DNA from: Actinomycetes bacterium
GTDB taxonomy: Bacteria > Actinomycetota > Acidimicrobiia > Acidimicrobiales > Palsa-688
Direction of reading: 5' to 3'
NCBI GenBank assembly: GCA_021850325.1
Contig: JAJZMF010000035.1
Span: 7,666 to 71,665, forward strand
Length of the DNA stretch: 64,000 nucleotides
Shown here: piece after piece, positions 1 to 64,000 of the stretch
Layout of the letters: the number at the start of each line of letters is the position of its first letter
Position numbering within the stretch: position 1 is the first letter of the stretch
Program-made: the position numbers and the translations under genes
Notes under the pieces: generated by a model
Database searches by the model: none
Seen by the model: the letters and a program-made list of their open reading frames with translations, nothing else
What the model was told of the DNA's origin: nothing

Positions 1-620
1 ACGATCGGTGGGTCGCCGAGCTTGGCCCGCAGCCGGCTGATGGTCATTCTGACGGTGTTGGTGAAGGGGTTGGCCGCCTCGTCCCACACGCCTTCGAGGA
101 GCTGCTCGCTGGAGACGACGGTTCCCTGGGCGCGCAGCAGGTGCTCCAAGACGCCGAACTCCTTGTCGCTCAACGCCACGGGCTGCCCGGATCGGGTGAC
201 GGTCCGATGGGCGGGATCGAGTTGCAGCTCACCGCGGACCAACGTCGGTGGCAGGGCCGGCCGGGAGCGGCGAGACAGTGCGCGGACGCGTGCCACCAGC
301 TCGGCAACCTGGAACGGCTTGGCCAGGTAGTCGTCGGCGCCCAACCCGAGCCCCTCGACGAGGTCCTCGACCGCCCCCGACGCGGTCAGCATCAGCACGC
401 GGGTCTCGGATCCCTCGGCGACGACGGCGCGGCACACGTCGTCGCCGTGGACGCCGGGCAGATCGCGGTCCAAGACCACCACCTCATAGGCGGTGGCGGC
501 CAGATGGGCGAGCGCTTCCTCGCCGTCGAAGACGACATCGACGGCCATGCCCTCGCGGCGAAGGACCGTCCCGACCGCCATCGCCAACTTCGGATGGTCC
601 TCCACGACCAGCACTCTCAT
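1..620 (-). CDS. OmpR/PhoB-family response regulator (3' end outside window)
   Basis: Two-component response regulator. The visible 206 codons begin MRVLVVEDHP. They give a receiver domain (about residues 1-115) with acidic pair E7/D8, phospho-acceptor D51 in VVLDRDLPG, T79 and K101 in the DDYLAKPF turn. A winged-helix domain follows, with ...TVRMTISRLRAKLGDPP near the cut end. The window edge removes only the last few residues, judging from the related fragment at 9635-9820, which ends GYRIG-stop. A partner histidine kinase would be expected beyond the left edge. It diverges from the MacB/FtsX exporter at 853-4049, and such pairs commonly regulate the adjacent exporter. The last 106 bp seen here recur exactly at 9674-9779. 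Confidence 0.93.
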   Translation of the reverse strand, partial: MRVLVVEDHPKLAMAVGTVLRREGMAVDVVFDGEEALAHLAATAYEVVVLDRDLPGVHGDDVCRAVVAEGSETRVLMLTASGAVEDLVEGLGLGADDYLAKPFQVAELVARVRALSRRSRPALPPTLVRGELQLDPAHRTVTRSGQPVALSDKEFGVLEHLLRAQGTVVSSEQLLEGVWDEAANPFTNTVRMTISRLRAKLGDPPI

Positions 621-726
621 CGGCTGCGCTCCTCGTCGAATGCTACGCGTCCGGTCTACCTCCCTCCGGGCGGGCGGCTCAGCCATCCCCGCCGCAGCCA
701 GGATGCCCGGCCCCCCATAACAGCGG

Positions 727-752
727 CGTAACGGCGTTAGGGCGGAGTTACG
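727..752. promoter_or_regulatory. Inverted repeat between response regulator and exporter
   Basis: CGTAAC, 14 bases, GTTACG: a perfect 6-bp inverted repeat in the divergent intergenic region. It is a candidate binding site for the flanking response regulator. Short palindromes occur by chance, so this is weak. Confidence 0.25.
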
Positions 753-852
753 ACCGTTGTCGTACAAGGGCTCCGAGACAGGATCGACAGCCCCAGGAGG
801 CTCCCGACTTGGAAACCACCCGTACGACCCCGACAATCCGAGGTGAACGGCG

Positions 853-1563
853 ATGAGCCTCGTCGAGCTCCGCCACGTCTCGAAGTCCTACGGTGAGGGA
901 GCGGGCGCCGTCCATGCGCTGCGTGATGTGAGCGTGTCCTTCGACGCCGGTGCGCTCGTGGCGATCATGGGGCCGAGCGGGTCGGGCAAGAGCACGCTGC
1001 TCACGATCGCCGGCAGCCTGGAGGAGCCGACCAGCGGAGAGGTCCTGGTCGACGGGGTCTGCGTGTCGGAGATGTCCCGTGACGCCAAGGCCCGGCTCCG
1101 CCGGCGCAGCATCGGCTACGTCTTCCAGGACTACAACCTGCTCCCCGGGCTGACCGCCGTGGAGAACGTGGCGCTGCCACTCGAGCTCGACGGGGTCCCG
1201 AGGAAGCGGGCCCGCTCGGCAGCCATGGAGGCCCTGGAAGCGCTGGGCGTTTCCGGGCGGGCAGCCTGCTTCCCCGACGAGCTCTCCGGCGGTGAGCGCC
1301 AACGCGTCTCGATCGCCCGGGCCGTCGTCGGCGATCGACGGGTCCTGTTGACCGACGAGCCCACCGGGGCGCTCGACTCGGCCAACGGGGAGGCTGTCAT
1401 GGGCCTGATCCGTGGCGCGTGCCGGCGAGGCGTGGCCGGGGTCATGGTGACCCACGACCGGCAGCTGGCCTCGTGGGCCGACGACGTGGTGCTCTTGCGC
1501 GACGGGCGCATCGTCGGCCCGACCCCGCCCGACGCCCCTCCCGCTCCGGAGCGCGCACGATGA
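853..1563 (+). CDS. ABC transporter ATP-binding protein, MacB/LolD type
   Basis: Nucleotide-binding subunit of a FtsX-type exporter, 236 aa, the usual size. Walker A GPSGSGKST is at residues 40-48, the Q-loop VFQDYNLL near 90, signature LSGGERQ at 144-150, Walker B VLLTDEP at 164-170, and the H-loop in MVTHD. The ATG has an upstream GAGGTGA ribosome site. The stop overlaps the permease start by 4 bp (ATGA), so the two are translationally coupled. The family powers MacB-like exporters and cell-division FtsEX. The linked two-component regulator favours export of an antimicrobial or surface-active compound; the substrate is not visible. Confidence 0.93.
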   Translation: MSLVELRHVSKSYGEGAGAVHALRDVSVSFDAGALVAIMGPSGSGKSTLLTIAGSLEEPTSGEVLVDGVCVSEMSRDAKARLRRRSIGYVFQDYNLLPGLTAVENVALPLELDGVPRKRARSAAMEALEALGVSGRAACFPDELSGGERQRVSIARAVVGDRRVLLTDEPTGALDSANGEAVMGLIRGACRRGVAGVMVTHDRQLASWADDVVLLRDGRIVGPTPPDAPPAPERAR

Positions 1564-4049
1564 GCGCGGCCCAGGCGAGGCGACCGGTCGCCGGCGAGGC
1601 CGGTGGGGGCGGCATGGCGGCCCGCCGGGCCATCATCGGGTGGGCGGTGCGGCTGGTGCGCCGCGATCAGCGCCAACAACTGCTGGCGCTGATCCTGCTC
1701 ACCGTCGCCGTCGGCGCCACCGTGGTCGGCGCCGCGGTCGCCGTCAACACCCCGTCCAAAGCCGCAACGACCGGGACGTTCGGGACCGCCAACCACATCA
1801 TCAGCCTCCCGGGCGACGACCCGAGCCTCTCGGCGGACCTCGCGGCCATCAAGCACCGTCTCGGCACGATCGACGTGATCGAGATCCGGAAGATCGCCAC
1901 GGGGTCGGCCCAGCCGGTCGTCCTGCAGGCTGAGGACCCCCACGGCGCCTATGGAAGGCCGATGCTCGCCCTCGTCGCAGGCCGCTACCCGACCGGGCCC
2001 GACCAGGTGGCGGTGACCGGGCAAGTCGCCACGCTCTTCGATCTCCACCTCGGCGGCGCCTGGCGAGCGAGCGGCCGGTCACTACGAGTCGTCGGCCGGG
2101 TCGAGAACCCTCAGAACCTCGAGGACGCCTTCGCGCTCGTGGCACCGGGCCAGATCATCTCGCCCAGCCAGGTGCTCGTCCTCGTCCGCGCCACTCGCTC
2201 GGCCATCGACGCCATCGACCTGCCCGCCGGTGCCGCGGTCGCGTCCGCTCCGTCACCGGCGGGCGGGCTCAGCCCGACCGCCATCGTCCTCGCCCTCGCG
2301 ACCTTCGGGATGCTGTTCATCGGCCTGGTCGCCGTCGCGGGCTTCATGGTGATCGCCCAGCGCCGGCTCCGTGCCCTCGGCATGCTCGCCGCGTTCGGCG
2401 CCACCGACCGGCACCTCAGGCTGGTCATGATCGCCGACGGGGTCGTCGTGGGCGTCGTGGCCGCGCTGGCCGGTACCGGGGTCGGGCTCGCCGCCTGGGC
2501 GTTCGTCGTCCCCGTGCTCCAGCGGAGCTCGGGGCACCGGGTCGTCTGGTCCGATCTGCCTTGGGGCCTCGTCCTCGCCGCTGCCGTCCTGGCCGTGGTG
2601 ACCGCAGCGGCGGCAGCCTGGTGGCCGGCGCGCACGGTTGCCCGTATCCCGATCATCGCCGCCCTCTCCGGGCATCCGGGATATCACCGACCGACGCGCA
2701 GGTTCGCCGTGCCCGGCATCCTCCTCCTCACAGCAGGACTCGGCTTCCTCGCCCTGGCCGGTGCGGGCAACGGGAGCCCTCCGTTGCTGGTCGTCGGCAT
2801 CTTGGGCATCACGTCGGGCACCATGTTCCTCGCCCCCCTGGCGATAACCGGGGCCGCGGCGCTGTGCAGCCGGGCGCCGCTGGCGACGCGGCTCGCCCTG
2901 CGTGACCTCGCCCGGTACCGGAGCCGCTCGGGGGCAGCGCTCGCGGCGATCTTCGTCGCCATCGAGATCGCGGCGATCGTCGCCATCGGCTTCACCGCCC
3001 GCTACTCCAACCCGGTCGACCTGACCGGACCCAACCTGGCGGCCAACGAACTGGTCCTCTACAACGCTCCCGCCAACCGTGACGGCGGCGTCCCGGACAC
3101 GACCTCGATCACCGGACAGGACATCCAACGCGCCGTCCGGTCCCTCGGCGCCTCGATCCACGCCGCAGTCGTCCCGCTCGACCTGGCTGTCGCCCCCGCC
3201 GCCCCATCCTTTGGCGGTGTCAAACAAACTGCAGGGCTCTATCAGGTCACCGGCAACCGCTACGAGTCGGCCGGACAGGTCTACGTCGCCACGCCCCAGC
3301 TCTTGGCCCACTACGGGATCAACCCCCGCGAGATCGGCGCCACGGCTGACGTGATCACGTCGCGCGCCGGCCTCGGCACCGTCTCCAACCTCCAGCTCGA
3401 CCCCTACGGCGAAGGCTGCCCCACGGCGGCAGACTGCGCCTTCGCCGCCCCGAAGGTCCAGGTTCTCAATCGGCTCCCGGGCTTCGTAGACGAGCCCAAC
3501 CTCCTCATCACCGAGCACGCCATGCAGGCACTGCACCTCCACGCCGTCCCCGCCGCCTGGCTCATCAAGACGCGAAGGGCCCTCACCCCCGCCCAGATCA
3601 ACGCAGCCCGCCAGACGGCCATCACCCTCGGCGGCATCATCGACACCAGGGGATCGACCCCCACCCTTTCCCAGCTCCGCAACGAAGCCGCGGCGGCCGG
3701 GATCCTGCTGGCGCTCGGCGTGCTCGCCATGACCGTCGGCCTGATCCGAAGCGAGACCGCCGGCGACCTGAGGACCCTCACCGCCACCGGAGCCACCACC
3801 ACGACCCGGCGAACCCTCACCGGGGTCACGGCAGGCGCGCTCGCGCTGCTCGGCGCGTTGCTCGGCACCGGCGCCGCCTACCTCGTCGCCATCGGCTGGT
3901 TCCACAAGACGCTCAGCACCACCATCGATCAAGTACCCGTGACCGACCTGCTACTCATCCTCGTCGGCCTGCCAGCCGTCGCCTTCGCCGGCGGGTACCT
4001 CCTCGCAGGGCGCGAGCCAGCCACCGTCTCCCACCAGCCACTCGAATGA
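1560..4049 (+). CDS. FtsX-like ABC transporter permease
   Basis: Membrane subunit paired with the upstream ATPase, 829 aa from the ATG that overlaps the ATPase stop. An open frame extends further upstream but lies inside the ATPase gene. It has one N-terminal membrane segment (LLALILLTVAVGATVVGAAVAV) followed by an extracytoplasmic domain. A three-helix FtsX block (about residues 240-380, with RRLRALGMLAAFGATDRHLR) comes next, then further hydrophobic segments, a second extracytoplasmic part and a C-terminal FtsX block with LTATGATTTTRRTLTGVTAG. This two-FtsX-domain layout is typical of large actinobacterial exporters. The substrate is unknown. Confidence 0.9.
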   Translation: MSAAQARRPVAGEAGGGGMAARRAIIGWAVRLVRRDQRQQLLALILLTVAVGATVVGAAVAVNTPSKAATTGTFGTANHIISLPGDDPSLSADLAAIKHRLGTIDVIEIRKIATGSAQPVVLQAEDPHGAYGRPMLALVAGRYPTGPDQVAVTGQVATLFDLHLGGAWRASGRSLRVVGRVENPQNLEDAFALVAPGQIISPSQVLVLVRATRSAIDAIDLPAGAAVASAPSPAGGLSPTAIVLALATFGMLFIGLVAVAGFMVIAQRRLRALGMLAAFGATDRHLRLVMIADGVVVGVVAALAGTGVGLAAWAFVVPVLQRSSGHRVVWSDLPWGLVLAAAVLAVVTAAAAAWWPARTVARIPIIAALSGHPGYHRPTRRFAVPGILLLTAGLGFLALAGAGNGSPPLLVVGILGITSGTMFLAPLAITGAAALCSRAPLATRLALRDLARYRSRSGAALAAIFVAIEIAAIVAIGFTARYSNPVDLTGPNLAANELVLYNAPANRDGGVPDTTSITGQDIQRAVRSLGASIHAAVVPLDLAVAPAAPSFGGVKQTAGLYQVTGNRYESAGQVYVATPQLLAHYGINPREIGATADVITSRAGLGTVSNLQLDPYGEGCPTAADCAFAAPKVQVLNRLPGFVDEPNLLITEHAMQALHLHAVPAAWLIKTRRALTPAQINAARQTAITLGGIIDTRGSTPTLSQLRNEAAAAGILLALGVLAMTVGLIRSETAGDLRTLTATGATTTTRRTLTGVTAGALALLGALLGTGAAYLVAIGWFHKTLSTTIDQVPVTDLLLILVGLPAVAFAGGYLLAGREPATVSHQPLE

Positions 4050-4218
4050 GCCAGACGGTAAGAACGCTGCGACACACCCTCCTGGCCGAGCCGGTCAGTT
4101 CGGGCTCCCGACCGTCGCGAGCACGGATTGGTCCACGCCTCACGACGCCATCTCTGTTTGAAGGAGCTCGGCCGGGGATAGGTTCGAGGCCCCAGGGTGC
4201 GCGTGGCCGTCGGATCGT

Positions 4219-4872
4219 CTACTTGGACCCCCACCGCCGCTCGTAGTGTCGGGTGCCGGGAGCGGGCCCAGGGAGCGGACCGCTCTGGCTACTGGTGCTG
4301 AGGCCATCAATGGCGAGAGCAAGCAGGCGTTCTCTGACGATGCTGTCTTTATCCAAGGGGTCGAAACGACCGAACAGCTCGATCAGCCAGGCGATGTCGA
4401 GTGGGGTCACGTCGGTGCGTAGGCGGCCGCCCTCGTGGGCCCGGGCGACGAGCTGGTCAAGGGAGCGCCGGCCTCGCCGGGCCGTCGCCCACATCTGCGG
4501 CGTGGCTACGATCGTGCCAGCCAGAGGAGCAAGGGACCCGGTCCTTTGGGTGACGCAGGCTCGTATGTAGCTGACGAGTCCCGTCCAAGGATCATCGGCT
4601 TGAAGCCCTTCCTTGGCTGCGTCGATGGTCTGCTCCATGGCGAGGGTGCAGAGCTGTCGAAGGAGATCTTCTTTGCTGCCGTAGCGGCGGTAGAGGCTGC
4701 CGATGCCGACCCCGGCACGTTCCGCGATGGCCGAGACCGTCGCGGCCTCGCCACGGGCCGCAAAGACGTCTCGGGCAGCATCGAGCAGCCGGCGGTCGTT
4801 GCCGGCGGCCTCTGCCTGGCGGCCTCGGCGAGGCGGGTCGGCCTGCTTCCTCACGCAGCCGATGCTAGTCAT
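4219..4872 (-). CDS. TetR/AcrR-family transcriptional repressor
   Basis: 217 aa. The N-terminal helix-turn-helix (about residues 28-75) contains LLDAARDVFAARGEAATVSAIAE and GIGSLYRRYGSKEDLLRQL, the classic TetR signature. The C-terminal ligand domain is variable. It is divergent from the MDR/LLM oxidoreductase pair. A perfect inverted repeat begins one base after its start codon and an identical-arm repeat follows 30 bp away, so it probably represses both itself and the oxidoreductases. The first operator lies right against the ATG and leaves no ribosome site; the mRNA may be leaderless, or translation may begin at the in-frame GTG at 4854. Confidence 0.93.
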   Translation of the reverse strand: MTSIGCVRKQADPPRRGRQAEAAGNDRRLLDAARDVFAARGEAATVSAIAERAGVGIGSLYRRYGSKEDLLRQLCTLAMEQTIDAAKEGLQADDPWTGLVSYIRACVTQRTGSLAPLAGTIVATPQMWATARRGRRSLDQLVARAHEGGRLRTDVTPLDIAWLIELFGRFDPLDKDSIVRERLLALAIDGLSTSSQSGPLPGPAPGTRHYERRWGSK

Positions 4873-4873
4873 C

Positions 4874-4920
4874 CGGAGTGGATCCCTCCGCTAGGATGCA
4901 TAACGGAGTAGATTGCTCCG
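4874..4920. promoter_or_regulatory. Pair of TetR operators
   Basis: Two 17-bp sites share exact arms CGGAG-N7-CTCCG, at 4874-4890 (spacer TGGATCC) and 4904-4920 (spacer TAGATTG), with centres 30 bp apart (about three helical turns). Both sit in the 66-bp gap between tetR and the MDR gene. The arrangement suits cooperative binding of two dimers on one face of the DNA. The regulator assignment is by position. Confidence 0.75.
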
Positions 4921-4938
4921 GTACGAGGAGAGGACCAA

Positions 4939-5940
4939 ATGCGCGCTGTGGTGCTTCGGGCCTTCGGACCGCCGGAGCGCCTCGTCATCGAAGAGCGGCC
5001 GGATCCACGACCCGGACCGGGCCAAGCGGTGGTGTCTGTCGAGTTCGCGAGCATCACGTTCGTCGAGACCCAGGTGCGGGCCGGGAAGCCACCCAACCCG
5101 GCGATGCTCCCGCAGCGACCAGCAGTGCTTGGCAACGGGGTCGGCGGGGTCGTCACCTCTGTCGGAGCGAACGTCGGTCCTGACCTTGTCGGGCGCCGGG
5201 TCGTCACGACCACCGGCGGGTCGGGTGGCTATGCCGAGCAGGTTGCCGTGGACGCCTCCGGGTTGCTCGACGTGCCCGCCGGGCTTGGCCTGGCCGACGC
5301 GGTCGCTCTCCTGGCGGATGGTCGCACGGCGGTCGGTTTGGTGGATCTCGCAGAGATCAAAAAGGAAGAGACGGTACTCATCGAGGCCGCGGCCGGCGGG
5401 GTAGGGAGCCTCCTCGTGCAACTCGCCAGTTCCGCAGGTGCCACCGTGGTGGCAGCTGCTGGTGGGGGGCGGAAGGTGAATCTCGTCCGCGACCTCGGCG
5501 CTGCTGTCGCCGTCGACTACACCGAACTGGGATGGGCGGCGCGCGTCCGGGCGGAGGTCGGCGGGCTCAACGTGGTCTTCGATGGTGTGGGCGGCCACAT
5601 CGGCACCACGTCCTTCGGCCTTCTCGATGAAGGCGGACGGTTCGTCCCCTACGGCATGGCCAGCGGCACCTTCACGCGCATCCCCGAAGCGGAAGCGGCG
5701 AACCGCCGCGTGACTGTGCTGCGTTCGGTCCCACGAGATGCCGCCGCGCTGAACGAGCTCACGCGCCGAGCCCTGGATGAGGCATCGGCCGGCCGGCTGC
5801 GGCCGATCATCGGGCAAACGTTCGCGCTCGATCGAGCCGCGGACGCACATGCCGCCATCTCCTCCCGAGCCACCATCGGCAAGACCTTGCTCGTCGTGCG
5901 GCCCGACCTTGCCTCGACCACTGGTTCGCACATGCCATGA
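4939..5940 (+). CDS. Zinc-independent MDR-family quinone/alcohol oxidoreductase
   Basis: 333 aa, medium-chain dehydrogenase/reductase of the quinone-oxidoreductase type. The N-terminal GroES-like domain starts MRAVVLRAFGPPERLVIEE. The Rossmann motif AAAGGVGSLLVQLASSAGATVVA is at about residues 150-172. No catalytic-zinc Cys/His pattern is seen, so it likely reduces alpha,beta-unsaturated carbonyls or quinones with NADPH. A strong ribosome site (GAGGAGAGG) precedes the ATG. It overlaps the LLM gene by 4 bp (ATGA). TetR control suggests a xenobiotic or electrophile response. The physiological substrate is not visible. Confidence 0.88.
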   Translation: MRAVVLRAFGPPERLVIEERPDPRPGPGQAVVSVEFASITFVETQVRAGKPPNPAMLPQRPAVLGNGVGGVVTSVGANVGPDLVGRRVVTTTGGSGGYAEQVAVDASGLLDVPAGLGLADAVALLADGRTAVGLVDLAEIKKEETVLIEAAAGGVGSLLVQLASSAGATVVAAAGGGRKVNLVRDLGAAVAVDYTELGWAARVRAEVGGLNVVFDGVGGHIGTTSFGLLDEGGRFVPYGMASGTFTRIPEAEAANRRVTVLRSVPRDAAALNELTRRALDEASAGRLRPIIGQTFALDRAADAHAAISSRATIGKTLLVVRPDLASTTGSHMP

Positions 5941-6836
5941 CGAAACTGTCCATCAGCCTCATGCTCACCTCCGCTCGGACTCGCCCCGACGAGATGGCCG
6001 ACTACGCCCGCCACGCCGAGAGCCTCGGCTTCGACGCGCTCTTCGTGGGGGATCACCTGGCGACCGTCGCACCGACGCTTGAGAGCACGCTGATGCTGGC
6101 CACCGTGGCCGCCGTTACCGAGCGGCTCCGCGTCGGTTTCGGCGTGATGATCCTCGCCCTGCGCCAGCCGGCATGGGTGGCCAAACAGATCGCCACCCTC
6201 CAGCAACTCTCGGGCAGTCGCGTGATTCTCGGCGTCGGAACCGGAGGAGACGTCCACGGCACGGCCGCTTGGGAGGCGCTCGGAATCCCCTGGGCGGAGC
6301 GAGGTCGTATGACCGACGCCGCCCTGGACATACTCCCAGGGCTTCTCGCCGGGGTACCAACCGAGGTCGCGCCAGGGAAGCCGCTCACTTTGGCACCAGC
6401 TGCCGAACTGCCCCCGATATGGATAGGCGGCGCGTCCCGTGCTGCCATGCGGCGCGCAGTGCAACGAGGCGACGCCTGGTTCCCTTCCATGCTCACGCCT
6501 CCCCAACTCGTCGCCGCCGAAGCCAAGTTGAGTGAGCTCGCCCGCCAGGCGGGGCGACTACGTCCGGCTATCGCTCTCGGTGGCAGCGTCCTGCTCGACA
6601 CCGGACCCACGCCGAGCGTCCCAGCAGAGGTAATGGCCGGCTTGGTCCACTACGGTCTCACTCTCGAAGATGCGGCTACGGTCCCGATCGTAGGCACCCC
6701 AGCCCACGCGGCCGAGCAGTTCGCCTTGTACCGGGACGCCGGCGCTGATCACCTCGTGCTCGGGATTGTTGGTGACCATTGGAAGCGCCAATGCGACCTC
6801 ATCGCTGAGGCTCGCGAGCTCCTCAACCGTTCATGA
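5937..6836 (+). CDS. LLM-class (luciferase-like) flavin-dependent oxidoreductase
   Basis: 299 aa bacterial-luciferase-like TIM barrel, probably F420-dependent as in many actinobacteria. Family marks are the N-terminal strand SISLMLTSARTRPDEMADYARHAE, LGFDALFVGDHLA at about residues 30-42, and GSRVILGVGTGGD near 92-104 followed by the wall GIPWAERGRMTDAALDIL. It is co-transcribed with the MDR gene by ATGA overlap. The two together look like a TetR-induced pathway acting on one exogenous compound; whether the cofactor is F420 or FMN cannot be told from sequence alone. Confidence 0.88.
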   Translation: MTKLSISLMLTSARTRPDEMADYARHAESLGFDALFVGDHLATVAPTLESTLMLATVAAVTERLRVGFGVMILALRQPAWVAKQIATLQQLSGSRVILGVGTGGDVHGTAAWEALGIPWAERGRMTDAALDILPGLLAGVPTEVAPGKPLTLAPAAELPPIWIGGASRAAMRRAVQRGDAWFPSMLTPPQLVAAEAKLSELARQAGRLRPAIALGGSVLLDTGPTPSVPAEVMAGLVHYGLTLEDAATVPIVGTPAHAAEQFALYRDAGADHLVLGIVGDHWKRQCDLIAEARELLNRS

Positions 6837-7028
6837 CGGCGAGCCCTCGTCCTTTCCTCAGACAGCAGCCCTGCTCGGGTTGCACGCCAACCCGCACGCT
6901 CGGATCGCGAGAAGTTGGAGCGCTTCAGACTGGCACGGCCGATACCGAAAGGCCATCGGGACTAGTTATCCACCTTCTCGGGGCCGATGGACGCTTGCCT
7001 TCTCGCTCAGCTCCAAGGATCCCAGGCT

Positions 7029-7234
7029 GGCGCCTGACCAGCGGTGTCGCGTCCGGGCCGAGGTCGGAGATCGGGGTGTCTCGGGGCGCTTTCCCGGGAC
7101 TTGCTCACCTTGTCGCACGCTGCCCTGTGCGAGTGGGCGCGGCGCGCGCGGCCCGTGCGCTGCGGTTTCGGGTGCCGAGTCGAGCTCTTGAGCGCCTGCA
7201 TGGGGTAGCCCTAGGGCAGCCCCATTCAGGCGCC
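7029..7234. repeat. MITE-like repeat, copy A
   Basis: About 206 bp bounded by perfect 9-bp terminal inverted repeats (GGCGCCTGA at 7029-7037, TCAGGCGCC at 7226-7234). A related copy starts at 8955 with the same first 15 bases; the two align over roughly 150 bp with scattered changes (judged by eye as about 75-80% identical). It has no coding capacity. Small size, terminal inverted repeats, an internal hairpin and multiple copies resemble a non-autonomous transposable element. No target-site duplication is obvious. Confidence 0.55.
7192..7233. repeat. Long imperfect hairpin at the right end of copy A
   Basis: Two 20-base arms at 7192-7211 and 7214-7233 pair at 17 of 20 positions around a TA centre; the arms begin GCGCCTG and contain ATGGGG. 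At the matching place copy B has TGCATAG-N7-CTATGCA, so a hairpin is kept although the bases differ. Confidence 0.6.
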
Positions 7235-7644
7235 CTACTCAAGGTCTCGTCGTTACCAGCGCGGTAGCCGCTCCATTCCATACCGGGGTTTGAGTCCCCG
7301 CGGGTGGAGATGGTGCCGCCGGATGCGAACTGGCGTCCCAGTATCGGCCATTTGCCTGGGACGACGTGCCCCAGCAGCAGCTTGGTGCAGGGACGAGGTG
7401 CTGGCCCTCGGGGCGCGTGGCGAGGACCGCGGTCGGCTGACGTTCACCGTCTCAGAGGTCTGCAGAGAGACGGTGACCCGGGGCACGTCGTACGCCGAGC
7501 GACCGTCTCCGAGACCATGCAGCGCATGAAGGATTCGCCGGTGCGACCTCCCTACGAGCGCTCAAAGCGAGAGGCGCGAAGGCGATCTTGGTTGACCGAG
7601 GCACCCGCCTGACTACCAGCCTTGGACCCTACGGTCGCCCCGCG

Positions 7645-7866
7645 TCACGCGGTCTCAGCCTGAAGCATCTCGGCAACGGGTCGACGGGTGCCGATTCGGG
7701 CCGGGATGCCGGTGAGTGCCGCGACCACGAGCAAGGTCCCCAGAACCGTGACCATCAGCCACCGTGCCGATGGCAGGCTGCTCACGCCCTGGATGCGAGC
7801 TTGAAGAGGCCGATGCCGAGCGGGACGCCGAGGATCGCGCCCGGCAATGCGGAGAGCACCTGCGCC
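7645..7866 (-). pseudogene. C-terminal remnant of an FtsX-like permease
   Basis: Reading the minus strand gives ALPGAILGVPLGIGLFKLASRA, then after a frame change ARWLMVTVLGTLLVVAALTGIPARIGTRRPVAEMLQAETA and a stop. The last part, a membrane helix followed by IPARIGxRRPVAEMLQAE, is the typical end of an FtsX-family ABC permease. No start, no upstream domains and a frameshift: a dead fragment. Together with the kinase and regulator fragments at 9139-9820 it looks like the residue of a second exporter/TCS module. Confidence 0.7.
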
Positions 7867-8127
7867 ATGACCGACGACGGCGCCACTCGGCTCGCCGCGC
7901 TCGGTGTGGCGCTCGACCCGCCGACGCGCCGGCCGCTCACCCGCTACTGCATCGACTGGTCCGAGCAGCGCCCGCACCTGGCGGGCTGGCTCGGCGCCGC
8001 GCTGCTGGCCCGGCTCGTCGAGCTCGGATGGGTGCTCCGTGCCCCCAAGCGCGTGGTGAAGGTCACCGACGCCGGCTGGGAAGGCTTGGCCGAGCGGCTC
8101 GCCGTTGACGTCGATGTCTGCCGCTGA
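7867..8127 (+). pseudogene. C-terminal remnant of an ArsR-family regulator
   Basis: Up to 86 aa from an in-frame ATG: MTDDGATRLAALGVALDP, then RRPLTRYCIDWSEQRPHLAGWL and ARLVELGWVLRAPKRVVKVTDAGWEGLAE. The block CxDWSExRPHLAGxLGAALLxxLxELGW is the C-terminal half of a group of ArsR-like regulators. The winged-helix DNA-binding half is missing: the frame runs on upstream but has no such character and collides with the opposing FtsX fragment. Probably non-functional. Confidence 0.65.
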
Positions 8128-8212
8128 GGCGTGCGCGGCCCCCGCTTCGCCGACACGCGCTGGCCGAGGGAGCGGAGCGGTACCGGAGCCCAGCCATCGG
8201 GTGTGCTGAAGG

Positions 8213-8229
8213 GGTATAGTTTCTATACC
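8213..8229. promoter_or_regulatory. Operator of the brnTA operon
   Basis: Perfect palindrome GGTATAG-TTT-CTATACC, ending 8 bases before the GTG start of brnT. BrnA antitoxins autoregulate by binding their own promoter, so this is the likely site. Confidence 0.65.
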
Positions 8230-8237
8230 ATGAGGTC

Positions 8238-8507
8238 GTGGAATTCGAGTTCGACGCAGGGAAGAGCGCGACGAACCGGGCCAAGCACGGCATCGATTTC
8301 CTGCGGGCCCAGGATCTCTGGGAGGACCCGCATCGCGTCGAGGTGCCGGCGCGTACGGTCGGCGAGCCTCGCTGGCTCGTCGTCGCACGCATCGGCGAGG
8401 TCCACTGGTCGGCGGTGGTCACCTACCGTGACCTGCGGGTCCGGATCATCTCGGTACGACGCTCACGGAGCGAGGAGGTAAGGATCTATGAGCAAGATGA
8501 GCACTGA
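8238..8507 (+). CDS. brnT: BrnT-family toxin (ribonuclease)
   Basis: 89 aa from a GTG start. It begins MEFEFDAGKSATNRAKHGIDF, the BrnT signature (F-x-D-x-x-K-x-x-x-N-x-x-KHGI-x-F), followed by WEDP and the strand RVRIISVRRSRSEEVRIYEQ. BrnT is a RelE-fold ribonuclease of type II toxin-antitoxin pairs. It overlaps brnA by 20 bp, with toxin first as in Brucella brnTA. Length and motifs are intact, so this is one of the few live genes in the 6.8-9.8 kb debris zone. Confidence 0.85.
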   Translation: MEFEFDAGKSATNRAKHGIDFLRAQDLWEDPHRVEVPARTVGEPRWLVVARIGEVHWSAVVTYRDLRVRIISVRRSRSEEVRIYEQDEH

Positions 8508-8733
8508 GGAGTTCGACGAGCGCTTCGATGCCGGCGAGGATGTGACGTCAGCCCTGGACCTTTCAGCTGCGCGGCGACCCGGTCTGGAGCAACGGCGGGT
8601 GAACGTGGACTTCCCCTCCTGGATGATCGAGAGGCTCGACCGAGAAGCCAAGCGGCTCGGGGTCACCCGTCAGTCGGTCATCAAGGTTTGGATCGCCGAA
8701 CGGCTCGAGCATCGAGGTGGGAACGCGGCGTGA
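8488..8733 (+). CDS. brnA: BrnA-family antitoxin (ribbon-helix-helix)
   Basis: 81 aa. The N-terminal half (MSKMSTEEFDERFDAGEDVT) would wrap the toxin. The C-terminal part RRVNVDFPSWMIERLDREAKRLGVTRQSVIKVWIAERLE is a ribbon-helix-helix DNA-binding domain of the CopG/BrnA type. A ribosome site (GGAGGTAAG) lies inside the end of brnT. It neutralises BrnT and represses the operon, most likely through the palindrome at 8213-8229. Confidence 0.85.
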   Translation: MSKMSTEEFDERFDAGEDVTSALDLSAARRPGLEQRRVNVDFPSWMIERLDREAKRLGVTRQSVIKVWIAERLEHRGGNAA

Positions 8734-9138
8734 CCGCGGCTCATCGTCATCTCCCAACGCCGAGGAGATTCGTCGTTTCTCGGGGAAGGTGGTCCCGATC
8801 GGCAGTGATCGAGTAGGGCAGCCGCCTGGGCGGCTGCAGAGGGCGGGCGCCGTCACCAGCTACTTCGCCGGGACTGAACCCGATGGTCGTGGGCTGGCCC
8901 TGAACCCCAGCCACCATTGAAACGCTGGTCAGCGCGTCTCGTGCTTAGGGCACAGGCGCCTGACCAGCGTTTTCGCGTCCGGCCAGAGGTCGAAGATCGG
9001 GGTTTCTCAGGGCTTTTTCTCGGGACCTACTCAGCTTCGCGCACGATGCCCTATGCAGCCGGGCGCGGCGCGGTGCGGCCCGCACGCTGCGGCTTCCCGC
9101 CGGTGTCGGGGGCGGATGCGCCGTTGCATAGAGCAGCC
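8734..9138. other. Non-coding stretch with repeat copy B
   Basis: No gene recognised. It holds the inverted repeat at 8920-8972 and most of repeat copy B. Another stem (ATGGT...CTGG pairing with CCAGCCACCAT) lies at about 8883-8917. Confidence 0.55.
8920..8972. repeat. Inverted repeat at the left end of repeat copy B
   Basis: AAACGCTGGTCAG (8920-8932) pairs with CTGACCAGCGTTT (8960-8972), a perfect 13-bp stem with a 27-base loop; the last TTT adjoins further T. It could be a terminator for brnTA or a mirrored end of the repeat element. The right arm is the conserved left end of the element. Confidence 0.6.
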
Positions 9139-9150
9139 CTATGCACCTGC
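8955..9150. repeat. MITE-like repeat, copy B
   Basis: Starts with GGCGCCTGACCAGCG as in copy A and runs parallel to it to about 9105. The far end keeps a hairpin (TGCATAG...CTATGCA, about 9125-9145) but lacks the terminal TCAGGCGCC, so this copy is diverged or clipped where it meets the kinase remnant. Confidence 0.5.
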
Positions 9151-9626
9151 ACCGATCAGCCGAAGGGTTGCGCAGCCGATCTCGGTTTCCCCACCCACCA
9201 GGTTGACCAGTGGCAGCGGCCCAAGGCGCTGGTGGAGGTTGTCCTCGGAGATCTGGCGGGTGGTGGCGGTGATCGTGCGGAGCGGTCGGAGTACTCGTCC
9301 GGCGACGACCCAGCCGAGAGCGAGCGAGACCACCACCATGACGGCCAGCGCGACGATGGAGACCACCAGGAGTCGATGGAGGTCTGCCTGCTGGGCGTCC
9401 CGCGCGGCCGTCGCGGCGAGTCGCAGCGGTTGTGAAGGGTGGGCCCGCCACCGCTGCTGTTCCCGCTCGGGAAGGTGCGGTCGACCAGGAGGTAGGTGAG
9501 CCCGAGCAGTGCGGCGCCGCAGGCGAGGAAGAGGGCGCCGTAGAGCAGGGTGAGGCGTCCGCGGACCGTGGTGCGCGGGTGGCGGAGCCGCCGCGCTGCG
9601 GAGAGGGGCATCACCTTGATCGGCAC
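9139..9626 (-). pseudogene. Truncated, frameshifted sensor histidine kinase
   Basis: The N-terminal part reads MPLSAARRLRHPRTTVRGRL and LLYGALFLACGAALLGLTYLLV (first membrane helix). After a frame change near 9430-9480 come VVSIVALAVMVVVSLALGWVV (second helix) and a HAMP segment AGRVLRPLRTITATTRQISEDNLHQRLG. The frame then ends in unrelated sequence. The dimerisation/phospho-acceptor and ATPase domains are absent. It follows the regulator fragment as kinases follow regulators in OmpR operons, so it is the dead partner of 9635-9820. Confidence 0.75.
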
Positions 9627-9634
9627 AGCGGGAC

Positions 9635-9820
9635 TCAGCCGATCCGGTAGCCGACGGGGGGCACGGTCTCGATGATCGGTGGGTCGCCGAGCTTGGCCCG
9701 CAGCCGGCTGATGGTCATTCTGACGGTGTTGGTGAAGGGGTTGGCCGCCTCGTCCCACACGCCTTCGAGGAGCTGCTCGGTGAGGGTCACCGGCGTGTTC
9801 TCCTTCGTGCGTTCTGGCAA
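9635..9820 (-). pseudogene. C-terminal fragment of an OmpR-type response regulator
   Basis: Encodes ...TEQLLEGVWDEAANPFTNTV and the recognition region, ending ETVPPVGYRIG-stop: the last part of a winged-helix output domain. The receiver domain is missing; the sequence 5' of TEQLLEG diverges from the left-end regulator. The core is base-for-base identical to positions 3-108. Confidence 0.8.
9674..9779. repeat. 106-bp exact duplication of positions 3-108
   Basis: By direct comparison positions 3-108 and 9674-9779 are identical, with mismatches at both borders (2/9673 and 109/9780). The copies are in direct orientation about 9.67 kb apart. Perfect identity next to heavily decayed neighbours points to a recent duplication or gene conversion. 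Confidence 0.9.
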
Positions 9821-9839
9821 GGAACACGTCGAGTGTCAC

Positions 9840-10260
9840 GCCGGTGGCCCACCCAAGCGGTGGACCCTTCCGTCAGTCAGCTACACCACGAGAGGGGGCA
9901 GGATCCGGCAGGAGGACGACATTTGAGCACTGCGAGCGAGTCGCTCGGATCGCCGTGAAGGAGCTCGCGATTCAATGATCCGGCGACCGCGCCGCAAATC
10001 AACTGCGGAGTCGCCGACTCAGAGCAGGTGTGGCAGCGGGCACACACAAGCGCTGCGTGGGTTGGAGTCGTGACCGCGGGAGTGGCGCAGTCGACAGGGG
10101 AGTTCCTCTTCGGCCTAGCCGACTCGATCTGCTCTTGCATCCAATGTGATGCCGGGCGCCGGGCAGAGGGAACGACACGGAACGCGCGGAGGGTAGGACG
10201 CGGACCGCGTCGATGCGTCTCCTCTGCCAGACCGGAGGCTCTGGTGGATTGAGGATCGGG
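9840..10260. other. Intergenic stretch, no feature recognised
   Basis: No convincing reading frame, repeat or RNA was seen. It separates the debris zone from the ABC/TetR operon on the minus strand. Confidence 0.5.
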
Positions 10261-10839
10261 TCAGGTGAGGTACCGCAAGATTGCGGGAGCGACGAGACGG
10301 ACGATCTCGTCGGGGCTCGCCTGGTCGAGTGGCGGGAGGCGTAGGACGTGGCGGAGCATGGCGATGCCGACGAGTTGCGCGGCGATGAGCGACGCTCGGA
10401 GTCGGACGTCGCCGTTGCCGGGGTGGCGTTGCTCGATCACGTCGAGAAGCGCGTCGGAGAGGAATCCGCGCAGCATGCTGGCGGCTTTGTCGCTGGAGAC
10501 GGCGGAGCGGACGAGGGCGAGGATGGTGTTGCGGCTGTGCTCGCTGTCGACGATCTGCAGGTAGCGCCGCACGAGCAGGTCCGCAGCCTGCTTGGCCGGT
10601 AATGAGACGACGTCGGCGAAGACAGCGGGGAGGGGTTCGGGGAGGCCGATGGCGGCGACGAACAGCCCTTCTTTGGTGCCGAAGTAGTGGATGAGCAGGG
10701 CGGGGTCGACGCTGGCGTCGGAGGAGATGGCTCGCAGCGACGTGGCGTCGTAGCCGTGGGTGGCGAAGCAACGTCGGGCCGCGCCGAGGATGACCTCGCG
10801 GGTCTCGGGCGTTCCTGGTCTGCGGCCGGTTCTGCTCAT
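10261..10839 (-). CDS. TetR-family regulator of the ABC-2 operon
   Basis: 192 aa from an ATG that overlaps the stop of the preceding ATPase gene (ATGA). The N-terminal HTH reads TREVILGAARRCFATHGYDA and LIHYFGTKEGLFVAAIGLP. The C-terminal domain resembles TetR proteins with the PAILRYLT-type end. It is the last gene of a four-gene operon whose promoter carries a 16-bp palindrome, so autorepression is likely. In enterobacteria a TetR regulator (CecR) likewise controls the YbhGFSR exporter, a useful parallel for the gene content here. Confidence 0.9.
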   Translation of the reverse strand: MSRTGRRPGTPETREVILGAARRCFATHGYDATSLRAISSDASVDPALLIHYFGTKEGLFVAAIGLPEPLPAVFADVVSLPAKQAADLLVRRYLQIVDSEHSRNTILALVRSAVSSDKAASMLRGFLSDALLDVIEQRHPGNGDVRLRASLIAAQLVGIAMLRHVLRLPPLDQASPDEIVRLVAPAILRYLT

Positions 10840-11732
10840 CGGGCGCGAGGGTGGGCCACCGCGTCGCGGATCGGAGCAGTGCCGGAGGTGACGATGGCGA
10901 CGAACGCCTCCTCGAGGCTCGCAGGGACGACAGTGATCTGCGCCGAGACGTCTTCGGCCGTCAGGAGTGCTGCCACCGGCCGTGGCTCGGTGCTGATCCG
11001 GAGGGAGGCGCCGTGGAGTTGCACGGCGAAGCCGCGGCGCTCGAGGAGCGGGAAGGCTCGTTGCCATTGCTCGGTGCGCACCTCGGTGACCGTTCGCCCC
11101 GAGATGATGTCCTCTGCCGTCCCCTTCGCAGCAACGGCCCCGTCGACCATGATGACCAGGCGGTCGCATTGTTCGGCTTCTTCCATGTTGTGAGTAGTGA
11201 CGAGCACCCCTGCTCCTCGTTCGGCATCCGCGCGGATCTGCTCCCACAGGCGGGCGCTGGCCAGCGGCCCGACGCCCGACGTCGGCTCGTCGAGCACCAA
11301 CAGCTCGGGTTGGTGCGCGAGAGCGACGGCGAAGGCGACCTGTCGCTGGACCCCGAGCGGCAGCGTCCCGACCAACGTCTCTTGCCACGACGAGACGTGG
11401 TCGGGGAGCGCGAGGTCCGCCTGGTGGAATGCGGCAGCGGCGAAGCGCCAGTTCTCCTCGACGGTGAGGTCGTCGTAGAGGCCGAGCGATTGGGGGACGT
11501 AGCCGACCCGGGCCCGCGTCGAGCGCGACGGCGGGGCGTCGAAGAGCAAGATGCGGCCGGCGGATGGTCGTACCAGGCCGAGGAGGAGACGGATGAGGGT
11601 GGTCTTGCCGGCGCCGTTGGCGCCGAGCAATCCCACCACCTCACCCGCCTCGACGGCGAGGTCTACCGCGTTGACGGCGGTGAAAGCCCCGAAACGCCTG
11701 GTGGCTGACCGGGCCTCGGCGAGCGAGGTCAC
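10836..11732 (-). CDS. ABC transporter ATP-binding protein with degenerate signature
   Basis: 298 aa from a GTG overlapping the previous stop (GTGA). Walker A GANGAGKTT is at residues 37-45 and Walker B LLVLDEPTSGVGP is present. The signature is PLGVQRQ rather than LSGGQ, and the D-loop is SGVGP instead of SGVDP. A degenerate ABC half next to a canonical one recalls the two tandem ATPase halves of YbhF, here encoded as two proteins. It probably forms an asymmetric ATPase heterodimer with the upstream gene product. Drug or cation export is the family role; the substrate is unknown. Confidence 0.87.
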   Translation of the reverse strand: MTSLAEARSATRRFGAFTAVNAVDLAVEAGEVVGLLGANGAGKTTLIRLLLGLVRPSAGRILLFDAPPSRSTRARVGYVPQSLGLYDDLTVEENWRFAAAAFHQADLALPDHVSSWQETLVGTLPLGVQRQVAFAVALAHQPELLVLDEPTSGVGPLASARLWEQIRADAERGAGVLVTTHNMEEAEQCDRLVIMVDGAVAAKGTAEDIISGRTVTEVRTEQWQRAFPLLERRGFAVQLHGASLRISTEPRPVAALLTAEDVSAQITVVPASLEEAFVAIVTSGTAPIRDAVAHPRAR

Positions 11733-12550
11733 CGGGAAACCTCTGCGGCAGCGAGCTCGGCTACCACGACCGCGTCCTCGAAGTCTGCGGAGACGCCCTC
11801 GACCCCATCGGGCAGGGTCTCGTTGGGAACCCATACCCTCCACATGGCACCGCGGCGCCACGAACGGTCCGTCGGCCTTGATCGCCCGGTGGTCGCCCCG
11901 AGCGTGCCGGGGATCGAGGTGAGGATGGCATCGGGTGACCCGGCCGCCAGGGCGCGACCCGACGAGAGCAGCGCGATGGTCGTGGCGCGGGCGGCTTCGT
12001 TGACGTAGGTGGTGGCGACCGCGACTGCCACCCCACCCGCGGCGGCCTGGGAGATGAGTCGCCACAGGTCGACTCTGCTGAGCGGGTCGACGCCGGTGGT
12101 CGGCTCGTCGAGGACCAGCAGCTTGGGGTTGTGCACGAGCGCCATGGCCACCGCCAGCTTGCGCTGCATGCCGCCCGAGAGCTGGCCCCCAAGGCGACGT
12201 CGCGCCCCTTGCAGTCCGGTCTGCTCCAACAGCATGTTCATGCGCGCATCCCGTTCGCCGGGCGCCATCCGAAAGGCCTGGGCCGTGAATAGCAGGTTCT
12301 CTTCGACGGTGAGGTCGCCGTAGTGTCCGGCGGTGGCCGGGACGTAGCCGATCTCTGTCTTGGCCGGTCGGCGGACCAGGCCGTCCGCCGGGTTGATCAA
12401 GCCGACCAGTGCGGCCAGCGCGGTCGACTTGCCGGCGCCGTCACCGCCGACCACGGCGCTCACCCGGCCCGGCTCCACCGCCAAGCTGACCGCGTCGAGC
12501 GCTGTCTGCCGGCCGTAACGGACCGTGACCGCGTCCAGCCCGAAGGTCAT
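11729..12550 (-). CDS. ABC transporter ATP-binding protein (canonical)
   Basis: 273 aa. Walker A GGDGAGKST at residues 35-43, signature LSGGMQRKLAVAMAL, Walker B LLVLDEPTTGVDP, and a switch region with the usual His replaced (AVATTYVNEAARAT). It overlaps both neighbours by 4 bp. With the degenerate ATPase downstream and the permease upstream it forms an ABC-2 exporter of the YbhFSR/drug type. Confidence 0.9.
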   Translation of the reverse strand: MTFGLDAVTVRYGRQTALDAVSLAVEPGRVSAVVGGDGAGKSTALAALVGLINPADGLVRRPAKTEIGYVPATAGHYGDLTVEENLLFTAQAFRMAPGERDARMNMLLEQTGLQGARRRLGGQLSGGMQRKLAVAMALVHNPKLLVLDEPTTGVDPLSRVDLWRLISQAAAGGVAVAVATTYVNEAARATTIALLSSGRALAAGSPDAILTSIPGTLGATTGRSRPTDRSWRRGAMWRVWVPNETLPDGVEGVSADFEDAVVVAELAAAEVSR

Positions 12551-13611
12551 GCCGCCACCCGCTGGTCGCTGTGCCCCTTGGCCGGGCTGGGTGCGAGGTC
12601 ACGGCGGAACCGGACGATGGCCAGGCCGAGGACGACGACGGCCAGGACAGCCAGCAGAACGATCGGCTCGAGGAGAGAGCCGATCGGCGCTCCTTTGAGC
12701 ATGACGCCTCGGCTGATATCGATGAAGTAGGTGAGCGGGAGGATGTAGGAGATCCAGCGCACGCCGACCGCCATCGAGCTGACCGGGAAGATCAGCCCGG
12801 AGAGCAGCACCTGGGGCAGGATCAGCAAGAAGGCCAGCTGGATGGCCTGCCCCTGGTTCTGCGACAGGGTGGACACCAAGACGCCCATGCCGAGCGTCAC
12901 CAGCAGGAACAGGGCGGCGCCGAGGAGGAACGTGCCGACGTTGCCGACAAAGGGCACACCGAAGAGGCCCATCCCGACCAACACCACCAGCGTCAGGTCG
13001 CAGGCGGCGACCGCCAGGTAGAGGGCGATCTTGCCGGCGATCACCTGAAACGCCCGCAACGGCATCACCGCCAACTGTTCGAGGGTGCCGGCCTGGCGTT
13101 CGCGAACGACGCCGAGGCTGGTGATCATCGTGCCGATGAAGACCAAGATCAACCCGGCCAGTCCGGGCACCATCACCCACGACGTCTTGAGGCTGGGGTT
13201 GAACAAGATGCGCACCTGCATGGCGTGCCCGCCTGCCCCAGCGGACGGCGCCAGCTTGGCCAGGGCAGCCTCCGCGGTCTGCACCGAGAACAGCTGGGAG
13301 CCGTCCATCAGCACCAGCGCTCCGCCCGGTCCCGTGACGACCCCCACCACCGCCGTCCCATGGCGCAACTCAGATGTGGCGAACGACTCGCTACGGGAGG
13401 GATCGACCGATACCACGTGGAGCGGCGCGTGAAGGCTCGAAGCCATGGTGCCCGCGTCGGGTCCGACCACCACCGTCGAGATGTCGTGGACCTCGAAGTT
13501 GGCGGCGTAGCCGAACACCACCAGGAGCAGCACCGGCAAGACCAGCATCATCACCAGGGTGCGGCGGTCCCGCCGGAGCTGGCGGAACTCCTTCGCCACC
13601 ATCGCCCACAT
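12547..13611 (-). CDS. ABC-2 type transport permease
   Basis: 354 aa. A cytoplasmic start MWAMVAKEFRQLRRDRRTLVMM leads to a first helix and a large extracytoplasmic domain (about residues 45-170). Five more hydrophobic segments follow, with LSGLIFPVSSMAVGVRWISYILPLTYF, the ABC-2 signature of YhhJ/YbhR/YbhS-type exporters. The ATG was chosen because GGAGGT lies 6 bases before it; an upstream TTG at 13632 would place the N-terminus inside the operator. Only one permease gene is present, so it would act as a homodimer. Confidence 0.9.
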   Translation of the reverse strand: MWAMVAKEFRQLRRDRRTLVMMLVLPVLLLVVFGYAANFEVHDISTVVVGPDAGTMASSLHAPLHVVSVDPSRSESFATSELRHGTAVVGVVTGPGGALVLMDGSQLFSVQTAEAALAKLAPSAGAGGHAMQVRILFNPSLKTSWVMVPGLAGLILVFIGTMITSLGVVRERQAGTLEQLAVMPLRAFQVIAGKIALYLAVAACDLTLVVLVGMGLFGVPFVGNVGTFLLGAALFLLVTLGMGVLVSTLSQNQGQAIQLAFLLILPQVLLSGLIFPVSSMAVGVRWISYILPLTYFIDISRGVMLKGAPIGSLLEPIVLLAVLAVVVLGLAIVRFRRDLAPSPAKGHSDQRVAA

Positions 13612-13627
13612 GGGCCCACCTCCAGAA

Positions 13628-13643
13628 TTCAACGATCGTTGAA
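13628..13643. promoter_or_regulatory. TetR operator of the ABC-2 operon
   Basis: TTCAACGATCGTTGAA is a perfect 16-bp palindrome between the -10 box and the ribosome site. A further half-site (GATCGTTGA, 13651-13659) falls inside the promoter spacer. Occupancy would block transcription initiation. The TetR at the operon's end is the obvious ligand. Confidence 0.8.
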
Positions 13644-13672
13644 CTCTATGATCGTTGACTTCCAGGTGTCAA
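13643..13672 (-). promoter_or_regulatory. Sigma-70-type promoter of the ABC-2 operon
   Basis: On the minus strand TTGACA (13672-13667), 18 bases, TAGAGT (13648-13643). The perfect -35 and the fit with the operator and ribosome site make this one of the clearest promoters in the window. Confidence 0.7.
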
Positions 13673-13745
13673 TCCGGCGTCGGCGGGCGTCACCCGACGA
13701 GACGAACCTCGGTCGCCATGTCGGCGCGACGGCCGCAGACGTTGA

Positions 13746-14258
13746 CCACACGCTCAAGGTCGATATCGCGAAGAGAGTGATCAAGGCTTTCGGCATCTCG
13801 GACCCCGCTACGACCCGCTGAGCGGCGAGGGGGCGCGTCTCCACGGCGGGCGGTTCAACCCGCCGGGAAGCTTCCGGGTCCTCTACATCTGCCAGAGCCG
13901 CCCGTGCGCGGTCGCGGAGCTGAAGAGGCTCGGCGAACGTCAGGCGATCGGGGTGGAGGGACTGCTCCCGAGGGTCCTCTACCGCTACGAGATCGAGCTT
14001 GACCGAGTCCTCGACCTCACCGATGGCGAGGTCCGCGCCCAGGTTGGCCTTGGCGCGGACGTCCTGACCGGTCCCGACTGGACCGCATGTCAGGATCTGG
14101 GCGTCGTCGCGCATGCCCTCGGCGCGAACGGCATCAACTCGCCCTCGGCCACCGGTATAGGAGACGTTCTCGCCGTCTTCGTCCAGCACATCGGCCTTGG
14201 TCGCCTGGAGCCGCACCTCGCCGAGGAATGGCGCTCGCTGGATCTGCTCGATGGCTGA
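13746..14258 (+). pseudogene. RES-domain toxin lacking a normal 5' end
   Basis: The open frame reads FRHLGPRYDPLSGEGARLHG, then GRFNPPGSFRVLYICQSRP and ending EEWRSLDLLDG. This is a RES domain, the fold of type II toxins (partner Xre/DUF2384 antitoxin) that degrade NAD+. The frame is closed upstream by TGA at 13743-13745. No ATG, GTG or TTG precedes the RES core; the first is the GTG at 13953, after the conserved R and GRFNP part. No Xre antitoxin is present. Either truncated and dead, or started from an unusual codon. Confidence 0.72.
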
Positions 14259-14275
14259 GCCTCACCCTCTCGACC

Positions 14276-14452
14276 ATGACTCGAGCCAAGCGGCGCCTCA
14301 CCATCCTCTACGACCCCAACGACGACCGTGACGTCATGTCCCTCAACCCCGGCATCGCCGCCATCACCGATGGTTCGCCCGCCAGCTCCCACCCCCTCGA
14401 CAGCTCCATCCGGATCCACGAGATCACCCTCGCCGAGCAGGCCTGGTCATGA
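14276..14452 (+). pseudogene. 3' remnant of a UvrD/RecB-type helicase
   Basis: 58 aa beginning MTRAKRRLTILYDPNDDRDV. The block (A)MTRAKRRLxIxYDP is motif VI of superfamily 1A helicases, here at the very first residue, so everything upstream has been lost. The stop overlaps the next start (ATGA), keeping the original helicase-nuclease operon junction. The motif may be translated from its own ATG but could not be a helicase. Confidence 0.65.
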
Positions 14453-14745
14453 GCGACGTCATCGAGGTGTCCTACACCGGCGACCTGCTGGCCCACCGGC
14501 GCTGTCCCCGGGCGTGGGCCTACGAGAAGCACGTGGGGATGCACCCCTACGAGCAGGTCCATGCCATGGAGGGCCACCTCGTCCACCACGCGATGGAGTG
14601 GCTCACCTCCTACTACCAGGAGCACGACCGCACGGCCCACGCTACCCGCGACCAACTGGTCGAGCAGCTCAACCGTTACTTCAAGATCCTCTGGGGCAAG
14701 GGCATCCGCACCGCCCCGGTCGGCGGAACACCCCGGGAGTGCCCA

Positions 14746-14821
14746 CGTCGACGTGGGCCTGCCTTCGTCGCTTCGTCCGTTCCTCCGCGACGAGGTGCTC
14801 GCCGAAGCACGCGCTTTGTGA
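14746..14821 (+). pseudogene. 3' remnant of an MntA-like nucleotidyltransferase antitoxin
   Basis: In a second frame HVDVGLPSSLRPFLRDEVLA...EARAL-stop, overlapping the HepT start by GTGA. Size, position and the VLAEARxL end match the tail of minimal nucleotidyltransferase antitoxins that precede HepT. Its GSxARG catalytic part is gone. The left joint lies near a 16-bp palindrome (CCCACGTCGACGTGGG, 14742-14757). Confidence 0.5.
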
Positions 14822-14994
14822 CCCGCCGGGAGGGGGCCTGGCTAGCCGACATCGCCGAAGCCATCACCGCCGTCGAGCGCTATCTGGAAGCGGGCACCCT
14901 GGCCGGAGGTGTCGTCTACGACGCGTGCCGAGCCCGGCTCATCGAGATCGGCGAGGCCGTAAAACGCCAGCATGGTATCCTTACCTGGAGATAG
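14818..14994 (+). pseudogene. 5' remnant of a HepT-like HEPN toxin
   Basis: From GTG: MTRREGAWLADIAEAITAVE, then VVYDACRARLIEIGEAVK, then about nine unrelated residues. This matches the first half of HepT/DUF86 HEPN ribonucleases. The C-terminal half with the Rx4-6H catalytic motif is missing, cut where the next toxin-antitoxin module begins (about 14966). Non-toxic as it stands. Confidence 0.6.
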
Positions 14995-15002
14995 AAGTAA
15001 GG
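14979..15002. promoter_or_regulatory. Inverted repeat upstream of the AbrB/PIN module
   Basis: CCTTAC-N12-GTAAGG, ending 7 bases before the GTG of the antitoxin gene and overlapping its ribosome site (AAGGAGG). Candidate autoregulatory operator. Confidence 0.45.
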
Positions 15003-15009
15003 AGGCCGA

Positions 15010-15258
15010 GTGGAAGCAGCTGCACGCATGTCCAGCAAGGGCCAGGTCACGATCCCAAAGGCGGTTCGAGACGCCCTTGGTCTTCACGAAGGGGACGCCC
15101 TCGTCTTTCGCCTCGAAGGCCAGCGCGCCGTTCTTGCCCGCACTCCGGACCTTCTCGAACTGGCCGGGAGCGTGCCTGTCCCTGCTGCCAAAAAAGGCGC
15201 ACCGTGGGACGAGGTGCTCGCTCGTACTCGCCGGGCCCGCTCTGCCGCTCAACGGTGA
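15010..15258 (+). CDS. AbrB/SpoVT-family antitoxin
   Basis: 82 aa. The swapped-hairpin AbrB domain reads MSSKGQVTIPKAVRDALGLHEGDALVFRLE with VLARTPDLLELAG following. The C-terminal tail (APWDEVLARTRRARSAAQR) would bind the toxin. The GTG start has AAGGAGG 5 bases ahead. GTGA overlap with the PIN gene marks a classic type II pair (VapBC class). DNA-binding autoregulation is expected through the inverted repeat just upstream. Confidence 0.88.
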   Translation: MEAAARMSSKGQVTIPKAVRDALGLHEGDALVFRLEGQRAVLARTPDLLELAGSVPVPAAKKGAPWDEVLARTRRARSAAQR

Positions 15259-15665
15259 GGGCTTTCCTCGACACCAACGTCCTGGTCCGTCACCTCACCG
15301 GAGACCCGCCAGACCTCGCTGCTCGCGCCACGCAGTTTCTCCGCGACGCTGACGAGCTGCTTCTGGCCGACCTGATCGTGGCGGAGACGGTGTACGTCCT
15401 GGAATCTTTCTACGAACTGGCGAGGGCCAGTGTCGCCGAGCTGGCTCGTGCCGTCCTGGCTTTCGGCCCTGTCCGGGTGGTCGACATCGACCTGCTCCTG
15501 CGAGCTGTCGAAGTCTACGAGCTCGACCGCCTCGACTTTGCCGAGGCGTACCTTGTTGCCAGCGCCGAGCAGAGTGGTGTCGGGATCGTGGCCTCGTTCG
15601 ACCGGAGCATTGACCGGGTGCAAACCGTAACTCGGTTCGAGCCTCTAGGAGCACCACGAGCGTAG
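15255..15665 (+). CDS. PIN-domain toxin (VapC-like ribonuclease)
   Basis: 136 aa from GTG. PIN acidic residues are visible: D in RAFLDTNVLVRHL, E in LIVAETVYVLESFY, D in LDRLDFAEAYLVASA and D in VASFDRSID. This is the four-acid magnesium site of VapC endoribonucleases. It pairs with the AbrB antitoxin. Full length with all acidic residues, so presumably active. Confidence 0.9.
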   Translation: MRAFLDTNVLVRHLTGDPPDLAARATQFLRDADELLLADLIVAETVYVLESFYELARASVAELARAVLAFGPVRVVDIDLLLRAVEVYELDRLDFAEAYLVASAEQSGVGIVASFDRSIDRVQTVTRFEPLGAPRA

Positions 15666-16057
15666 GTGTGGTTCTGCGTCCGGTCGACGGCCCCCAGCCG
15701 TGACGCCCCATGACGAGCACGGGCGGCCCAGTGCCCGCGGGCGGCGGTGCTCTGCCCCGAGGAGTAGCTCGGAGCAATGCTCCCTGCCGGTTCGGAGCGG
15801 CCACACCGGGCGGTCCTACGCCTCGTGGGGCGGGTTTCTGCGCTGCCTCCCTGCGAGGGCCCGGTTCCGACCGACCCCCCGCCCGAGCCGGGCCGGGACC
15901 TCACCCCGGCCTCGCTACGGCTGACCCTGCACAACCTGGCCCGCGCTGCACGCCCCCCCGCCGAGGACACCACCGCGCCCGACGAAGAGACGGTGCCGGC
16001 GTTCCCAGTCGTCGACGACGGGTTCGATCACGACCCAATGGCACGCCTACACTTCGA
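15666..16057. other. Stretch between two toxin-antitoxin modules
   Basis: A GC-rich open frame across 15777-16097 (with RDLTPASLRLTLHNLARAA) has no recognisable family and no ribosome site. It may be a relic like its neighbours. Nothing else seen. Confidence 0.4.
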
Positions 16058-16093
16058 GACGACCATGGTAGCAGTTCTGCTACCATGGTCGTC
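16058..16093. promoter_or_regulatory. 36-bp perfect palindrome, operator of the second PIN module
   Basis: Arms of 17 bases on each side of TT: the left arm runs 16058-16074, the right arm 16077-16093; the core is TGGTAGCAG-TT-CTGCTACCA. It ends directly before the GTG at 16094. TGGTAGCA-type palindromes are typical of actinobacterial Phd/VapB autoregulated promoters. Confidence 0.85.
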
Positions 16094-16339
16094 GTGAGCG
16101 ATATCGCGCAGAAGGAGCTCCGGAACAACGTCGGCGAGGTGCTCCGTCGGGCAGAGGCCGGCGAGACCCTCACCGTGACCGTCGCCGGTCGTCCCGTGGC
16201 CGAGCTCGGCCCGGTGCACCGCCGCCGCTGGGTTCGCGGTGCCGCACTCGCCGGTATCTGGCGTGCAGAGGCGCCGAGAGGGCTGGACGCCGACCTCGAG
16301 CGACTGCCGGCAGGTGTCGTGGACCCCTTCGCTCGGTGA
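16094..16339 (+). CDS. Phd/YefM-family antitoxin
   Basis: 81 aa. MSDIAQKELRNNVGEVLRRA is the Phd/YefM N-terminal DNA-binding fold, then AGETLTVTVAGRPVAELGPV. The C-terminal region (RAEAPRGLDADLERLPAGVVDPFAR) is the toxin-binding tail. The GTG at 16094 was preferred over the ATG at 16085 because the palindrome covers the latter and homologues start with xxIAxxELRN. No ribosome site is visible for either, so the transcript may be leaderless. GTGA overlap with the toxin gene. Confidence 0.87.
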   Translation: MSDIAQKELRNNVGEVLRRAEAGETLTVTVAGRPVAELGPVHRRRWVRGAALAGIWRAEAPRGLDADLERLPAGVVDPFAR

Positions 16340-16725
16340 GGGCCCTGCTCGACACGTCGGTGCTCATCGGGGAGCTGCCCCCGCCTCGCGAAGTCGAAGC
16401 TGCCATCAGCGTCGTCTCGATCACCGAGCTGCACTTCGGTGTCCTCGTCGCCGACGACGATGACGAGCGGGCGCGCCGCATTGCTCGGCTATCAGCGGTC
16501 GAGGCGACGTTCGACCCCCTGCCCGTGAGCGTCGAGGTCGCCCGCTTCTGGGGTCAGCTCGCCGCCGCGGTGGCCCGTCGTGGCGGCAACCCGAGACGCC
16601 GCCAGATCGACCTCGCCATCGCGGCTACCGCCCACGTGGAAGGAGTGCCTCTCCTCACCGAGAACGTTGGCGACTTCCAGATCATCCATGACCTCGTCGA
16701 CGCTCGGCGACTCTCCGACCGGTAG
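16336..16725 (+). CDS. vapC: PIN-domain toxin (VapC-like ribonuclease)
   Basis: 129 aa from GTG. PIN motif residues: D in RALLDTSVLIGEL, E in VSITELHFGVL, D in RRRQIDLAIAATAHVEGVPLLTEN and the N/D pair in ENVGDFQII. This is a typical VapC partner of a Phd-like antitoxin. Intact. A small hairpin (AGCTTG-TAG-CAAGCT, 16724-16738) spans the stop codon and may help termination. Confidence 0.9.
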   Translation: MRALLDTSVLIGELPPPREVEAAISVVSITELHFGVLVADDDDERARRIARLSAVEATFDPLPVSVEVARFWGQLAAAVARRGGNPRRRQIDLAIAATAHVEGVPLLTENVGDFQIIHDLVDARRLSDR

Positions 16726-16738
16726 CTTGTAGCAAGCT
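16724..16738 (+). terminator. Small hairpin at the end of the vapC-like gene
   Basis: AGCTTG-TAG-CAAGCT, a 6-bp perfect stem with a 3-base loop, overlapping the stop codon. There is no T-run, so intrinsic termination would be weak. Confidence 0.3.
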
Positions 16739-16844
16739 GCCGTAGTCAACGCGCCTCAATGAGGTGTCTGGCGCCTTGGGCCTCGACCCTCGAAGGGCGT
16801 GGTCGTCTGCAACGGCGCGACAGTTCAGAGCCGTCACTCCCTCG

Positions 16845-17060
16845 GCCGCGGGAAGGCTGACGAGCGCCAGGGCGGCGAAGGTAGGCACACCACATGGTGC
16901 CGACCCCGTTGGTGACCTTCACGGCGAACCACGAGTTGAACCGGGCGACGGCGTTGCCGTGCGGGAGCTGTTCGCTCACTTTGACGGGCTGGGCGACGTG
17001 GTCGAGCTTCTCCTTGGTGCGGTGGTGGGGTACATAGTCGTAGAGGGAGCGGGCTGGCAT
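16845..17060 (-). pseudogene. Truncated, frameshifted small membrane protein
   Basis: Starts MPARSLYDYVPHHRTKEKLD and continues NAVARFNSWFAVKVTNGVGTMWCAYL. After a frame change near 16885 comes FAALALVSLPAA, then unrelated sequence. The RFNxWxAVKxTxxVGTMWCAYxFAxLALVSLPAA pattern is that of a small actinobacterial membrane-protein family (DUF1003-like). The downstream membrane helices are missing. Start site and ribosome site are intact. Confidence 0.65.
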
Positions 17061-17252
17061 GGGTGGTCCTCCTTGGCGGAGCAGAGCGTTGCCCCGAGTC
17101 TCGCCGAGGCTGGGCTGCCACGGGCGTGTTTGCCGGCGGCGCCTCGCGCGATTGGTGGCGGCGCGTCGGCAGTGACGCCACCCGACGAGCAGGCTCTGTG
17201 AAGATCGGGGCGTTCGGTGACCTACCGACCCCCCTGAGCAGCGAGGACACCG

Positions 17253-19091
17253 ATGGCCGACGCGGAGCAGACCAACCGTGCCGGCGCGGCGGCCGCGGCG
17301 CCGGGCGCCGGGCAGGTCGACGCGGGCGGGCACAGCGAAGAGATCACGAGCCTCGAGGGCATCCCGGCCCTCTCCCTCGACGCCATCAGTTCGGTCGCCT
17401 ACGGCCCCGAGGCGATGCTGGTGGTGCTGGCGAGCGCCGGGGCGGGGGCGCTCGGCAAGATCGAGCCGATCACGGTGGCGATCGTGGTGCTGCTCGTGAT
17501 CCTCGTCTTCTCCTACCGCCAGGTGATCGCCGCCTACCCCGACGGCGGCGGCTGCTACGCCGTGTCCAAGGCCAACCTCGGGCTCCGGGCAAGCCTGCTC
17601 GCTGGGGCGGCCTTGATCGTCGACTACGTGCTCACGGTGGCGGTGTCGATCGCGGCGGGGGTCGCCGCCTTGGTGTCGGCCTTTCCCGCCCTCGGTCCCG
17701 ACAGCCTTGCCCTCTCCCTCGGGATCCTGGCGGTGCTCACCGCCCTCAACCTGCGGGGTCTCGCCACGAGCGCCCGGGCGCTGCTGCTGCCGACCGCGGT
17801 GTTCGTCGTCGGGATCTACGTCGTGATCGTGGCCGGCTTTCTCCGCCAGCACCCCGCGGCGGGGTCGGGGATCCATGTGGCGGCGGTGCCGACGGCGGCG
17901 GCGGTCGGGGTGCTCTTGGTCCTGAAGGCCTTCGCCGCAGGGTGCAGCGCCCTGACGGGGGTGGAGGCCATCGCCAACGACGTCCCGGCCTTCCGCCCCC
18001 CGAAGGCGCGCCGGGCGATGCGCACCGAGGTGCTCCTCGGCGGATTGCTCGGCACCATGCTGCTCGGGCTGTCGGTGCTCACCGTGCGGTTCCACATCGC
18101 CCCCGAGTCCACCCAGACCGTTCTCAGCCAGATCACCGCGGCGTCGGTCGGCCGGGGCGGGCTCTACTACGTGATCGACCTGTCGACGACGGCGATCCTG
18201 GCGATCGCCGCCAACACCTCCTTCGGGGGGCTCCCGATGCTCGCCAGCCTCTTGGCCCGCGACAACCTCCTGCCGCATGTCTTCGGACTGCGAGGCGACC
18301 GCCCCGTCTACCGCTACGGCGTCATCGCCCTCGCCGTGTTGTCGGGGGCACTCCTCGTGGCGGTCGACGCCAACACCAACGCCCTCATCCCGCTGTTCGC
18401 CATCGGGGTGTTCACCGGGTTCACGCTGTCGCAGACCGGCCTCGTCCGCCACTGGCGCCACGAGCGCCCGAGACGGTGGTGGGCCCGGGCAGCCCTCAAC
18501 GGCCTGGGGGCGGCCATGACGGCGGTCGCCACCGCCATCTTCGTCGTCACGAAGTTCTCGGCCGGCGCCTGGGTCGTGGTGATCGCCATCCCCGCCATTA
18601 TTCTGCTGTTCACCCGCATCGCCCGCTACTACCGAGACGTCGCCATCGAGCTGGGGCTCGGCCAGACGCCGCCGGTCCCCGCACCCGAGCCGAGCCTTGT
18701 CGTCGTGCCGGTCGCCGCTGTCTCCAAGATGACCGCAGCCGCCCTGTCGAGGGCACTGTCGCTCGGCGACGAGGTGGTGGCGTTGAGCGTCCAGTTCGGC
18801 GACGAGGCGGCCACATCGCTGCAGGACGAGTGGGACCGCTGGCAGCCCGGCGTCGCGCTCAGCATCCTTCGCTCGCCGTCGCGTTCGATCACCAAGCCCA
18901 TGCTCGCCTACCTCCGTTCGCCTCAGGTGCAGGCTCGACCGTCGGTCCTCGTCCTCATCCCCGAGGTGGAGCCGAAGAAGTGGCGCCACCGGCTCCTCCA
19001 GAACCAGCGCGACATCATCCTCGCCAACGTGCTGCGCCGGCGCTGCGACGTGACCGTCGCCCGGGTCGCCTTCCGGCTCAAGGAGGAATAG
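17253..19091 (+). CDS. APC-superfamily permease, KimA-like
   Basis: 612 aa. About 12 membrane helices span residues 45-465 with the APC signature LSLDAISSVAYGPEAMLVVLAS in helix 1. The C-terminal cytoplasmic domain of about 150 residues contains VVVPVAAVSKMTAAALSRALSLG. Length and the SSVAYGxEA motif match the KimA/YdaO potassium-proton symporter group more than classical amino-acid permeases; KimA in Bacillus is inhibited by c-di-AMP through its cytoplasmic domain. GAGGA lies 8 bases before the ATG. K+ versus amino-acid transport is unresolved. Long open frames in other phases across this gene are GC-driven shadows. Confidence 0.82.
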   Translation: MADAEQTNRAGAAAAAPGAGQVDAGGHSEEITSLEGIPALSLDAISSVAYGPEAMLVVLASAGAGALGKIEPITVAIVVLLVILVFSYRQVIAAYPDGGGCYAVSKANLGLRASLLAGAALIVDYVLTVAVSIAAGVAALVSAFPALGPDSLALSLGILAVLTALNLRGLATSARALLLPTAVFVVGIYVVIVAGFLRQHPAAGSGIHVAAVPTAAAVGVLLVLKAFAAGCSALTGVEAIANDVPAFRPPKARRAMRTEVLLGGLLGTMLLGLSVLTVRFHIAPESTQTVLSQITAASVGRGGLYYVIDLSTTAILAIAANTSFGGLPMLASLLARDNLLPHVFGLRGDRPVYRYGVIALAVLSGALLVAVDANTNALIPLFAIGVFTGFTLSQTGLVRHWRHERPRRWWARAALNGLGAAMTAVATAIFVVTKFSAGAWVVVIAIPAIILLFTRIARYYRDVAIELGLGQTPPVPAPEPSLVVVPVAAVSKMTAAALSRALSLGDEVVALSVQFGDEAATSLQDEWDRWQPGVALSILRSPSRSITKPMLAYLRSPQVQARPSVLVLIPEVEPKKWRHRLLQNQRDIILANVLRRRCDVTVARVAFRLKEE

Positions 19092-19408
19092 GTCGGGGAC
19101 GAGAGCGTGGTGCGGAGCCCGGCCATGCTGGCGCCACTGGCGGTCGACGCCGATCAGATGGGGGCGCCGAGCGCAAAGCCGAGAACGGGCCGCCCGGCGA
19201 AGTCGGTGAACTTGCCCGCAGCGGGCGCGACCGCGAAGCTGCTCAGTCCCGAGGCCCGGTACCACCCCCTCGGCATCGAAGGAGAGACGCTCACAAGACG
19301 TCCTCTGGTGGGTTTCCGGGACCGTTCGAAGGCGTGGTGGGCCTCCCGGTTGATGGCATTGCCGCAGGCTACTGGCCACAGTCACCGTTGGTCGTGCGAG
19401 ACCTTGGA
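19092..19408. other. Intergenic stretch between converging genes
   Basis: No gene recognised on either strand; it could contain an eroded gene. No clear terminator hairpin was seen. Confidence 0.45.
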
Positions 19409-20554
19409 TCAGATAACCGGAGCGGTTCCCCCGTCGGTGATGCCGATGCCACGGTCGCGCAGTGCCGCCTCGAAAGCCGCAGGATCGTCGGGGGTCACAA
19501 ACGGCTTGATTGCCTTGCCGGTATCGACGAGGAAGGCGACAGCCTTGCGCGGGCGCCTCAGGTCGAAGTTGGCCCAATAGCCGGGATTGGCGGTTCCCCA
19601 GATGCGGCCCCTGCCACGAAGTGCGGCCATGTCGGACCGAAGGACCGAGCGGATGGCCGAAAGTGGAATGCGCCTGACGGCGCCAGGCAGGTAGTAGCCC
19701 TTGATGGTGGGGGGCGTCCTCGCGAGGCCCAGGACGGTGACGAGGAACGCGAGCAGGCCGGCCGCAGCCGGAACCGCCACGAGCAGGTTCGCTCTGCCGG
19801 AGAGGTGGAGCACTTGCCACAGACCCAACGCGAACAGCAGGACGCTGGCGTCGACGCAGGCGAGAAGGACCAGCCCAGCCCGCCCGAACACTCCGAGCGC
19901 TGCGCGGTAGCGACGCAGGCTCGCCGCCGGGTCGGCCGTGCCCAGACCGGGTCGCGACCGGTACACGGGCATCAGCAGCCCCGTCCACAGCCCGGTCACG
20001 CACAGCTGGCCGGCGACGACCGCGAAGGCGCTCGCCGGCGAGGTTGCGACGCGGTGATCGCCCCGGGTCAGGTAGGCGGGCAGGTGGGGGTAGCGCACGA
20101 CCCCGACGGTCACCGTCGCGAGGAACACCGCGACGGCAGGGAGGAGCCACCGGGCGGGGAACGCCTCGGGCTCGCTCCGCCAGCGGGTGTCGGCGACCAC
20201 CACCTGCCGACGGCCGACGAACCAGCCCTCAGCCGACTTGACCTTGGCGATCTGCTGGTGCGCCCACCAGAAGCAGCCCAGGTCGGCGGCGACCTCGAGG
20301 ACAGCGATGAGCCGGCTGGGCCAGCGCGCCGTGTAGCCGCCCAAGGCGGTCAGCGCGGCCAGGGCCCCGATCGCGACCAGGACGCTGCGCCACTGGTAGG
20401 CACGCCGCTCCCGGAGGACCACGGGGGCCTTGGCGTGCTCCGGCGGGACGCGAACACCCAACTGCACGCTCGGGCGGGTCGCCAGCGGCCCGACACACAT
20501 GAACACGCCGAAAAGGAGCACCACGACATCCCCGACGAGAACCGCCGCGTTCAC
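19409..20554 (-). CDS. DUF1648-containing membrane protein
   Basis: 381 aa. Membrane helices lie at the N-terminus (VLVGDVVVLLFGVFMCVGPL), near 60-75 and 140-300. A DUF1648-type motif YPHLPAYLTRGDHRVATSP is at about residues 175-193. The C-terminal domain (NPGYWANFDLRRPRKAVAFL, PDDPAAFEAAL) resembles bacterial PH-like modules. Its ATG overlaps the gntR stop by 4 bp. GntR(YtrA-type)-DUF1648 pairs are common in Gram-positives with cell-envelope stress roles. Molecular function is unknown. Confidence 0.75.
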   Translation of the reverse strand: MNAAVLVGDVVVLLFGVFMCVGPLATRPSVQLGVRVPPEHAKAPVVLRERRAYQWRSVLVAIGALAALTALGGYTARWPSRLIAVLEVAADLGCFWWAHQQIAKVKSAEGWFVGRRQVVVADTRWRSEPEAFPARWLLPAVAVFLATVTVGVVRYPHLPAYLTRGDHRVATSPASAFAVVAGQLCVTGLWTGLLMPVYRSRPGLGTADPAASLRRYRAALGVFGRAGLVLLACVDASVLLFALGLWQVLHLSGRANLLVAVPAAAGLLAFLVTVLGLARTPPTIKGYYLPGAVRRIPLSAIRSVLRSDMAALRGRGRIWGTANPGYWANFDLRRPRKAVAFLVDTGKAIKPFVTPDDPAAFEAALRDRGIGITDGGTAPVI

Positions 20555-20970
20555 GACGCCTCTCCGACGGCCGGCCCGTAGTGGGTGGCCGGCACGAACC
20601 CGGCGATGATGTCCTGGCAGTGCACGATGATCTCCTCGCTTGCCAGTCCCTGCGCGATGGCCTCGGCGAGCATGGTCCGCATACGAGCGGTCCAGCCCTC
20701 CTCCCAGCCAGGCCGCGGGGGCCCGCTGGTGGCGTCGCGCTGCACCACGGCGCCGGCCTTCCGGCCGATCCGCAACAGGCCCTCCTGGCGTAACAGGTCG
20801 TAGCCCTTGTTGACCGTGTGGAAGTTGATGCCGAGGTCGACCCCCAGCTGACGGGTGGCAGGCAGCCCAGAGCCGACCGGTGCATCGCCGGTGGCGATCG
20901 CCTCGACGATGCGGTCCCGGATCTGCTGGTAGATCGGCACAGGGCCGTCGGGTTCGATGCTGAGCAGCAT
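20551..20970 (-). CDS. GntR-family regulator, YtrA subfamily
   Basis: 139 aa. The winged helix reads PVPIYQQIRDRIVEAIATGD and GVDLGINFHTVNKGYDLLRQEG at about residues 10-75. The short all-helical C-terminus is typical of YtrA-type regulators, which lack a large ligand domain. It heads a two-gene operon with the DUF1648 protein and probably represses it until envelope stress. A candidate operator lies about 85 bp upstream. Confidence 0.9.
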   Translation of the reverse strand: MLLSIEPDGPVPIYQQIRDRIVEAIATGDAPVGSGLPATRQLGVDLGINFHTVNKGYDLLRQEGLLRIGRKAGAVVQRDATSGPPRPGWEEGWTARMRTMLAEAIAQGLASEEIIVHCQDIIAGFVPATHYGPAVGEAS

Positions 20971-21368
20971 TCGCTTCCTAGCTGGTCACATGCTTCCAAT
21001 ACGCCACGCTCGCTGACGAGGTGGTCGGGGGCACCCGTCCATCAAGCCCAGAACCTATGATGCACCTCATATAGAACAGAGCCACTCTACCGCACAGCCG
21101 CCGTAGCGGGACCGCGTCGTGGTCGTTGCGGTAGCCGACCGCTCGGAGCGTCGGGTGGACAAGTGGGCGCGGCACTCCGACTTCCTCTGCCAGTCTCGGG
21201 TAGCCAGCCGAGGCCCGACAAGGTTCGAACGACCTGTGGCCACCGGGTGGCGGGCCACTCCAGAGGCCAAACAGGTACCTCGTAGAGGTGAGCGACCGGG
21301 TACGTGGAGGGCTCGGCTGGACAGGCGGACCGGGCCCGCTCGTGGCCAGGGCCGGGCGCGGGCCGCCG
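20971..21368. other. Intergenic stretch with a possible GntR operator
   Basis: No gene seen. TATGA-TGCACC-TCATA (21056-21071) is a perfect 5-bp inverted repeat upstream of gntR and a candidate operator. Confidence 0.35.
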
Positions 21369-24300
21369 TCAGGACTTGCGCTCGAGGGGGACCGTACGGG
21401 TCATGTCGCCACCCAGCTCGAACTGTTCGTCACGGACGGCGATCCGCACCGGCGGCGCAGCGCTGGGGCGGGCACGAACGGTGACGGTCGTATGGGTGAT
21501 GTCGACCTCTATCCGCTGGCTGTGGTAGTCGAGGACGAAGCGGAGCCGAGGCAATGCATCGGGCAGCCGGGGGTTCAGGTGCAGGACGCCGTCGCGCGCC
21601 GCCAGACCGCTGTAGCAGCGCTGCAAGAGGTCGACGGTGCCGGCCATGGCACCGAGGTGGATCCCTTCAGCGGTGGTGCCGCTCTGGGTGTCGTCGATGT
21701 CAGCAGCGAGCGCGTCGACGAGGAGCTGCCAGGAGCGCTCACGGTCGGTCCGGGCGAGCACCCACGCGCTCACCACGCGACTGAGCGTCGACCCGTGCGA
21801 CGTGCGTTCCAAGTAGTAGTGCACGGTCTCGGGGATGGTCGCAGGGTCGAAGCGGTACCCGAGCCGCGCCAGGAGGGCTTCGATCTCCTCGGCCGTCAGC
21901 AGGTAGAAGAGCATCAGGACGTCGGCCTGTTTGGACAGCTTGTAGCGGTTGGTGCTGTCACCTTCCGCTTCGAGGACCAGGTCCAGCCGTCCGATGTTGC
22001 CGACGCGGCTGCGGTACGCCGACCAGTCGAACTCCTCGAGGTCCTCGTAGCCTTCGAACTGCGCGAGACGCCCCGCTCGGTCGAACGGGACGGTGAGCTT
22101 GCGGCTCACGTCGTCCCAACGCGACAGCTCGTCATCGTCGAGCTGCAGCCGGCTGCACAGTTCTCCCCCGAAGTGCCCTGTCACTACATCGATCGCTTCG
22201 CGGGTGCGCCACAAGAGCCACGCCACCATGACGTTGGTGTAGGCGTTGTTCGACAGACCCGAGCCAGGCGCACCCGGCGGACCGTCGTGGAACTCGTCGG
22301 GGCCCATCACACCACGGATGTCGTAGCGGTCGCGCGTCGCGTCGTGCTGGGCGAGGCCTGCCCAGAACCGCGAGACCTCGATGAGCATTTCGGCACCGTG
22401 CTGCTGCATGAACTGCAGGTCGTTGGTCACCTGGTAGTACGACCAGACGTTGTAGGCGATCGCGAGGCCGACATGGCGCTGCAGGCGGGAGTTGTCGCGC
22501 ATCCACCGTCCGGAACGGACGTTGTAGAGGTACTCCGGCGTCTCCTCCCGCCCGTCCGTCCCGCTCTGCCAAGGGAACATGGCCCCCTCAAACCCGCATG
22601 CCGCGGCCAGTGCGCGCGCCTCGCCCAGCCGGCGGTAGCGGTACAGCAGCAGGGAGCGGGTGAGCTCGGGGAAGCGGAAGTTGAGGAACGGGAAGATGAA
22701 CAGCTCGTCCCAGAACACGTGGCCGCGGTACGCCTCGCCGTGCAGCCCTCGGGCGGTCACACCTGCGTCGAGCTCAGTCGTGTGGGGTGACACCGACTGG
22801 AGGAGGTGGAAGACGTGCAGGTTCACGATGAGCGCGGCACGGTCGTCGACGTCCACCCACAGCCAGGCACGTGACCACAGCGTCTCCCATGCCCTTCGAT
22901 GTGCCGCGACCAGGAAGGGGTAGTCGGGTGCGCGCCCGGTCCGGGTGAGCGCTGCCTGGGTGCACTCGGCGATGGCATGGTCCCTCGACGTGAAGACGGC
23001 GACGGTCTTCTCCACCACCAGCGGCTCGCCGGCGCGCGCCTCGAGGCTGACCACGCGGTCGACCCGGTCATCGGAGCATCGGGCGGTCGCGGGTGCGGCG
23101 GCCTGTGTCCCTCGCGAACGGAACCGGCTGGCCAGCGCAATGTTGACGCCGGACCGCACCGTCTGGGCCGTGAGCACGTCGGTCTCGTCGTCCACTCGTG
23201 ACGCGCTCAGTGTCGCCAGGTGCCGGGCAGCCAGTAGCCGGTACTCGGCCACCCCGGAGTTGGTCACGGCGCCGTCGACGCTCGATCGGACCTGCAACGT
23301 GCCCGACCAGTTCTCGGGCACGATCGTGACCTGGAGCGCCGCGAGGTGCGGGTCCGCCATCGAGGTGAACTGTCGCTGCGTGACCAGCGTGACCCGGTTC
23401 CCCGGGTCGCGCAACCGCAACTCCCTCGTGAGGATGCCGTGACGGATATCGAGCTCCTGTCGATGGCCAAGACGCTCCCAGCTCGGTGCGCCGAACCACT
23501 CCCCGTCCCCAATGCGGAACGTCAGTGCCAGCCAGTTGGGAGCGTTGACAAGCTCTTCGTGCTCCAGTGCCCTCCCGTGGACGCGGCTGACGAGGCGGTT
23601 GTAGACACCGGCAAGGTAGGTGCCTGGGTAACCGGCCTCGCTCACCAGGGCTTCGGGCGCGGCTGCCCGCGTCGCCATGTAACCGTTGCCAGTCGCACAC
23701 AGCGTCTCTCGTCGCCCCTCGTCGGCTGGTTCGTACCCGTCGAAGACAAGCACCCACGATGGTGCCGGTCGTCCGGCAGACGGGCAGCACGTCTCGGTGC
23801 GGCGGACCGTGACGTCGCTGAGGTCACTGACGACGGAACCGGCACCGGCGTCGAAGAGCTGCTTGGCCTGGCCGGCGCGGTCCACCCCGATCACCAGAGC
23901 GAACCCGCCAGCCCGTGCCGCCTGCACGCCGCTGATGGTGCCCTCGACCACCGCCACACGATCGGCGGCCAAGCCGAGACGGTGCGCCGCCTCCAGGAGC
24001 TGCGCCGGCTCTGGCTTGCCAGCAAGTCCCATCCGGTCTGCCTCCACGCCATCGACGAGCACCTCGAACAACCCGTCCAGTCGGGCCATTGCCAGCACCT
24101 CGTCGGCGTCGCGGCTACCCGACACCACGGCAGTTCGGACCCCGCCGCTGAGTAGTGCCCGGACCAGCGCAACCGAGGACGCGGGCACTCGTAAACCGCG
24201 CCGGGACAGCGCCGCCCGGAAGTACCCGTCCTTGCGGTTGGCCAGCCCCCACACCGTCTCAGCGGTCGGCGGGTCGGCCTCCTCCCCCTCCAACAGAGCG

Positions 24301-24566
24301 ATCCCACGGGACTCCAGGAACGCCGCCACCCCGGCCTGGCACGCCCTGCCGTCGACGTACCGTCCGTAGTCCACGACTGGGTCGAACGGGGGGAACGGCG
24401 CGCCGCCGCGCAGTTCTCGTTCGGCCCGGTAGTTGTCGAAAAGCTCCTGCCACGCCATGGAATCCAGCCGCGCTGTGCCCATCAGGGCTCCGTCCAAGTC
24501 GAAAATGACGGCGTCAATCGCTGCGGGGTCGAGAACAGCCCGGGAACGGTCGGGGGGCGCCGTCAT
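21369..24566 (-). CDS. HAD beta-phosphoglucomutase / GH65 disaccharide phosphorylase fusion
   Basis: 1065 aa. Residues about 15-250 are a HAD hydrolase of the beta-phosphoglucomutase type: AVIFDLDGALMG (D23, D25), VVSGSRDADEVLA, KPEPAQLLEAA and VVEGTISGVQAA. About 270-1040 is a glycoside hydrolase 65 enzyme with (alpha/alpha)6 barrel motifs HVFWDELFIFPFLNFRFPE and GVMGPDEFHDG, where E758 is the expected catalytic acid. The phosphate loop is TSHGSTLSRV. GH65 phosphorolyses trehalose, maltose or kojibiose to beta-glucose-1-phosphate, which the HAD domain could turn into glucose-6-phosphate, so the fusion would channel both steps. M. tuberculosis Rv2006 (otsB1) has the same pairing. Start: the first ATG before the HAD core. 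Confidence 0.9.
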   Translation of the reverse strand: MTAPPDRSRAVLDPAAIDAVIFDLDGALMGTARLDSMAWQELFDNYRAERELRGGAPFPPFDPVVDYGRYVDGRACQAGVAAFLESRGIALLEGEEADPPTAETVWGLANRKDGYFRAALSRRGLRVPASSVALVRALLSGGVRTAVVSGSRDADEVLAMARLDGLFEVLVDGVEADRMGLAGKPEPAQLLEAAHRLGLAADRVAVVEGTISGVQAARAGGFALVIGVDRAGQAKQLFDAGAGSVVSDLSDVTVRRTETCCPSAGRPAPSWVLVFDGYEPADEGRRETLCATGNGYMATRAAAPEALVSEAGYPGTYLAGVYNRLVSRVHGRALEHEELVNAPNWLALTFRIGDGEWFGAPSWERLGHRQELDIRHGILTRELRLRDPGNRVTLVTQRQFTSMADPHLAALQVTIVPENWSGTLQVRSSVDGAVTNSGVAEYRLLAARHLATLSASRVDDETDVLTAQTVRSGVNIALASRFRSRGTQAAAPATARCSDDRVDRVVSLEARAGEPLVVEKTVAVFTSRDHAIAECTQAALTRTGRAPDYPFLVAAHRRAWETLWSRAWLWVDVDDRAALIVNLHVFHLLQSVSPHTTELDAGVTARGLHGEAYRGHVFWDELFIFPFLNFRFPELTRSLLLYRYRRLGEARALAAACGFEGAMFPWQSGTDGREETPEYLYNVRSGRWMRDNSRLQRHVGLAIAYNVWSYYQVTNDLQFMQQHGAEMLIEVSRFWAGLAQHDATRDRYDIRGVMGPDEFHDGPPGAPGSGLSNNAYTNVMVAWLLWRTREAIDVVTGHFGGELCSRLQLDDDELSRWDDVSRKLTVPFDRAGRLAQFEGYEDLEEFDWSAYRSRVGNIGRLDLVLEAEGDSTNRYKLSKQADVLMLFYLLTAEEIEALLARLGYRFDPATIPETVHYYLERTSHGSTLSRVVSAWVLARTDRERSWQLLVDALAADIDDTQSGTTAEGIHLGAMAGTVDLLQRCYSGLAARDGVLHLNPRLPDALPRLRFVLDYHSQRIEVDITHTTVTVRARPSAAPPVRIAVRDEQFELGGDMTRTVPLERKS

Positions 24567-24633
24567 CGGCCCCTGGCCCGCCTGGTGTGGCCTGCCGTGG
24601 GCCCGGCGTCCCTCATCAACGGCCGCATGGCGC

Positions 24634-24922
24634 TCAGTGCTCCCGGCTCCAGCCTGAGACGGCCGGCTGGCCCTCATCGTGGTCCCGGCCGTAGACGCAA
24701 GCGGCCAGGCGCTCGTCAGCCAAGTTCTGGCACAGCGCGCCGACCTGGGAGCCCAGGCCAGGTACCCGGTCGACCACGTCCATTGGCCGGTGGAAGCGGT
24801 GGTCCATCAGCGACCGCACGCAGTTGGCGACTGGCGGCAGTGGGCCCGGATGATCTCGGCCTGTCGGCGAGCGCCACGGCGTGAGGACGTGCGCATCGGG
24901 GAGCATTGCATAGCGGGCCATG
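24634..24922 (-). pseudogene. Probable decayed PIN-type toxin partner
   Basis: The frame starts MARYAMLPDAHVLTPWRSPT a few bases after the HTH antitoxin stop. The opening MARYAxxxDAxVL matches the first strand and catalytic Asp of PIN toxins that normally follow this antitoxin type. After about 15 residues the similarity is lost and the other acidic motifs are absent. Most likely a truncated toxin; 96 aa could still be translated. Confidence 0.45.
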
Positions 24923-24925
24923 TGG

Positions 24926-25480
24926 TCAGTCGTCCTCAATCGTCTGCCCTCGACGCTGACGAGCTGACCTCGAGGCGGTTGCGTAGTCGGCGGGTTTGCC
25001 GTCGTAGAAGCCGAGCTCACCGGCTTCCTCGGTCAGCTGGTTCAGCACAGCTCGACGTTCCGCCCGCCGGGCCTGTTGGAAGTCGATGAGGTCTTGGACG
25101 CGTACGCGACGGTGCCGGTTTGGCTTCTCGAACGGCACGGCGCCCGATTCGAGGAGCTTCACGAGGGTTGGTCGGCTCACTCCGAAGAAGTCGGCCGCCT
25201 CTTGGGTGGTGAGGAGCAGCCCCTGGGAGGCGACGAAGGTGGCTCTGCCCTGGCGCATGACCTCGACGACATGGCACAGCACCCGGTACACCTCGGCGGG
25301 TAGAGGGACCTGCTCGCCGTCGGGCCCGAGCAGGGAACCCGGCTCGGTGTGGCCCTCCATGAAGCGGGCCAGGTCGAGGAGCTTGTCCAAGTCCTCGGGA
25401 GGAGAGACCAGGTACCCGTCGCGACCGCGTACAGCAGTGGAGCGGCGCGCTCCGATGCCGGCCCTGGTGGGCGTGGCCAT
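24926..25480 (-). CDS. Excisionase-type HTH antitoxin
   Basis: 184 aa. LLLTTQEAADFFGVSRPTLV followed by LLESGAVPFEKPNRHRRVRVQDLIDF is a MerR/excisionase-like HTH at about residues 95-145. Such proteins form toxin-antitoxin pairs with PIN-domain toxins. The ATG at 25480 is preferred over the upstream in-frame ATG because homologues start near MxxxTxAG and a TATCAT-like -10 lies just upstream. With its toxin degraded it may act as an orphan antitoxin. Confidence 0.78.
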   Translation of the reverse strand: MATPTRAGIGARRSTAVRGRDGYLVSPPEDLDKLLDLARFMEGHTEPGSLLGPDGEQVPLPAEVYRVLCHVVEVMRQGRATFVASQGLLLTTQEAADFFGVSRPTLVKLLESGAVPFEKPNRHRRVRVQDLIDFQQARRAERRAVLNQLTEEAGELGFYDGKPADYATASRSARQRRGQTIEDD

Positions 25481-25615
25481 GCCCTGATGATAGCGCAACT
25501 CGCAAAAATCGAAACTCCCCTTCGACCTCCCTGCTGCGAGCCTCGCTCGCCACGGCGGCACTTTGCTGGAAGGGGAGCAGGGTGGTCTCCGCCTACTACG
25601 ACCAGCCGCAGACGA

Positions 25616-28600
25616 CTACGAGCCGCTGTACGGGAAGTCCGTCGGGAGGCCGCCCGTGCCGGGTACGGGGACTGCAGCCGTGCCGCCGTAACCGTCGGCC
25701 GCCAGCTGGGCGGCGGTTGCGAAGGGGTAGAGGGCGCCGTTGTAGGTGACGGAGACGGCCCATGTCCTGGCAGGCCCGGGGTGGACGAGCAGCACACCCG
25801 AGGCGACCTTGGCCCTCGTCTCGGTTGCCGTGACCGTGCCGGCTCGGGACTGGGCCGGGTCACCGCGCCTTATCTCGGTGAGGAGGGCGGACGTCGGCAC
25901 CCCGAACGCTCTCCCTCCGGCGAAGACGTAGTAGGTCCTGCCGGAGTCGGCAATGGCACCGTCGGAGGCAGTTGACAGAGCCGTCACGCCTGCCTTGCCG
26001 ACCGTCGCCGGGGAGACAGTGAGACCGGCCAAGCCGGCCACCGTGACGACGAGGGCCGGGTCGAAGCCGCCGTGCAGCAACTGGGCCTCACTGGCGAACC
26101 CGTGGAGCTCACCGTCCGTCCCTACGACGTACACGGTCCGGTCGTGGGTGACGGCGTAGCTCGTGAGGAGGGTGCCGGACCGGGGGCGCAGCCCCGTTGG
26201 AGCGGTCCTGCCCGGAGGCGCTTCGACGACACGGGCGTGGTCAACCACCCGGAGGGCGGCGAGCTGCTCCCTGGCCACCGCGAAGGCCCTACCGCCGGCG
26301 AAAACGTAATAGGTCCCGGAGAAGTCGACAATCGCCCCGTTTGGCTCCGAGGTCACCGCTCCCGGGAAGGGCGGGTAGCCCGGTGACGACGGCACGGTGG
26401 TCGACGTCGTGGTGGTCGACGTCGTGGCCGGGGGCCCTACGACCGGGGGCGCCCCAGCCGTCGGGCTCGTGCCGGTCGTGGTCGCTGTGGTGGTCGTGGT
26501 CGCTGCGGTGGTCGTGGTCGGCGCTGCGGTGGTCGTGGTCGGCGCTGCGGTGGTCGTGGTCGGCGCTGCGGTGGTCGTGGTCGGCGCTGCGGTGGTCGTA
26601 GTGGTCGGCACGGTCGTCGTGGTCGTGGTCGTGGGCGAAGGGCTGGTGATGTCGAAGCCCAGCGGCCCATTGGTCCCGTCGGGAGTGCGGACGACCACCA
26701 ACACCTCTCCTGAGCCGTTCGGGGCGTCGAAGGTGATCTCGGTGTCGGAAACCAAATGGAACGCAGTGGATGAACCACCGACGTTCAGAGCGGTGGCGAG
26801 GGTGAAGCCGTGACCGGTCAGCGTGACCGGGGTGCCCGGCGGGCCGAAACCGGGGTTCATCTGGCTGACGACCGGAGGTGCGTACTGGAAGGCCCCGGCG
26901 TCGCAGGTGGTCGAAGGGGGCTGGGGCGTGGGGACGCCACGTTGGTCGGTGACCGGGCAGTCGGCCTGGGGGACGATGTCGTAGGCCACGCTTGCCGAAC
27001 CGATGGCCTGGGTCTCGCTGGGGCCACCATTGTCCCCAAGAGGGCCGAGGCCGATGTTGGCGTCGGTGGCGAACCTCGAGGATGATGCCGTCAGGCACGT
27101 CGCCCCGTCCGCGACGTTGTAGCCGCCGTCGGTGATGGTACCGGCACAGTTCTCGGGCGAGTTGGGACCGGCGCCACCGGACTGGGCCGCCAGGAGGCTG
27201 GCCGTGACGGTAAGCGTGCCAGCCCCGGAGCTGGCGTTGAAGAGCCCGCCACCGTCACCCGCCGTCCCTGGGAGGCCCGTGGTCCCATTGGCGCCTGGAG
27301 CGCCGGCCGACCCGGTGGAGCCAGTTGCACCGTCGGGGGTGCCCGTACCTCCGGCTCCGGCTAGCCCAGCCGCCCCCCCGCTGCCGGCCGGGCCGGCAAA
27401 GGCAGCGGCGCCCGCGGCGCCGGCGGTGTTCCCGGAGAACGTCGAGGTCTTCACGGACGTGCTGGCGCTACCGGAGTTGTAGAGCCCCCCTCCCTGGCCG
27501 CCGGCACCGGCTTGGCCACCAGCGCCCCCGTCGGCACCGGCACCTCCGTTGCCGCCCGTGCCCCCGCTCCCGCCGGCACCGCCGGTCCCGCTCCCGCCCG
27601 CGCCTCCGTTGCCACCCACGCCCCCGGCACCGCCAGGCTGCCCTCCGCCAGCGTTGCCCCCATCGCCGGCGCTGTTCCCGGCGAAGGTGCTGCTTACGAC
27701 GCTCAAGTGACCGCCGTTGTAGACGGCTCCCCCGCTGCCGCCGTCGCCCCCGGCGCCACCGGTGCCACCCTGGCCACCGGCGCCCCCGGTCCCGCCCGCT
27801 TGGCCCGCCCCGCCTGTCGTGCCGTTGCTCCCCGAGGCACCGTTGGCGCCGTTGCCGCCACCACCTCCGTTGCCTCCGCTACCTCCGTTACCTCCTGCAC
27901 CGTTGGTGTTGCCGGTGACAGCCGATGTCTCGATGGTGCTGGCGCCGGCGTTGTACACACCGGCCCCGGCACCACCCGTACCGCCTGCTCCGCCTGCTCC
28001 GCCTGCTCCGCCCATGTTCCCGTCCAAGCCAGAGCCGTTTATGAAGTCTTGTCCACCGTTGCCAGCGGCACCACCGGGACCACCCGACCCGGTGGTGTTG
28101 GCGTACACCTTCGTGGCCGTCACGGTCAACGAGGCTCCCGTGGCGTCGTAGATGCCACCGCCATCGCCACCACCGCCGCCGCTCCCGCCGTCGCCGCCGG
28201 CGCTGCCGTTGCCACCGAAGCCGCCCACGCCGCCTCGAACGCTGTCCACGTTGTGCGCGACGACCGACGTCTCGATGACCATGGTCCCGGCGTTGTAAAC
28301 GCCCACCCCGGAACCGACGCTACCGCCGGCACCGCCGTTCTCCCCCACCACCCCGCTGAAGCCGTTGGCGCCTTCACCCCCGTTGCCGCCGGCACCGGTC
28401 GTGTTGGACGACACCGTCGAGGCGGTCATGGTCAGGGAGGCCACAGCGGCGTTGTAGATGCCACCCCCGTTGCCCCCGTTGCCGCCGGCACCGCCGGGAC
28501 CGGCAGCGTCCTGGGCCCCGTTGCCGCCTGTGCCGGTTGTGTTGAGCTCGATGGTGGCGCCCGTGAGGGTCAGGTCCCCGGCATTGTAGATACCACCGCC

Positions 28601-29119
28601 GTTGCCGCCGGAGGCCCCGTCAGCTTGCTGCAGGGTGCCGCCGCTCTGGCCGGCGGCCCCATTGGCGGAGGCACCATGCTGGACTATCACCCCGGACAGG
28701 TCCACATAGCCACCGGTCACGTCGAGGACCGTGGACGAGCTGCCTCCGTCCAGGATGGGTGCGTTGATAGCGGTGGCCGGCTCGATCGTGACAGGGGCCG
28801 CCGAGGTCCCGCCGACGACGGTGAAACCGCCCGGGGTGGTGTAGTACGTGGCCGTGTCGGCCTCGGTGCCGGGAGTTGTCAGGACTATTGTGCCGCCGGC
28901 CTGGACATCGAGGAGGGCCTCGGAGAGCGAGCACTCGTCGGCTTGGACGGCGCTCTGCGAGCAGCTGGCCGGAGCGCTGCCGCTGCCGCCGGCATATGCG
29001 TACAGGGTGGCGGGCGCAGCTCCGGCCGGGCTGGTGGCGTAGACAGCCTGGCCGACGGCCACCAGCGCCAGGGCGCCCAGTACGGCCGCAGCCCTGCGGG
29101 CCGACCACCTTCGGGCCAT
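25616..29119 (-). CDS. Giant glycine-rich secreted protein with beta-helix, IPT/TIG and Thr-rich stalk
   Basis: 1167 aa from the ATG before a signal peptide (MARRWSARRAAAVLGALALV, cleavage near AGA-AP). About residues 40-160 open a right-handed beta-helix of the CSLSEALLDVQAGGTIVLTTPG type. About 160-720 is GGNGG/GGAGG sequence broken every 60-90 residues by GxxYNAGxxTxxxSxxxxNT, strikingly like PE_PGRS proteins. An IPT/TIG domain follows (PPVVSQMNPGFGPPGTPVTL). A stalk of AAPTTTT repeats comes next. The C-terminal region carries two GxYYVFAGGRAFxV motifs. No LPxTG or membrane anchor is visible. Likely cell-surface; binding partner unknown. Confidence 0.82.
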   Translation of the reverse strand: MARRWSARRAAAVLGALALVAVGQAVYATSPAGAAPATLYAYAGGSGSAPASCSQSAVQADECSLSEALLDVQAGGTIVLTTPGTEADTATYYTTPGGFTVVGGTSAAPVTIEPATAINAPILDGGSSSTVLDVTGGYVDLSGVIVQHGASANGAAGQSGGTLQQADGASGGNGGGIYNAGDLTLTGATIELNTTGTGGNGAQDAAGPGGAGGNGGNGGGIYNAAVASLTMTASTVSSNTTGAGGNGGEGANGFSGVVGENGGAGGSVGSGVGVYNAGTMVIETSVVAHNVDSVRGGVGGFGGNGSAGGDGGSGGGGGDGGGIYDATGASLTVTATKVYANTTGSGGPGGAAGNGGQDFINGSGLDGNMGGAGGAGGAGGTGGAGAGVYNAGASTIETSAVTGNTNGAGGNGGSGGNGGGGGNGANGASGSNGTTGGAGQAGGTGGAGGQGGTGGAGGDGGSGGAVYNGGHLSVVSSTFAGNSAGDGGNAGGGQPGGAGGVGGNGGAGGSGTGGAGGSGGTGGNGGAGADGGAGGQAGAGGQGGGLYNSGSASTSVKTSTFSGNTAGAAGAAAFAGPAGSGGAAGLAGAGGTGTPDGATGSTGSAGAPGANGTTGLPGTAGDGGGLFNASSGAGTLTVTASLLAAQSGGAGPNSPENCAGTITDGGYNVADGATCLTASSSRFATDANIGLGPLGDNGGPSETQAIGSASVAYDIVPQADCPVTDQRGVPTPQPPSTTCDAGAFQYAPPVVSQMNPGFGPPGTPVTLTGHGFTLATALNVGGSSTAFHLVSDTEITFDAPNGSGEVLVVVRTPDGTNGPLGFDITSPSPTTTTTTTVPTTTTTAAPTTTTAAPTTTTAAPTTTTAAPTTTTAATTTTTATTTGTSPTAGAPPVVGPPATTSTTTTSTTVPSSPGYPPFPGAVTSEPNGAIVDFSGTYYVFAGGRAFAVAREQLAALRVVDHARVVEAPPGRTAPTGLRPRSGTLLTSYAVTHDRTVYVVGTDGELHGFASEAQLLHGGFDPALVVTVAGLAGLTVSPATVGKAGVTALSTASDGAIADSGRTYYVFAGGRAFGVPTSALLTEIRRGDPAQSRAGTVTATETRAKVASGVLLVHPGPARTWAVSVTYNGALYPFATAAQLAADGYGGTAAVPVPGTGGLPTDFPYSGS
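26489..26590. repeat. 21-bp tandem repeat coding the Thr-rich stalk
   Basis: Four perfect copies of a 21-bp unit (26507-26590) preceded by an 18-bp variant (26489-26506). On the coding (minus) strand they give AAPTTTT repeats. Exact copies suggest slippage-driven length variation of the stalk. Confidence 0.9.
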
Positions 29120-29403
29120 GCCCGCTGCTCGGGCCGAGCCGAGGTGAACTGGGTACGCCACCTTCGTTGCCCGGACCGTGTTCGACTGCACTCCTGTACG
29201 GCGCACCTGACCGCCTCCCTCAGCCGCACCTACTGCGGCGGGGCCGGAGTCTTGCCGACGGTCCCCACGTTGTCAAAGGCTGATGCTCGGAGGTCCCATC
29301 CCCGCCTGCACCTGTCCCTCCCCGCTCCCATGTGCTCCCCAGGGTGGGTTGCCAAGGACGTTCGGCCCTGATCCTCCGCCCCCCAAGGGGGTGTGCTGAA
29401 GAG

Positions 29404-30177
29404 ATGGCCAAGAACACCCTGAGCAGGGCACCAGCCCGGCTCCGCTCCTACAACCTCGTCGCCGCCACGCTGCACACCGCACAGGCCATCGCCGTCGTGG
29501 TCTTCGCCAACAGCTTCTCCTTGCCGGTGCGGGCCACGTACATGACCGGGCCTCCCGGCCCCGGGGTCGGCAGGCAGGCCGTAACGCTGTTCGACCTGCG
29601 CTTCGCCTGGGCCATTGCCGGCTTCTTCGCCCTGTCGGCCGTGGCCCATCTGGTGGTCGCGGGGCCGGCATGGCGCTCGTACCGGGCCCAGCTCGACAGG
29701 CACCGCAACCCGTACCGCTGGCTCGAGTACTCCCTCAGCGCGTCGCTGATGGTCGTGCTCATCGCCATGCTCGTCGGCATCGACGACGTTGCCGCCCTGA
29801 TCGCCCTGGCCGGTGTGAACGCGTCCATGATCGCCTTCGGCTGGCTCCAGGAGCGCTATGAACCGCCGGGCCGGGGCCTCGGCCCCTTCTGGATGGGCTG
29901 CCTCGCCGGTGTCGTCCCGTGGGTGGCAATCGGCGTCTACCTTGCCGGGCCTGGGGCAGGTGCCCGTCCGCCCGCGTTCGTCTATGCCATATTCGTGTCG
30001 CTGTTCGTGGCGTTCAACTGCTTCGCCCTCAACCAGTTGCTCCAGTACCGACAGGTGGGGCGGTGGCGGGAGTACCTGGTCGGCGAGCGAAGCTACGTGA
30101 CGCTGTCGCTGTTGGCCAAGAGCCTCCTTGCGTGGCAGATCTTCGCCTCTACGCTGGCATCGGCGGCCGCGCACTGA
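29404..30177 (+). CDS. Heliorhodopsin
   Basis: 257 aa, seven hydrophobic segments, matching the heliorhodopsin family rather than type-1 rhodopsins. Signatures: RWLEYSLSASLMVVLIAML in helix 3 with the Schiff-base counter-ion E108, and YVTLSLLAKSLLAWQIFAST in helix 7 with the retinal-binding K239. H24 and H82 fall where the prototype 48C12 has H23 and H80; its counter-ion and lysine are E107 and K241. The N-terminus should face the cytoplasm, opposite to type-1 rhodopsins. Heliorhodopsins do not pump ions; proposed roles are light sensing or enzyme regulation. No retinal-forming blh gene is nearby. It is divergent from the giant surface protein gene; the ribosome site is weak (GAAGAG). Confidence 0.93.
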   Translation: MAKNTLSRAPARLRSYNLVAATLHTAQAIAVVVFANSFSLPVRATYMTGPPGPGVGRQAVTLFDLRFAWAIAGFFALSAVAHLVVAGPAWRSYRAQLDRHRNPYRWLEYSLSASLMVVLIAMLVGIDDVAALIALAGVNASMIAFGWLQERYEPPGRGLGPFWMGCLAGVVPWVAIGVYLAGPGAGARPPAFVYAIFVSLFVAFNCFALNQLLQYRQVGRWREYLVGERSYVTLSLLAKSLLAWQIFASTLASAAAH

Positions 30178-30247
30178 ACCCTCGTCAGGGCCGCCGCGCC
30201 TCGTCGACCTGCGGCACCCCCAAAGGCCTCCTCCGTCGTCCCCCAGG

Positions 30248-31411
30248 CTAAAAGGGCCGGCCTCCGCCTGGCCCGGGTAGGGCCGGCTCGCGGCACAACG
30301 AGCGCGACAGGGAGAAGATGTTCTCACCGCGGTACACCAGGTCGCGGTCCTGGGACACGTGCCAGCGTAGGAAGTTGTCACTGGTCCCCTGGCCGGGGAG
30401 CATCCAGTCGTGGAGCTCGATCATGACCACCGGGAACTTGTCGATGGCCTTCGTGTTGCCGGAGAACAGGTCGGCTTCCGCGCCCTCGATGTCCACCTTC
30501 AGGACGAACGGCACTGTACCCGGCTCCATGGCCACGACCTGCTCGAGCGAGGTGGCTTCCACCCTGCCTATGGGCGCGAGGTCGCAACCCGCTCGCTCCG
30601 TCCGGTAACCCCACTCGCCGGTCCCCGGGTCGTACAGATCCAACATGCCCGCCCGCGCCGCGATCGCCGCGTTCAGGGGCCGCACCGACGGGAAGGCCCT
30701 CACGTTGTTGACCAGGAGCGAGTAGTTCTCCTTCTCCGGCTCCAGGGCCACGATACGAGCTGCCGGGTAGCGGATGGCGAAGTAGGCGCTCGAAACCCCG
30801 ATGTTGGCTCCACAGTCGACTACCAGAGGCCGGCCACCGAGAGCGCCTACGTCCTCGTAGCGTCCCAGCCCGGGCCTGCCCTTGAAGGGCTCCAACGAGT
30901 AGCACTGGTCCCTGAAGATCTGGCAGAGCACGCTCAGGTCGGCCTCGCTGTTGCGGTGGACGAAGTCCCAGGTGTCGTTGACCCTGGCCGTATGCCACCG
31001 AGGGCTCACCGCCGCCAGGTCCAGTAGGGGCCCCCTGGGCAGGACGGCATCTCGGATGCTCGAGGGAGCCCCGCGACCCACGGGCCGTAGGGAGGAGAAC
31101 GGCCCATGCTCCCCGCCGCCTCGGCCGGTGTAGATCGCCGTGCAGCTCTCAGCCAGCTCGAGCTCGCACTCGGCGTCCGCAGGCACGAGCAGTACATGGG
31201 CAGTCGAGGCATCGTCTGCTATGCCCGCGGCCTGGAACGTGGAGCGCATCGTGGCCACCACCTGGTCAGCGGGGCAGCTTCCCGGGTGCACGACCAAGGT
31301 GACGTCGTCACGGCCTGAGATGGCCTGGGCCCATTCCGCCAGCATGGACGGCTCGGCCGCCAGCTCGTCGGCCAGAGCCAGGACAGCAGTGCTACGAGCG
31401 TCTGCGAACAC
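30248..31411 (-). CDS. FkbM-family SAM-dependent methyltransferase
   Basis: 387 aa from a GTG with GGAAGGAG ahead. Residues 1-130 (ADELAAEPSMLAEWAQAISG, RDDVTLVVHPG) form an accessory domain often fused to glycan-modifying enzymes. About 195-375 is the methyltransferase: LVVDCGANIGVSSAYFAIRY (SAM loop), IVALEPEKENYSLL and VPFVLKVDIEGAEADLFSG. FkbM enzymes O-methylate sugars or polyketides. It is the last minus-strand gene of the cluster, about 100 bp from the GrpB gene, and may be unrelated to peptide uptake. Confidence 0.85.
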   Translation of the reverse strand: MFADARSTAVLALADELAAEPSMLAEWAQAISGRDDVTLVVHPGSCPADQVVATMRSTFQAAGIADDASTAHVLLVPADAECELELAESCTAIYTGRGGGEHGPFSSLRPVGRGAPSSIRDAVLPRGPLLDLAAVSPRWHTARVNDTWDFVHRNSEADLSVLCQIFRDQCYSLEPFKGRPGLGRYEDVGALGGRPLVVDCGANIGVSSAYFAIRYPAARIVALEPEKENYSLLVNNVRAFPSVRPLNAAIAARAGMLDLYDPGTGEWGYRTERAGCDLAPIGRVEATSLEQVVAMEPGTVPFVLKVDIEGAEADLFSGNTKAIDKFPVVMIELHDWMLPGQGTSDNFLRWHVSQDRDLVYRGENIFSLSRSLCREPALPGPGGGRPF

Positions 31412-31514
31412 CCTGCTCCTTCCCGCTGGGCGCGGCGCCCACCCCAGCCCTCCACACGATCGGCGGGCACACAGCCTGGTTGAGCTTGTCGACCGACCGG
31501 GAAAGCGTGGACGG

Positions 31515-32165
31515 TCAGCCTGGTCCGGGCCGCGGCCCCACCGGTGCCTGCCCAGCGGGTGCCGAGCCCACGCTCCACCCCGTCCGAGCAGCCCAGTCCT
31601 CCGCCACGACATGGACAAGGTCGACCACCGGGTCCTTGACGTCGGCATAGGTGCCGACGTCGGTAGTGACGGCGGCAAGCGAGCGCTTGAACGCCGCATA
31701 GGCGGGGACGGCGCCGGGGTGGGCCCGGAACCAGTCTCGAAAGAGGAGGGCCAGCCTCTCGTTCGGCGAACCCTCGGCCCTCACGTGCAGGTTGACGTCG
31801 CCTCGGGGGTCGCCCCTTCTCACCCACAGCCGCTTGGCCCATCTCGACGGGTCATCGACGAGACCCGCCGGCACGTGGTCGTGCTCGTAGGGGGAGCGGG
31901 TGAAGCCGAGCGGCCCCAGGGCCCGGTCGAGCCCCGCCGAGACCTGGGACAGGTCGCGGACGCTCACCTGCAGGTCCAGGACGTCCTTGGCTGCCATGCC
32001 GGGCACCGCCGTGCTCCCTATGTGCTCGGCCCGGGAAGCTGACGGGCGCAGAGCGCGACCGACCTGCTCCAGCAACGCGGCAGCCCGTACCGGCCAATCA
32101 GGCTGGTAATCGACGATTATGGGCCGGGCCGCCGGCTCGGCCTCTACGGTTCGTCTCTCGGTCAC
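31515..32165 (-). CDS. GrpB-family (UPF0157) nucleotidyltransferase-fold protein
   Basis: 216 aa from GTG. GrpB marks: IIVDYQPDWPVRAAALLEQV, HIGSTAVPGMAAKDVLDLQV and VRRGDPRGDVNLHVRAEG, plus the family end FRDWFRAHPGAVPAYAAFKR. The GST and the D-x-D-type pattern suggest a nucleotidyltransferase fold; some relatives are dephospho-CoA kinase-associated. Biochemical role unknown. It is 106 bp downstream of the E1-like gene. Confidence 0.87.
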   Translation of the reverse strand: MTERRTVEAEPAARPIIVDYQPDWPVRAAALLEQVGRALRPSASRAEHIGSTAVPGMAAKDVLDLQVSVRDLSQVSAGLDRALGPLGFTRSPYEHDHVPAGLVDDPSRWAKRLWVRRGDPRGDVNLHVRAEGSPNERLALLFRDWFRAHPGAVPAYAAFKRSLAAVTTDVGTYADVKDPVVDLVHVVAEDWAARTGWSVGSAPAGQAPVGPRPGPG

Positions 32166-32271
32166 ATGACCAGCATGGCCTGGCCACAGCGTCCGCGACG
32201 ACGCCAGCCGAGCCAGCGGAGGACGGCGGGGGCCCCGTCCGGCCTCATGGCAACCCTCTGACCGCGTCCGG

Positions 32272-34632
32272 CTACCGAGCTTCCGCAGTGGCCATCAGCG
32301 CCGCCGTCACGATCTGGTCGGGCAGGAACCCGAGGCTCCCATAGACCTCGGGGATGGAGCCGGACTGGCCGAACTCGTCGAAGCCGATCGGCACGGTCAC
32401 CACCCCGGCGGCCGCACCGACCCACACCAGGGCATGGCTGGCGGCGTCGTGCACGGTCACGACGGGCGCATGCAACGGGTCACCCATGAGCCTGCCGAAG
32501 GCGGTCTGCCCCATCGGGTCAGGCGCTCGGGCCGAAGCGGCCGCTGCCCGCAGCCCCGCCCGCCACGAGCGGTAGAGGCGGTCGGCGCTCGTGACGTCGA
32601 CCACGGTCGCTGCGACCCCCTCGTCGGCAAGCAACCCCGCCGCCTGGACCACCTCGGGCATCACTGCACCGGAGGCGACCAGACGGACGGCCGGGGTGCC
32701 TGGGGCCTGGACCAGAGCTTCTGGCGGCTCCACCAAGCGGTACCCGCCCGCCAGCACCCCCTCCCGCAGGGCCTCCTCGCCCATCCGCTGCAGTGCAGCT
32801 TCGAAGGGCGACTGGTCGATCGGGCGCGTGGTCAGCCTCAGGTACAGCGAGTCGCCCCCTGGGCAGCTGAGCCGGTCGAGACCGTCGCACAGGAGCCAAT
32901 CGAGCGCGAGGGCGTAGGCCGGTTCGGCAAAGGTCAGGCCCGGTAGCTCGATCCCTATCGAGGGGGTGACCGAGGACTGGTGCGCCCCGCCCTCGGGGGC
33001 AAGAGTCGCACCCGAGGGCGTACCGACGATCACGAACCTGCTCGCGTTGTAGGTCCCATAGACGAGCGAGTCGAGCCCTCGGCAGATGAAGGGGTCGTAG
33101 ACCGTACCTATCGGGAGCAGCACCTCACCGTGGTGCTCCCATGCCAGCCCCATCTGTGTCAGCAACCCGAACAGGTTCATCTCGGAGATCCCGAGCTCAA
33201 CGTGCCGGCCACCGGGCGCCTCGCGCCAGTGCAGCTGTTGACTGTCACCGAACCAGTCCGGCGCCTTCTCGGGACGGTAGACACCGACCTTGTTGATCCA
33301 GCCACCCAGGCTCGTCGACACCGAGACGTCCGGCGAGAGGGTCACCATCCTTGCCGCCACCTCCTCGTGGCGGGCCAGCGAGGTCAGCAGGCGCCCGAAC
33401 GCCTCCTGCGTAGAGGTGGCCCGGGGTGGCCGCCCACCAACCGACACAGGGACGGGCACCCGCGGCCTTGGTGGCACTGGACGGTTGTTGAGCCGTTCCC
33501 CGACGGCACGGCACCAACGGCCCGGTCCCGACGCCGGGTCGAAGCGGTCCCACTCCGTCTCTGCCGTCAGGCCGTTGGCCTCGCGCAGCTCGTCGACCTG
33601 CTTGCTGGTCAAGAGCGCCGAGTGGTTGAGCGGCTGGCCGGCGAGCGGGGTACCCCAGCCCTTCATCGTGTACGCGAACACCACGCTCGGGCGTTCGGTC
33701 TCAGCGTCGCATCCCTGCCAGGCCGCTGCCAGGACGTCCTGGTCGTGGCCGCCCAGGTCCGTCACCAGCTCCCATAGGTCGGCCTCGCCCACACCGCCGA
33801 TCACCCTGCCCAGGCCGGCGTCCCCTCCCGCCATGAGGCGGGGGCCGATCTCGCTGCGAGGCCCGGTGACGATGCTCTGGTACTCCTCGTTGCTCATCTC
33901 GTCCAGGCGCCCGCGCAGGACGTCACCACCCGGGCCGGCGAAGAGCGCCTCCAGCTTCCCGCCCCACTTTGCCTCTGCCACATGCCACCCCGAAGCGGTG
34001 AACAGTTGCTCCAGCCGGCGTACCTTCAGTTCAGGGACCACCCTGTCGAGGCTCTGGCGGTTGAGGTCCACCACCCACCACACGTTCCCGAGCCCCTGCA
34101 GGGCCGGGTCGCCGATCGCCTCCCATACGTTGCCTTCGTCCAGCTCGGCATCACCTATCAGCGCGATGAACCGTCCGGCGGGGCCCAGTTCGAAGTGCGA
34201 CGCGAGGTAGCGCCGGGCCGCCGCTGCGAACAACGGTGCCACCGCACCGTGCCCCACGGACCCGGTCGAGAAGTCGGTGACGTCGATGTCCTTGGTCCGG
34301 CTCGGGTAGGCCTGTAGGCCGCCGAAGGCCCGCAGCCTGAGCAACCATGAGCGGTCGATCTCCCCGGTCAGGTACTTGATGGCGTGGAAGACTGGCGCCG
34401 CGTGCGGCTTCACCGCCACCTTGTCGTCCCCCTCGAGCAGGTTGAACCAGAGCGAGGTCATGATCCCCACCATCGACGCACTGGACGCCTGGTGCCCCCC
34501 GACCTTTATGCCTCCGGCATCGGCCCTGTCGTGGTTCGCGGCGTCCACCATCCGCACCGAGAGCCAGTGCACCCGCGCTGCGATCGCCTCGAGCACCGAG
34601 CCCGATGGCCCGCCCTCAGCCAAACGGCCCAT
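32272..34632 (-). CDS. Pyruvate dehydrogenase E1-like (AceE/transketolase family)
   Basis: 786 aa, somewhat shorter than homodimeric AceE (about 880-930). The thiamine-diphosphate motif GDAELDEGNVWEAIGDPALQ...NVWWVVDLN is clear at about residues 160-190. Earlier marks are GHQASSASMVGIMTSLWFN, KPHAAPVFHAIKYL and GSVGHGAVAPLFAAAARRYL. The transketolase-type pyrimidine domain has ELGISEMNLFGLLTQMGLAW, and a C-terminal domain follows. It decarboxylates a 2-oxo acid; pyruvate is the default but the substrate may differ, given the adjacent aminotransferase. No E2 or E3 gene is nearby. GGGAGGGG precedes the ATG. Confidence 0.85.
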   Translation of the reverse strand: MGRLAEGGPSGSVLEAIAARVHWLSVRMVDAANHDRADAGGIKVGGHQASSASMVGIMTSLWFNLLEGDDKVAVKPHAAPVFHAIKYLTGEIDRSWLLRLRAFGGLQAYPSRTKDIDVTDFSTGSVGHGAVAPLFAAAARRYLASHFELGPAGRFIALIGDAELDEGNVWEAIGDPALQGLGNVWWVVDLNRQSLDRVVPELKVRRLEQLFTASGWHVAEAKWGGKLEALFAGPGGDVLRGRLDEMSNEEYQSIVTGPRSEIGPRLMAGGDAGLGRVIGGVGEADLWELVTDLGGHDQDVLAAAWQGCDAETERPSVVFAYTMKGWGTPLAGQPLNHSALLTSKQVDELREANGLTAETEWDRFDPASGPGRWCRAVGERLNNRPVPPRPRVPVPVSVGGRPPRATSTQEAFGRLLTSLARHEEVAARMVTLSPDVSVSTSLGGWINKVGVYRPEKAPDWFGDSQQLHWREAPGGRHVELGISEMNLFGLLTQMGLAWEHHGEVLLPIGTVYDPFICRGLDSLVYGTYNASRFVIVGTPSGATLAPEGGAHQSSVTPSIGIELPGLTFAEPAYALALDWLLCDGLDRLSCPGGDSLYLRLTTRPIDQSPFEAALQRMGEEALREGVLAGGYRLVEPPEALVQAPGTPAVRLVASGAVMPEVVQAAGLLADEGVAATVVDVTSADRLYRSWRAGLRAAAASARAPDPMGQTAFGRLMGDPLHAPVVTVHDAASHALVWVGAAAGVVTVPIGFDEFGQSGSIPEVYGSLGFLPDQIVTAALMATAEAR

Positions 34633-34644
34633 GGCCCCTCCCTC

Positions 34645-35814
34645 TCAGGCGGCCAGCGCGTTCCGCACCGCCACCCCCAGCCTTTCGTAGTCGGCCGGCT
34701 GGTTGTACACATGGGCAGAAAGCCGCAGCGCCCCGCCCAGCCAGGGGGTCACCACCGTCTCGACCCCCATCCCCGCAAGCCGTGCTTGCAGCGCCTCAGC
34801 GTCCTCCTGTGAGCCTATGCCGCTGTCGGGGGGCAGGGGCACGAGGGCCATGCTGAGACCAGGGTCGTGACGGAGCCCCTGCTCGCCCGTCCCGAGGATC
34901 TCGGCGACGGTGCGCTGCCCTGCGCCGACAAGCGCCTCGTTGTGCGAACGGGCCCGCTCCCAGCCGAGCGCACCCAGGAGCCGGATGGCGACAGGCGCAG
35001 CCAGCCACGACGACAGGTCGTTGGTGCCCACCCGCTCGAGGGAGGACGGGAACCCGTAAGGCTCGTTCCAGGACACCACGGGGGACTTGACCTGGGACTG
35101 CCACTCGGGTGCCACCCACAGCACGCCCGTGCCGGGCGGCGCGCACACCCATTTGTGGAGGTTGCCCGTCCAGAAGTCGGCACCGAGCGCAGGCACGTCC
35201 ACCGCCAACATGCCGGGCGCATGGGCACCGTCGACGAGGACGGCGGCACCGGCCCTGTGCGCCACCGCAGTGACCTCTTCGACGGGGAACCTGCGCGCCG
35301 TCGCCGAGGTCACCTGGTCGATGACGACGAGGCCCGTGCGCCCGGAACAACCGCTGGCGAAGATGTCGACCACCTCGCTGTCCGACGCGCCGAAGGGGAC
35401 CTTGACGACGACGCGCGCTGCGCCGGTGCGGGCGCACAGGCGGTCGAGCGCATAAGACACCGCTCCGTAGATGTGATCGGACGAGACCACCTCCTGTCCG
35501 GGCTCCAGGTGCAGGGAGTGGGCTACCACCGACACCCCGGCGCTGACATTGGTCACGAAGGCCATGTCGCCGGCGTCGGCGTTGAGGAAGGCCGCCACTG
35601 CAGCATGGGCTTCGACCACCAGGCCGGGCAGTTCCCGTGAGAACCACAGGGCGGGCCTCGCCACCATACGCGACCGGAACTCGTCCTGTGCCTCGAGCAC
35701 CGCTTTCGGTACCGCGCCGAACGACCCGTGGTTGCAGTGCAGGACAGCGTCGTCCAACGGCCACAGGCGCCGCACCTGCTCCCAGTCCTCTCCCCACAAC
35801 GGGTTGGCGCCCAT
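34645..35814 (-). CDS. Class V aminotransferase (isopenicillin-N-epimerase-like)
   Basis: 389 aa, PLP fold type I. CNHGSFGAVPKAVLEAQDEF is the N-terminal signature, AVLVDGAHAPGML holds the ring-binding Asp, and FWTGNLHKWVCAPPGTGVLW contains the Schiff-base Lys. The ATG at 35814 has AAGGAGG 10 bases ahead; the upstream in-frame GTG would lie inside that site. The family includes isopenicillin N epimerase, cysteine lyases and amidinotransferase-like members, so the substrate is open. It lies 12 bp upstream of the E1-like gene and is presumably co-transcribed with it. Confidence 0.87.
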   Translation of the reverse strand: MGANPLWGEDWEQVRRLWPLDDAVLHCNHGSFGAVPKAVLEAQDEFRSRMVARPALWFSRELPGLVVEAHAAVAAFLNADAGDMAFVTNVSAGVSVVAHSLHLEPGQEVVSSDHIYGAVSYALDRLCARTGAARVVVKVPFGASDSEVVDIFASGCSGRTGLVVIDQVTSATARRFPVEEVTAVAHRAGAAVLVDGAHAPGMLAVDVPALGADFWTGNLHKWVCAPPGTGVLWVAPEWQSQVKSPVVSWNEPYGFPSSLERVGTNDLSSWLAAPVAIRLLGALGWERARSHNEALVGAGQRTVAEILGTGEQGLRHDPGLSMALVPLPPDSGIGSQEDAEALQARLAGMGVETVVTPWLGGALRLSAHVYNQPADYERLGVAVRNALAA

Positions 35815-35908
35815 GGGCCCACTTCCTCCTTGTCCTTGTTCCACCGTCGACCTCTCGTTCCCTCGTCACCCGGCCTGCCCCAGGGCGCTCCTCAGCCGGC
35901 CGGTGCCG

Positions 35909-36982
35909 TCACCCGTCGGTAGCCAGCCGACCGAACGGCCGGGCCGTCGCCGCCGCCTCAGCGAAGTGGCATGCCACCTCGTGCCCTTGGCCGACCGGCT
36001 CCAGGGACGGCTCCTCGGCACGGCACCGCTCCTGCGCAAGTGGGCAGCGGGTGTGAAAACGGCAACCGGGTGGCGGGCTCAACGAACTGGGCACCTCCCC
36101 CGAGACCACGGCCCCGTCGCGTCCCGTCCTGACCGCCGGGTCCGGCACGGGGACGGCAGAGAAGAGCGCCTGGGTGTACGGGTGGTGCGGCCGAGCGTAA
36201 AGGGCGTCACGCTCTGCGATCTCGACGATCTTCCCGAGGTACATCACCGCCACCCGGTCGCTCATCTCACCGACTACCGCAAGGTCGTGGGCGATGAAGA
36301 GGTAGGCCAGGCCGAGACGCTCCTGGAGGTCCACGAGCAGCTGCAGTATCTGCGCCTGGACCGAGACATCGAGGGACGACACGGGCTCGTCCAGTACGAG
36401 CAGCGCCGGCTCGGCCGCAATGGCACGGGCGATTCCCACCCGCTGGCACTGCCCGCCGCTGAACTCGTGCGGGAAGCGGGAGGCCGCGTCCGCCGGCAGG
36501 CCCACGAGGCCGAGCAGTTCCTCGACACGCTCGCGCCGACGGGCCTTCGGCACGAGGTCGTGGACCCGCAGTGGCTCGCTGATCAGCTGGCCGACCGTGT
36601 GCCGTGGGTTCAGTGCGCCGATCGGGTCCTGGAACACGATCTGCATACGCGACCGCAGAGCCGTCAGCTCGCCAGGGGTGAGCTCCGACAGGTCGCGGCC
36701 TTCGAAGCGGACCCGGCCCGATGTCGGGCGTTCGAGGTACAGCACCGTGCGCCCGGTGGTCGACTTGCCGCACCCGCTCTCGCCCACCAGCCCCAGGGTC
36801 TCGCGCGGGGCGAGGTCGAAGCTCACCCCGTCCACCGCATGCACCGTCTCGTGCTTGCGGAAGACTTTCCCGGCACCGGTGATGCGGTAGTGCACGACCA
36901 GGCCGTCCACCTCCAGCAGGGCCTCCTGCCGCTCACCCACGACCTGCGAGGCACCTGGGCCGAGGGCCGCCGAGGGGCTCAT
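35909..36982 (-). CDS. Peptide ABC transporter ATPase, DppF/OppF type
   Basis: 357 aa. Walker A GESGCGKST, Q-loop IVFQDPIGALNPRHTV, signature FSGGQCQRVGIARAIA, Walker B LLVLDEPVSSLDVSVQAQIL and H-loop FIAHDLAVV. The C-terminal CRFHTRCPLAQERC is the oligopeptide/dipeptide ATPase C-terminal extension, whose cysteines bind an Fe-S cluster in relatives. The start overlaps the dppD stop (ATGA). Confidence 0.92.
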   Translation of the reverse strand: MSPSAALGPGASQVVGERQEALLEVDGLVVHYRITGAGKVFRKHETVHAVDGVSFDLAPRETLGLVGESGCGKSTTGRTVLYLERPTSGRVRFEGRDLSELTPGELTALRSRMQIVFQDPIGALNPRHTVGQLISEPLRVHDLVPKARRRERVEELLGLVGLPADAASRFPHEFSGGQCQRVGIARAIAAEPALLVLDEPVSSLDVSVQAQILQLLVDLQERLGLAYLFIAHDLAVVGEMSDRVAVMYLGKIVEIAERDALYARPHHPYTQALFSAVPVPDPAVRTGRDGAVVSGEVPSSLSPPPGCRFHTRCPLAQERCRAEEPSLEPVGQGHEVACHFAEAAATARPFGRLATDG

Positions 36983-38040
36983 ACCGACGCCGCCTCCGCC
37001 CTCGCGGCGGCGTCGGTGACCGGGTTCCAGCAGGCGAGGGCGTGCCCGGGGGCGATGTCGGCCAAGGCCGGCGTCTCCCGCCTGCACTGCTCGCTCACGC
37101 GGTCGCAGCGGGGCGCGAACGGGCAACCGTCCCTCAGCTCCGTCACCTGGGGAGGCAGCCCGGGGATGGTCGCGAAGACCCGCGCCTTGTGCATCGCCAC
37201 CCGCGGCACGCAGCGCAGCAGGCCCACCGTGTACGGGTGCGAAGGGGACCGGAAGAGCTCCACAACAGGAGCGGTCTCCATGACACGCCCCGCGTACATC
37301 ACGACCACCCGGTCACAGTGCGCAGCCACTATGCCGAGGTTGTGCGTGATGAGCACGGCGCCCAGGTTGGCGCCCGCCACCAGCTCGTCGAAGAGCTGGA
37401 GGATCTGGGCCTGGATCGTTACGTCCAGGGCCGTGGTCGGCTCGTCGGCGATCAGGACTCGGGGCCTGCACGCTATCGCCAGAGCAATGATGACCCGCTG
37501 GCGTTGACCGCCGCTGAGCCGGTGCGCGTACTCGTGGAGCCGCTGCGCTGGGTCCGGGATGCCCACCGACCCCAGCAGTTCGACGGCCCGCACCCGGGCC
37601 TCGCTCCTGCTCAGGCCGAGATGGCGGGACAGCACCTCCCTGAAGTGCGCCTCGATCGTTATCACCGGGTTGAGGGAGGACAGCGGGTTCTGGGGGACCA
37701 TCCCGATCTTGCTCCCCCGCACCGACCTGATGGCGGCATCGGGGATGCCGAGCAGGTCCCTGCCCTCGAAGAGCACCTGGCCCCCCGTGACCTTCCCCGG
37801 GAAGGGCACCATTCGCATGATCGACTGTGCCGACACGCTCTTGCCCGAACCGCTCTCGCCCACGATCCCGAGCCGCTCGCCCGCGTGCACCTCAAAGGTG
37901 AGGCCCTGTACGGCGTACACGGTCCTGCGCTCCAATGGGAACGCGACCCGCAGCCCTCTCACTTCCAGGAGCGGTGCCGCCCCGGCCCCGGTGCCCTCCG
38001 GCCCGACCCGGGCCCCCGCCAGATCGTCTGTCACGACCAC
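36979..38040 (-). CDS. Peptide ABC transporter ATPase, DppD/OppD type
   Basis: 353 aa from GTG. Walker A GESGSGKSV, then MVPQNPLSSLNPVITI, signature LSGGQRQRVIIALAIA, Walker B VLIADEPTTALDVTIQAQIL and H-loop LITHNLGIV. The C-terminal CPFAPRCDRVSEQC is the oligo/dipeptide extension. It begins immediately after the permease stop, with no gap. Partner of the DppF-type ATPase. Confidence 0.92.
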   Translation of the reverse strand: MVVTDDLAGARVGPEGTGAGAAPLLEVRGLRVAFPLERRTVYAVQGLTFEVHAGERLGIVGESGSGKSVSAQSIMRMVPFPGKVTGGQVLFEGRDLLGIPDAAIRSVRGSKIGMVPQNPLSSLNPVITIEAHFREVLSRHLGLSRSEARVRAVELLGSVGIPDPAQRLHEYAHRLSGGQRQRVIIALAIACRPRVLIADEPTTALDVTIQAQILQLFDELVAGANLGAVLITHNLGIVAAHCDRVVVMYAGRVMETAPVVELFRSPSHPYTVGLLRCVPRVAMHKARVFATIPGLPPQVTELRDGCPFAPRCDRVSEQCRRETPALADIAPGHALACWNPVTDAAARAEAASV

Positions 38041-38922
38041 CTACTTGGAAGTCGGGTCGAGCGCGTCACGTAGGCCGTCACCCACGAAACTGAAGGACAG
38101 GCACGCCAGGGCGATGGCCACCACCGGCACGAACACCAGCAGCGGGTCGGTCGCAAGGTAGGTCTCGGCGTCGTTGATCATCTTCCCCCAGTCCGGCGTC
38201 GGGTCCTGGATACCGAGGCCCAGGAAGCTGAACCCGGCCGCCGTGAAGATCGTGTACGGGATCTGCTGGACAAAGTAGACGATCACGGGCCCGGCGGCGT
38301 TGGGCAGGATGTGCACGAGGATGATCCGCCAGGTCGGCACTCCCCCGGCGCGCGCCGCCTGCACGAAGTCACGGTCGCGCAGCGCCAGGTACTGGGCCCG
38401 GGCGAGGCGGGCGAAGCCGACCCAGAGGGTTATCCCGATGAAGAGGGCGAGCTTCCACACGCTCACACCGAACACGGTGATGAACAGCAAGGCGGCGAGG
38501 ATGGTGGGCACCATCGTGAACAGCTCGATGAGCCGGAGCACCACCCAGTCGAGGGCACCACCGAACCAGCCCCCGAGGATCCCGAGCGGCAACCCGATGA
38601 GCGCCCCCACGAGCGGCGCACCGATGGCGACGCTCATCGACGTCTGGTCGCCCCAGATCAACCTGGTCAGGGTGTCCCGGCCGATCTCGTCCGTGCCGAG
38701 CCAGTGGTGCCACGTCGGCCGCGCCAGGACATGGGTGAGGTCGATCGTCGCCTCCCGGTATGGTGCGACCCACGGCGCCACCACCGCGACGACCAGGATG
38801 ACGAGCGCCACGGCGCCGGCCACGACAGAGAGGCGGTTGCGCCGGTACCTGTACCAGGCTGCATGCCAGAAGCTCGTGCTGGCCCGCTTCGCGGGCTCCA
38901 GTTGCACCTGCACGGTGGTCAT
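38041..38922 (-). CDS. Peptide ABC transporter permease, DppC/OppC type
   Basis: 293 aa. The N-terminal OppC_N helix RRNRLSVVAGAVALVILVVA is followed by WLGTDEIGRDTLTRLIWGDQ (DppC hallmark), five further helices and the EAA loop AAGVPTWRIILVHILPN-like (VQAARAGGVPTWRIILVHIL). Overlap ATGA with dppB. It contacts the ATPases through the EAA loop. Confidence 0.92.
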   Translation of the reverse strand: MTTVQVQLEPAKRASTSFWHAAWYRYRRNRLSVVAGAVALVILVVAVVAPWVAPYREATIDLTHVLARPTWHHWLGTDEIGRDTLTRLIWGDQTSMSVAIGAPLVGALIGLPLGILGGWFGGALDWVVLRLIELFTMVPTILAALLFITVFGVSVWKLALFIGITLWVGFARLARAQYLALRDRDFVQAARAGGVPTWRIILVHILPNAAGPVIVYFVQQIPYTIFTAAGFSFLGLGIQDPTPDWGKMINDAETYLATDPLLVFVPVVAIALACLSFSFVGDGLRDALDPTSK

Positions 38923-39854
38923 CGCGACAACCCTTCCAGCCGCACCCGTGGGTCCACGATCGCGTACGCCAGGTCGGAGATGATGTAGCACGCGCCCCAG
39001 AGGGCGGCCACGATCAGCACCAGGGCCATGATCAGGGGATAGTCCCGGTGCAGGCTCGCGTTCGTGAAGTAGCTGCCCAGGCCGGGTAAGCCGAAAGTGG
39101 CCTCGATGAAGATCGAACCGGTCAGGATGTTGGGGATGTTGGGCCCCATGATCGTGATCAGCGGGATCAGCGACGTGCGAAGGACGTAGTTGAAGAGGAT
39201 GCGCCTCCCGGACAGGCCACGGGCACGGCCCATCCGTACGTAGTCGGCGTAGGTGACCTCCAGGGTGCTGGCACGCGTGTAGCGCTCCATGAGCGCCAAC
39301 GGGTAGAGCGAGAAGGCGATCACTGGCAGCACAACGTCCGCCGGGCTGCCCCACCCGCCGACGGGCAACCAACCGAGCTTCACTGCGAAGACTTCGATCA
39401 GGAGGAACCCGATCACATAGTTCGGAAGCGCTATCCCGGCCGTCGAGACCACGGCTGTGATCAGCGAGTCGACCCAGGTGTTGTGCCTGATCGCAGCCAC
39501 CACACCCAGTAGCAGCCCCAGGCTGTAGGACACGGCTATCGTCAGCCCCCCGATGATGAGCGTGATCGGCCAGGCGGTGGCTATGAGGTGGTTCACCGTC
39601 ATGGTCGGCTCTTCGAAGGGGATGCCCAGGTAGCCGTGCATGAGCTGCCATATCCAGTTCAGGTACTGGCGCCACACCGGTTCGGTGAGCCCGTACTTCG
39701 CCATGATGTTGTGCATGGCCACCTTGGTGAGGTCACCCTGGCTGAACGCGAACGGCCCGCCGGGGACCGAGTGCATCATGGCGAAGATCCCGACCGTCGC
39801 CAGGAGGAGCACAAAAAGCAGCGACAGGACCCGCTGCAAGAGGTAACTGAGCAC
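38919..39854 (-). CDS. Peptide ABC transporter permease, DppB/OppB type
   Basis: 311 aa from GTG. Starts MLSYLLQRVLSLLFVLLLAT, a normal DppB N-terminus; PGGPF and KYGLTEPVWRQYLNWIWQLM follow. The EAA loop is YADYVRMGRARGLSGRRILFNYVLR, with ATFGLPGLGSYFTNASLHRDYP near the end. Six membrane segments are predicted by eye. The GTG is preferred because the family starts at the first helix. Confidence 0.91.
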   Translation of the reverse strand: MLSYLLQRVLSLLFVLLLATVGIFAMMHSVPGGPFAFSQGDLTKVAMHNIMAKYGLTEPVWRQYLNWIWQLMHGYLGIPFEEPTMTVNHLIATAWPITLIIGGLTIAVSYSLGLLLGVVAAIRHNTWVDSLITAVVSTAGIALPNYVIGFLLIEVFAVKLGWLPVGGWGSPADVVLPVIAFSLYPLALMERYTRASTLEVTYADYVRMGRARGLSGRRILFNYVLRTSLIPLITIMGPNIPNILTGSIFIEATFGLPGLGSYFTNASLHRDYPLIMALVLIVAALWGACYIISDLAYAIVDPRVRLEGLSR

Positions 39855-40056
39855 TACGTCAGCCCTTCCGTCCGAGGGCCCCTGGTCCGGGCCACAGCCC
39901 TGCAGGCGCAGCGCAAGCACGGTCCCGTCCCGAGCCACCGGCTCCGAGGCTCGGGACGGCAACCCGCCGGCACACGCAGGGCTGGGCCACGGAGGGCGGG
40001 GCTGGCCGTCCCCGGCTGTCTGCCAGGGGCTGCCCGCCCCACCCAGGCTCCCATCC

Positions 40057-41916
40057 TCAGATCAGCCCGCCCGCGCCGGCCCGTGGGTAGCTCCGGTAGT
40101 TCGAGCCGATCCAGAGCTGCTCGGGCATGTCGGAGATGTACCCCGGCCACTCCACGCCGTCGTAGCCGAGGTCGTTCTTCGCCAGCGCCGGTCCTTGCAC
40201 GAAGGGCCAGTACAGGAAGGCGTAGAGCCCGTGCCAAAGGAACACCCCCGGGGCGTCCTTGGTGAGCAGCGTCTGTGCCTCGGTGTAGATCTCCTGGCGC
40301 TTGGCAGGGTTCGACTGTGCCGCACCTTGGGCGAGCAGGTTGTCGTACTGGGCGTTGTCCCAGTCGTGACGACCTCCGCTCTTGTAGACGCTGAGCATGT
40401 TCGAGGCGTCGAAGTAGTCCATGCCGTAGGTGCAGAACGCCATGTCCAGCTGGGTGGGGTGCGCCTCCATCTTCGAGTAGAAGGTCGTGTTGTCCAGTTC
40501 CTGCAGGAGGATCGTCGGGTTGCCGTTGAACAGGACGGCGTTCCACGTGGCGACCAGGGCCTGGACCACGGACCCGGTCAAGGTGGAGCTCAGCACCTCG
40601 GCGGCCGGGTAGCTGAGGGTCGTGGTCGGGAAGTTCTTGCCCCCCGGGTACCCGGCGTCGGCCAGCAGCTTCTGCGCCAGGCGCGTGTCGTAGTTCGTGT
40701 ACTTCTCGAGGGGCTTGGACACGGCAAAGGGGTAACCGGGTGCCAGGTAGCCATAGGCCGGGACCGCCACCGGGGCGAGCAGGGAGCTGATGAGCGCCTG
40801 GCGGTTGACGGCGTGGGCGAAGGCCTGCCGGACCCTGGGGTCGGTGAACGGCTTCTTCTTGGTCTTGAAGGCCACGTAGTAGATGCGGAAGTCCTGCGGG
40901 TTCATGTAGACCGGCAACTTGTTGATCTTCGGCATGGTCTTCACGGTCTCCAGGTCGCTCTTGTACAGAGAGCCGTCCTGGGTGTTGGGGGGCGCGCTCT
41001 GCACTGTGTCGACCTCGCCCGTCTCGAACAGCGGCACCTGGTAGGTCCCGGAGTAGATCTTGGCGATCGGGTACTGGATGTACGGCTTGAACGGCGCCGT
41101 GTACTTGCGGTTCGGCTGGAGCACCACATGGGCTGTCGGGTCGAAGGTGCGGAGCGTGTACGGCCCGCACGTTATGCACGTTGCCGGGTCGATGTTGTAG
41201 AGCCCGTTACCGTACTTCGCAAGCCCTGCCGCGGAGAGGGGGTACGAGTAGAGCATGGCGTTGGGCATGTAGGCGATCGGAGCCTCGGTGGTGACCACAA
41301 AGGTGTACTTGTCCTTGCCCACACCGACGCCGAGCGAGCTGAGGGGCGCCTTGCCGGCCACCGCCTCCGTGTAGTTCTTGATGATGCCGGACCAGTACCA
41401 GCTGAAGTCCCAGGCATGCTTGGGGTCGGCGGAGTAGCGGAAGGTCTCCACGAAGTCCTTCGCGGTCAGCTCGTTGCCGTCCGACCACATGATGCCGGGC
41501 CGGATCTTGAACTCCCAGGTCGTAGGTGAGGTCTGGGACCAGCTCTGGGCGGCCCCCGGCACCAGCTTGAAGTTGTTGTTCAACCTCACGAGCCCGATGT
41601 TGAACAGGTCCGCATTTGGGGCCCGGGAGTAGACGGTCTCATAGAAGTCGAGGGCCTTGTACGTCTGGCCCACCGAGTTGTTGTAGGTCGAATAGAACTG
41701 CATCTGTGCCGGTGCCAGGCCCAGCACCTTCGAGGCGGAGGCCACTCGTGCCTTGGCGACGTCGCGCAGATGGGACTCGAAGAGCGAGCCCGCCCGTCCG
41801 CCAAGGAGCAGGCCTGCCGCACCCAGCCCACCGGCAGCCAGGAAGTTCCGCCGGCTCATATCCGGCAGACCGTTCCTGCCGGTCGGGCGCACAACCTCGG
41901 GATGTTCTTCGCTCAT
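40057..41916 (-). CDS. Peptide-binding protein of the ABC transporter (Tat-exported)
   Basis: 619 aa, SBP family 5. The N-terminus SRRNFLAAGGLGAAGLLLGG (about 21-40) is a twin-arginine signal; no lipobox Cys is seen, so anchoring is unclear. Family marks are WEFKIRPGIMWSDGNELTAK (about 125-145), VRQAFAHAVNRQALI and LLADAGYPGGKNFPTTTLSY. A ribosome site (AGGAG) precedes the ATG. It delivers peptides or related ligands to the permease. It lies about 200 bp upstream of dppB and directly downstream of the DauR-like regulator. Confidence 0.9.
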   Translation of the reverse strand: MSEEHPEVVRPTGRNGLPDMSRRNFLAAGGLGAAGLLLGGRAGSLFESHLRDVAKARVASASKVLGLAPAQMQFYSTYNNSVGQTYKALDFYETVYSRAPNADLFNIGLVRLNNNFKLVPGAAQSWSQTSPTTWEFKIRPGIMWSDGNELTAKDFVETFRYSADPKHAWDFSWYWSGIIKNYTEAVAGKAPLSSLGVGVGKDKYTFVVTTEAPIAYMPNAMLYSYPLSAAGLAKYGNGLYNIDPATCITCGPYTLRTFDPTAHVVLQPNRKYTAPFKPYIQYPIAKIYSGTYQVPLFETGEVDTVQSAPPNTQDGSLYKSDLETVKTMPKINKLPVYMNPQDFRIYYVAFKTKKKPFTDPRVRQAFAHAVNRQALISSLLAPVAVPAYGYLAPGYPFAVSKPLEKYTNYDTRLAQKLLADAGYPGGKNFPTTTLSYPAAEVLSSTLTGSVVQALVATWNAVLFNGNPTILLQELDNTTFYSKMEAHPTQLDMAFCTYGMDYFDASNMLSVYKSGGRHDWDNAQYDNLLAQGAAQSNPAKRQEIYTEAQTLLTKDAPGVFLWHGLYAFLYWPFVQGPALAKNDLGYDGVEWPGYISDMPEQLWIGSNYRSYPRAGAGGLI

Positions 41917-41986
41917 GGTCTGGTGGCTCCTTTGTGCCTGGTTGAACTGGTTCCGTTTGTCATCTCGGTGCTCGCCCCCCGCCGCC

Positions 41987-42721
41987 TCAGGTTGCTGCTT
42001 CTTGAGGGACAGGGAGCTTCTGCGCTGTTGCTCTTCGGGACGGACGGTCCCCGGCGACATCGTGGGACTCGCCGGTGACCTCCCTCAGGTACTTGTAGAC
42101 GGTGTAGCGGCTGATCCCCAGCGCGGCAGCGACGTAGGGCACTGCGTCCTGCACCAGGAACAGACCGGCCTTCTCGAGACGCGTGATGACCTCTACGCGA
42201 TGGTGCTTGCGCATGAGCTCTACAGGGACGGCGGTCTCGGCGATGACCTCGTTGACAGCATCGGCGACCAGGTCGGCCACGTCGGGAAGGAAGTTCTCGA
42301 CCGGGCGGTGGTGGCCCGCGCTCTCAGGCTGGACGCCGGCCTCGAGCAGTTCCCCGAGCGAGACGCTCAGCTCCAGCCACTCGGTGATGTCGACATTGAT
42401 GCAGAGGCAGGCAAAGGGTGCCCCTCTGTCGTCGCGGGCGAAGATCGTGGACGATTGGAGCCGGCGGCCGGCCTTGCTGGTGGTGTGGTAGCGGTAGAGG
42501 TCGTTGTTCCTCCCCGCCTGGAGGTGCTGGAGCAACAAGTCCGTCGGCGGTGCACCCGGCTTGCGCTCCGTCAGCCCACCGGATATCGCCACCACGGAGT
42601 GGTCTATCCGCCGCAGGTCGTGCAGCACGACCTCCGCCCGCGGGCCGAGGGCACAAGCGAGGGGCTCGACAAGCAGCGTCAAGACACCGACGACCTGGTC
42701 CTTGGAGGCCTGCCTGGGCAT
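41987..42721 (-). CDS. YheO/DauR-like PAS-HTH transcriptional regulator
   Basis: 244 aa. The N-terminal YheO-like PAS domain (about 10-120) has CALGPRAEVVLHDLRRIDHS and RLQSSTIFARDDRGAPFACL then CINVDITEW. The C-terminal HTH_22 domain (about 170-222) reads HHRVEVITRLEKAGLFLVQDAVPYVAAALGIS...RYTVYKYLRE. In Pseudomonas, DauR of this family represses D-arginine use. Its position at the head of a peptide-uptake and amino-acid-degrading series suggests a sensor for a D-amino acid, peptide or 2-oxo acid. Confidence 0.87.
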   Translation of the reverse strand: MPRQASKDQVVGVLTLLVEPLACALGPRAEVVLHDLRRIDHSVVAISGGLTERKPGAPPTDLLLQHLQAGRNNDLYRYHTTSKAGRRLQSSTIFARDDRGAPFACLCINVDITEWLELSVSLGELLEAGVQPESAGHHRPVENFLPDVADLVADAVNEVIAETAVPVELMRKHHRVEVITRLEKAGLFLVQDAVPYVAAALGISRYTVYKYLREVTGESHDVAGDRPSRRATAQKLPVPQEAAT

Positions 42722-42817
42722 CAGTCTTCCATTAGCGAGTCACTGCGTTGACGCGCACGTCCTCACTACCCCCCCGGTGGCCGGCACTCAGTGTGAGCGG
42801 CTGCCACTCCGAGTTGA

Positions 42818-42846
42818 AGAGTACGGCCAATGACCATCGTTGTCAA
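42818..42846 (-). promoter_or_regulatory. Promoter of the DauR-like/peptide-transport series
   Basis: On the minus strand TTGACA (42846-42841), 17 bases, TACTCT (42823-42818), about 95 bp before the regulator's ATG in the 200-bp gap after the hyc-like operon. Confidence 0.6.
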
Positions 42847-42921
42847 GGGCCCTGCGACCGAGGGCCGGGCGACCGGCGCCAGGCGCGAGCCCGACCCCCG
42901 CCAGCCGACCGGGACGGCCCC

Positions 42922-44421
42922 TCAGAGGTCGTTGCCCGCGTAGGACAGGTTGAAGCTCTTGTTGGCCAGCGGGAAGTCGGGGACGATCGTGCCGGCGAGG
43001 GCGACGGACAGCGCCGGCCAGGTGAGGAACGACGGGTCGACGACCTTGCAGCGGGTCAGGCGCCCGTTGGCGGCGACCTCGACGCGGTGCACGACCGTGC
43101 CCCGCCAGGCCTCGACGACCCCGAGCCCTGAACCGGCACGGTGGGGCAGTTCAGCTACGCCCGCCTCGAGCGAGCGGGCGCGGCCGGCCAGCTCGGCAAC
43201 GAGGCGCAGCGACGCTGCGACCTCACGGGCCCGGACCATGAAGCGCGCCAGCACGTCGCCTGCCTCCTCGGTGACGCTCAGCGGACCGGGGCCGAAGTCG
43301 GTGAAGGGATGAGCCACCCGGGCGTCGAGGTTGACGCCGGATCCCCGGGCGACGACCCCGAGCGCCCCGATGGCCCGGGCGTCGTCGGCGGACAGCACCG
43401 CCGTCCCCTTGAAACGGTCCATGACCACGGTGTTGGACGTGGCGAGCTCGACGAGCTCCTCGACCCGGGCCGCCGTCTCGGACAGCTCGGCTCCGGTGGG
43501 GAGCCGCCGCAGCGCCGTCCCGCCGGGCCGGATCGCGCCCCGCAACAGGCGGTGCCCGGTCACCTCACCGGCCAGGCGGAGCAGACGCTCACGCAGCGTG
43601 AGGGCACGGGCCTGGGCTACGCCGAAACCCACGTCGTTGCAGAGGGCGCCCAGGTCGGCGACGTGGTTGGTCACCCGCTCCAGTTCGACCACGACCGCCC
43701 GCAGCACCTGGGCCTCCTCCGGGAGCTCGACCCCCAGGGCGTCTTCCACAGCGAGGCAGTAGGCGAGCGTGTGCCCGGCCGCCGTGTCACCCGAGGTACG
43801 CTCGGCGAGGACGACGCCGCCAGCCACCGGGCGGCCCTCGAAGAGCTTTTCGATCCCGCGGTGGACGAACCAGAGGCGGGCTTTCATCTCGAGGATGGTC
43901 TCTCCCACCACCGAGAAGCGGAAGTGCCCGGGTTCGATCAGCCCGGCGTGCACCGGCCCGACCGGGATCTCGTAGGCACCGGGGCCCTCCACGGTGACGA
44001 AGGGGAAGAGTTCGGGCTCGACCAGCATGGCCGGAGGCGGGCCGGCGTCCCGGCGCAAGGGGTGCCAGTGCCTCGGCCAGTGCGGGTGCCGCACGAGCGG
44101 GCGGGGGTAGGGATGGCCGACCGGCTCGGTCCCGAACAGGTCCGATAGCTCTCGCTCGAAGCGGCCGGCAGGGAAGGACAGGGCGGCCAGGGACGGCACG
44201 GTGGGGCGTGCCTTGTCCAGGCGCAGGTGCAGTTCGGCCCGGCGGTCAGGGGGCCCGGCGCAGAAGACGTACACCACCCGTAGGGCGTCCCCGTCGTCGT
44301 GCCCGGCCACAAGGGCCAGGCGGAAGCCGGCACCGAGCAGCGCTTCGGCCCGGGCACGGAGGTCGGCGGCGGCAACGTCCTCCGTCGTGCGCACGGACGC
44401 CGTGCCCACCTCCCCGCTCAT
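42922..44421 (-). CDS. hycE: Hydrogenase-4/formate-hydrogenlyase-like large subunit without Ni-Fe ligands
   Basis: 499 aa. Residues about 20-125 are a NuoC-like domain (FPAGRFERELSDLFGTEPVGHPYPRP); about 150-490 are NuoD/HycE-like (EIPVGPVHAGLIEPGHFRFS, FVHRGIEKLFEG). Where hydrogenases carry the first CxxC (ERxCGICxxxH) this has ERTSGDTAAGH at 207-217. The C-terminal DPCxxC is replaced by VDPSFLTW. So no [NiFe] site can form, although the quinone-reductase fold remains. The start overlaps the previous stop by one base (TGATG). Last gene of the operon. Confidence 0.9.
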   Translation of the reverse strand: MSGEVGTASVRTTEDVAAADLRARAEALLGAGFRLALVAGHDDGDALRVVYVFCAGPPDRRAELHLRLDKARPTVPSLAALSFPAGRFERELSDLFGTEPVGHPYPRPLVRHPHWPRHWHPLRRDAGPPPAMLVEPELFPFVTVEGPGAYEIPVGPVHAGLIEPGHFRFSVVGETILEMKARLWFVHRGIEKLFEGRPVAGGVVLAERTSGDTAAGHTLAYCLAVEDALGVELPEEAQVLRAVVVELERVTNHVADLGALCNDVGFGVAQARALTLRERLLRLAGEVTGHRLLRGAIRPGGTALRRLPTGAELSETAARVEELVELATSNTVVMDRFKGTAVLSADDARAIGALGVVARGSGVNLDARVAHPFTDFGPGPLSVTEEAGDVLARFMVRAREVAASLRLVAELAGRARSLEAGVAELPHRAGSGLGVVEAWRGTVVHRVEVAANGRLTRCKVVDPSFLTWPALSVALAGTIVPDFPLANKSFNLSYAGNDL

Positions 44422-45881
44422 CACCTGACCACGGCCCGGGCGGCGGCATAGAGCAGCGACTGGAGCGGCCAGGCGGAGAGCCCCAGCACGGCGCAGGCGA
44501 CGAGACCGCTGACGAGCGGGGCCCCGACCAGGCGCGACGTAGGCGAGGGGCCTGCTCCCGGGCCGCCCAGGAGCAGGTGACGGCCGTGGGCGGCCACGGC
44601 GGTGAAGATGACCGCCATGGCCAGCAGGGACAGGCCGGCGGCCCAGCCGAGCCCGACCGCCATCTCGCCCCGGAACATGTTCAGCTCGCTCACGAAGAGG
44701 CTGAACGGCGGGAGGCCCAGCAGGGCGACGAGGCCGAAGCCGAACACTCCGCCCAGCAGCGGCCGGCGGGCGAGCAGAGCCGGCACCTCCCCGATCTCGG
44801 TCGTCCCCTCCATCAGGGCGATCTCGCCCGAGGCGAGGAAGAGCACGGCCTTGGCCAGCCCGTGGCCCAGGACGTGCAACAGTACTGCCGCGACGGCAAG
44901 GGTCGTGCCCGCCGCTGCCCCCAGGGCGATCAGGCCCATGTGCTCGATGCTGTGATAGGCGAGCATCCGCTTGAGGTCGTGCTGGGTGAGCAGGAGCGAA
45001 GCGGCGACGATGAGGGAGCTGAGGCCCACGATTACGAGGAGTGTGCGGGTGTAGCCGGGCCCGAGGGCCCCGTCGGCGACGGCCTTGAACCGCAGCAGAG
45101 CGTAGAAGGCGACGGTGAGCAGTACCCCTGACATGAGGGCCGAGACCGGGGCAGGGGCCTGGCTGTGGGCGTCGGGCAGCCAGCTGTGCATAGGGGCGAG
45201 CCCCACCTTTGTGCCGTAGCCCAGCACCAGGAGCGCCATGGCGAGGCGAACCACGCCAGGGTCGAGGTGGCGCGAAGCGTGCAGGAGAGAGGTCCAGTTG
45301 AGGACAGAACCTCCCGTCGGGTGACCTGGTACGTGCAGGGCCGCGAAGTAGACGAGCACGGTGCCGAGGAACGCCAGCGCGATGCCGACCGAGCAGATGA
45401 CGACGTACTTCCACGATGCCTCGAGCGCTTTGTCGCTGCGGCGGTGCCCCACCAGGAAGGCGGTGGCGATCGTCGTGGCCTCCACCGCCACCCAGAGCGC
45501 CCCCAGGTTGGCCGCGAGGACCGCAAAGAGCATGCAGGTGACGAAGAGCTGGACGAGCAGGCTGTAGAGCGAGGCGTGCCGTCTGCCCTGCCCGCCCCGG
45601 ACGGTCTCGACCTCCAGGTAGCGGACCGACTGCACCGACGCCAGGAGGGAGATGGCGCCGATGACCACCACCATGAAGGCGCTCAGGGCATCAGCGCGGA
45701 GCGAGCCGTCGAGAGCAACGAGCACCTGGTGGTGGTCGGCCCGGACGGCAAGGCTGACCCCCAGGCCGAGCACGGCAGCATTGGCCAGGACCATCGCCCA
45801 GCCGACGCTGCGACGCCAGGGCAGCACCGCAGCCAGCACACCGGCCGCGAGAGGGACGACGAGGACAGCGGTGACGAGCAT
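44421..45881 (-). CDS. hycQ: HyfF/HycQ-like proton-translocating membrane subunit
   Basis: 486 aa, about 13-14 membrane segments, an antiporter-type (NuoL/M/N) subunit. LRADALSAFMVVVIGAISLL, LAPMHSWLPDAHSQAPAPVS (with the channel-lining Lys region just before) and LLTQHDLKRMLAYHSIEHMG, also GHGLAKAVLFLASGEI, are hallmark motifs. Charged residues for proton transfer (E in VAVEATTIATAF; K in GTKVGLAPM) are present. Confidence 0.9.
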   Translation of the reverse strand: MLVTAVLVVPLAAGVLAAVLPWRRSVGWAMVLANAAVLGLGVSLAVRADHHQVLVALDGSLRADALSAFMVVVIGAISLLASVQSVRYLEVETVRGGQGRRHASLYSLLVQLFVTCMLFAVLAANLGALWVAVEATTIATAFLVGHRRSDKALEASWKYVVICSVGIALAFLGTVLVYFAALHVPGHPTGGSVLNWTSLLHASRHLDPGVVRLAMALLVLGYGTKVGLAPMHSWLPDAHSQAPAPVSALMSGVLLTVAFYALLRFKAVADGALGPGYTRTLLVIVGLSSLIVAASLLLTQHDLKRMLAYHSIEHMGLIALGAAAGTTLAVAAVLLHVLGHGLAKAVLFLASGEIALMEGTTEIGEVPALLARRPLLGGVFGFGLVALLGLPPFSLFVSELNMFRGEMAVGLGWAAGLSLLAMAVIFTAVAAHGRHLLLGGPGAGPSPTSRLVGAPLVSGLVACAVLGLSAWPLQSLLYAAARAVVR

Positions 45882-46540
45882 CAGTCGTGGAGCTCCCGGA
45901 GCTGGTCGAGGTCGAACTGGCCGAAGCGCGCCCGCATGGCGGTGGCGAGCACCTGGAGCACGACCACGACCAACAGGACGTCGAGCGAGGTCCCCAGTTC
46001 GACCAGCAGGGGCACCCCGGCTGTGAGAAGGAACGCCACCAGGGCAACCCCGTTGTCGACCAGGAGGAGCCCGACGATCTGTGAGACCGCCTTCCTCCTG
46101 GTGACAAGGACGAAGAAGCCCAGCAGCACAGTGGCGAGGCCGAGCGGCGCAAGGCGGGTTAGCGGGCTCGGGAAGAGAGCCGTCAGCGGGCCGGCGACCA
46201 CGTATGAGAGGACGACGAGGACGGCGGCCGCCACAAGGGAAGCCGGGACGTTGACCAGGGGTGCTGTCTCCCGGCTGCCCGGGGCCGCCCGCACCGCCCG
46301 GGCCAGGAGGCCCGGGATGACAAAGCCCTTGGCGACCAGCACCACTCCGGCGACCACACCCAGGCCCACCGCTCCGTTGTGCACTGCGAGCACGATGGCC
46401 AGGGTGGCGAGAGCGCACCCCTGGAGCGCCAGCACCGAGGTCAACGCCCTGAGGTCCCTACGCCAGAGGGCGAGGACCGCACCGGCGAGCACGACCCCGG
46501 CGGACAGCTGCACCAGGTCGAGCGGGGCACCCGCCATCAC
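45881..46540 (-). CDS. hycP: HyfE/HycP-like membrane subunit
   Basis: 219 aa, six or seven hydrophobic segments. The N-terminal part resembles NuoK (LRALTSVLALQGCALATLAI, GVVLVAKGFVIPGLLARAVR) and the second half also (RRKAVSQIVGLLLVDNGVAL). HyfE proteins have this double NuoK/J-like layout. GTG start overlapping the previous stop; the following ATG could also serve. The C-terminus RFGQFDLDQLRELHD is typical. Confidence 0.87.
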   Translation of the reverse strand: MMAGAPLDLVQLSAGVVLAGAVLALWRRDLRALTSVLALQGCALATLAIVLAVHNGAVGLGVVAGVVLVAKGFVIPGLLARAVRAAPGSRETAPLVNVPASLVAAAVLVVLSYVVAGPLTALFPSPLTRLAPLGLATVLLGFFVLVTRRKAVSQIVGLLLVDNGVALVAFLLTAGVPLLVELGTSLDVLLVVVVLQVLATAMRARFGQFDLDQLRELHD

Positions 46541-47523
46541 CTGGCCACCAGCCCGGTCATCACGGCCACGACGGCGAGGACGAAGCCTCCGGCCAGGAGC
46601 TCGGGCACCCGGAACAACCGGAGCTTGGCCGTGGAGACCTCTACAAGGGCGATCAGCACGGCCATGGCCGCGGTCTTGGCACCGAGCGCGGCGAGGGCGA
46701 CCACGACGGCCGGGCCACTAACGGACGCGTCGATGCCCCAGGGAAAGAACAGGTTGGCCAGTAGGCCGAGCAGCAGCCCGAGACGCATGGCCTCACCCAT
46801 GGTGACCAGGGCCAGGTCCGGCCCGGCCTGCTCCAGGACCATCGCCTCGTGGACCATCGTGAGCTCCAGGTGGGTCGAGGGGTTGTCGACGGGTACCCGG
46901 CCCGTCTCGGCGATGACCACTACGACCAGAGCGGCCAGGGCCAGGAGCCGCTGCGGGCTGGCCAGCCATCCGGGGTGAGCCAAGCTGGCGTCGACGATCC
47001 CAGGCAGGTTGGAGGTGCCGGACTGGACGGCTAGGGCGAGTACTCCTACCAGCAACGCCGGTTCAGAGATCGCCCCGATGGTCATGGCCCGGCTCGACCC
47101 CATGCCACCGAAGGCCGTACCGGCGTCGAGGCCGCCCAGGGCGAGGGCCACCGACCCCATGAGGAGCAGGTAGACGACGACGAACGCATCGGCGCCCGTG
47201 GCCACGACCGGGCGGGTGGTGACGAGCGGGGTGAAGGCAGCGGCAACGGCAGCGGACGCGACGAGCAGGCGGGGGGCGAGGGCCGTGACCGCGCTCGCCT
47301 GGTCGGCCCTGACCGCTTCCTTGCGCACCAGCTTGCGCAGGTCGAGGAGGACCTGGGTGACCGGGGGCCCGGTGCGGCCCTCGGCCCGGGCCCGGACCTT
47401 CCCCATCAGCCCGAGGAGCAGGGGCCCTCCCAGGGCCACGGCCCCGACCTGGAGGACCGACGCCGCAGCCGTGGCCCATGCGCTCGGGCCCCCGGCCACC
47501 ACGGTGGCGGTGGTCGCCGTCAC
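46537..47523 (-). CDS. hycD: HyfC/HycD-like (NuoH-type) membrane subunit
   Basis: 328 aa from GTG overlapping the previous stop. NuoH-like marks: PLLLGLMGKVRARAEGRTGP, QVLLDLRKLVRKEAV, VVIAETGRVPVDNPSTHLEL and TMVHEAMVLEQAGPDLAL. This subunit couples the hydrophilic arm to the membrane arm; the conserved acidic residues E/D in these loops are kept. About eight membrane helices. Confidence 0.9.
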   Translation of the reverse strand: MTATTATVVAGGPSAWATAAASVLQVGAVALGGPLLLGLMGKVRARAEGRTGPPVTQVLLDLRKLVRKEAVRADQASAVTALAPRLLVASAAVAAAFTPLVTTRPVVATGADAFVVVYLLLMGSVALALGGLDAGTAFGGMGSSRAMTIGAISEPALLVGVLALAVQSGTSNLPGIVDASLAHPGWLASPQRLLALAALVVVVIAETGRVPVDNPSTHLELTMVHEAMVLEQAGPDLALVTMGEAMRLGLLLGLLANLFFPWGIDASVSGPAVVVALAALGAKTAAMAVLIALVEVSTAKLRLFRVPELLAGGFVLAVVAVMTGLVAR

Positions 47524-49538
47524 GCCAGGAAGACCAGGATGAGCACCAGGGCGGCAAAGCCGAGCCCAAGGTAGCGGTGCACGCTGCCGTTGGGGCCCCG
47601 GCGCGCCAGGCGCCCCCACCGGGCGACCACGCCGATCACGGGCCCGTAGGCGACGCGCTCGACCGCGTCGTCGATGCGCTGGTGGAAGCTGATGGCCTCG
47701 GGGAAGTAGCGGGACTCGTCGGCGTGGGTGACCTCGAGGTCGTGGTCGGGCCGCAGCACGTCGGCGAACACCCGCTGGAGCGGCTCGGCGAACGACGTCG
47801 CGGTGATCTCAGTGCGCGCGCTCTGCGGCTCCTGCCCGCACCCCCACGCCTCGGACCGCCGGGGCCGGCGGAGCCCGGCGCCCCTGGGGAACAGGCGGAG
47901 CACGCCCCAGCTCACGATGGCCGCAGCCAGGAGGCCTTCAACGAGCAGGGCCGGCGCTATGGCGCCGTCCAGTGAGGCGAGGTCCAGCCCGAGGCCCGCC
48001 CGGACGGCGCCCGGCGCGCCACCGGCCAGGGTGGCGGCCACTGCCCGGTCGAGGACAGGGACCGCGACGCCGGGGACGACGCCCAGCACCACGCACCCGC
48101 CGGCGAGCAGGCCGCCACCAGCGAGCATCGAGGGCCTGACCTCCAGGGCGCTCCGGGCCGCTTCGCTCCGGGCCCGTCCCAGGAAGCCGACCCCGACCGC
48201 CTTCACGAAGGCCGTGGCAGTGAGCCCGCCCGTGACAGCAAAGACGGCGACCCCGGCCAGGAGGGCAGCGTCGGTGAGCGAGGAACGCGACGCGAAGCCA
48301 TGGAGGAGGCCCTCGAGGAGGAGCCATTCGCTGGCAAAGCCGTTCAGGCCGGGCAGGGCGCTGATCGAGAGGGCGGCGACGGCGAAGAGCGCGGCCGTGA
48401 CGGGCATCCTGCGGGCGAGCCCGCCCAGGCGGTCGAGGTCACGAGTGCCCGTCGCCTGCTGGAGAGCGCCGGCGCCGAGGAACAGGCAGCCCTTGAACAG
48501 GGCATGGTTGACGAGGTGGAAGAGCGCGGCCAGCAGGACCAGCCCGGCCGGTACCCGCTCGCCCCCGGCCGCGAGGGCTCCCGCCGCGCCGACGCCCACC
48601 AGGACGAGGCCCACGTTGTCGACCGTGGAGTACGCCAGGAGCCGCTTGACATCGGTGCTCGCCGCAGCGTGCAGGGCCCCGAAGAAGGCCGAGGCGACCC
48701 CGAGGGCGGCGACGAGCAACCACCACCACAGCTGCCCCCCACCGAGAAGGTCTTGGCCGGTGCGCAGGATGCCGTAGACACCGAGGTTGACCATCGCCCC
48801 TGACATGAGGGCGGAGACGGGGCTCGGGGCTTCGGGGTGGGCGCGGGGCAACCACACGTGCAGCGGGACGGCTCCGGCCTTGGAGGCGAAACCGAGCGCG
48901 GTGAGCACGAACACGGCCGACGCGACGGGCGCCGACAGCCGGCCCCGGTGGGCGGCGATGGCGGCGAAGCTCTGCCCACCGGCGTGGGCGGCGAGCAGCA
49001 CCAGGCCCAGGAGGACCGCCGCCGCCCCGGCGTGGGTCATGCCCGCGTACCACTGGGCCGCGTCTCGGGTCTCGGGGCGCTGCCGGTGCTCGGTGAGCAG
49101 CGCCAGCAGCGAGGTGAGAGCCATGAGCTCCCAGGCCACCATGAAGGTCGCCACGCTCGCGGCCGCCGGCACCAGGAGCAGGGTGGCGAGGAAGGCCGGT
49201 ACCGTCGCCGTAGCGGTCCGGCCCGGGGCCCGGTGGGCGCCATAGCCGACCGAGTAGCACGAGGCTGCCAGCCCGACAATGGCGGTCGTGGCGACGAAAA
49301 GGGCACCGAGCGGGTCGAGGGAGAGGTCAATGCCGGTGAAGGGGAGGACCTGCGCAACGTGGAGGCTGAACGAACGCCCGGAGAGGAGCACCTGCCCGGA
49401 GCCGACCAGGGCAGCCAGACAGGCGAGGGCACCGGGCACCATTGCACCGAGCAGGCGCCACCGCGTCGGAAGGAGCGCGCCGAGCACGGCCGCAATGCCG
49501 GCCGCGCCGAGGCCGGTCAGGTACGCCGTCGCGCTCAA
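47520..49538 (-). CDS. HyfB-like proton-translocating membrane subunit
   Basis: 672 aa, about 15-16 helices, antiporter-type. TFMVAWELMALTSLLALLTE, GFASKAGAVPLHVWLPRAHP and EAPSPVSALMSGAMVNLGVY, also DVKRLLAYSTVDNVGLVLVG, are the signature blocks. After the core comes an extended C-terminal cytosolic stretch (RSEAWGCGQEPQSARTEITA) and a final helix, as in HyfB/Mrp-like proteins. TTG start inferred from a TTGA overlap with the upstream stop; the longer frame would intrude into that gene. In the M. tuberculosis cluster Rv0083 occupies this place. Confidence 0.87.
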   Translation of the reverse strand: MSATAYLTGLGAAGIAAVLGALLPTRWRLLGAMVPGALACLAALVGSGQVLLSGRSFSLHVAQVLPFTGIDLSLDPLGALFVATTAIVGLAASCYSVGYGAHRAPGRTATATVPAFLATLLLVPAAASVATFMVAWELMALTSLLALLTEHRQRPETRDAAQWYAGMTHAGAAAVLLGLVLLAAHAGGQSFAAIAAHRGRLSAPVASAVFVLTALGFASKAGAVPLHVWLPRAHPEAPSPVSALMSGAMVNLGVYGILRTGQDLLGGGQLWWWLLVAALGVASAFFGALHAAASTDVKRLLAYSTVDNVGLVLVGVGAAGALAAGGERVPAGLVLLAALFHLVNHALFKGCLFLGAGALQQATGTRDLDRLGGLARRMPVTAALFAVAALSISALPGLNGFASEWLLLEGLLHGFASRSSLTDAALLAGVAVFAVTGGLTATAFVKAVGVGFLGRARSEAARSALEVRPSMLAGGGLLAGGCVVLGVVPGVAVPVLDRAVAATLAGGAPGAVRAGLGLDLASLDGAIAPALLVEGLLAAAIVSWGVLRLFPRGAGLRRPRRSEAWGCGQEPQSARTEITATSFAEPLQRVFADVLRPDHDLEVTHADESRYFPEAISFHQRIDDAVERVAYGPVIGVVARWGRLARRGPNGSVHRYLGLGFAALVLILVFLA

Positions 49539-50050
49539 CGCCCGGTGAGCTCCCGCAGCACCTCGGTGATCGCCGACGGCTCCGGCGGGCAACCCGGGAT
49601 CTCGAGGTCGACCGGGACCACGTCGGCGACCACACCGCTCACGCCGTAGGCGCCGGCGAAGACGCCTCCGTTCACGGCACAGTCACCGCAGGCCACTACG
49701 ACCCGGGGACGGGGGACAGCCTCGAGGGCCCTGCGCAGCGGAGCCTCCATGTTCTTCGTGACCACGCCTGTGACGAGGAGCCCATCGGCGTGCCGGGGAG
49801 AGGCGACCAGGCGGACGCCGAAGCGCCCGGCGTCACACACCGGGGCGAACGCCTGGGCTATCTCCACCTCGCAGCCGTTACAGGAGCCGGCGTCGACGTG
49901 GCGCAACTGTGCCGAGCCCGGGAAGGGTGCCCGCGCACGGTCCCCGGCCGGTGCCCGGGGCGCCACCGGTGACGGTGCCGCCTCGGTCACCCGTCGCCCG
50001 CGAAGGACGTTGAACAGGCTGGTGCCGCGCACGGTTGACGAAGTTATCAT
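49535..50050 (-). CDS. NuoB/HyfI-like [4Fe-4S] subunit
   Basis: 171 aa. The four cysteines of the terminal cluster are present: DAGSCNGCEVEIAQAF (CxxC), VVVACGDCAVNGGVF and IPGCPPEPSAI. This is the small subunit next to the (lost) Ni-Fe site and would pass electrons to or from it. The ATG lies inside an inverted repeat (ATCAT...ATGAT). First structural gene of the operon, about 50 bp after arsR. Confidence 0.9.
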   Translation of the reverse strand: MITSSTVRGTSLFNVLRGRRVTEAAPSPVAPRAPAGDRARAPFPGSAQLRHVDAGSCNGCEVEIAQAFAPVCDAGRFGVRLVASPRHADGLLVTGVVTKNMEAPLRRALEAVPRPRVVVACGDCAVNGGVFAGAYGVSGVVADVVPVDLEIPGCPPEPSAITEVLRELTGR

Positions 50051-50063
50051 GCGCTCAGATGAT
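50046..50063. promoter_or_regulatory. Inverted repeat between arsR and the complex genes
   Basis: ATCAT-GCGCTCAG-ATGAT, covering the start codon of the NuoB-like gene. ArsR-family regulators bind such short palindromes; candidate operator. Confidence 0.4.
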
Positions 50064-50098
50064 CAGGACGTCCCAGGCCCGGGCCGGGCCCCGGGCTT

Positions 50099-50470
50099 TC
50101 AGCGCGCTGCTTGTGGCCGGACCGGCTCCGGGCGCTCCACGAACTCCAGCCCCTCCAGCTCAGCCAGGAGCTGGCGGGACTCGGCCAACGAGCTCGTGAG
50201 GATGGCCTTTGCCACCTCCAAGAGCTCGAAGATGCGAGGGTCGGTCACCGAGTAGAGGACCGTGGAGCCCTCCTTGTGGCTCTGCAGGACGTTCGCTCGC
50301 CGGAGGATGCCGAGCTGCTGGGACAGGTGTGACGCCTCGAGGCCGACCTCGGGGATCAGCTCGCCCACGGACCGCTCCCCGTCCCTGAGCAGCTCCAGGA
50401 CCCGGATCCGCGCCGGATGGGCCAAAGTCTTGAAGAAGTCGGCCTTTACCTGGTAAATGGGCCGGGTCAC
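50099..50470 (-). CDS. ArsR-family regulator of the hyc-like operon
   Basis: 123 aa from GTG with GGAAGG upstream. ADFFKTLAHPARIRVLELLR, GELIPEVGLEASHLSQQLGI and SHKEGSTVLYSVTDPRIFEL form the winged helix. The opening strongly resembles Rv0081 (…LYKLKAEFFKTLAHPARIRILELL), and it sits in the same place before the same genes. An in-frame ATG at 50524 is possible but adds residues not in relatives. No metal-binding CxC pattern is seen in the HTH, so the signal may be redox or hypoxia rather than metal. Confidence 0.88.
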   Translation of the reverse strand: MTRPIYQVKADFFKTLAHPARIRVLELLRDGERSVGELIPEVGLEASHLSQQLGILRRANVLQSHKEGSTVLYSVTDPRIFELLEVAKAILTSSLAESRQLLAELEGLEFVERPEPVRPQAAR

Positions 50471-50681
50471 CGGCCGTGGCCTTCCGCAACAGGCGGGACC
50501 GGCCACCCTCCCGCCATCGGGCAAACGGGCCTGCCCACGCCTGAGGGAACCATCAACTCGTCAAGTTACCGGCTTTGCCCGAGCCGGTCGCGCCCTGACG
50601 CCCTCACGCTGCCCTCCCACGGCGGCCGCGGCGAGCCGGTCACTGGGGTACCCCTGTGCCCGCTTGCCACGTATAAGCGTA

Positions 50682-50693
50682 TGTACGTACAAT
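50682..50693 (+). promoter_or_regulatory. GTACGTAC operator overlapping a -10 box (cassette 1)
   Basis: TGTACGTACA (50682-50691), a perfect 10-bp palindrome, merges with TACAAT (50688-50693). The GTG lies 7 bases after the -10, implying a leaderless mRNA. The same core occurs at 54274-54281. Confidence 0.6.
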
Positions 50694-50700
50694 CGTACCG

Positions 50701-51540
50701 GTGACACCCATCGACTTCGTGGTCTCCCTGGCGCTGGTCTCCGTCGCCGCCGGCGTCCTCGGGTCGTTGGTGGGCCTCGGCGGAGGGGTGGTGATCGTCC
50801 CCGTCCTGACCCTGCTCTACCACGTGGACATCCGCCTGGCCATCGGGGCGAGCATCGTCTCGGTGATCGCCACCTCCAGCGGCGCCGCCGCCGCGTACGT
50901 CCGCGAACGGATGACCAACCTCCGGGCAGGGATGTTCCTCGAGGTCGCGACGACCACGGGGGCCGTGAGCGGTGCCTACCTGACGACCGTGCTGCCCACG
51001 CAGGCCTTGTTCGTCCTGTTCGGGGTGGTCCTCGCCTACTCCTCCTTCGCCACCTTCCGGCGCCGTCATACCGACCAGCCGCTCACCGTGTCGAACGACC
51101 GCATCGCCAACTACTTCGACCTGCACGGCTCCTACTACGACCCGGCCGAGAAGCGGGAGATCTCCTACAAGGTCGTCGGCACCCGGCCCGGCCTGGCCCT
51201 CATGTACGTCGCCGGTCTGGTGAGCGCCCTGCTCGGCATAGGCTCCGGGGCGCTCAAGGTGCCGGCCATGGACAGCGCCATGCACCTCCCGATGAAGGTG
51301 TCCTCGGCCACGAGCAACTTCATGATCGGGGTCACCGCGGCGGCCAGTGCCGGCGTCTACTTCATCCGCGGCCAGATCGACCCCATCATCGCCGCCCCCG
51401 TGGCGGCCGGCGTGCTCCTCGGGGCCACCTTCGGTGCCCGGATCCTGGGCCGTGTCGCCAGCACAACGGTCCGGCTCGTCTTCGTCGTGGTCCTCGTTGT
51501 TATCTCGCTCGAGATGCTCCAGAAGGGGATCTTCCCGTGA
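50701..51540 (+). CDS. TauE/SafE-family anion exporter (cassette 1)
   Basis: 279 aa from GTG. Two related halves of four helices: SLVGLGGGVVIVPVLTLLYH in the first and LVSALLGIGSGALKVPAMDS in the second, each with the GxGGGxxxVP motif of the family, plus SSATSNFMIGVTAAASAGVY. The central cytosolic segment contains YYDPAEKREISYKVVGTRP. TauE/SafE proteins export sulfite, sulfoacetate or take up related anions. It overlaps the DUF1634 gene by GTGA. Confidence 0.88.
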   Translation: MTPIDFVVSLALVSVAAGVLGSLVGLGGGVVIVPVLTLLYHVDIRLAIGASIVSVIATSSGAAAAYVRERMTNLRAGMFLEVATTTGAVSGAYLTTVLPTQALFVLFGVVLAYSSFATFRRRHTDQPLTVSNDRIANYFDLHGSYYDPAEKREISYKVVGTRPGLALMYVAGLVSALLGIGSGALKVPAMDSAMHLPMKVSSATSNFMIGVTAAASAGVYFIRGQIDPIIAAPVAAGVLLGATFGARILGRVASTTVRLVFVVVLVVISLEMLQKGIFP

Positions 51541-52046
51541 CCCACCCACCGCTACGTTCCGAAGCAGCCGAGCTGCACCTGTCGCACCAGCCTGCCCCCG
51601 AGGACCTCGAGCGTCCGGGCCGGCGTCAGCTCAGCCCGGCGGACGCTGCCCTAATGGAGCAGAAGGTCCGCAAGGTCGAGGTCGCGATCAGCCTGGTCCT
51701 CCGGGTCGGCGTCCTCGTCAGCGTCCTCGTGATAGCTGTCGGCCTCGGGCTCATGTTCGCCCACCACCGCGCCTACCTACCACTACAGGGTGACTTCTCC
51801 TACAGGCAGCTCACATCGGGCACCACCCCCTTCCCGCACTCGATGGCGTCGCTGGCAAGGGCGCTCGCCCGGGGGGACGGCCGAGGTGTGGTCGTGCTCG
51901 GCGTGCTGGTCCTGATCCTCACCCCCGTGCTGAGGGTGGCGGTCGGCGTGGTGTCGTTCCTCTATGAACATGACCTCCCCATGGCCCTGGTCACCCTCTA
52001 CGTACTGGCCGTCCTCGTCGGTTCGTTCCTCCTGGCCGGGGTGTGA
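51537..52046 (+). CDS. DUF1634 membrane protein (cassette 1)
   Basis: 169 aa. Cytosolic N-terminus of about 45 residues, then three helices: VEVAISLVLRVGVLVSVLVI, GVVVLGVLVLILTPVLRVAV and MALVTLYVLAVLVGSFLLAGV. DUF1634 proteins are regular partners of TauE/SafE exporters; the role is unknown. The last 21 bases including the stop are tandemly duplicated. Confidence 0.85.
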   Translation: MTHPPLRSEAAELHLSHQPAPEDLERPGRRQLSPADAALMEQKVRKVEVAISLVLRVGVLVSVLVIAVGLGLMFAHHRAYLPLQGDFSYRQLTSGTTPFPHSMASLARALARGDGRGVVVLGVLVLILTPVLRVAVGVVSFLYEHDLPMALVTLYVLAVLVGSFLLAGV

Positions 52047-52073
52047 CAAGGGCTGGCCGGGGTGTGACAAGGG
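52032..52073. repeat. 21-bp tandem duplication over a stop codon
   Basis: Two identical 21-bp units (52032-52052 and 52053-52073) encode LAGV-stop twice in the same frame. The second stop is a spare. Confidence 0.9.
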
Positions 52074-52099
52074 CTGCGAGTGATGCCGGGCACCGGGCG

Positions 52100-52828
52100 T
52101 CAGGCCGGCGACCACTCGGCCCGGAAGGCGTAGCGGTCGCCGCGGATGACGCTGTAACGCCATTCGACCGGCACCGAACCGGCGAGGGCCAGGCGCTCGA
52201 CCACGAGGACGGCGCGCCGGGCCGGTAGCTTGAGCAGCTGACGGAGATCGGGGCTGACGAGCTCGGGCTGGATCCGTTCCCAGCCCCCGGTGACCCTGAT
52301 CCCGCAGCAGGAGACGAGGGCGTCGTAGAGGGACCCGGTCCGAAGGTCGGCACCCAGAACCCCACGCGCCCGGGAGGCGGGCAACCAGGACCGGATGAGG
52401 CTCAATGGCTCGTCACCCACGAAGCGCAGGCGCTCGACGTACACAACCTCGTCACCGGGGGCGAGCTCCAGGGCGCTCGCTGCCTCGCCCGCCGGCACAA
52501 GCTCGAGGGCGAGTACCTGGCTGTGCTCGCTGAGCCCACGGTCCTGGGCCGTGGAGGCCAGGTTGTAGAGGGTGTTGAGCGGTTGCTCGAGGGGCGCGGC
52601 GGCGACGGCCGTCCCCCTCCCCCGCTCGCGGACGATCACCCCGTCCCCCTGTAGGCGCCGAGCCGCCTCCCGGACGGTCTGGCGGCTGACCCCGTACTCC
52701 ACACGGAGCTCCTCGTCGGTCGGGAAACGCTCGGCGAACTCACCCGCCGCCACCCGCATGCGCAGGTCGGCCAGCAACTGGGCCCACAGCGGCAGGGGGC
52801 TGCGCCGGTCGAGGACCACGCGGCTCAC
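52100..52828 (-). CDS. GntR-family regulator with UTRA domain (HutC type)
   Basis: 242 aa from GTG. The winged helix includes PLPLWAQLLADLRMRVAAGE, then FPTDEELRVEYGVSRQTVRE and GVIVRERGRGTAVA (about residues 12-78). The UTRA ligand domain (about 95-235) includes GDEVVYVERLRFVGDEPLSL and ends AVLVVERLALAGSVPVEWRY. HutC-type proteins bind GT-N4-AC-like palindromes, as found upstream of both TauE genes. It starts 4 bp after the second DUF1634 gene, so it belongs to cassette 2. Confidence 0.9.
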   Translation of the reverse strand: MSRVVLDRRSPLPLWAQLLADLRMRVAAGEFAERFPTDEELRVEYGVSRQTVREAARRLQGDGVIVRERGRGTAVAAAPLEQPLNTLYNLASTAQDRGLSEHSQVLALELVPAGEAASALELAPGDEVVYVERLRFVGDEPLSLIRSWLPASRARGVLGADLRTGSLYDALVSCCGIRVTGGWERIQPELVSPDLRQLLKLPARRAVLVVERLALAGSVPVEWRYSVIRGDRYAFRAEWSPA

Positions 52829-52832
52829 GGTG

Positions 52833-53297
52833 TCACCCGAACCCGAACCCGACTGCCACCGAGGTGAACAGTACGCACACGACGGCAAAGCCGACCAGCA
52901 CGTAGGTCCGGTCCCGCTCACGGGCCCAGCTGAGGACGACCGAGAGCACCCCCAAGGCCGGGGTGAGGGTGAGGACGAGCACCCCGACCCCCATGATCTG
53001 CTCACCCACCGGGTGCGGGGCAAAGAGCTTGAACATCTTGACCGGCAGCGCCAGCTCCTCCCCCCGGGCCAACTGGACCACCAGCCCGACCACGAGCAGG
53101 ATCATCGAGAGGCCCAGGCCGGCTCGCAGGACCGCCTTGACAAGGGTGTTCGTCCTGGGGTCGGCTCGCTGGTCGAACAACCTGGCCGCCTCGGACATGC
53201 CATCGACCGTCCCCCCGGTCGTTGTGGCCTCTGCCGGGCCCATGTCCACCGGGGTGCCCAGGCCCCCCCGTGGCCGGCGCCCGGGCACCTCAGACAC
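52833..53297 (-). CDS. DUF1634 membrane protein (cassette 2)
   Basis: 154 aa from a GTG that overlaps the TauE stop by 8 bp. Three helices: AVLRAGLGLSMILLVVGLVV, IMGVGVLVLTLTPALGVLSV and TYVLVGFAVVCVLFTSVAVG. Paralogue of the protein at 51537-52046. The internal ATG (VDGMSEAARL) at codon 34 is a possible alternative start. Confidence 0.82.
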   Translation of the reverse strand: MSEVPGRRPRGGLGTPVDMGPAEATTTGGTVDGMSEAARLFDQRADPRTNTLVKAVLRAGLGLSMILLVVGLVVQLARGEELALPVKMFKLFAPHPVGEQIMGVGVLVLTLTPALGVLSVVLSWARERDRTYVLVGFAVVCVLFTSVAVGFGFG

Positions 53298-54261
53298 TGG
53301 CCAACCCGGCCGCCTTGAGGCCCATCTGGACGGCCACGAACACGAGGACGGCGGCCAGTATCCGGCCCAGCGTGCGGGACGAGACACGCTGGGAGCTCCG
53401 GGCGCCGCTGTAGGCACCCACGGCAATGCCGATGGCCACCGGTGCAGCCACGAAGGGCAGGACATAACCCCGGGCGAAGTAGACGAAGAGGCTGGCCACG
53501 GCGGTCACCCCGATCATGAAGTTGGACGTCGCCGCCGCCACCTTGATCGGGACCTTCATCCCCAGGTTCATGGCCGGCACCTTGAGGAAGCCACCTCCCA
53601 CTCCGAGGAGACCCGAGAGCAGGCCGGCGAGGAAGGACACGGCCCAGCCTATCCACAGCCGGACCGCCCGGTAGACGACCAGCACGCCACGCGCCTGGTC
53701 GTGATAGGCGCCCCCTAGCTGACCCCGCTCCTCCCAGCCCACCCGGGGACCGAGAGAGGAGATCATCGCCTCCGCCTCCCCTTCGGCGACCACCCTGCTG
53801 GTCGCACCGGCCCCGCCCGGCTCGGGAGCGGCCCCCACGGCTTGCCCATGGTCGTCCCGGCCCCTGAAGACCAGGACAGCGGTGACCATCATCACCACGG
53901 CGAACAGCCCGTCCAGGACGGAGCCGTCCACCAGCACGGCCACCAGGCCCCCCACCAGCCCGCCGATGGTGGTGGCGATCTCCAGGGTGAGGGCCAGGCG
54001 CATGTTGAGCTGGCCCGCCCCTGCGTAGGCGTTGCCTGCGGCCACCGAGGTGGCCACCACCGCCACCAGGGACGAGGCCACGGCCACCTTGGTGTCGAAG
54101 CCGAAGGCCAGGACCAGGGCCGGGACGATGACCACCCCGCCACCGATCCCCACCACTGCCCCGAGCCAGCCGGCGAAGACCCCCAGAGCGGCCAGGCCCA
54201 GGGCCGTCCCCAAGGTCACGTCCTGCTGGAGCCCGACGCTCAGCAGAGGGAGGGAGTGCAT
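53290..54261 (-). CDS. TauE/SafE-family anion exporter (cassette 2)
   Basis: 323 aa. Half one has WLGAVVGIGGGVVIVPALVL and half two LLSGLLGVGGGFLKVPAMNL, with AAATSNFMIGVTAVASLFVY. A long cytosolic loop between the halves contains ISSLGPRVGWEERGQLGGAY. It is the opposite-facing paralogue of cassette 1 with only moderate similarity, so an old duplication or separate acquisition. Three in-frame ATGs (54270, 54267, 54261) precede the first helix; 54261 fits a -10 at TACATA and near-leaderless start. Confidence 0.87.
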   Translation of the reverse strand: MHSLPLLSVGLQQDVTLGTALGLAALGVFAGWLGAVVGIGGGVVIVPALVLAFGFDTKVAVASSLVAVVATSVAAGNAYAGAGQLNMRLALTLEIATTIGGLVGGLVAVLVDGSVLDGLFAVVMMVTAVLVFRGRDDHGQAVGAAPEPGGAGATSRVVAEGEAEAMISSLGPRVGWEERGQLGGAYHDQARGVLVVYRAVRLWIGWAVSFLAGLLSGLLGVGGGFLKVPAMNLGMKVPIKVAAATSNFMIGVTAVASLFVYFARGYVLPFVAAPVAIGIAVGAYSGARSSQRVSSRTLGRILAAVLVFVAVQMGLKAAGLASV

Positions 54262-54270
54262 GAACATCAT

Positions 54271-54285
54271 TATGTACGTACTATC
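54271..54285 (-). promoter_or_regulatory. GTACGTAC operator overlapping a -10 box (cassette 2)
   Basis: The plus strand reads TATGTACGTACTATC, differing from cassette 1 (TATGTACGTACAATC) at one base of 15. In gene direction it overlaps TACATA just before the ATGs. Confidence 0.6.
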
Positions 54286-54627
54286 GCGCCAGTCGTCGCC
54301 GCGTTCAAGGGCGGGTGCCGGCCCGACGCCGGGCCGTACCCTGCCTGCTGCCGTGCCGGCGCCGGCGCCGCTGGTACCGGTACCGCTGGGTGGTAGGGCT
54401 TGCCAGGCGCCGTCGGCCACCCCCAACAGCCAGAGAACATGCGCGTCCTGTGAAGGCCTGTAACGGTTCCTTGAAACGCTCGTAGCGCACCGTGGCTCTG
54501 GGTAAGTGCGAACAGGGACGTCCTCGCCACAGCGCCCGGGGGCGCTGAGCAACCCAGGCCCCCGACCTCCGGCGGGCGCGCCCGCAGACGAGCGACGGAC
54601 AATGACGAACAGGAGTGGTATGCAACC
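54286..54627. other. Intergenic stretch upstream of the kelch protein
   Basis: Leader and promoter space for the gene at 54628. No clear riboswitch or gene recognised. Confidence 0.45.
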
Positions 54628-57600
54628 ATGACCAGAGAACACTTGACCCGCCGGTTGGGCGCAGGGTTGGCGGCTGCCGCCCTGGCGGCTCCGCTCCTCG
54701 TGGCAGGCTTGGGCGACGCTCCTCCTGCCGGTGCCACCACCATCGCCAGCTTCCAGGCCACGGGCCCGCTGCACACCGGCCGCAGCTCCGCCGCGGCGGC
54801 TCTTCTGGCCAACGGCGAGGTGCTGGTCGCCGGCGGGTTCGGCCCGTCCGGGGGCCCTCTGGCGTCGGCGGAGCTCTACAACCCCTCCGACGGGGTATGG
54901 ACGCAAACAGGCGACCTCCCGCTCCCCGTCGCCAGGGCCGCGGCGGTAGCGCTGGGCAATGGTGAGGTCCTGGTCGCCGGGGGCGTCACCGGTCATGACG
55001 GCGCTCTCTCGGCGACGGGCACGTCGGAGCTCTACAACGTCGCTCATGGCACGTGGTCCAGGACGGGCCAGCTACCGGGGCCGACCTTCGCCGGCAGGGC
55101 AGCCCTGCTGAGCAGCTCTGGCAATGTCCTCTACGCAGGAGGGCTGACCAGCACCCGCTCCGGTGCCGCAGCGACCGACGCCGCTTACCTCTACGACACC
55201 CGCACGGGGGTCTGGTCGAGCACGGCAACGCTCCCGCTCGGCGTTGCCAGCGAGCAGATGGCCGCCTTGGCCGACGGGGACGTCCTGGTAGCGGGCGGGC
55301 TGACAGCAGCCAACGGGGCCACCACGCCGCTGGCCGAGGTTTACCAGGCCTCACAGCACCAATGGGCCAGCGCCGCGCGCATGCCCACCGCAGTGGCGGA
55401 CGCAACGACCGCTCTGGTGGGGGGCGGGAACGTGCTTGTTGCCGGCGGGGAGACCGCAGCCAACGGGAGCCCGACCGCTGCCACCCAGCTCTTCGACAGC
55501 ACGAACGGCACCTGGACGAGCGAGGGGGCCCTGCCGGAGGCGACCCGTGGGGCTACGGCCTCGCCCCTGCCGTCGGGTGGGGCCCTGTACGCAGGCGGCC
55601 TCACCTCCTCGGGTGCACCCACATCGGCTACAGCGCTCTACAACCCAGGCACCGGGACATGGGCCAGGGGCCCTGACCTCCTGACCGCCAGGGCCTTCGG
55701 CATCGCACAAACGCTGGCTGACCACGAGGTCCTGGTCAGCGCCGGCAAGTCTGCCTCCGGGACGACCTCGGCCTCCGAGCTCTATGTGATGGCCAGCGGC
55801 ACCACGCCGGTGATCACCAGCCGAGCGAGCGTGGTCTTCCAGCCCGGCGCCCATGACCGGTTCACAGTGACAGCCACAGGTTCACCCGCACCGAAGCTCA
55901 CGGAGTCAGGAGCACTACCGCCCGGTACCTCCTTCAACGACAACCACAACGGTACGGCGACGATCTCCGGGACGCCCCCCGCCGGCACGCAAGGTAACTA
56001 CCAGGTGGAGGTCACGGCTGACAACGGGGCAGGCGCACCGGTCACCCAGCAGCTCACCATCACCTTCAACGGGGCACCCCGGATAACGAGCCGGTCGTCG
56101 CTCGTTCTGGAACCTGGCCGCTACAGCAGCTTCACGGTCAGCGCCACCGGGTCCCCTGCCCCCCACCTCTCGGTGCTCGGAGCACTGCCCCCCGGTATCG
56201 CCTTCCGCCCCAACGCCAACGGCACGGCCACGGTCTATGGCACAGTCCCCGCGACGGCCAGCGGCACCTACAAGCTGACGGTTACCGCCAATAACGGCAT
56301 CGGCAGCCCTGCAGTGCAGACGTTGACCATCGTCCTCGCTGTCCCCGCCCACATAACGAGCCCGGCGACGGCTTACCTGCGCCCCGGTGCCTACGACACC
56401 TTCACCATCACCACGACCGGCTCGCCGTACCCGGCCCTGTCCGAGTCGGGGGCGCTACCGCCCGGCACCCGGTTCCGCAACAACGACAACGGGACCGCCA
56501 CCATCTACGGGATGGTACCCGCCAACGCCCGAGGGGCCTACCGTGTTGTCGTCACCGCAGCCAACGGCAGCGGCCCACCGGCCGTACAGGCCCTGGGCCT
56601 GGAACTGAGCTCGCCGGTGTCCTTCACGAGCCCGGCAGCCGTGCAGTTCCAGGTCGGGCACTATGACGTCTTCACCGTGACGGCGACCGGCTCGCCTCGG
56701 CCGCACCTGACCGAGCAGGGGGCCATGCCCGAGGGGTTGAGCTTCAAGGACAACGGCAACGGTACGGCGACCATCTCCGGGACGCCATCTCCCGGTGCCC
56801 GAGGCAGCTACAGAGTGACCGTCTTCGCGGACAATGGAGCAGGTGCGCCGACCGTGCAGGCGCTCACCATGACCTTCGTCGTGCCGCCTTCCATCACGGT
56901 CGCGCCGAGCATGCAGGTGCGGCCAGGCAGCTACAACTCCTTCACGGTGACGGCAACCGGGTCGCCCGTCCCGCGGCTCTCCCACCTGGGCACGCTGCCC
57001 CCGGGCCTCAGCTTCCGGTCCAACGGTAACGGTACGGCGACCATCTCGGGGACGCCGTCTGCCAACCTCCGCGGCAGCTACAAGGTGACCATCATCGCCG
57101 ACAACGGAACCGGGCCCTCGGTTGCCCGGTCCGTCGAGCTGACCCTGGACGTGCCGCCCACCATCACCGCCGGTGCCCGTTACCTCGTGGTCCCAGGCCA
57201 CAGTGCGGTCATCACGATAGCCTCCACCGGCTCGCCCACTGCCCGGGTCCAGGAGTCAGGGGAGCTGCCACCAGGGATGACGTTCCGGTCGGGGCCCAAT
57301 GGCACAGCAGTCATCTCCGGCAGCACGCCGTCGTCCGAACGCGGCAACTACGTCGTCAACCTCACCGCCGCCAACGGCGTCGGCACCCCTGCCACGGCCA
57401 GGCTCGTGCTCGAGGTGCGACCGGCAATGGTGCGCACCTCGGGGCCCGCGACCGGTTACTGGTACGTGACCGGCAGGGGCCAGTTGATAGGCAAGGGCTC
57501 GGCAGTGCCGATCGCCCCGCACCATCCCCACGCCGCCCCCCGTAACGCCGTCGCCCTGGCCGCGACCCCCGACCGCGCCGGCTACTACGTCGTGACCTCC

Positions 57601-58194
57601 GGCGGGCACGTGTACGCGTACGGTGACGCACGCTGGTACGGCTCGCTCTCGAGCGTGCGGCACCAGGGCCCGGTCACGGCCATGCAGGTCACACCCGGGG
57701 ACGCCGGCTACTACCTGGTCACCCGCACGGGCCGCGTCTACACCTTCGGTGACGCCCGCTGGTACGGGTCGCTCGCTGCCCGCCGGGTACCCCCCATCGT
57801 GGCCTTCGGCACCACTCCTGACGCCCGGGGCTACTGGTTGGTGAGCAGCCGGGGCAACGTGTTCGCCTTCGGCGACGCGCACTTCTACGGCTCACCGGCC
57901 GGCAAACCAGTCCCGGCTGTCACGGGCTTCACGCCGGCGCCCGATGGCCGCGGTTACCGGCTCGTGACGGTAGCCGGCAACGTCTACAACTACGGGGACG
58001 CCAACTTTGCCGGGTCGCTCGCCCGCCGGCAGGTCCCAGCGGTGGTGAGCATCACCTCGACCAGGGACGGCCGCGGCTACTGGCTGGTCACGGCCAAGGG
58101 CAACGTGTTCGCCTTCGGCGATGCGCGTTTTGCCGGTTCGTCGGCAGGTGCCCGGCTCGAGGGTGCTGTCAGCGGGTTCGCTGCCGGTCCCTGA
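54628..58194 (+). CDS. Secreted kelch / Ig-like repeat / GYW-repeat surface protein
   Basis: 1188 aa. The signal peptide is LGAGLAAAALAAPLLVAGLG with cleavage near residue 37. About 45-385 is a kelch-type beta-propeller (VLVAGG...AELYNPSDGVW repeated). About 390-935 contains six Ig-like He_PIG repeats of about 90 residues with TVTATGSPxPxLxExGxLPPG and GTATISGTP. About 940-1188 has six repeats of the form GYWLVTAKGNVFAFGDARFAGS. The last type is frequent in Acidimicrobiia envelope proteins. No sorting signal is seen. AGGAGTGG lies upstream of the ATG. Probably an adhesin or matrix protein. Confidence 0.87.
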   Translation: MTREHLTRRLGAGLAAAALAAPLLVAGLGDAPPAGATTIASFQATGPLHTGRSSAAAALLANGEVLVAGGFGPSGGPLASAELYNPSDGVWTQTGDLPLPVARAAAVALGNGEVLVAGGVTGHDGALSATGTSELYNVAHGTWSRTGQLPGPTFAGRAALLSSSGNVLYAGGLTSTRSGAAATDAAYLYDTRTGVWSSTATLPLGVASEQMAALADGDVLVAGGLTAANGATTPLAEVYQASQHQWASAARMPTAVADATTALVGGGNVLVAGGETAANGSPTAATQLFDSTNGTWTSEGALPEATRGATASPLPSGGALYAGGLTSSGAPTSATALYNPGTGTWARGPDLLTARAFGIAQTLADHEVLVSAGKSASGTTSASELYVMASGTTPVITSRASVVFQPGAHDRFTVTATGSPAPKLTESGALPPGTSFNDNHNGTATISGTPPAGTQGNYQVEVTADNGAGAPVTQQLTITFNGAPRITSRSSLVLEPGRYSSFTVSATGSPAPHLSVLGALPPGIAFRPNANGTATVYGTVPATASGTYKLTVTANNGIGSPAVQTLTIVLAVPAHITSPATAYLRPGAYDTFTITTTGSPYPALSESGALPPGTRFRNNDNGTATIYGMVPANARGAYRVVVTAANGSGPPAVQALGLELSSPVSFTSPAAVQFQVGHYDVFTVTATGSPRPHLTEQGAMPEGLSFKDNGNGTATISGTPSPGARGSYRVTVFADNGAGAPTVQALTMTFVVPPSITVAPSMQVRPGSYNSFTVTATGSPVPRLSHLGTLPPGLSFRSNGNGTATISGTPSANLRGSYKVTIIADNGTGPSVARSVELTLDVPPTITAGARYLVVPGHSAVITIASTGSPTARVQESGELPPGMTFRSGPNGTAVISGSTPSSERGNYVVNLTAANGVGTPATARLVLEVRPAMVRTSGPATGYWYVTGRGQLIGKGSAVPIAPHHPHAAPRNAVALAATPDRAGYYVVTSGGHVYAYGDARWYGSLSSVRHQGPVTAMQVTPGDAGYYLVTRTGRVYTFGDARWYGSLAARRVPPIVAFGTTPDARGYWLVSSRGNVFAFGDAHFYGSPAGKPVPAVTGFTPAPDGRGYRLVTVAGNVYNYGDANFAGSLARRQVPAVVSITSTRDGRGYWLVTAKGNVFAFGDARFAGSSAGARLEGAVSGFAAGP

Positions 58195-58399
58195 ACTGTC
58201 CCCTCATCTCCGTCCCGGGCCGGTCTGCAGGCCGGCGCGGGACGGAGCCAGGCCTCACCGAGAGGGCTCGGAGCCACGACGGCGCCGAGCCCTCACCATT
58301 GCCCGAGGTGGCTCCTGGTGGCCGCCTTCGACCTCTCCCAACCGCACCGGCCCGCTGCACGGGCCACAGACGCCCCCGACGCCATAGGCTGCGACGGCC

Positions 58400-58957
58400 A
58401 TGAGGATCTATACGCGCAAGGGCGACGACGGGACGACCGGCCTGCTCTACGGCGGCCGCGTCGCCAAGACCGACCCGGTGGTGGAGGCCAACGGGGCCGT
58501 CGACGAGGCCCAAGCCGCCCTGGGTGCCGTCAGGGCCGAGGTGGAGCGGGGCTCCGAGCTCGACGACCTGCTCAGCGGCCTGGAGCGCGACCTGTACGTG
58601 CTGATGGCCGAGCTGGCCACCGTCCCGGCCAACCGGCACAAGCTCCAACCGGGTGTAACCCTCGTCACCACCGGGATGGTGGCTGCGCTGGAGGAGCACA
58701 TCGAGGAGCTGAGCCGACGCTTCCCCCCCGTGACCGACTTCGTGGTGCCCGGCCACGACCGGGTGTCCGCCCTGCTGGACCAGGCCCGGACCGTCGTCCG
58801 CCGGGCCGAGCGGCTCGTGTGGGCTGTCCAGGTGGACGGTTCCCAGGTCGGCCCCTACCTCAACCGGCTGTCCGACCTGGCCTGGACCATGGCACGCTGG
58901 CAGGAGGACGGCGACTCGCTCCTCTCGCGTACCCTGGCCCGGCCCGGGCCCGCCTGA
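58400..58957 (+). CDS. pduO: PduO-type cob(I)alamin adenosyltransferase
   Basis: 185 aa. MRIYTRKGDDGTTGLLYGGR (ATP loop) and YVLMAELATVP, also VPGHDRVSALLDQARTVVRRAERL (the family has G-x-x-x-x-a-x-l-x-x-aR-x-x-cRRaER) and YLNRLSDLAW are PduO signatures. It transfers adenosyl to reduced cobalamin to make coenzyme B12. No B12-dependent enzyme is nearby. Confidence 0.92.
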   Translation: MRIYTRKGDDGTTGLLYGGRVAKTDPVVEANGAVDEAQAALGAVRAEVERGSELDDLLSGLERDLYVLMAELATVPANRHKLQPGVTLVTTGMVAALEEHIEELSRRFPPVTDFVVPGHDRVSALLDQARTVVRRAERLVWAVQVDGSQVGPYLNRLSDLAWTMARWQEDGDSLLSRTLARPGPA

Positions 58958-59030
58958 ACCGTCCCCCACCCCCCGGCGGCCGGCGGGCGCGTCCGAGCCA
59001 CCGTGCTGCCCGACCCCAAGGAGTGACCAG

Positions 59031-60467
59031 ATGCTGGAACCCACCGCAGCCGCCGCCCTGCCCACCGATGTCGACGCCGTGGCCGTCCCGGTCCACGACG
59101 ACCTGAGGGCCCCCGACGGGGCCGGGCCGGCCCCGGGCCCCGAGCTCCTCCGCCGGTGCGGCTTCGAGGGCAAGCCGGGCCAAGCGGTCATCCTGCCCGG
59201 GGAGGACGGCAGGGCTCTGGTCGCCGTGGGCGTCGGCGCCCCGGGCGGCTTCGACGCCGGGTCGGCCCGGGCAGCGGGGGCGGCCCTGGCCGGGCAGTGC
59301 TCCCACCTGCGCTCGGTGGCCACCACGGTGCTCGCCGCCGGGCCGTCGGCGGGTGGGGGCGCTGCGCCGGGCCTGGCCTCGGCGCTGGTGGAGGGCGCGC
59401 TCCTCGCCGCCTACCGGTACCCGGGCGCCCGGCGCAAACCGCCCGTCCATGACCTGGAGCACCTGGTCGTCGTGGGTGCCGATCAGGCCGAGCTGGCACG
59501 GGGCACGGTCTCCGCCCGGGCCACCAGCCGGGCCCGCGACTGGGTCAACGAGCCCGCGGGCAGCATGAACCCGACCCGGCTGGCACAGGTGGCGACCGAG
59601 CTCGGCGCCGCCTCAGGCTTCGCCGTCGAAGTCTGGGACGAACAGCGCATAGCCGCCGAACGCCTGGGAGGCATCCTCGGGGTCTCAGCCGGTTCCGCCA
59701 CCCCTCCCCGGCTGGTCCGCCTGGCCTACGAGCCGGCCGGCGCCGTCGCCACGGTGGCCCTGGTGGGCAAGGGCATCACCTTCGACTCCGGTGGGCTGTC
59801 GCTCAAGCCGCACGAGGGCATGCTCACGATGAAGGGCGACATGGGAGGTGCAGCGGCGGTCCTGGCCAGCGTGGCCGCGGCGGCCGAGCTCGGGCTGCCG
59901 GTCCGAGCCCTCGGCTTCCTGGCCCTGGCCGAGAACATGCCCAGCGGCTCGGCCACCCGCCTGGGCGACGTGCTCATCGCCCGCAACGGCACCTCCATCG
60001 AGGTCCTCAACACCGACGCCGAGGGCCGCCTGGTCCTGGCCGATGCCCTCAGCCTGGCCGTCGAGGAACGACCCGACGCCATCGTCGACGTCGCGACCCT
60101 CACCGGTGCCAAGGTCATCGCCCTCGGCAACGACGTGACAGGGGTCATGGGCACCTCCCCGGACCTCGTGGCCCGGGTGCTCGCTGCGGGCCGGGCGGCC
60201 GGGGAGCCGGCATGGGAGCTGCCGCTCGTGCAGGAGTACCGGGCCCAGCTCGACTCCGAGGTCGCCGACCTGAGGAACGTGGGGACCGGGAGGGCAGCCG
60301 GGAGCATCATGGCGGGCCTCTTCCTGCGCGAGTTCGTGTCCGACGTCCCCTGGGCGCACCTGGACATCGCCGGGTGCGAGATGGCCGAGCGGAGCGAGGG
60401 ATGGCTCACCAAGGGGGGTACGGGCTGGGCGGCCCGTACCCTGGTCGAGCTGCTGCGGGCGTGGTGA
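59031..60467 (+). CDS. pepA: Leucyl aminopeptidase (M17)
   Basis: 478 aa, family-typical. Metal and catalytic residues lie in VGKGITFDSGGLSLKP (K247, D252, K259), MKGDMGGAA (D270) and NTDAEGRLVLADAL (D329, E331, R333). The N-terminal macro-like domain is about 1-160. It cleaves N-terminal residues from peptides in the cytoplasm and may help use peptides from the Dpp-type transporter, although not linked to it. Ribosome site AAGGAGTG. Confidence 0.95.
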   Translation: MLEPTAAAALPTDVDAVAVPVHDDLRAPDGAGPAPGPELLRRCGFEGKPGQAVILPGEDGRALVAVGVGAPGGFDAGSARAAGAALAGQCSHLRSVATTVLAAGPSAGGGAAPGLASALVEGALLAAYRYPGARRKPPVHDLEHLVVVGADQAELARGTVSARATSRARDWVNEPAGSMNPTRLAQVATELGAASGFAVEVWDEQRIAAERLGGILGVSAGSATPPRLVRLAYEPAGAVATVALVGKGITFDSGGLSLKPHEGMLTMKGDMGGAAAVLASVAAAAELGLPVRALGFLALAENMPSGSATRLGDVLIARNGTSIEVLNTDAEGRLVLADALSLAVEERPDAIVDVATLTGAKVIALGNDVTGVMGTSPDLVARVLAAGRAAGEPAWELPLVQEYRAQLDSEVADLRNVGTGRAAGSIMAGLFLREFVSDVPWAHLDIAGCEMAERSEGWLTKGGTGWAARTLVELLRAW

Positions 60468-60764
60468 CGGGCGGCGGGCGTGGTGGCGGGCAACCGTGCA
60501 GTCCTCCGCGGCCGATGCCTGGGCACCCACGCAGGTTGCCGGGAAGTGAGCATGTGCAGGGACAGGCCTGCACTGGGCGTGGGCCGGAGGCTCAAGCAGG
60601 CCCCGCTCCGGCCGACAGTGTCGGAGATGGGTACTGAGCACTGGACGCGTCCCGGGCGTACAGAGGCCGGCCTGGTGGCCCAGACAGAGCAAGCCCGGCC
60701 CTCGGCGGCAGCCGGGCACCTGCGGCCGCCACGGGCGCCCTCTGCCAGCCCGGGGCACTGAGCG

Positions 60765-62816
60765 ATGCACGTGCGCTCAGGGGACAGGGAGGGGAGCGGG
60801 CCGGAGCACACCGGGGCCGACCTCCCGCACAACCTGGCCCTGCTCCTGGAGACCTTCCCGACCCCGGCCGCGCTCCTCGACGGCCGGGGTGCAGTGGTGG
60901 CGTGCAACCCGGCCTGCCGGGCCCACCTCTGCGCTGACGGCCATTACCGGCCGGGGCCGCTCTGGCCGGGCCTGACCGGCTCGGAGGAGTGGGGCCCGCT
61001 CAGCGACGTCCTGGCCTCCGGCCGCGCTGTCGAGGTGGACCAGCCCATTGGGGACAACGCAGCGGGCCCGTCGCCGGCTCGCTGGCGCCTCGTCCCCTTC
61101 GACTTCGGCGTCGAGGGGGCCAGGGTGCTGGCCGTCGCCAGCGACGACAGCACAGCGTCGATGAACGCCCGCGAGCACGCAGCCCTGCTGCGCATCGCCA
61201 TGGCCATAGCAGAGGAGTCCAACCCGGTCTCGGTCTTCTTCCTGGTGGCAGAGGAAGCAGCCCGTCTGCTGGAGGCAGACGTGGGTTCGGTGGCCCGCTT
61301 CGAGTCCCCGACCGAACTTGTCAACCTGGCGGCATGGACCGAAGGCGAGCTGCCCGGGATGCCGCCGTACGGCGTCCGCCACCCCATAGCCAGGGGGAGC
61401 GCCACCGAGCAGGTGGCCCGCACCGGCCACAGCGCACGGGTGAGCTCCTACTCCAGGGGCTCCAGCCTCATCTCGGCCATCCTGCACGACGCCGGGGCGC
61501 GGAGCGGCGTGTCCGCCCCCGTGTACGCCGGAGGAAGGCTCTGGGGTTGCGTCTCGGTGGCCTCCACGAGCCCCGAGCCCCTGGCCACCGAAGCCGAGGC
61601 CCTCCTGTGCGAGCTGGCACAGCTGGTGGCGGTGGCGCTCGAAGCCGCCGACCGGCGCGAGAGCCTGCTCATGGCAGCCACGACGGACGCCTTGACGGGC
61701 CTGCCCAACCACCGGGCCTTCCAGGAGCACCTCCGCCGCTTCGTGGCCCACGCCCGGCGTACCGGCTCCCCGCTCGCCATGGTGCTGTTCGACATCGACT
61801 CCTTCAAGCACATCAACGACACCTACGGGCACCCCGCAGGTGACGAGGTGCTGAGCGACGTGGCCGCCCGGCTGCGCTCCACGGTGCGACGCGCCGAACT
61901 GGTCGCGCGCCTCGGGGGGGACGAGTTCGCCGTCCTCATGCCCGGGGCCGACCTGGCCCAGGCCGAGGAGCTGGCCTGCCGGGCCATCGCCCGGATCCGT
62001 TCGGTATCGGTCGGGGGTGCCTCCAAGGTGACGTGCTCGGCCGGCGTGTGCGACCTCGAGCACGCCGCAGACGCCGACGAGATGTACCGCTTTGCAGACG
62101 GTGCCCTCTACTGGGCCAAGGAGCACGGCCGCGACCAGGTGCGCACCTACCTGCCCAACGTCGTCACCGAGCTCTCGGCGAGGGAGCGGGCGGAACGCAT
62201 CGCCCTGGAGCGCCAACGCTCGGCCCTGCTCGCCCTGGCCAGGGCCATCGATGCCAGGGACCCGTCAACCCGGCGGCACTCGGCGCGTGTTGCCGAGATA
62301 TCGGCGCTGCTGGCGGACGCCATGGGCTGGGAGGCCAGTTCCATAGCCCGCCTGCGCCAGGCGGGGCTCCTGCACGACGTCGGCAAGATCGGCATCCCCG
62401 ACGCCGTGCTGTTCAAGCCGGGACGGTTGCTGCCGGCCGAGTACGATGTCGTGAAGGACCACTCCGAACTGGGTGCCCAGATCACCGGGGACGTCCTCGA
62501 TGCCGAGCAGGTCGCCTGGATCCGCCACCACCACGAGCACTGGGACGGCATGGGCTACCCGGGAGGGCGCCGTGGCGACGACATCCCGGAGGGAGCCCAG
62601 CTGCTGGCAGTGGCCGACGCCTGGGACGTGATGAGGTCCGGCCGGGCGTACCGGGCGGCGAAGACGGCACAAGCGGCGATGGCCGAACTGCAGCGCTGCT
62701 CGGGCAGCCAGTTCTCCCCTCACGTGGTCGCAGTTTTCTCCCGGCTGGGGCCCGATGCGCTGAACCTGCACATGCTGCAGGACATGGACGCCAGAGCGGA
62801 CTGGCCGGGCACCTGA
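60765..62816 (+). CDS. PAS-GAF-GGDEF-HD-GYP bifunctional c-di-GMP protein
   Basis: 683 aa. A PAS-like region lies at about 20-130, GAF at about 140-295 and the GGDEF domain at about 300-465 with the exact active site GGDEF at 384-388. HD-GYP is at about 485-675 with HDVGKIGIPD (H537, D538) and HHHEHWDGMGYPGG (GYP 597-599). Both a diguanylate cyclase and a phosphodiesterase look catalytically complete, so net activity probably depends on the sensory domains. No membrane helix: a soluble sensor. It lies about 300 bp after pepA (60468-60764 shows no gene). Confidence 0.92.
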   Translation: MHVRSGDREGSGPEHTGADLPHNLALLLETFPTPAALLDGRGAVVACNPACRAHLCADGHYRPGPLWPGLTGSEEWGPLSDVLASGRAVEVDQPIGDNAAGPSPARWRLVPFDFGVEGARVLAVASDDSTASMNAREHAALLRIAMAIAEESNPVSVFFLVAEEAARLLEADVGSVARFESPTELVNLAAWTEGELPGMPPYGVRHPIARGSATEQVARTGHSARVSSYSRGSSLISAILHDAGARSGVSAPVYAGGRLWGCVSVASTSPEPLATEAEALLCELAQLVAVALEAADRRESLLMAATTDALTGLPNHRAFQEHLRRFVAHARRTGSPLAMVLFDIDSFKHINDTYGHPAGDEVLSDVAARLRSTVRRAELVARLGGDEFAVLMPGADLAQAEELACRAIARIRSVSVGGASKVTCSAGVCDLEHAADADEMYRFADGALYWAKEHGRDQVRTYLPNVVTELSARERAERIALERQRSALLALARAIDARDPSTRRHSARVAEISALLADAMGWEASSIARLRQAGLLHDVGKIGIPDAVLFKPGRLLPAEYDVVKDHSELGAQITGDVLDAEQVAWIRHHHEHWDGMGYPGGRRGDDIPEGAQLLAVADAWDVMRSGRAYRAAKTAQAAMAELQRCSGSQFSPHVVAVFSRLGPDALNLHMLQDMDARADWPGT

Positions 62817-62968
62817 GGGCCACGTCGGGCCGGCATGGGCCTCGAGGCCCGTCGTCTGCGCCGGGTATAACGGCCCTACGGGCCCCGACCAAGGTCCAGG
62901 GGCCCTGCCCCCGGGCCGGTACCAGATTGAACGAGGCCGTCGCCTGCCTGCCTACCCGGGAGGCCCAC

Positions 62969-64000
62969 TTGCGCAAGTCCCTACGCCCCAAGCTCGTCTC
63001 CGTGGCTGTGGCCGTGGCCGTGCTCGCCGTACTGGCCGCGGTCATGGCGCCGGGTGCGCCCGCGCCCCCCGCAGCAGCCGCACCGGCTCGGCCGAACATC
63101 GTCTTCGTCCTCACCGACGACCTGGCGCCAAACCTCGTCACCGCTCAGTTCATGCCGCACCTGGTGGCACTCGAGCACCAGGGCGCCACCTTCACCGACT
63201 ACTTCGTGTCAGACTCGCTGTGCTGCCCGTCCCGGGCCTCGATATTCACCGGGTGGTTCCCCCACGACACACGCGTCTACAACAACGTCGGCCCGAACGG
63301 TGGGGACAAGGCCTTCAACGCCCATGGCGACCAGTACTCCACGATCGCCACCGACCTGGCTGCCGCGGGCTACAAGACGGCAATGATGGGCAAGTACCTC
63401 AACCGCTACCACATGTCCACCCCGACGCCCCCCGGTTGGTCCAGCTGGGACGTGGCTGACTGGGGCTACCCCGAGTTCAACTACACCCTCAAGCAACAGG
63501 GCGCAGTGGTGCACTACGGGGGCCCGGACCAAAAGGGCAAGGACAACTACCTGACCGATGTCCTGTCCCGTCTGGCGGACGGCTTCGTGTCCACGACGGC
63601 CTCAGCCCACAAGCCCTTCTTCCTCGAGGTGGCGACCTTCGCCCCCCATGCCCCCTACACACCGGCACCCAAGTACGCGAGCCTCTACCCCGGCCTCCAG
63701 TACCCCAAGACACCCGCCTACGGGGTGGCCAACACGAGCCCCCCGGACTGGCTACGAGGTCTCCCGCCCATCGGGCCCAAGGCACAGGCCGCCATTGCGG
63801 CCGCCTTCCGTCTGCGTGCCCAGAGCGTGAAGTCGGTGGACGACCTGATAGCCAACCTGGTATCGACGCTCCGCCGTACCGGTGAGTGGTCCAACACCTA
63901 CCTCGTCTTCAGCTCTGACAACGGCCTCCACATGGGCGAGCACGACATGATGCCGGGCAAGCTGACGGCCTTCGACACCGACACGCACGTGCCCCTCATC
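62969..64000 (+). CDS. Exported sulfatase (3' end outside window)
   Basis: The first 344 codons from a TTG with GGGAGG 5 bases ahead. Signal peptide VSVAVAVAVLAVLAAVMAPG. Sulfatase marks: RPNIVFVLTDDLAPN (metal Asp pair D50-D51), SLCCPSRASIFTGWFPHDTR with C85 as the residue converted to formylglycine (CxPSR), and VFSSDNGLHMGEHDMMPGK near the cut. Such enzymes hydrolyse sulfate esters of polysaccharides or glycolipids outside the cell. A formylglycine-generating enzyme is not in the window. Confidence 0.9.
   Translation, partial: MRKSLRPKLVSVAVAVAVLAVLAAVMAPGAPAPPAAAAPARPNIVFVLTDDLAPNLVTAQFMPHLVALEHQGATFTDYFVSDSLCCPSRASIFTGWFPHDTRVYNNVGPNGGDKAFNAHGDQYSTIATDLAAAGYKTAMMGKYLNRYHMSTPTPPGWSSWDVADWGYPEFNYTLKQQGAVVHYGGPDQKGKDNYLTDVLSRLADGFVSTTASAHKPFFLEVATFAPHAPYTPAPKYASLYPGLQYPKTPAYGVANTSPPDWLRGLPPIGPKAQAAIAAAFRLRAQSVKSVDDLIANLVSTLRRTGEWSNTYLVFSSDNGLHMGEHDMMPGKLTAFDTDTHVPLI

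Follow-up and report, generated by a model that had tools for sequence, protein, structure and literature searches.

A conserved DevR/OsdR-type promoter box suggests low-oxygen or redox control of a solitary heliorhodopsin gene in an acidimicrobial clade

The window analyzed here, i.e., a stretch of 64,000 nucleotides, is part of contig C16 of an Actinomycetes genome affiliated with the Acidimicrobiales (GCA_021850325.1; 3.18 Mb, 49 contigs, 95% complete). On its forward strand, at 29404..30177, lies a single heliorhodopsin (HeR) gene encoding 257 amino acids. The product matches the Pfam Heliorhodopsin family PF18761 over the whole profile (positions 1-242 of 242, E 3.5e-96, 321.7 bits), scores 310 bits against the NCBIfam equivalog NF038020 “HeR” (cut-off 100) and aligns over residues 1-257 with 6su3 (E 4.4e-75), a crystal chain of 48C12, the freshwater actinobacterial heliorhodopsin prototype (PDB 6su3/6su4). 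The initial annotation had read this gene as a heliorhodopsin and equated its H24, H82, E108 and K239 with H23, H80, E107 and K241 of 48C12; the profile searches bear out the identity, and in our alignment the four residues pair exactly as proposed. Of these positions, E107 and H80 show no variation across a 57-row HeR alignment, with K241 present in 56 of the rows. With a full-length match, the four diagnostic residues and the same length as 48C12, the frame is confirmed, at the level of sequence, as a genuine, full-length and otherwise ordinary heliorhodopsin. It would thus be a bona fide seven-helix, retinal-binding membrane photoreceptor, with K239 as the predicted Schiff-base lysine, E108 as the counterion and H24 and H82 as the cytoplasmic-side histidines, and its full-length similarity to the solved 48C12 structures implies the inverted topology, with the N-terminus inside. 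What sets it apart from 48C12 is its position in a different clade of the tree, the lack of an operon partner and the DevR-type box ahead of the gene.

Heliorhodopsins are patchily distributed among the genomes searched (26 of 119, this one counted), being absent from both other genomes of the same genus in that set, and the nearest named relatives of the window HeR come from Acidimicrobiaceae-like metagenome genomes. One genome (G100) carries, besides an intact HeR on its contig C8, two C-terminal HeR fragments on C33 (L028 and L029), one of them with an internal stop, adjoining SRPBCC and SDR genes of the type found in light islands (see below). As the initial annotation had noted, no retinal-synthesis gene is linked to HeR, and a search of the whole genome (95% complete) recovered neither a BCD/Blh nor an RPE65-type oxygenase. 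Two phytoene-synthase-like genes on C22, the sole ones of the genome, were considered as a sign of carotenoid synthesis and rejected: they are HpnC and HpnD, and as their operon also holds HpnE, squalene-hopene cyclase and IspH, they serve hopanoid making. Only two of the 26 HeR-bearing genomes (G088 and G093) encode a BCD, so that its absence is usual for the group. Given that no retinal-making gene was found, retinal, if used at all, would have to come from outside the cell.

Both genes flanking HeR run on the opposite strand. Upstream, and head to head with it, lies a giant glycine-rich, secreted-looking protein (25616..29206, reverse strand) that starts at a GTG at 29206 or, likelier, at an ATG at 29119, which leaves roughly 200-280 bp between the two start codons. 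The divergent layout described initially is therefore real, and the label “PE_PGRS-like secreted protein” holds as a resemblance in composition; a Pfam search of the protein gave no family matches. Downstream, a convergent FkbM-type methyltransferase (30248..31411, reverse strand; PF05050, 6.8e-11) has no close copy in 60 relatives and is never adjacent to HeR elsewhere. We consider both flanking genes to lie outside the HeR system. Further to the left, a single protein (21369-24677, reverse strand) combines an N-terminal HAD phosphatase-type domain with a complete GH65 phosphorylase-type enzyme. A scan of the window for RNA elements and tRNAs recovered none.

We compared neighborhoods by tblastn of the window’s neighbors and by clustering of up to seven genes on each side of HeR. 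Except for weak ABC ATPase matches, no neighbor of the window HeR has a counterpart beside HeR at the other loci, and the adjacent genes vary from genome to genome. A recurrent operon partner was also sought across relatives and discarded, as the commonest adjacent family, DUF2867, accounts for only 6 of 109 neighbors and none of the families fits the window. Several heliorhodopsins do have such partners, i.e., a glutamine synthetase for AbHeR (PMC9529153), a photolyase for TfHeR (PMC9769723) and an ABC transporter for OcHeR (PMC11109279). In contrast to these, the window HeR stands alone between two opposite-strand genes, and thus no partner can be named from an operon.

Side-by-side comparison of the upstream regions of the closest HeRs revealed a conserved stretch. 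In the window this is a DevR/OsdR-type box, AGGACGTTCGGCCCT (29355..29369, forward strand), which starts at -49 and is centered at -42 relative to the ATG and is followed, after 22 bp, by a predicted -10-like hexamer TGTGCT (29392..29397, forward strand; -12 to -7 from the ATG). The exact box also precedes HeR in seven relatives (L035, L037, L038, L042, L043, L046 and L048), and its place is kept in nine of nine members of the HeR clade, eight with the exact box and one (L039) with a degenerate copy at -49. Counting the window among the eight exact cases, the box starts at -49 in six and at -50 in one, and in L048 at about -48 to -51 depending on the start codon. In all eight clade members aligned, the hexamer lies 22-23 bp beyond the box and has T at both ends. 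Where the upstream neighbor changes, the box keeps its fixed distance to HeR. We predict that transcription is leaderless, starting at the ATG; with such a start, the box centered at -42 would cover the -35 region, in line with the usual overlap of DevR sites with the -35 element (PMC3029386).

Mean identity among these loci is 92% in the box columns and 57% outside, where seven random sequences would give 49%. The exact box precedes HeR in seven of eight clade members (window excluded), whereas 669 control upstream regions yielded it twice, one of these hits being that very site. Because the loci are relatives of one another and some of them served to derive the pattern, the corresponding Fisher p of 5e-15 should not be read literally, and we regard the contrast between box and flanks as the stronger argument. 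HeRs with the box group in a single clade (support 100/99), so its members are non-independent samples; in the HeRs outside it the box is missing, none of the 48 exceeding the 99% control level. Box-like sites with two mismatches before two of the latter (L066 and L080) were examined and dismissed as no more than chance. The exact pattern RGGACNTTNGNCCCT matches four times in the 3.18-Mb genome, once at HeR, while a reversed control gave no match. The other three copies (L112, L113 and L114:1501-1515) are all intergenic, located between copZ and a sugar-binding protein, upstream of hemB, and between a fructose-bisphosphate aldolase and a HAD gene; copZ, hemB and aldolase genes are not textbook DevR targets. 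In L039, the locus with the degenerate copy, three DevR-type boxes surround HeR (4392-4406, 7894-7908 and 8849-8863; two exact, one with a mismatch), and the adjoining genes encode a small protein, a P-type cation ATPase (transcribed divergently from HeR) and a DUF4389 protein. Taken as an operator of some regulator, whichever it may be, the box is in all likelihood real.

By sequence, the genome clearly encodes one DevR-like response regulator (L128:9034-9681). It matches Mycobacterium tuberculosis DevR (3c3w) with an E of 1.2e-73, the next match being VraR at 1.8e-45; FLAEKTVKNYVS is identical in the recognition regions of the two proteins, and its HTH shares 70% identity with that of DevR, compared with 51% for the genome’s next regulator. 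A box also accompanies the devR locus itself, reading GGGACGTACGTCCCT in this genome (G000), GGGACATATGACCCT in G001 and G002, GGGACATTAGGCCCT in G004 and GGGACGTTAGGCCCT in G022, and in all of these it lies 85-100 bp before the same membrane-protein gene adjoining devR. The copies of G000, G001 and G002 depart from the pattern at one position. [NiFe]-hydrogenase genes are found next door to the devR locus in this genome, G001 and G022; in the first two, a pyruvate:ferredoxin oxidoreductase separates them from devR. Ahead of the hydrogenase operon, G001 and G022 carry a box-like site, and this genome a weak one. Hydrogenases also belong to the Dos regulon of M. smegmatis (PMC8125079). Kinases with HisKA_3 domains occur near HeR or devR in relatives: in L048 a PAS-GAF-HisKA_3 kinase, a relative of the DosT/DevS/DesK-type kinases, is transcribed divergently from HeR, and in G004 PAS/GAF-HisKA_3 kinases lie beside devR.

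The resemblance to the regulons of Mycobacterium DevR/DosR and Streptomyces OsdR (PMC5069765, PMC3029386) thus comprises a near-palindromic GGGAC-N-TTNGNCCCT box that overlaps the predicted -35 region, a DevR-like regulator in the same genome and hydrogenase genes nearby; the HeR box matches published sites of these regulators, the OsdR ones including CGGGACCTTCGGCCCT and AGGGACCTTCGGCCCC (PMC5069765). It departs from them in that the target is a rhodopsin and universal stress proteins are few: the genome has only two such genes, with no box within two mismatches in the stretches around them, and hence a classical Dos regulon is not evident. DevR-like genes are also present in the HeR-less genomes G001, G002 and G018, which makes the tie between DevR and HeR a one-way one.

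In relatives, a light island recurs near HeR, i.e., DUF2867, a CarH/LitR-like B12 regulator, photolyase, DUF1365 and an FAD oxidase. The genome studied here has such an island on C21 (L110:8595-16884, equal to C21:73595-81884), which encodes a CarH/LitR-like B12 regulator, a desaturase, a cyclopropane synthase-like protein, DUF1365, an FAD oxidase, SRPBCC, SDR and photolyase; its CarH-like protein scores 67 bits, below the NCBIfam CarH cut-off of 400. A palindrome, TTTAGCACTAAA, is present in the island’s divergent promoter region in this genome and L036, while L045, L054 and L069 have variants of it; we regard it as a candidate island operator.

Two explanations would place the regulation of HeR elsewhere in its genomic context. 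The initial annotation raised shared regulation of HeR and the divergent giant protein, for example by light, and the head-to-head arrangement speaks for a common promoter region. Already disfavored by the comparative context, it is scarcely credible to us: the flanking genes change completely among relatives, and no giant protein is adjacent to HeR at any of 57 other loci. Searches with its 258-residue C-terminal domain, shared by the family and without a Pfam match, gave four matches in this genome and as many as 16 in another (G010), occurring with or without HeR in the genome, and in the HeR-bearing G004, G022 and G028 the giant-family gene and HeR lie on separate contigs. (Family members are multicopy, large, glycine-rich and secreted-looking; those of this genome are the window copy, G000:C12:36624, G000:C5:13101 and G000:C5:15790.) Moreover, the box, which does lie in the intergenic region common to both genes, follows HeR and not the giant gene, and it resembles the DevR/OsdR box rather than a light-response element. 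Membership of HeR in the CarH/LitR light regulon together with photolyase is suggested by the sister clades, given that in about 14 of 57 relatives island families (DUF2867, CarH-like, photolyase, DUF1365) are found no more than 8 kb from HeR and that photolyase, MerR and SDR neighbors of HeR have been described already (PMC11109279). For the window HeR, however, we rejected CarH-type control and rate it as highly improbable: the island is on C21 and HeR on C16, and TTTAGCACTAAA has no match in the window, even with two mismatches allowed. Another reading concerns the protein and not its promoter, i.e., that a cell unable to make retinal carries a chromophore-free opsin or a decaying remnant. 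The missing BCD/Blh and RPE65-type enzymes and the hopanoid role of HpnC/HpnD fit this, but the Schiff-base lysine, counterion and pocket residues are all intact, the frame is open, the promoter box is conserved and the lack of a BCD is the rule among HeR-bearing relatives, making it very unlikely.

The remaining alternatives accept the locus as described and concern the meaning of the box. It might be inherited background or a chance palindrome, as all its carriers belong to one clade and 0.63 matches with one mismatch are expected by chance in the window; against this, the flanks of the same loci are near-random while the box is fixed in place, and there are four exact copies in 3.18 Mb as opposed to none of the reversed control, such that we give this explanation almost no credence. 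A more substantial, though still unlikely, alternative is that the box is a true HeR operator of another regulator, e.g., of NarL/LuxR type, in which case the signal would not be low oxygen. Other NarL-family regulators bind similar palindromes, the genome encodes further LuxR-type regulators (including the second one at 51% HTH identity), few classical Dos genes are seen, and the middles of the boxes differ (CGTTCGG at HeR vs CGTACGT or CATTAGG at the devR locus). Yet among the genome’s regulators one stands out by its much greater similarity to DevR, and with matrices built from the devR-locus sites alone, or from the published OsdR sites alone, the HeR site in each case scores highest of 127,972 positions in the window. 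Set against the upstream regions of other genes, the same matrices place most box-clade HeRs above the 99% level, the ones below it being L039 and L048 with both matrices and L042 with the OsdR matrix.

We thus consider it probable, judging from comparative sequence evidence, that the window HeR is an ordinary heliorhodopsin whose gene is expressed on its own and controlled by a low-oxygen/redox system of DevR type. Given the box in the -35 region of its promoter, we predict that HeR is part of the DevR-like regulator’s regulon; the gene would be transcribed alone, and its promoter would depend on an activator and probably be leaderless. The regulator would bind this box, and a low-oxygen or redox signal would switch HeR on, acting neither through the giant gene nor through a CarH-like island. 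HeR might then report light inside a low-oxygen program, using retinal taken from outside, and, by analogy with AbHeR, TfHeR and OcHeR, for which such a mode of action has been proposed, it may exert its effect on a partner protein. Since the box is clade-wide, its DevR/OsdR type predicts for the relatives as well that a two-component system responding to low oxygen or redox state controls HeR. With slightly more reserve, we postulate that recruitment into a DevR/DosR-type low-oxygen regulon has taken place across the whole Acidimicrobiaceae-like HeR clade, while in a sister clade HeR is often found in a CarH/photolyase light island.

Heliorhodopsin function is largely open, and most clues so far have come from operon partners. 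In the library searched, “heliorhodopsin” and “DosR” had no joint mention, and “heliorhodopsin” with “DevR” gave nothing relevant, judged mostly by title (some matches being an author’s name). The window HeR has no operon partner, yet its conserved promoter box points to a named regulator and signal, which makes a direct test of low-oxygen, DevR-like control of a heliorhodopsin possible. It also appears that one protein family has come under different regulatory settings in sister clades. If true, the recruitment would provide a rare cis-regulatory clue to when heliorhodopsin is produced, and would tie its function to hypoxia or redox physiology.
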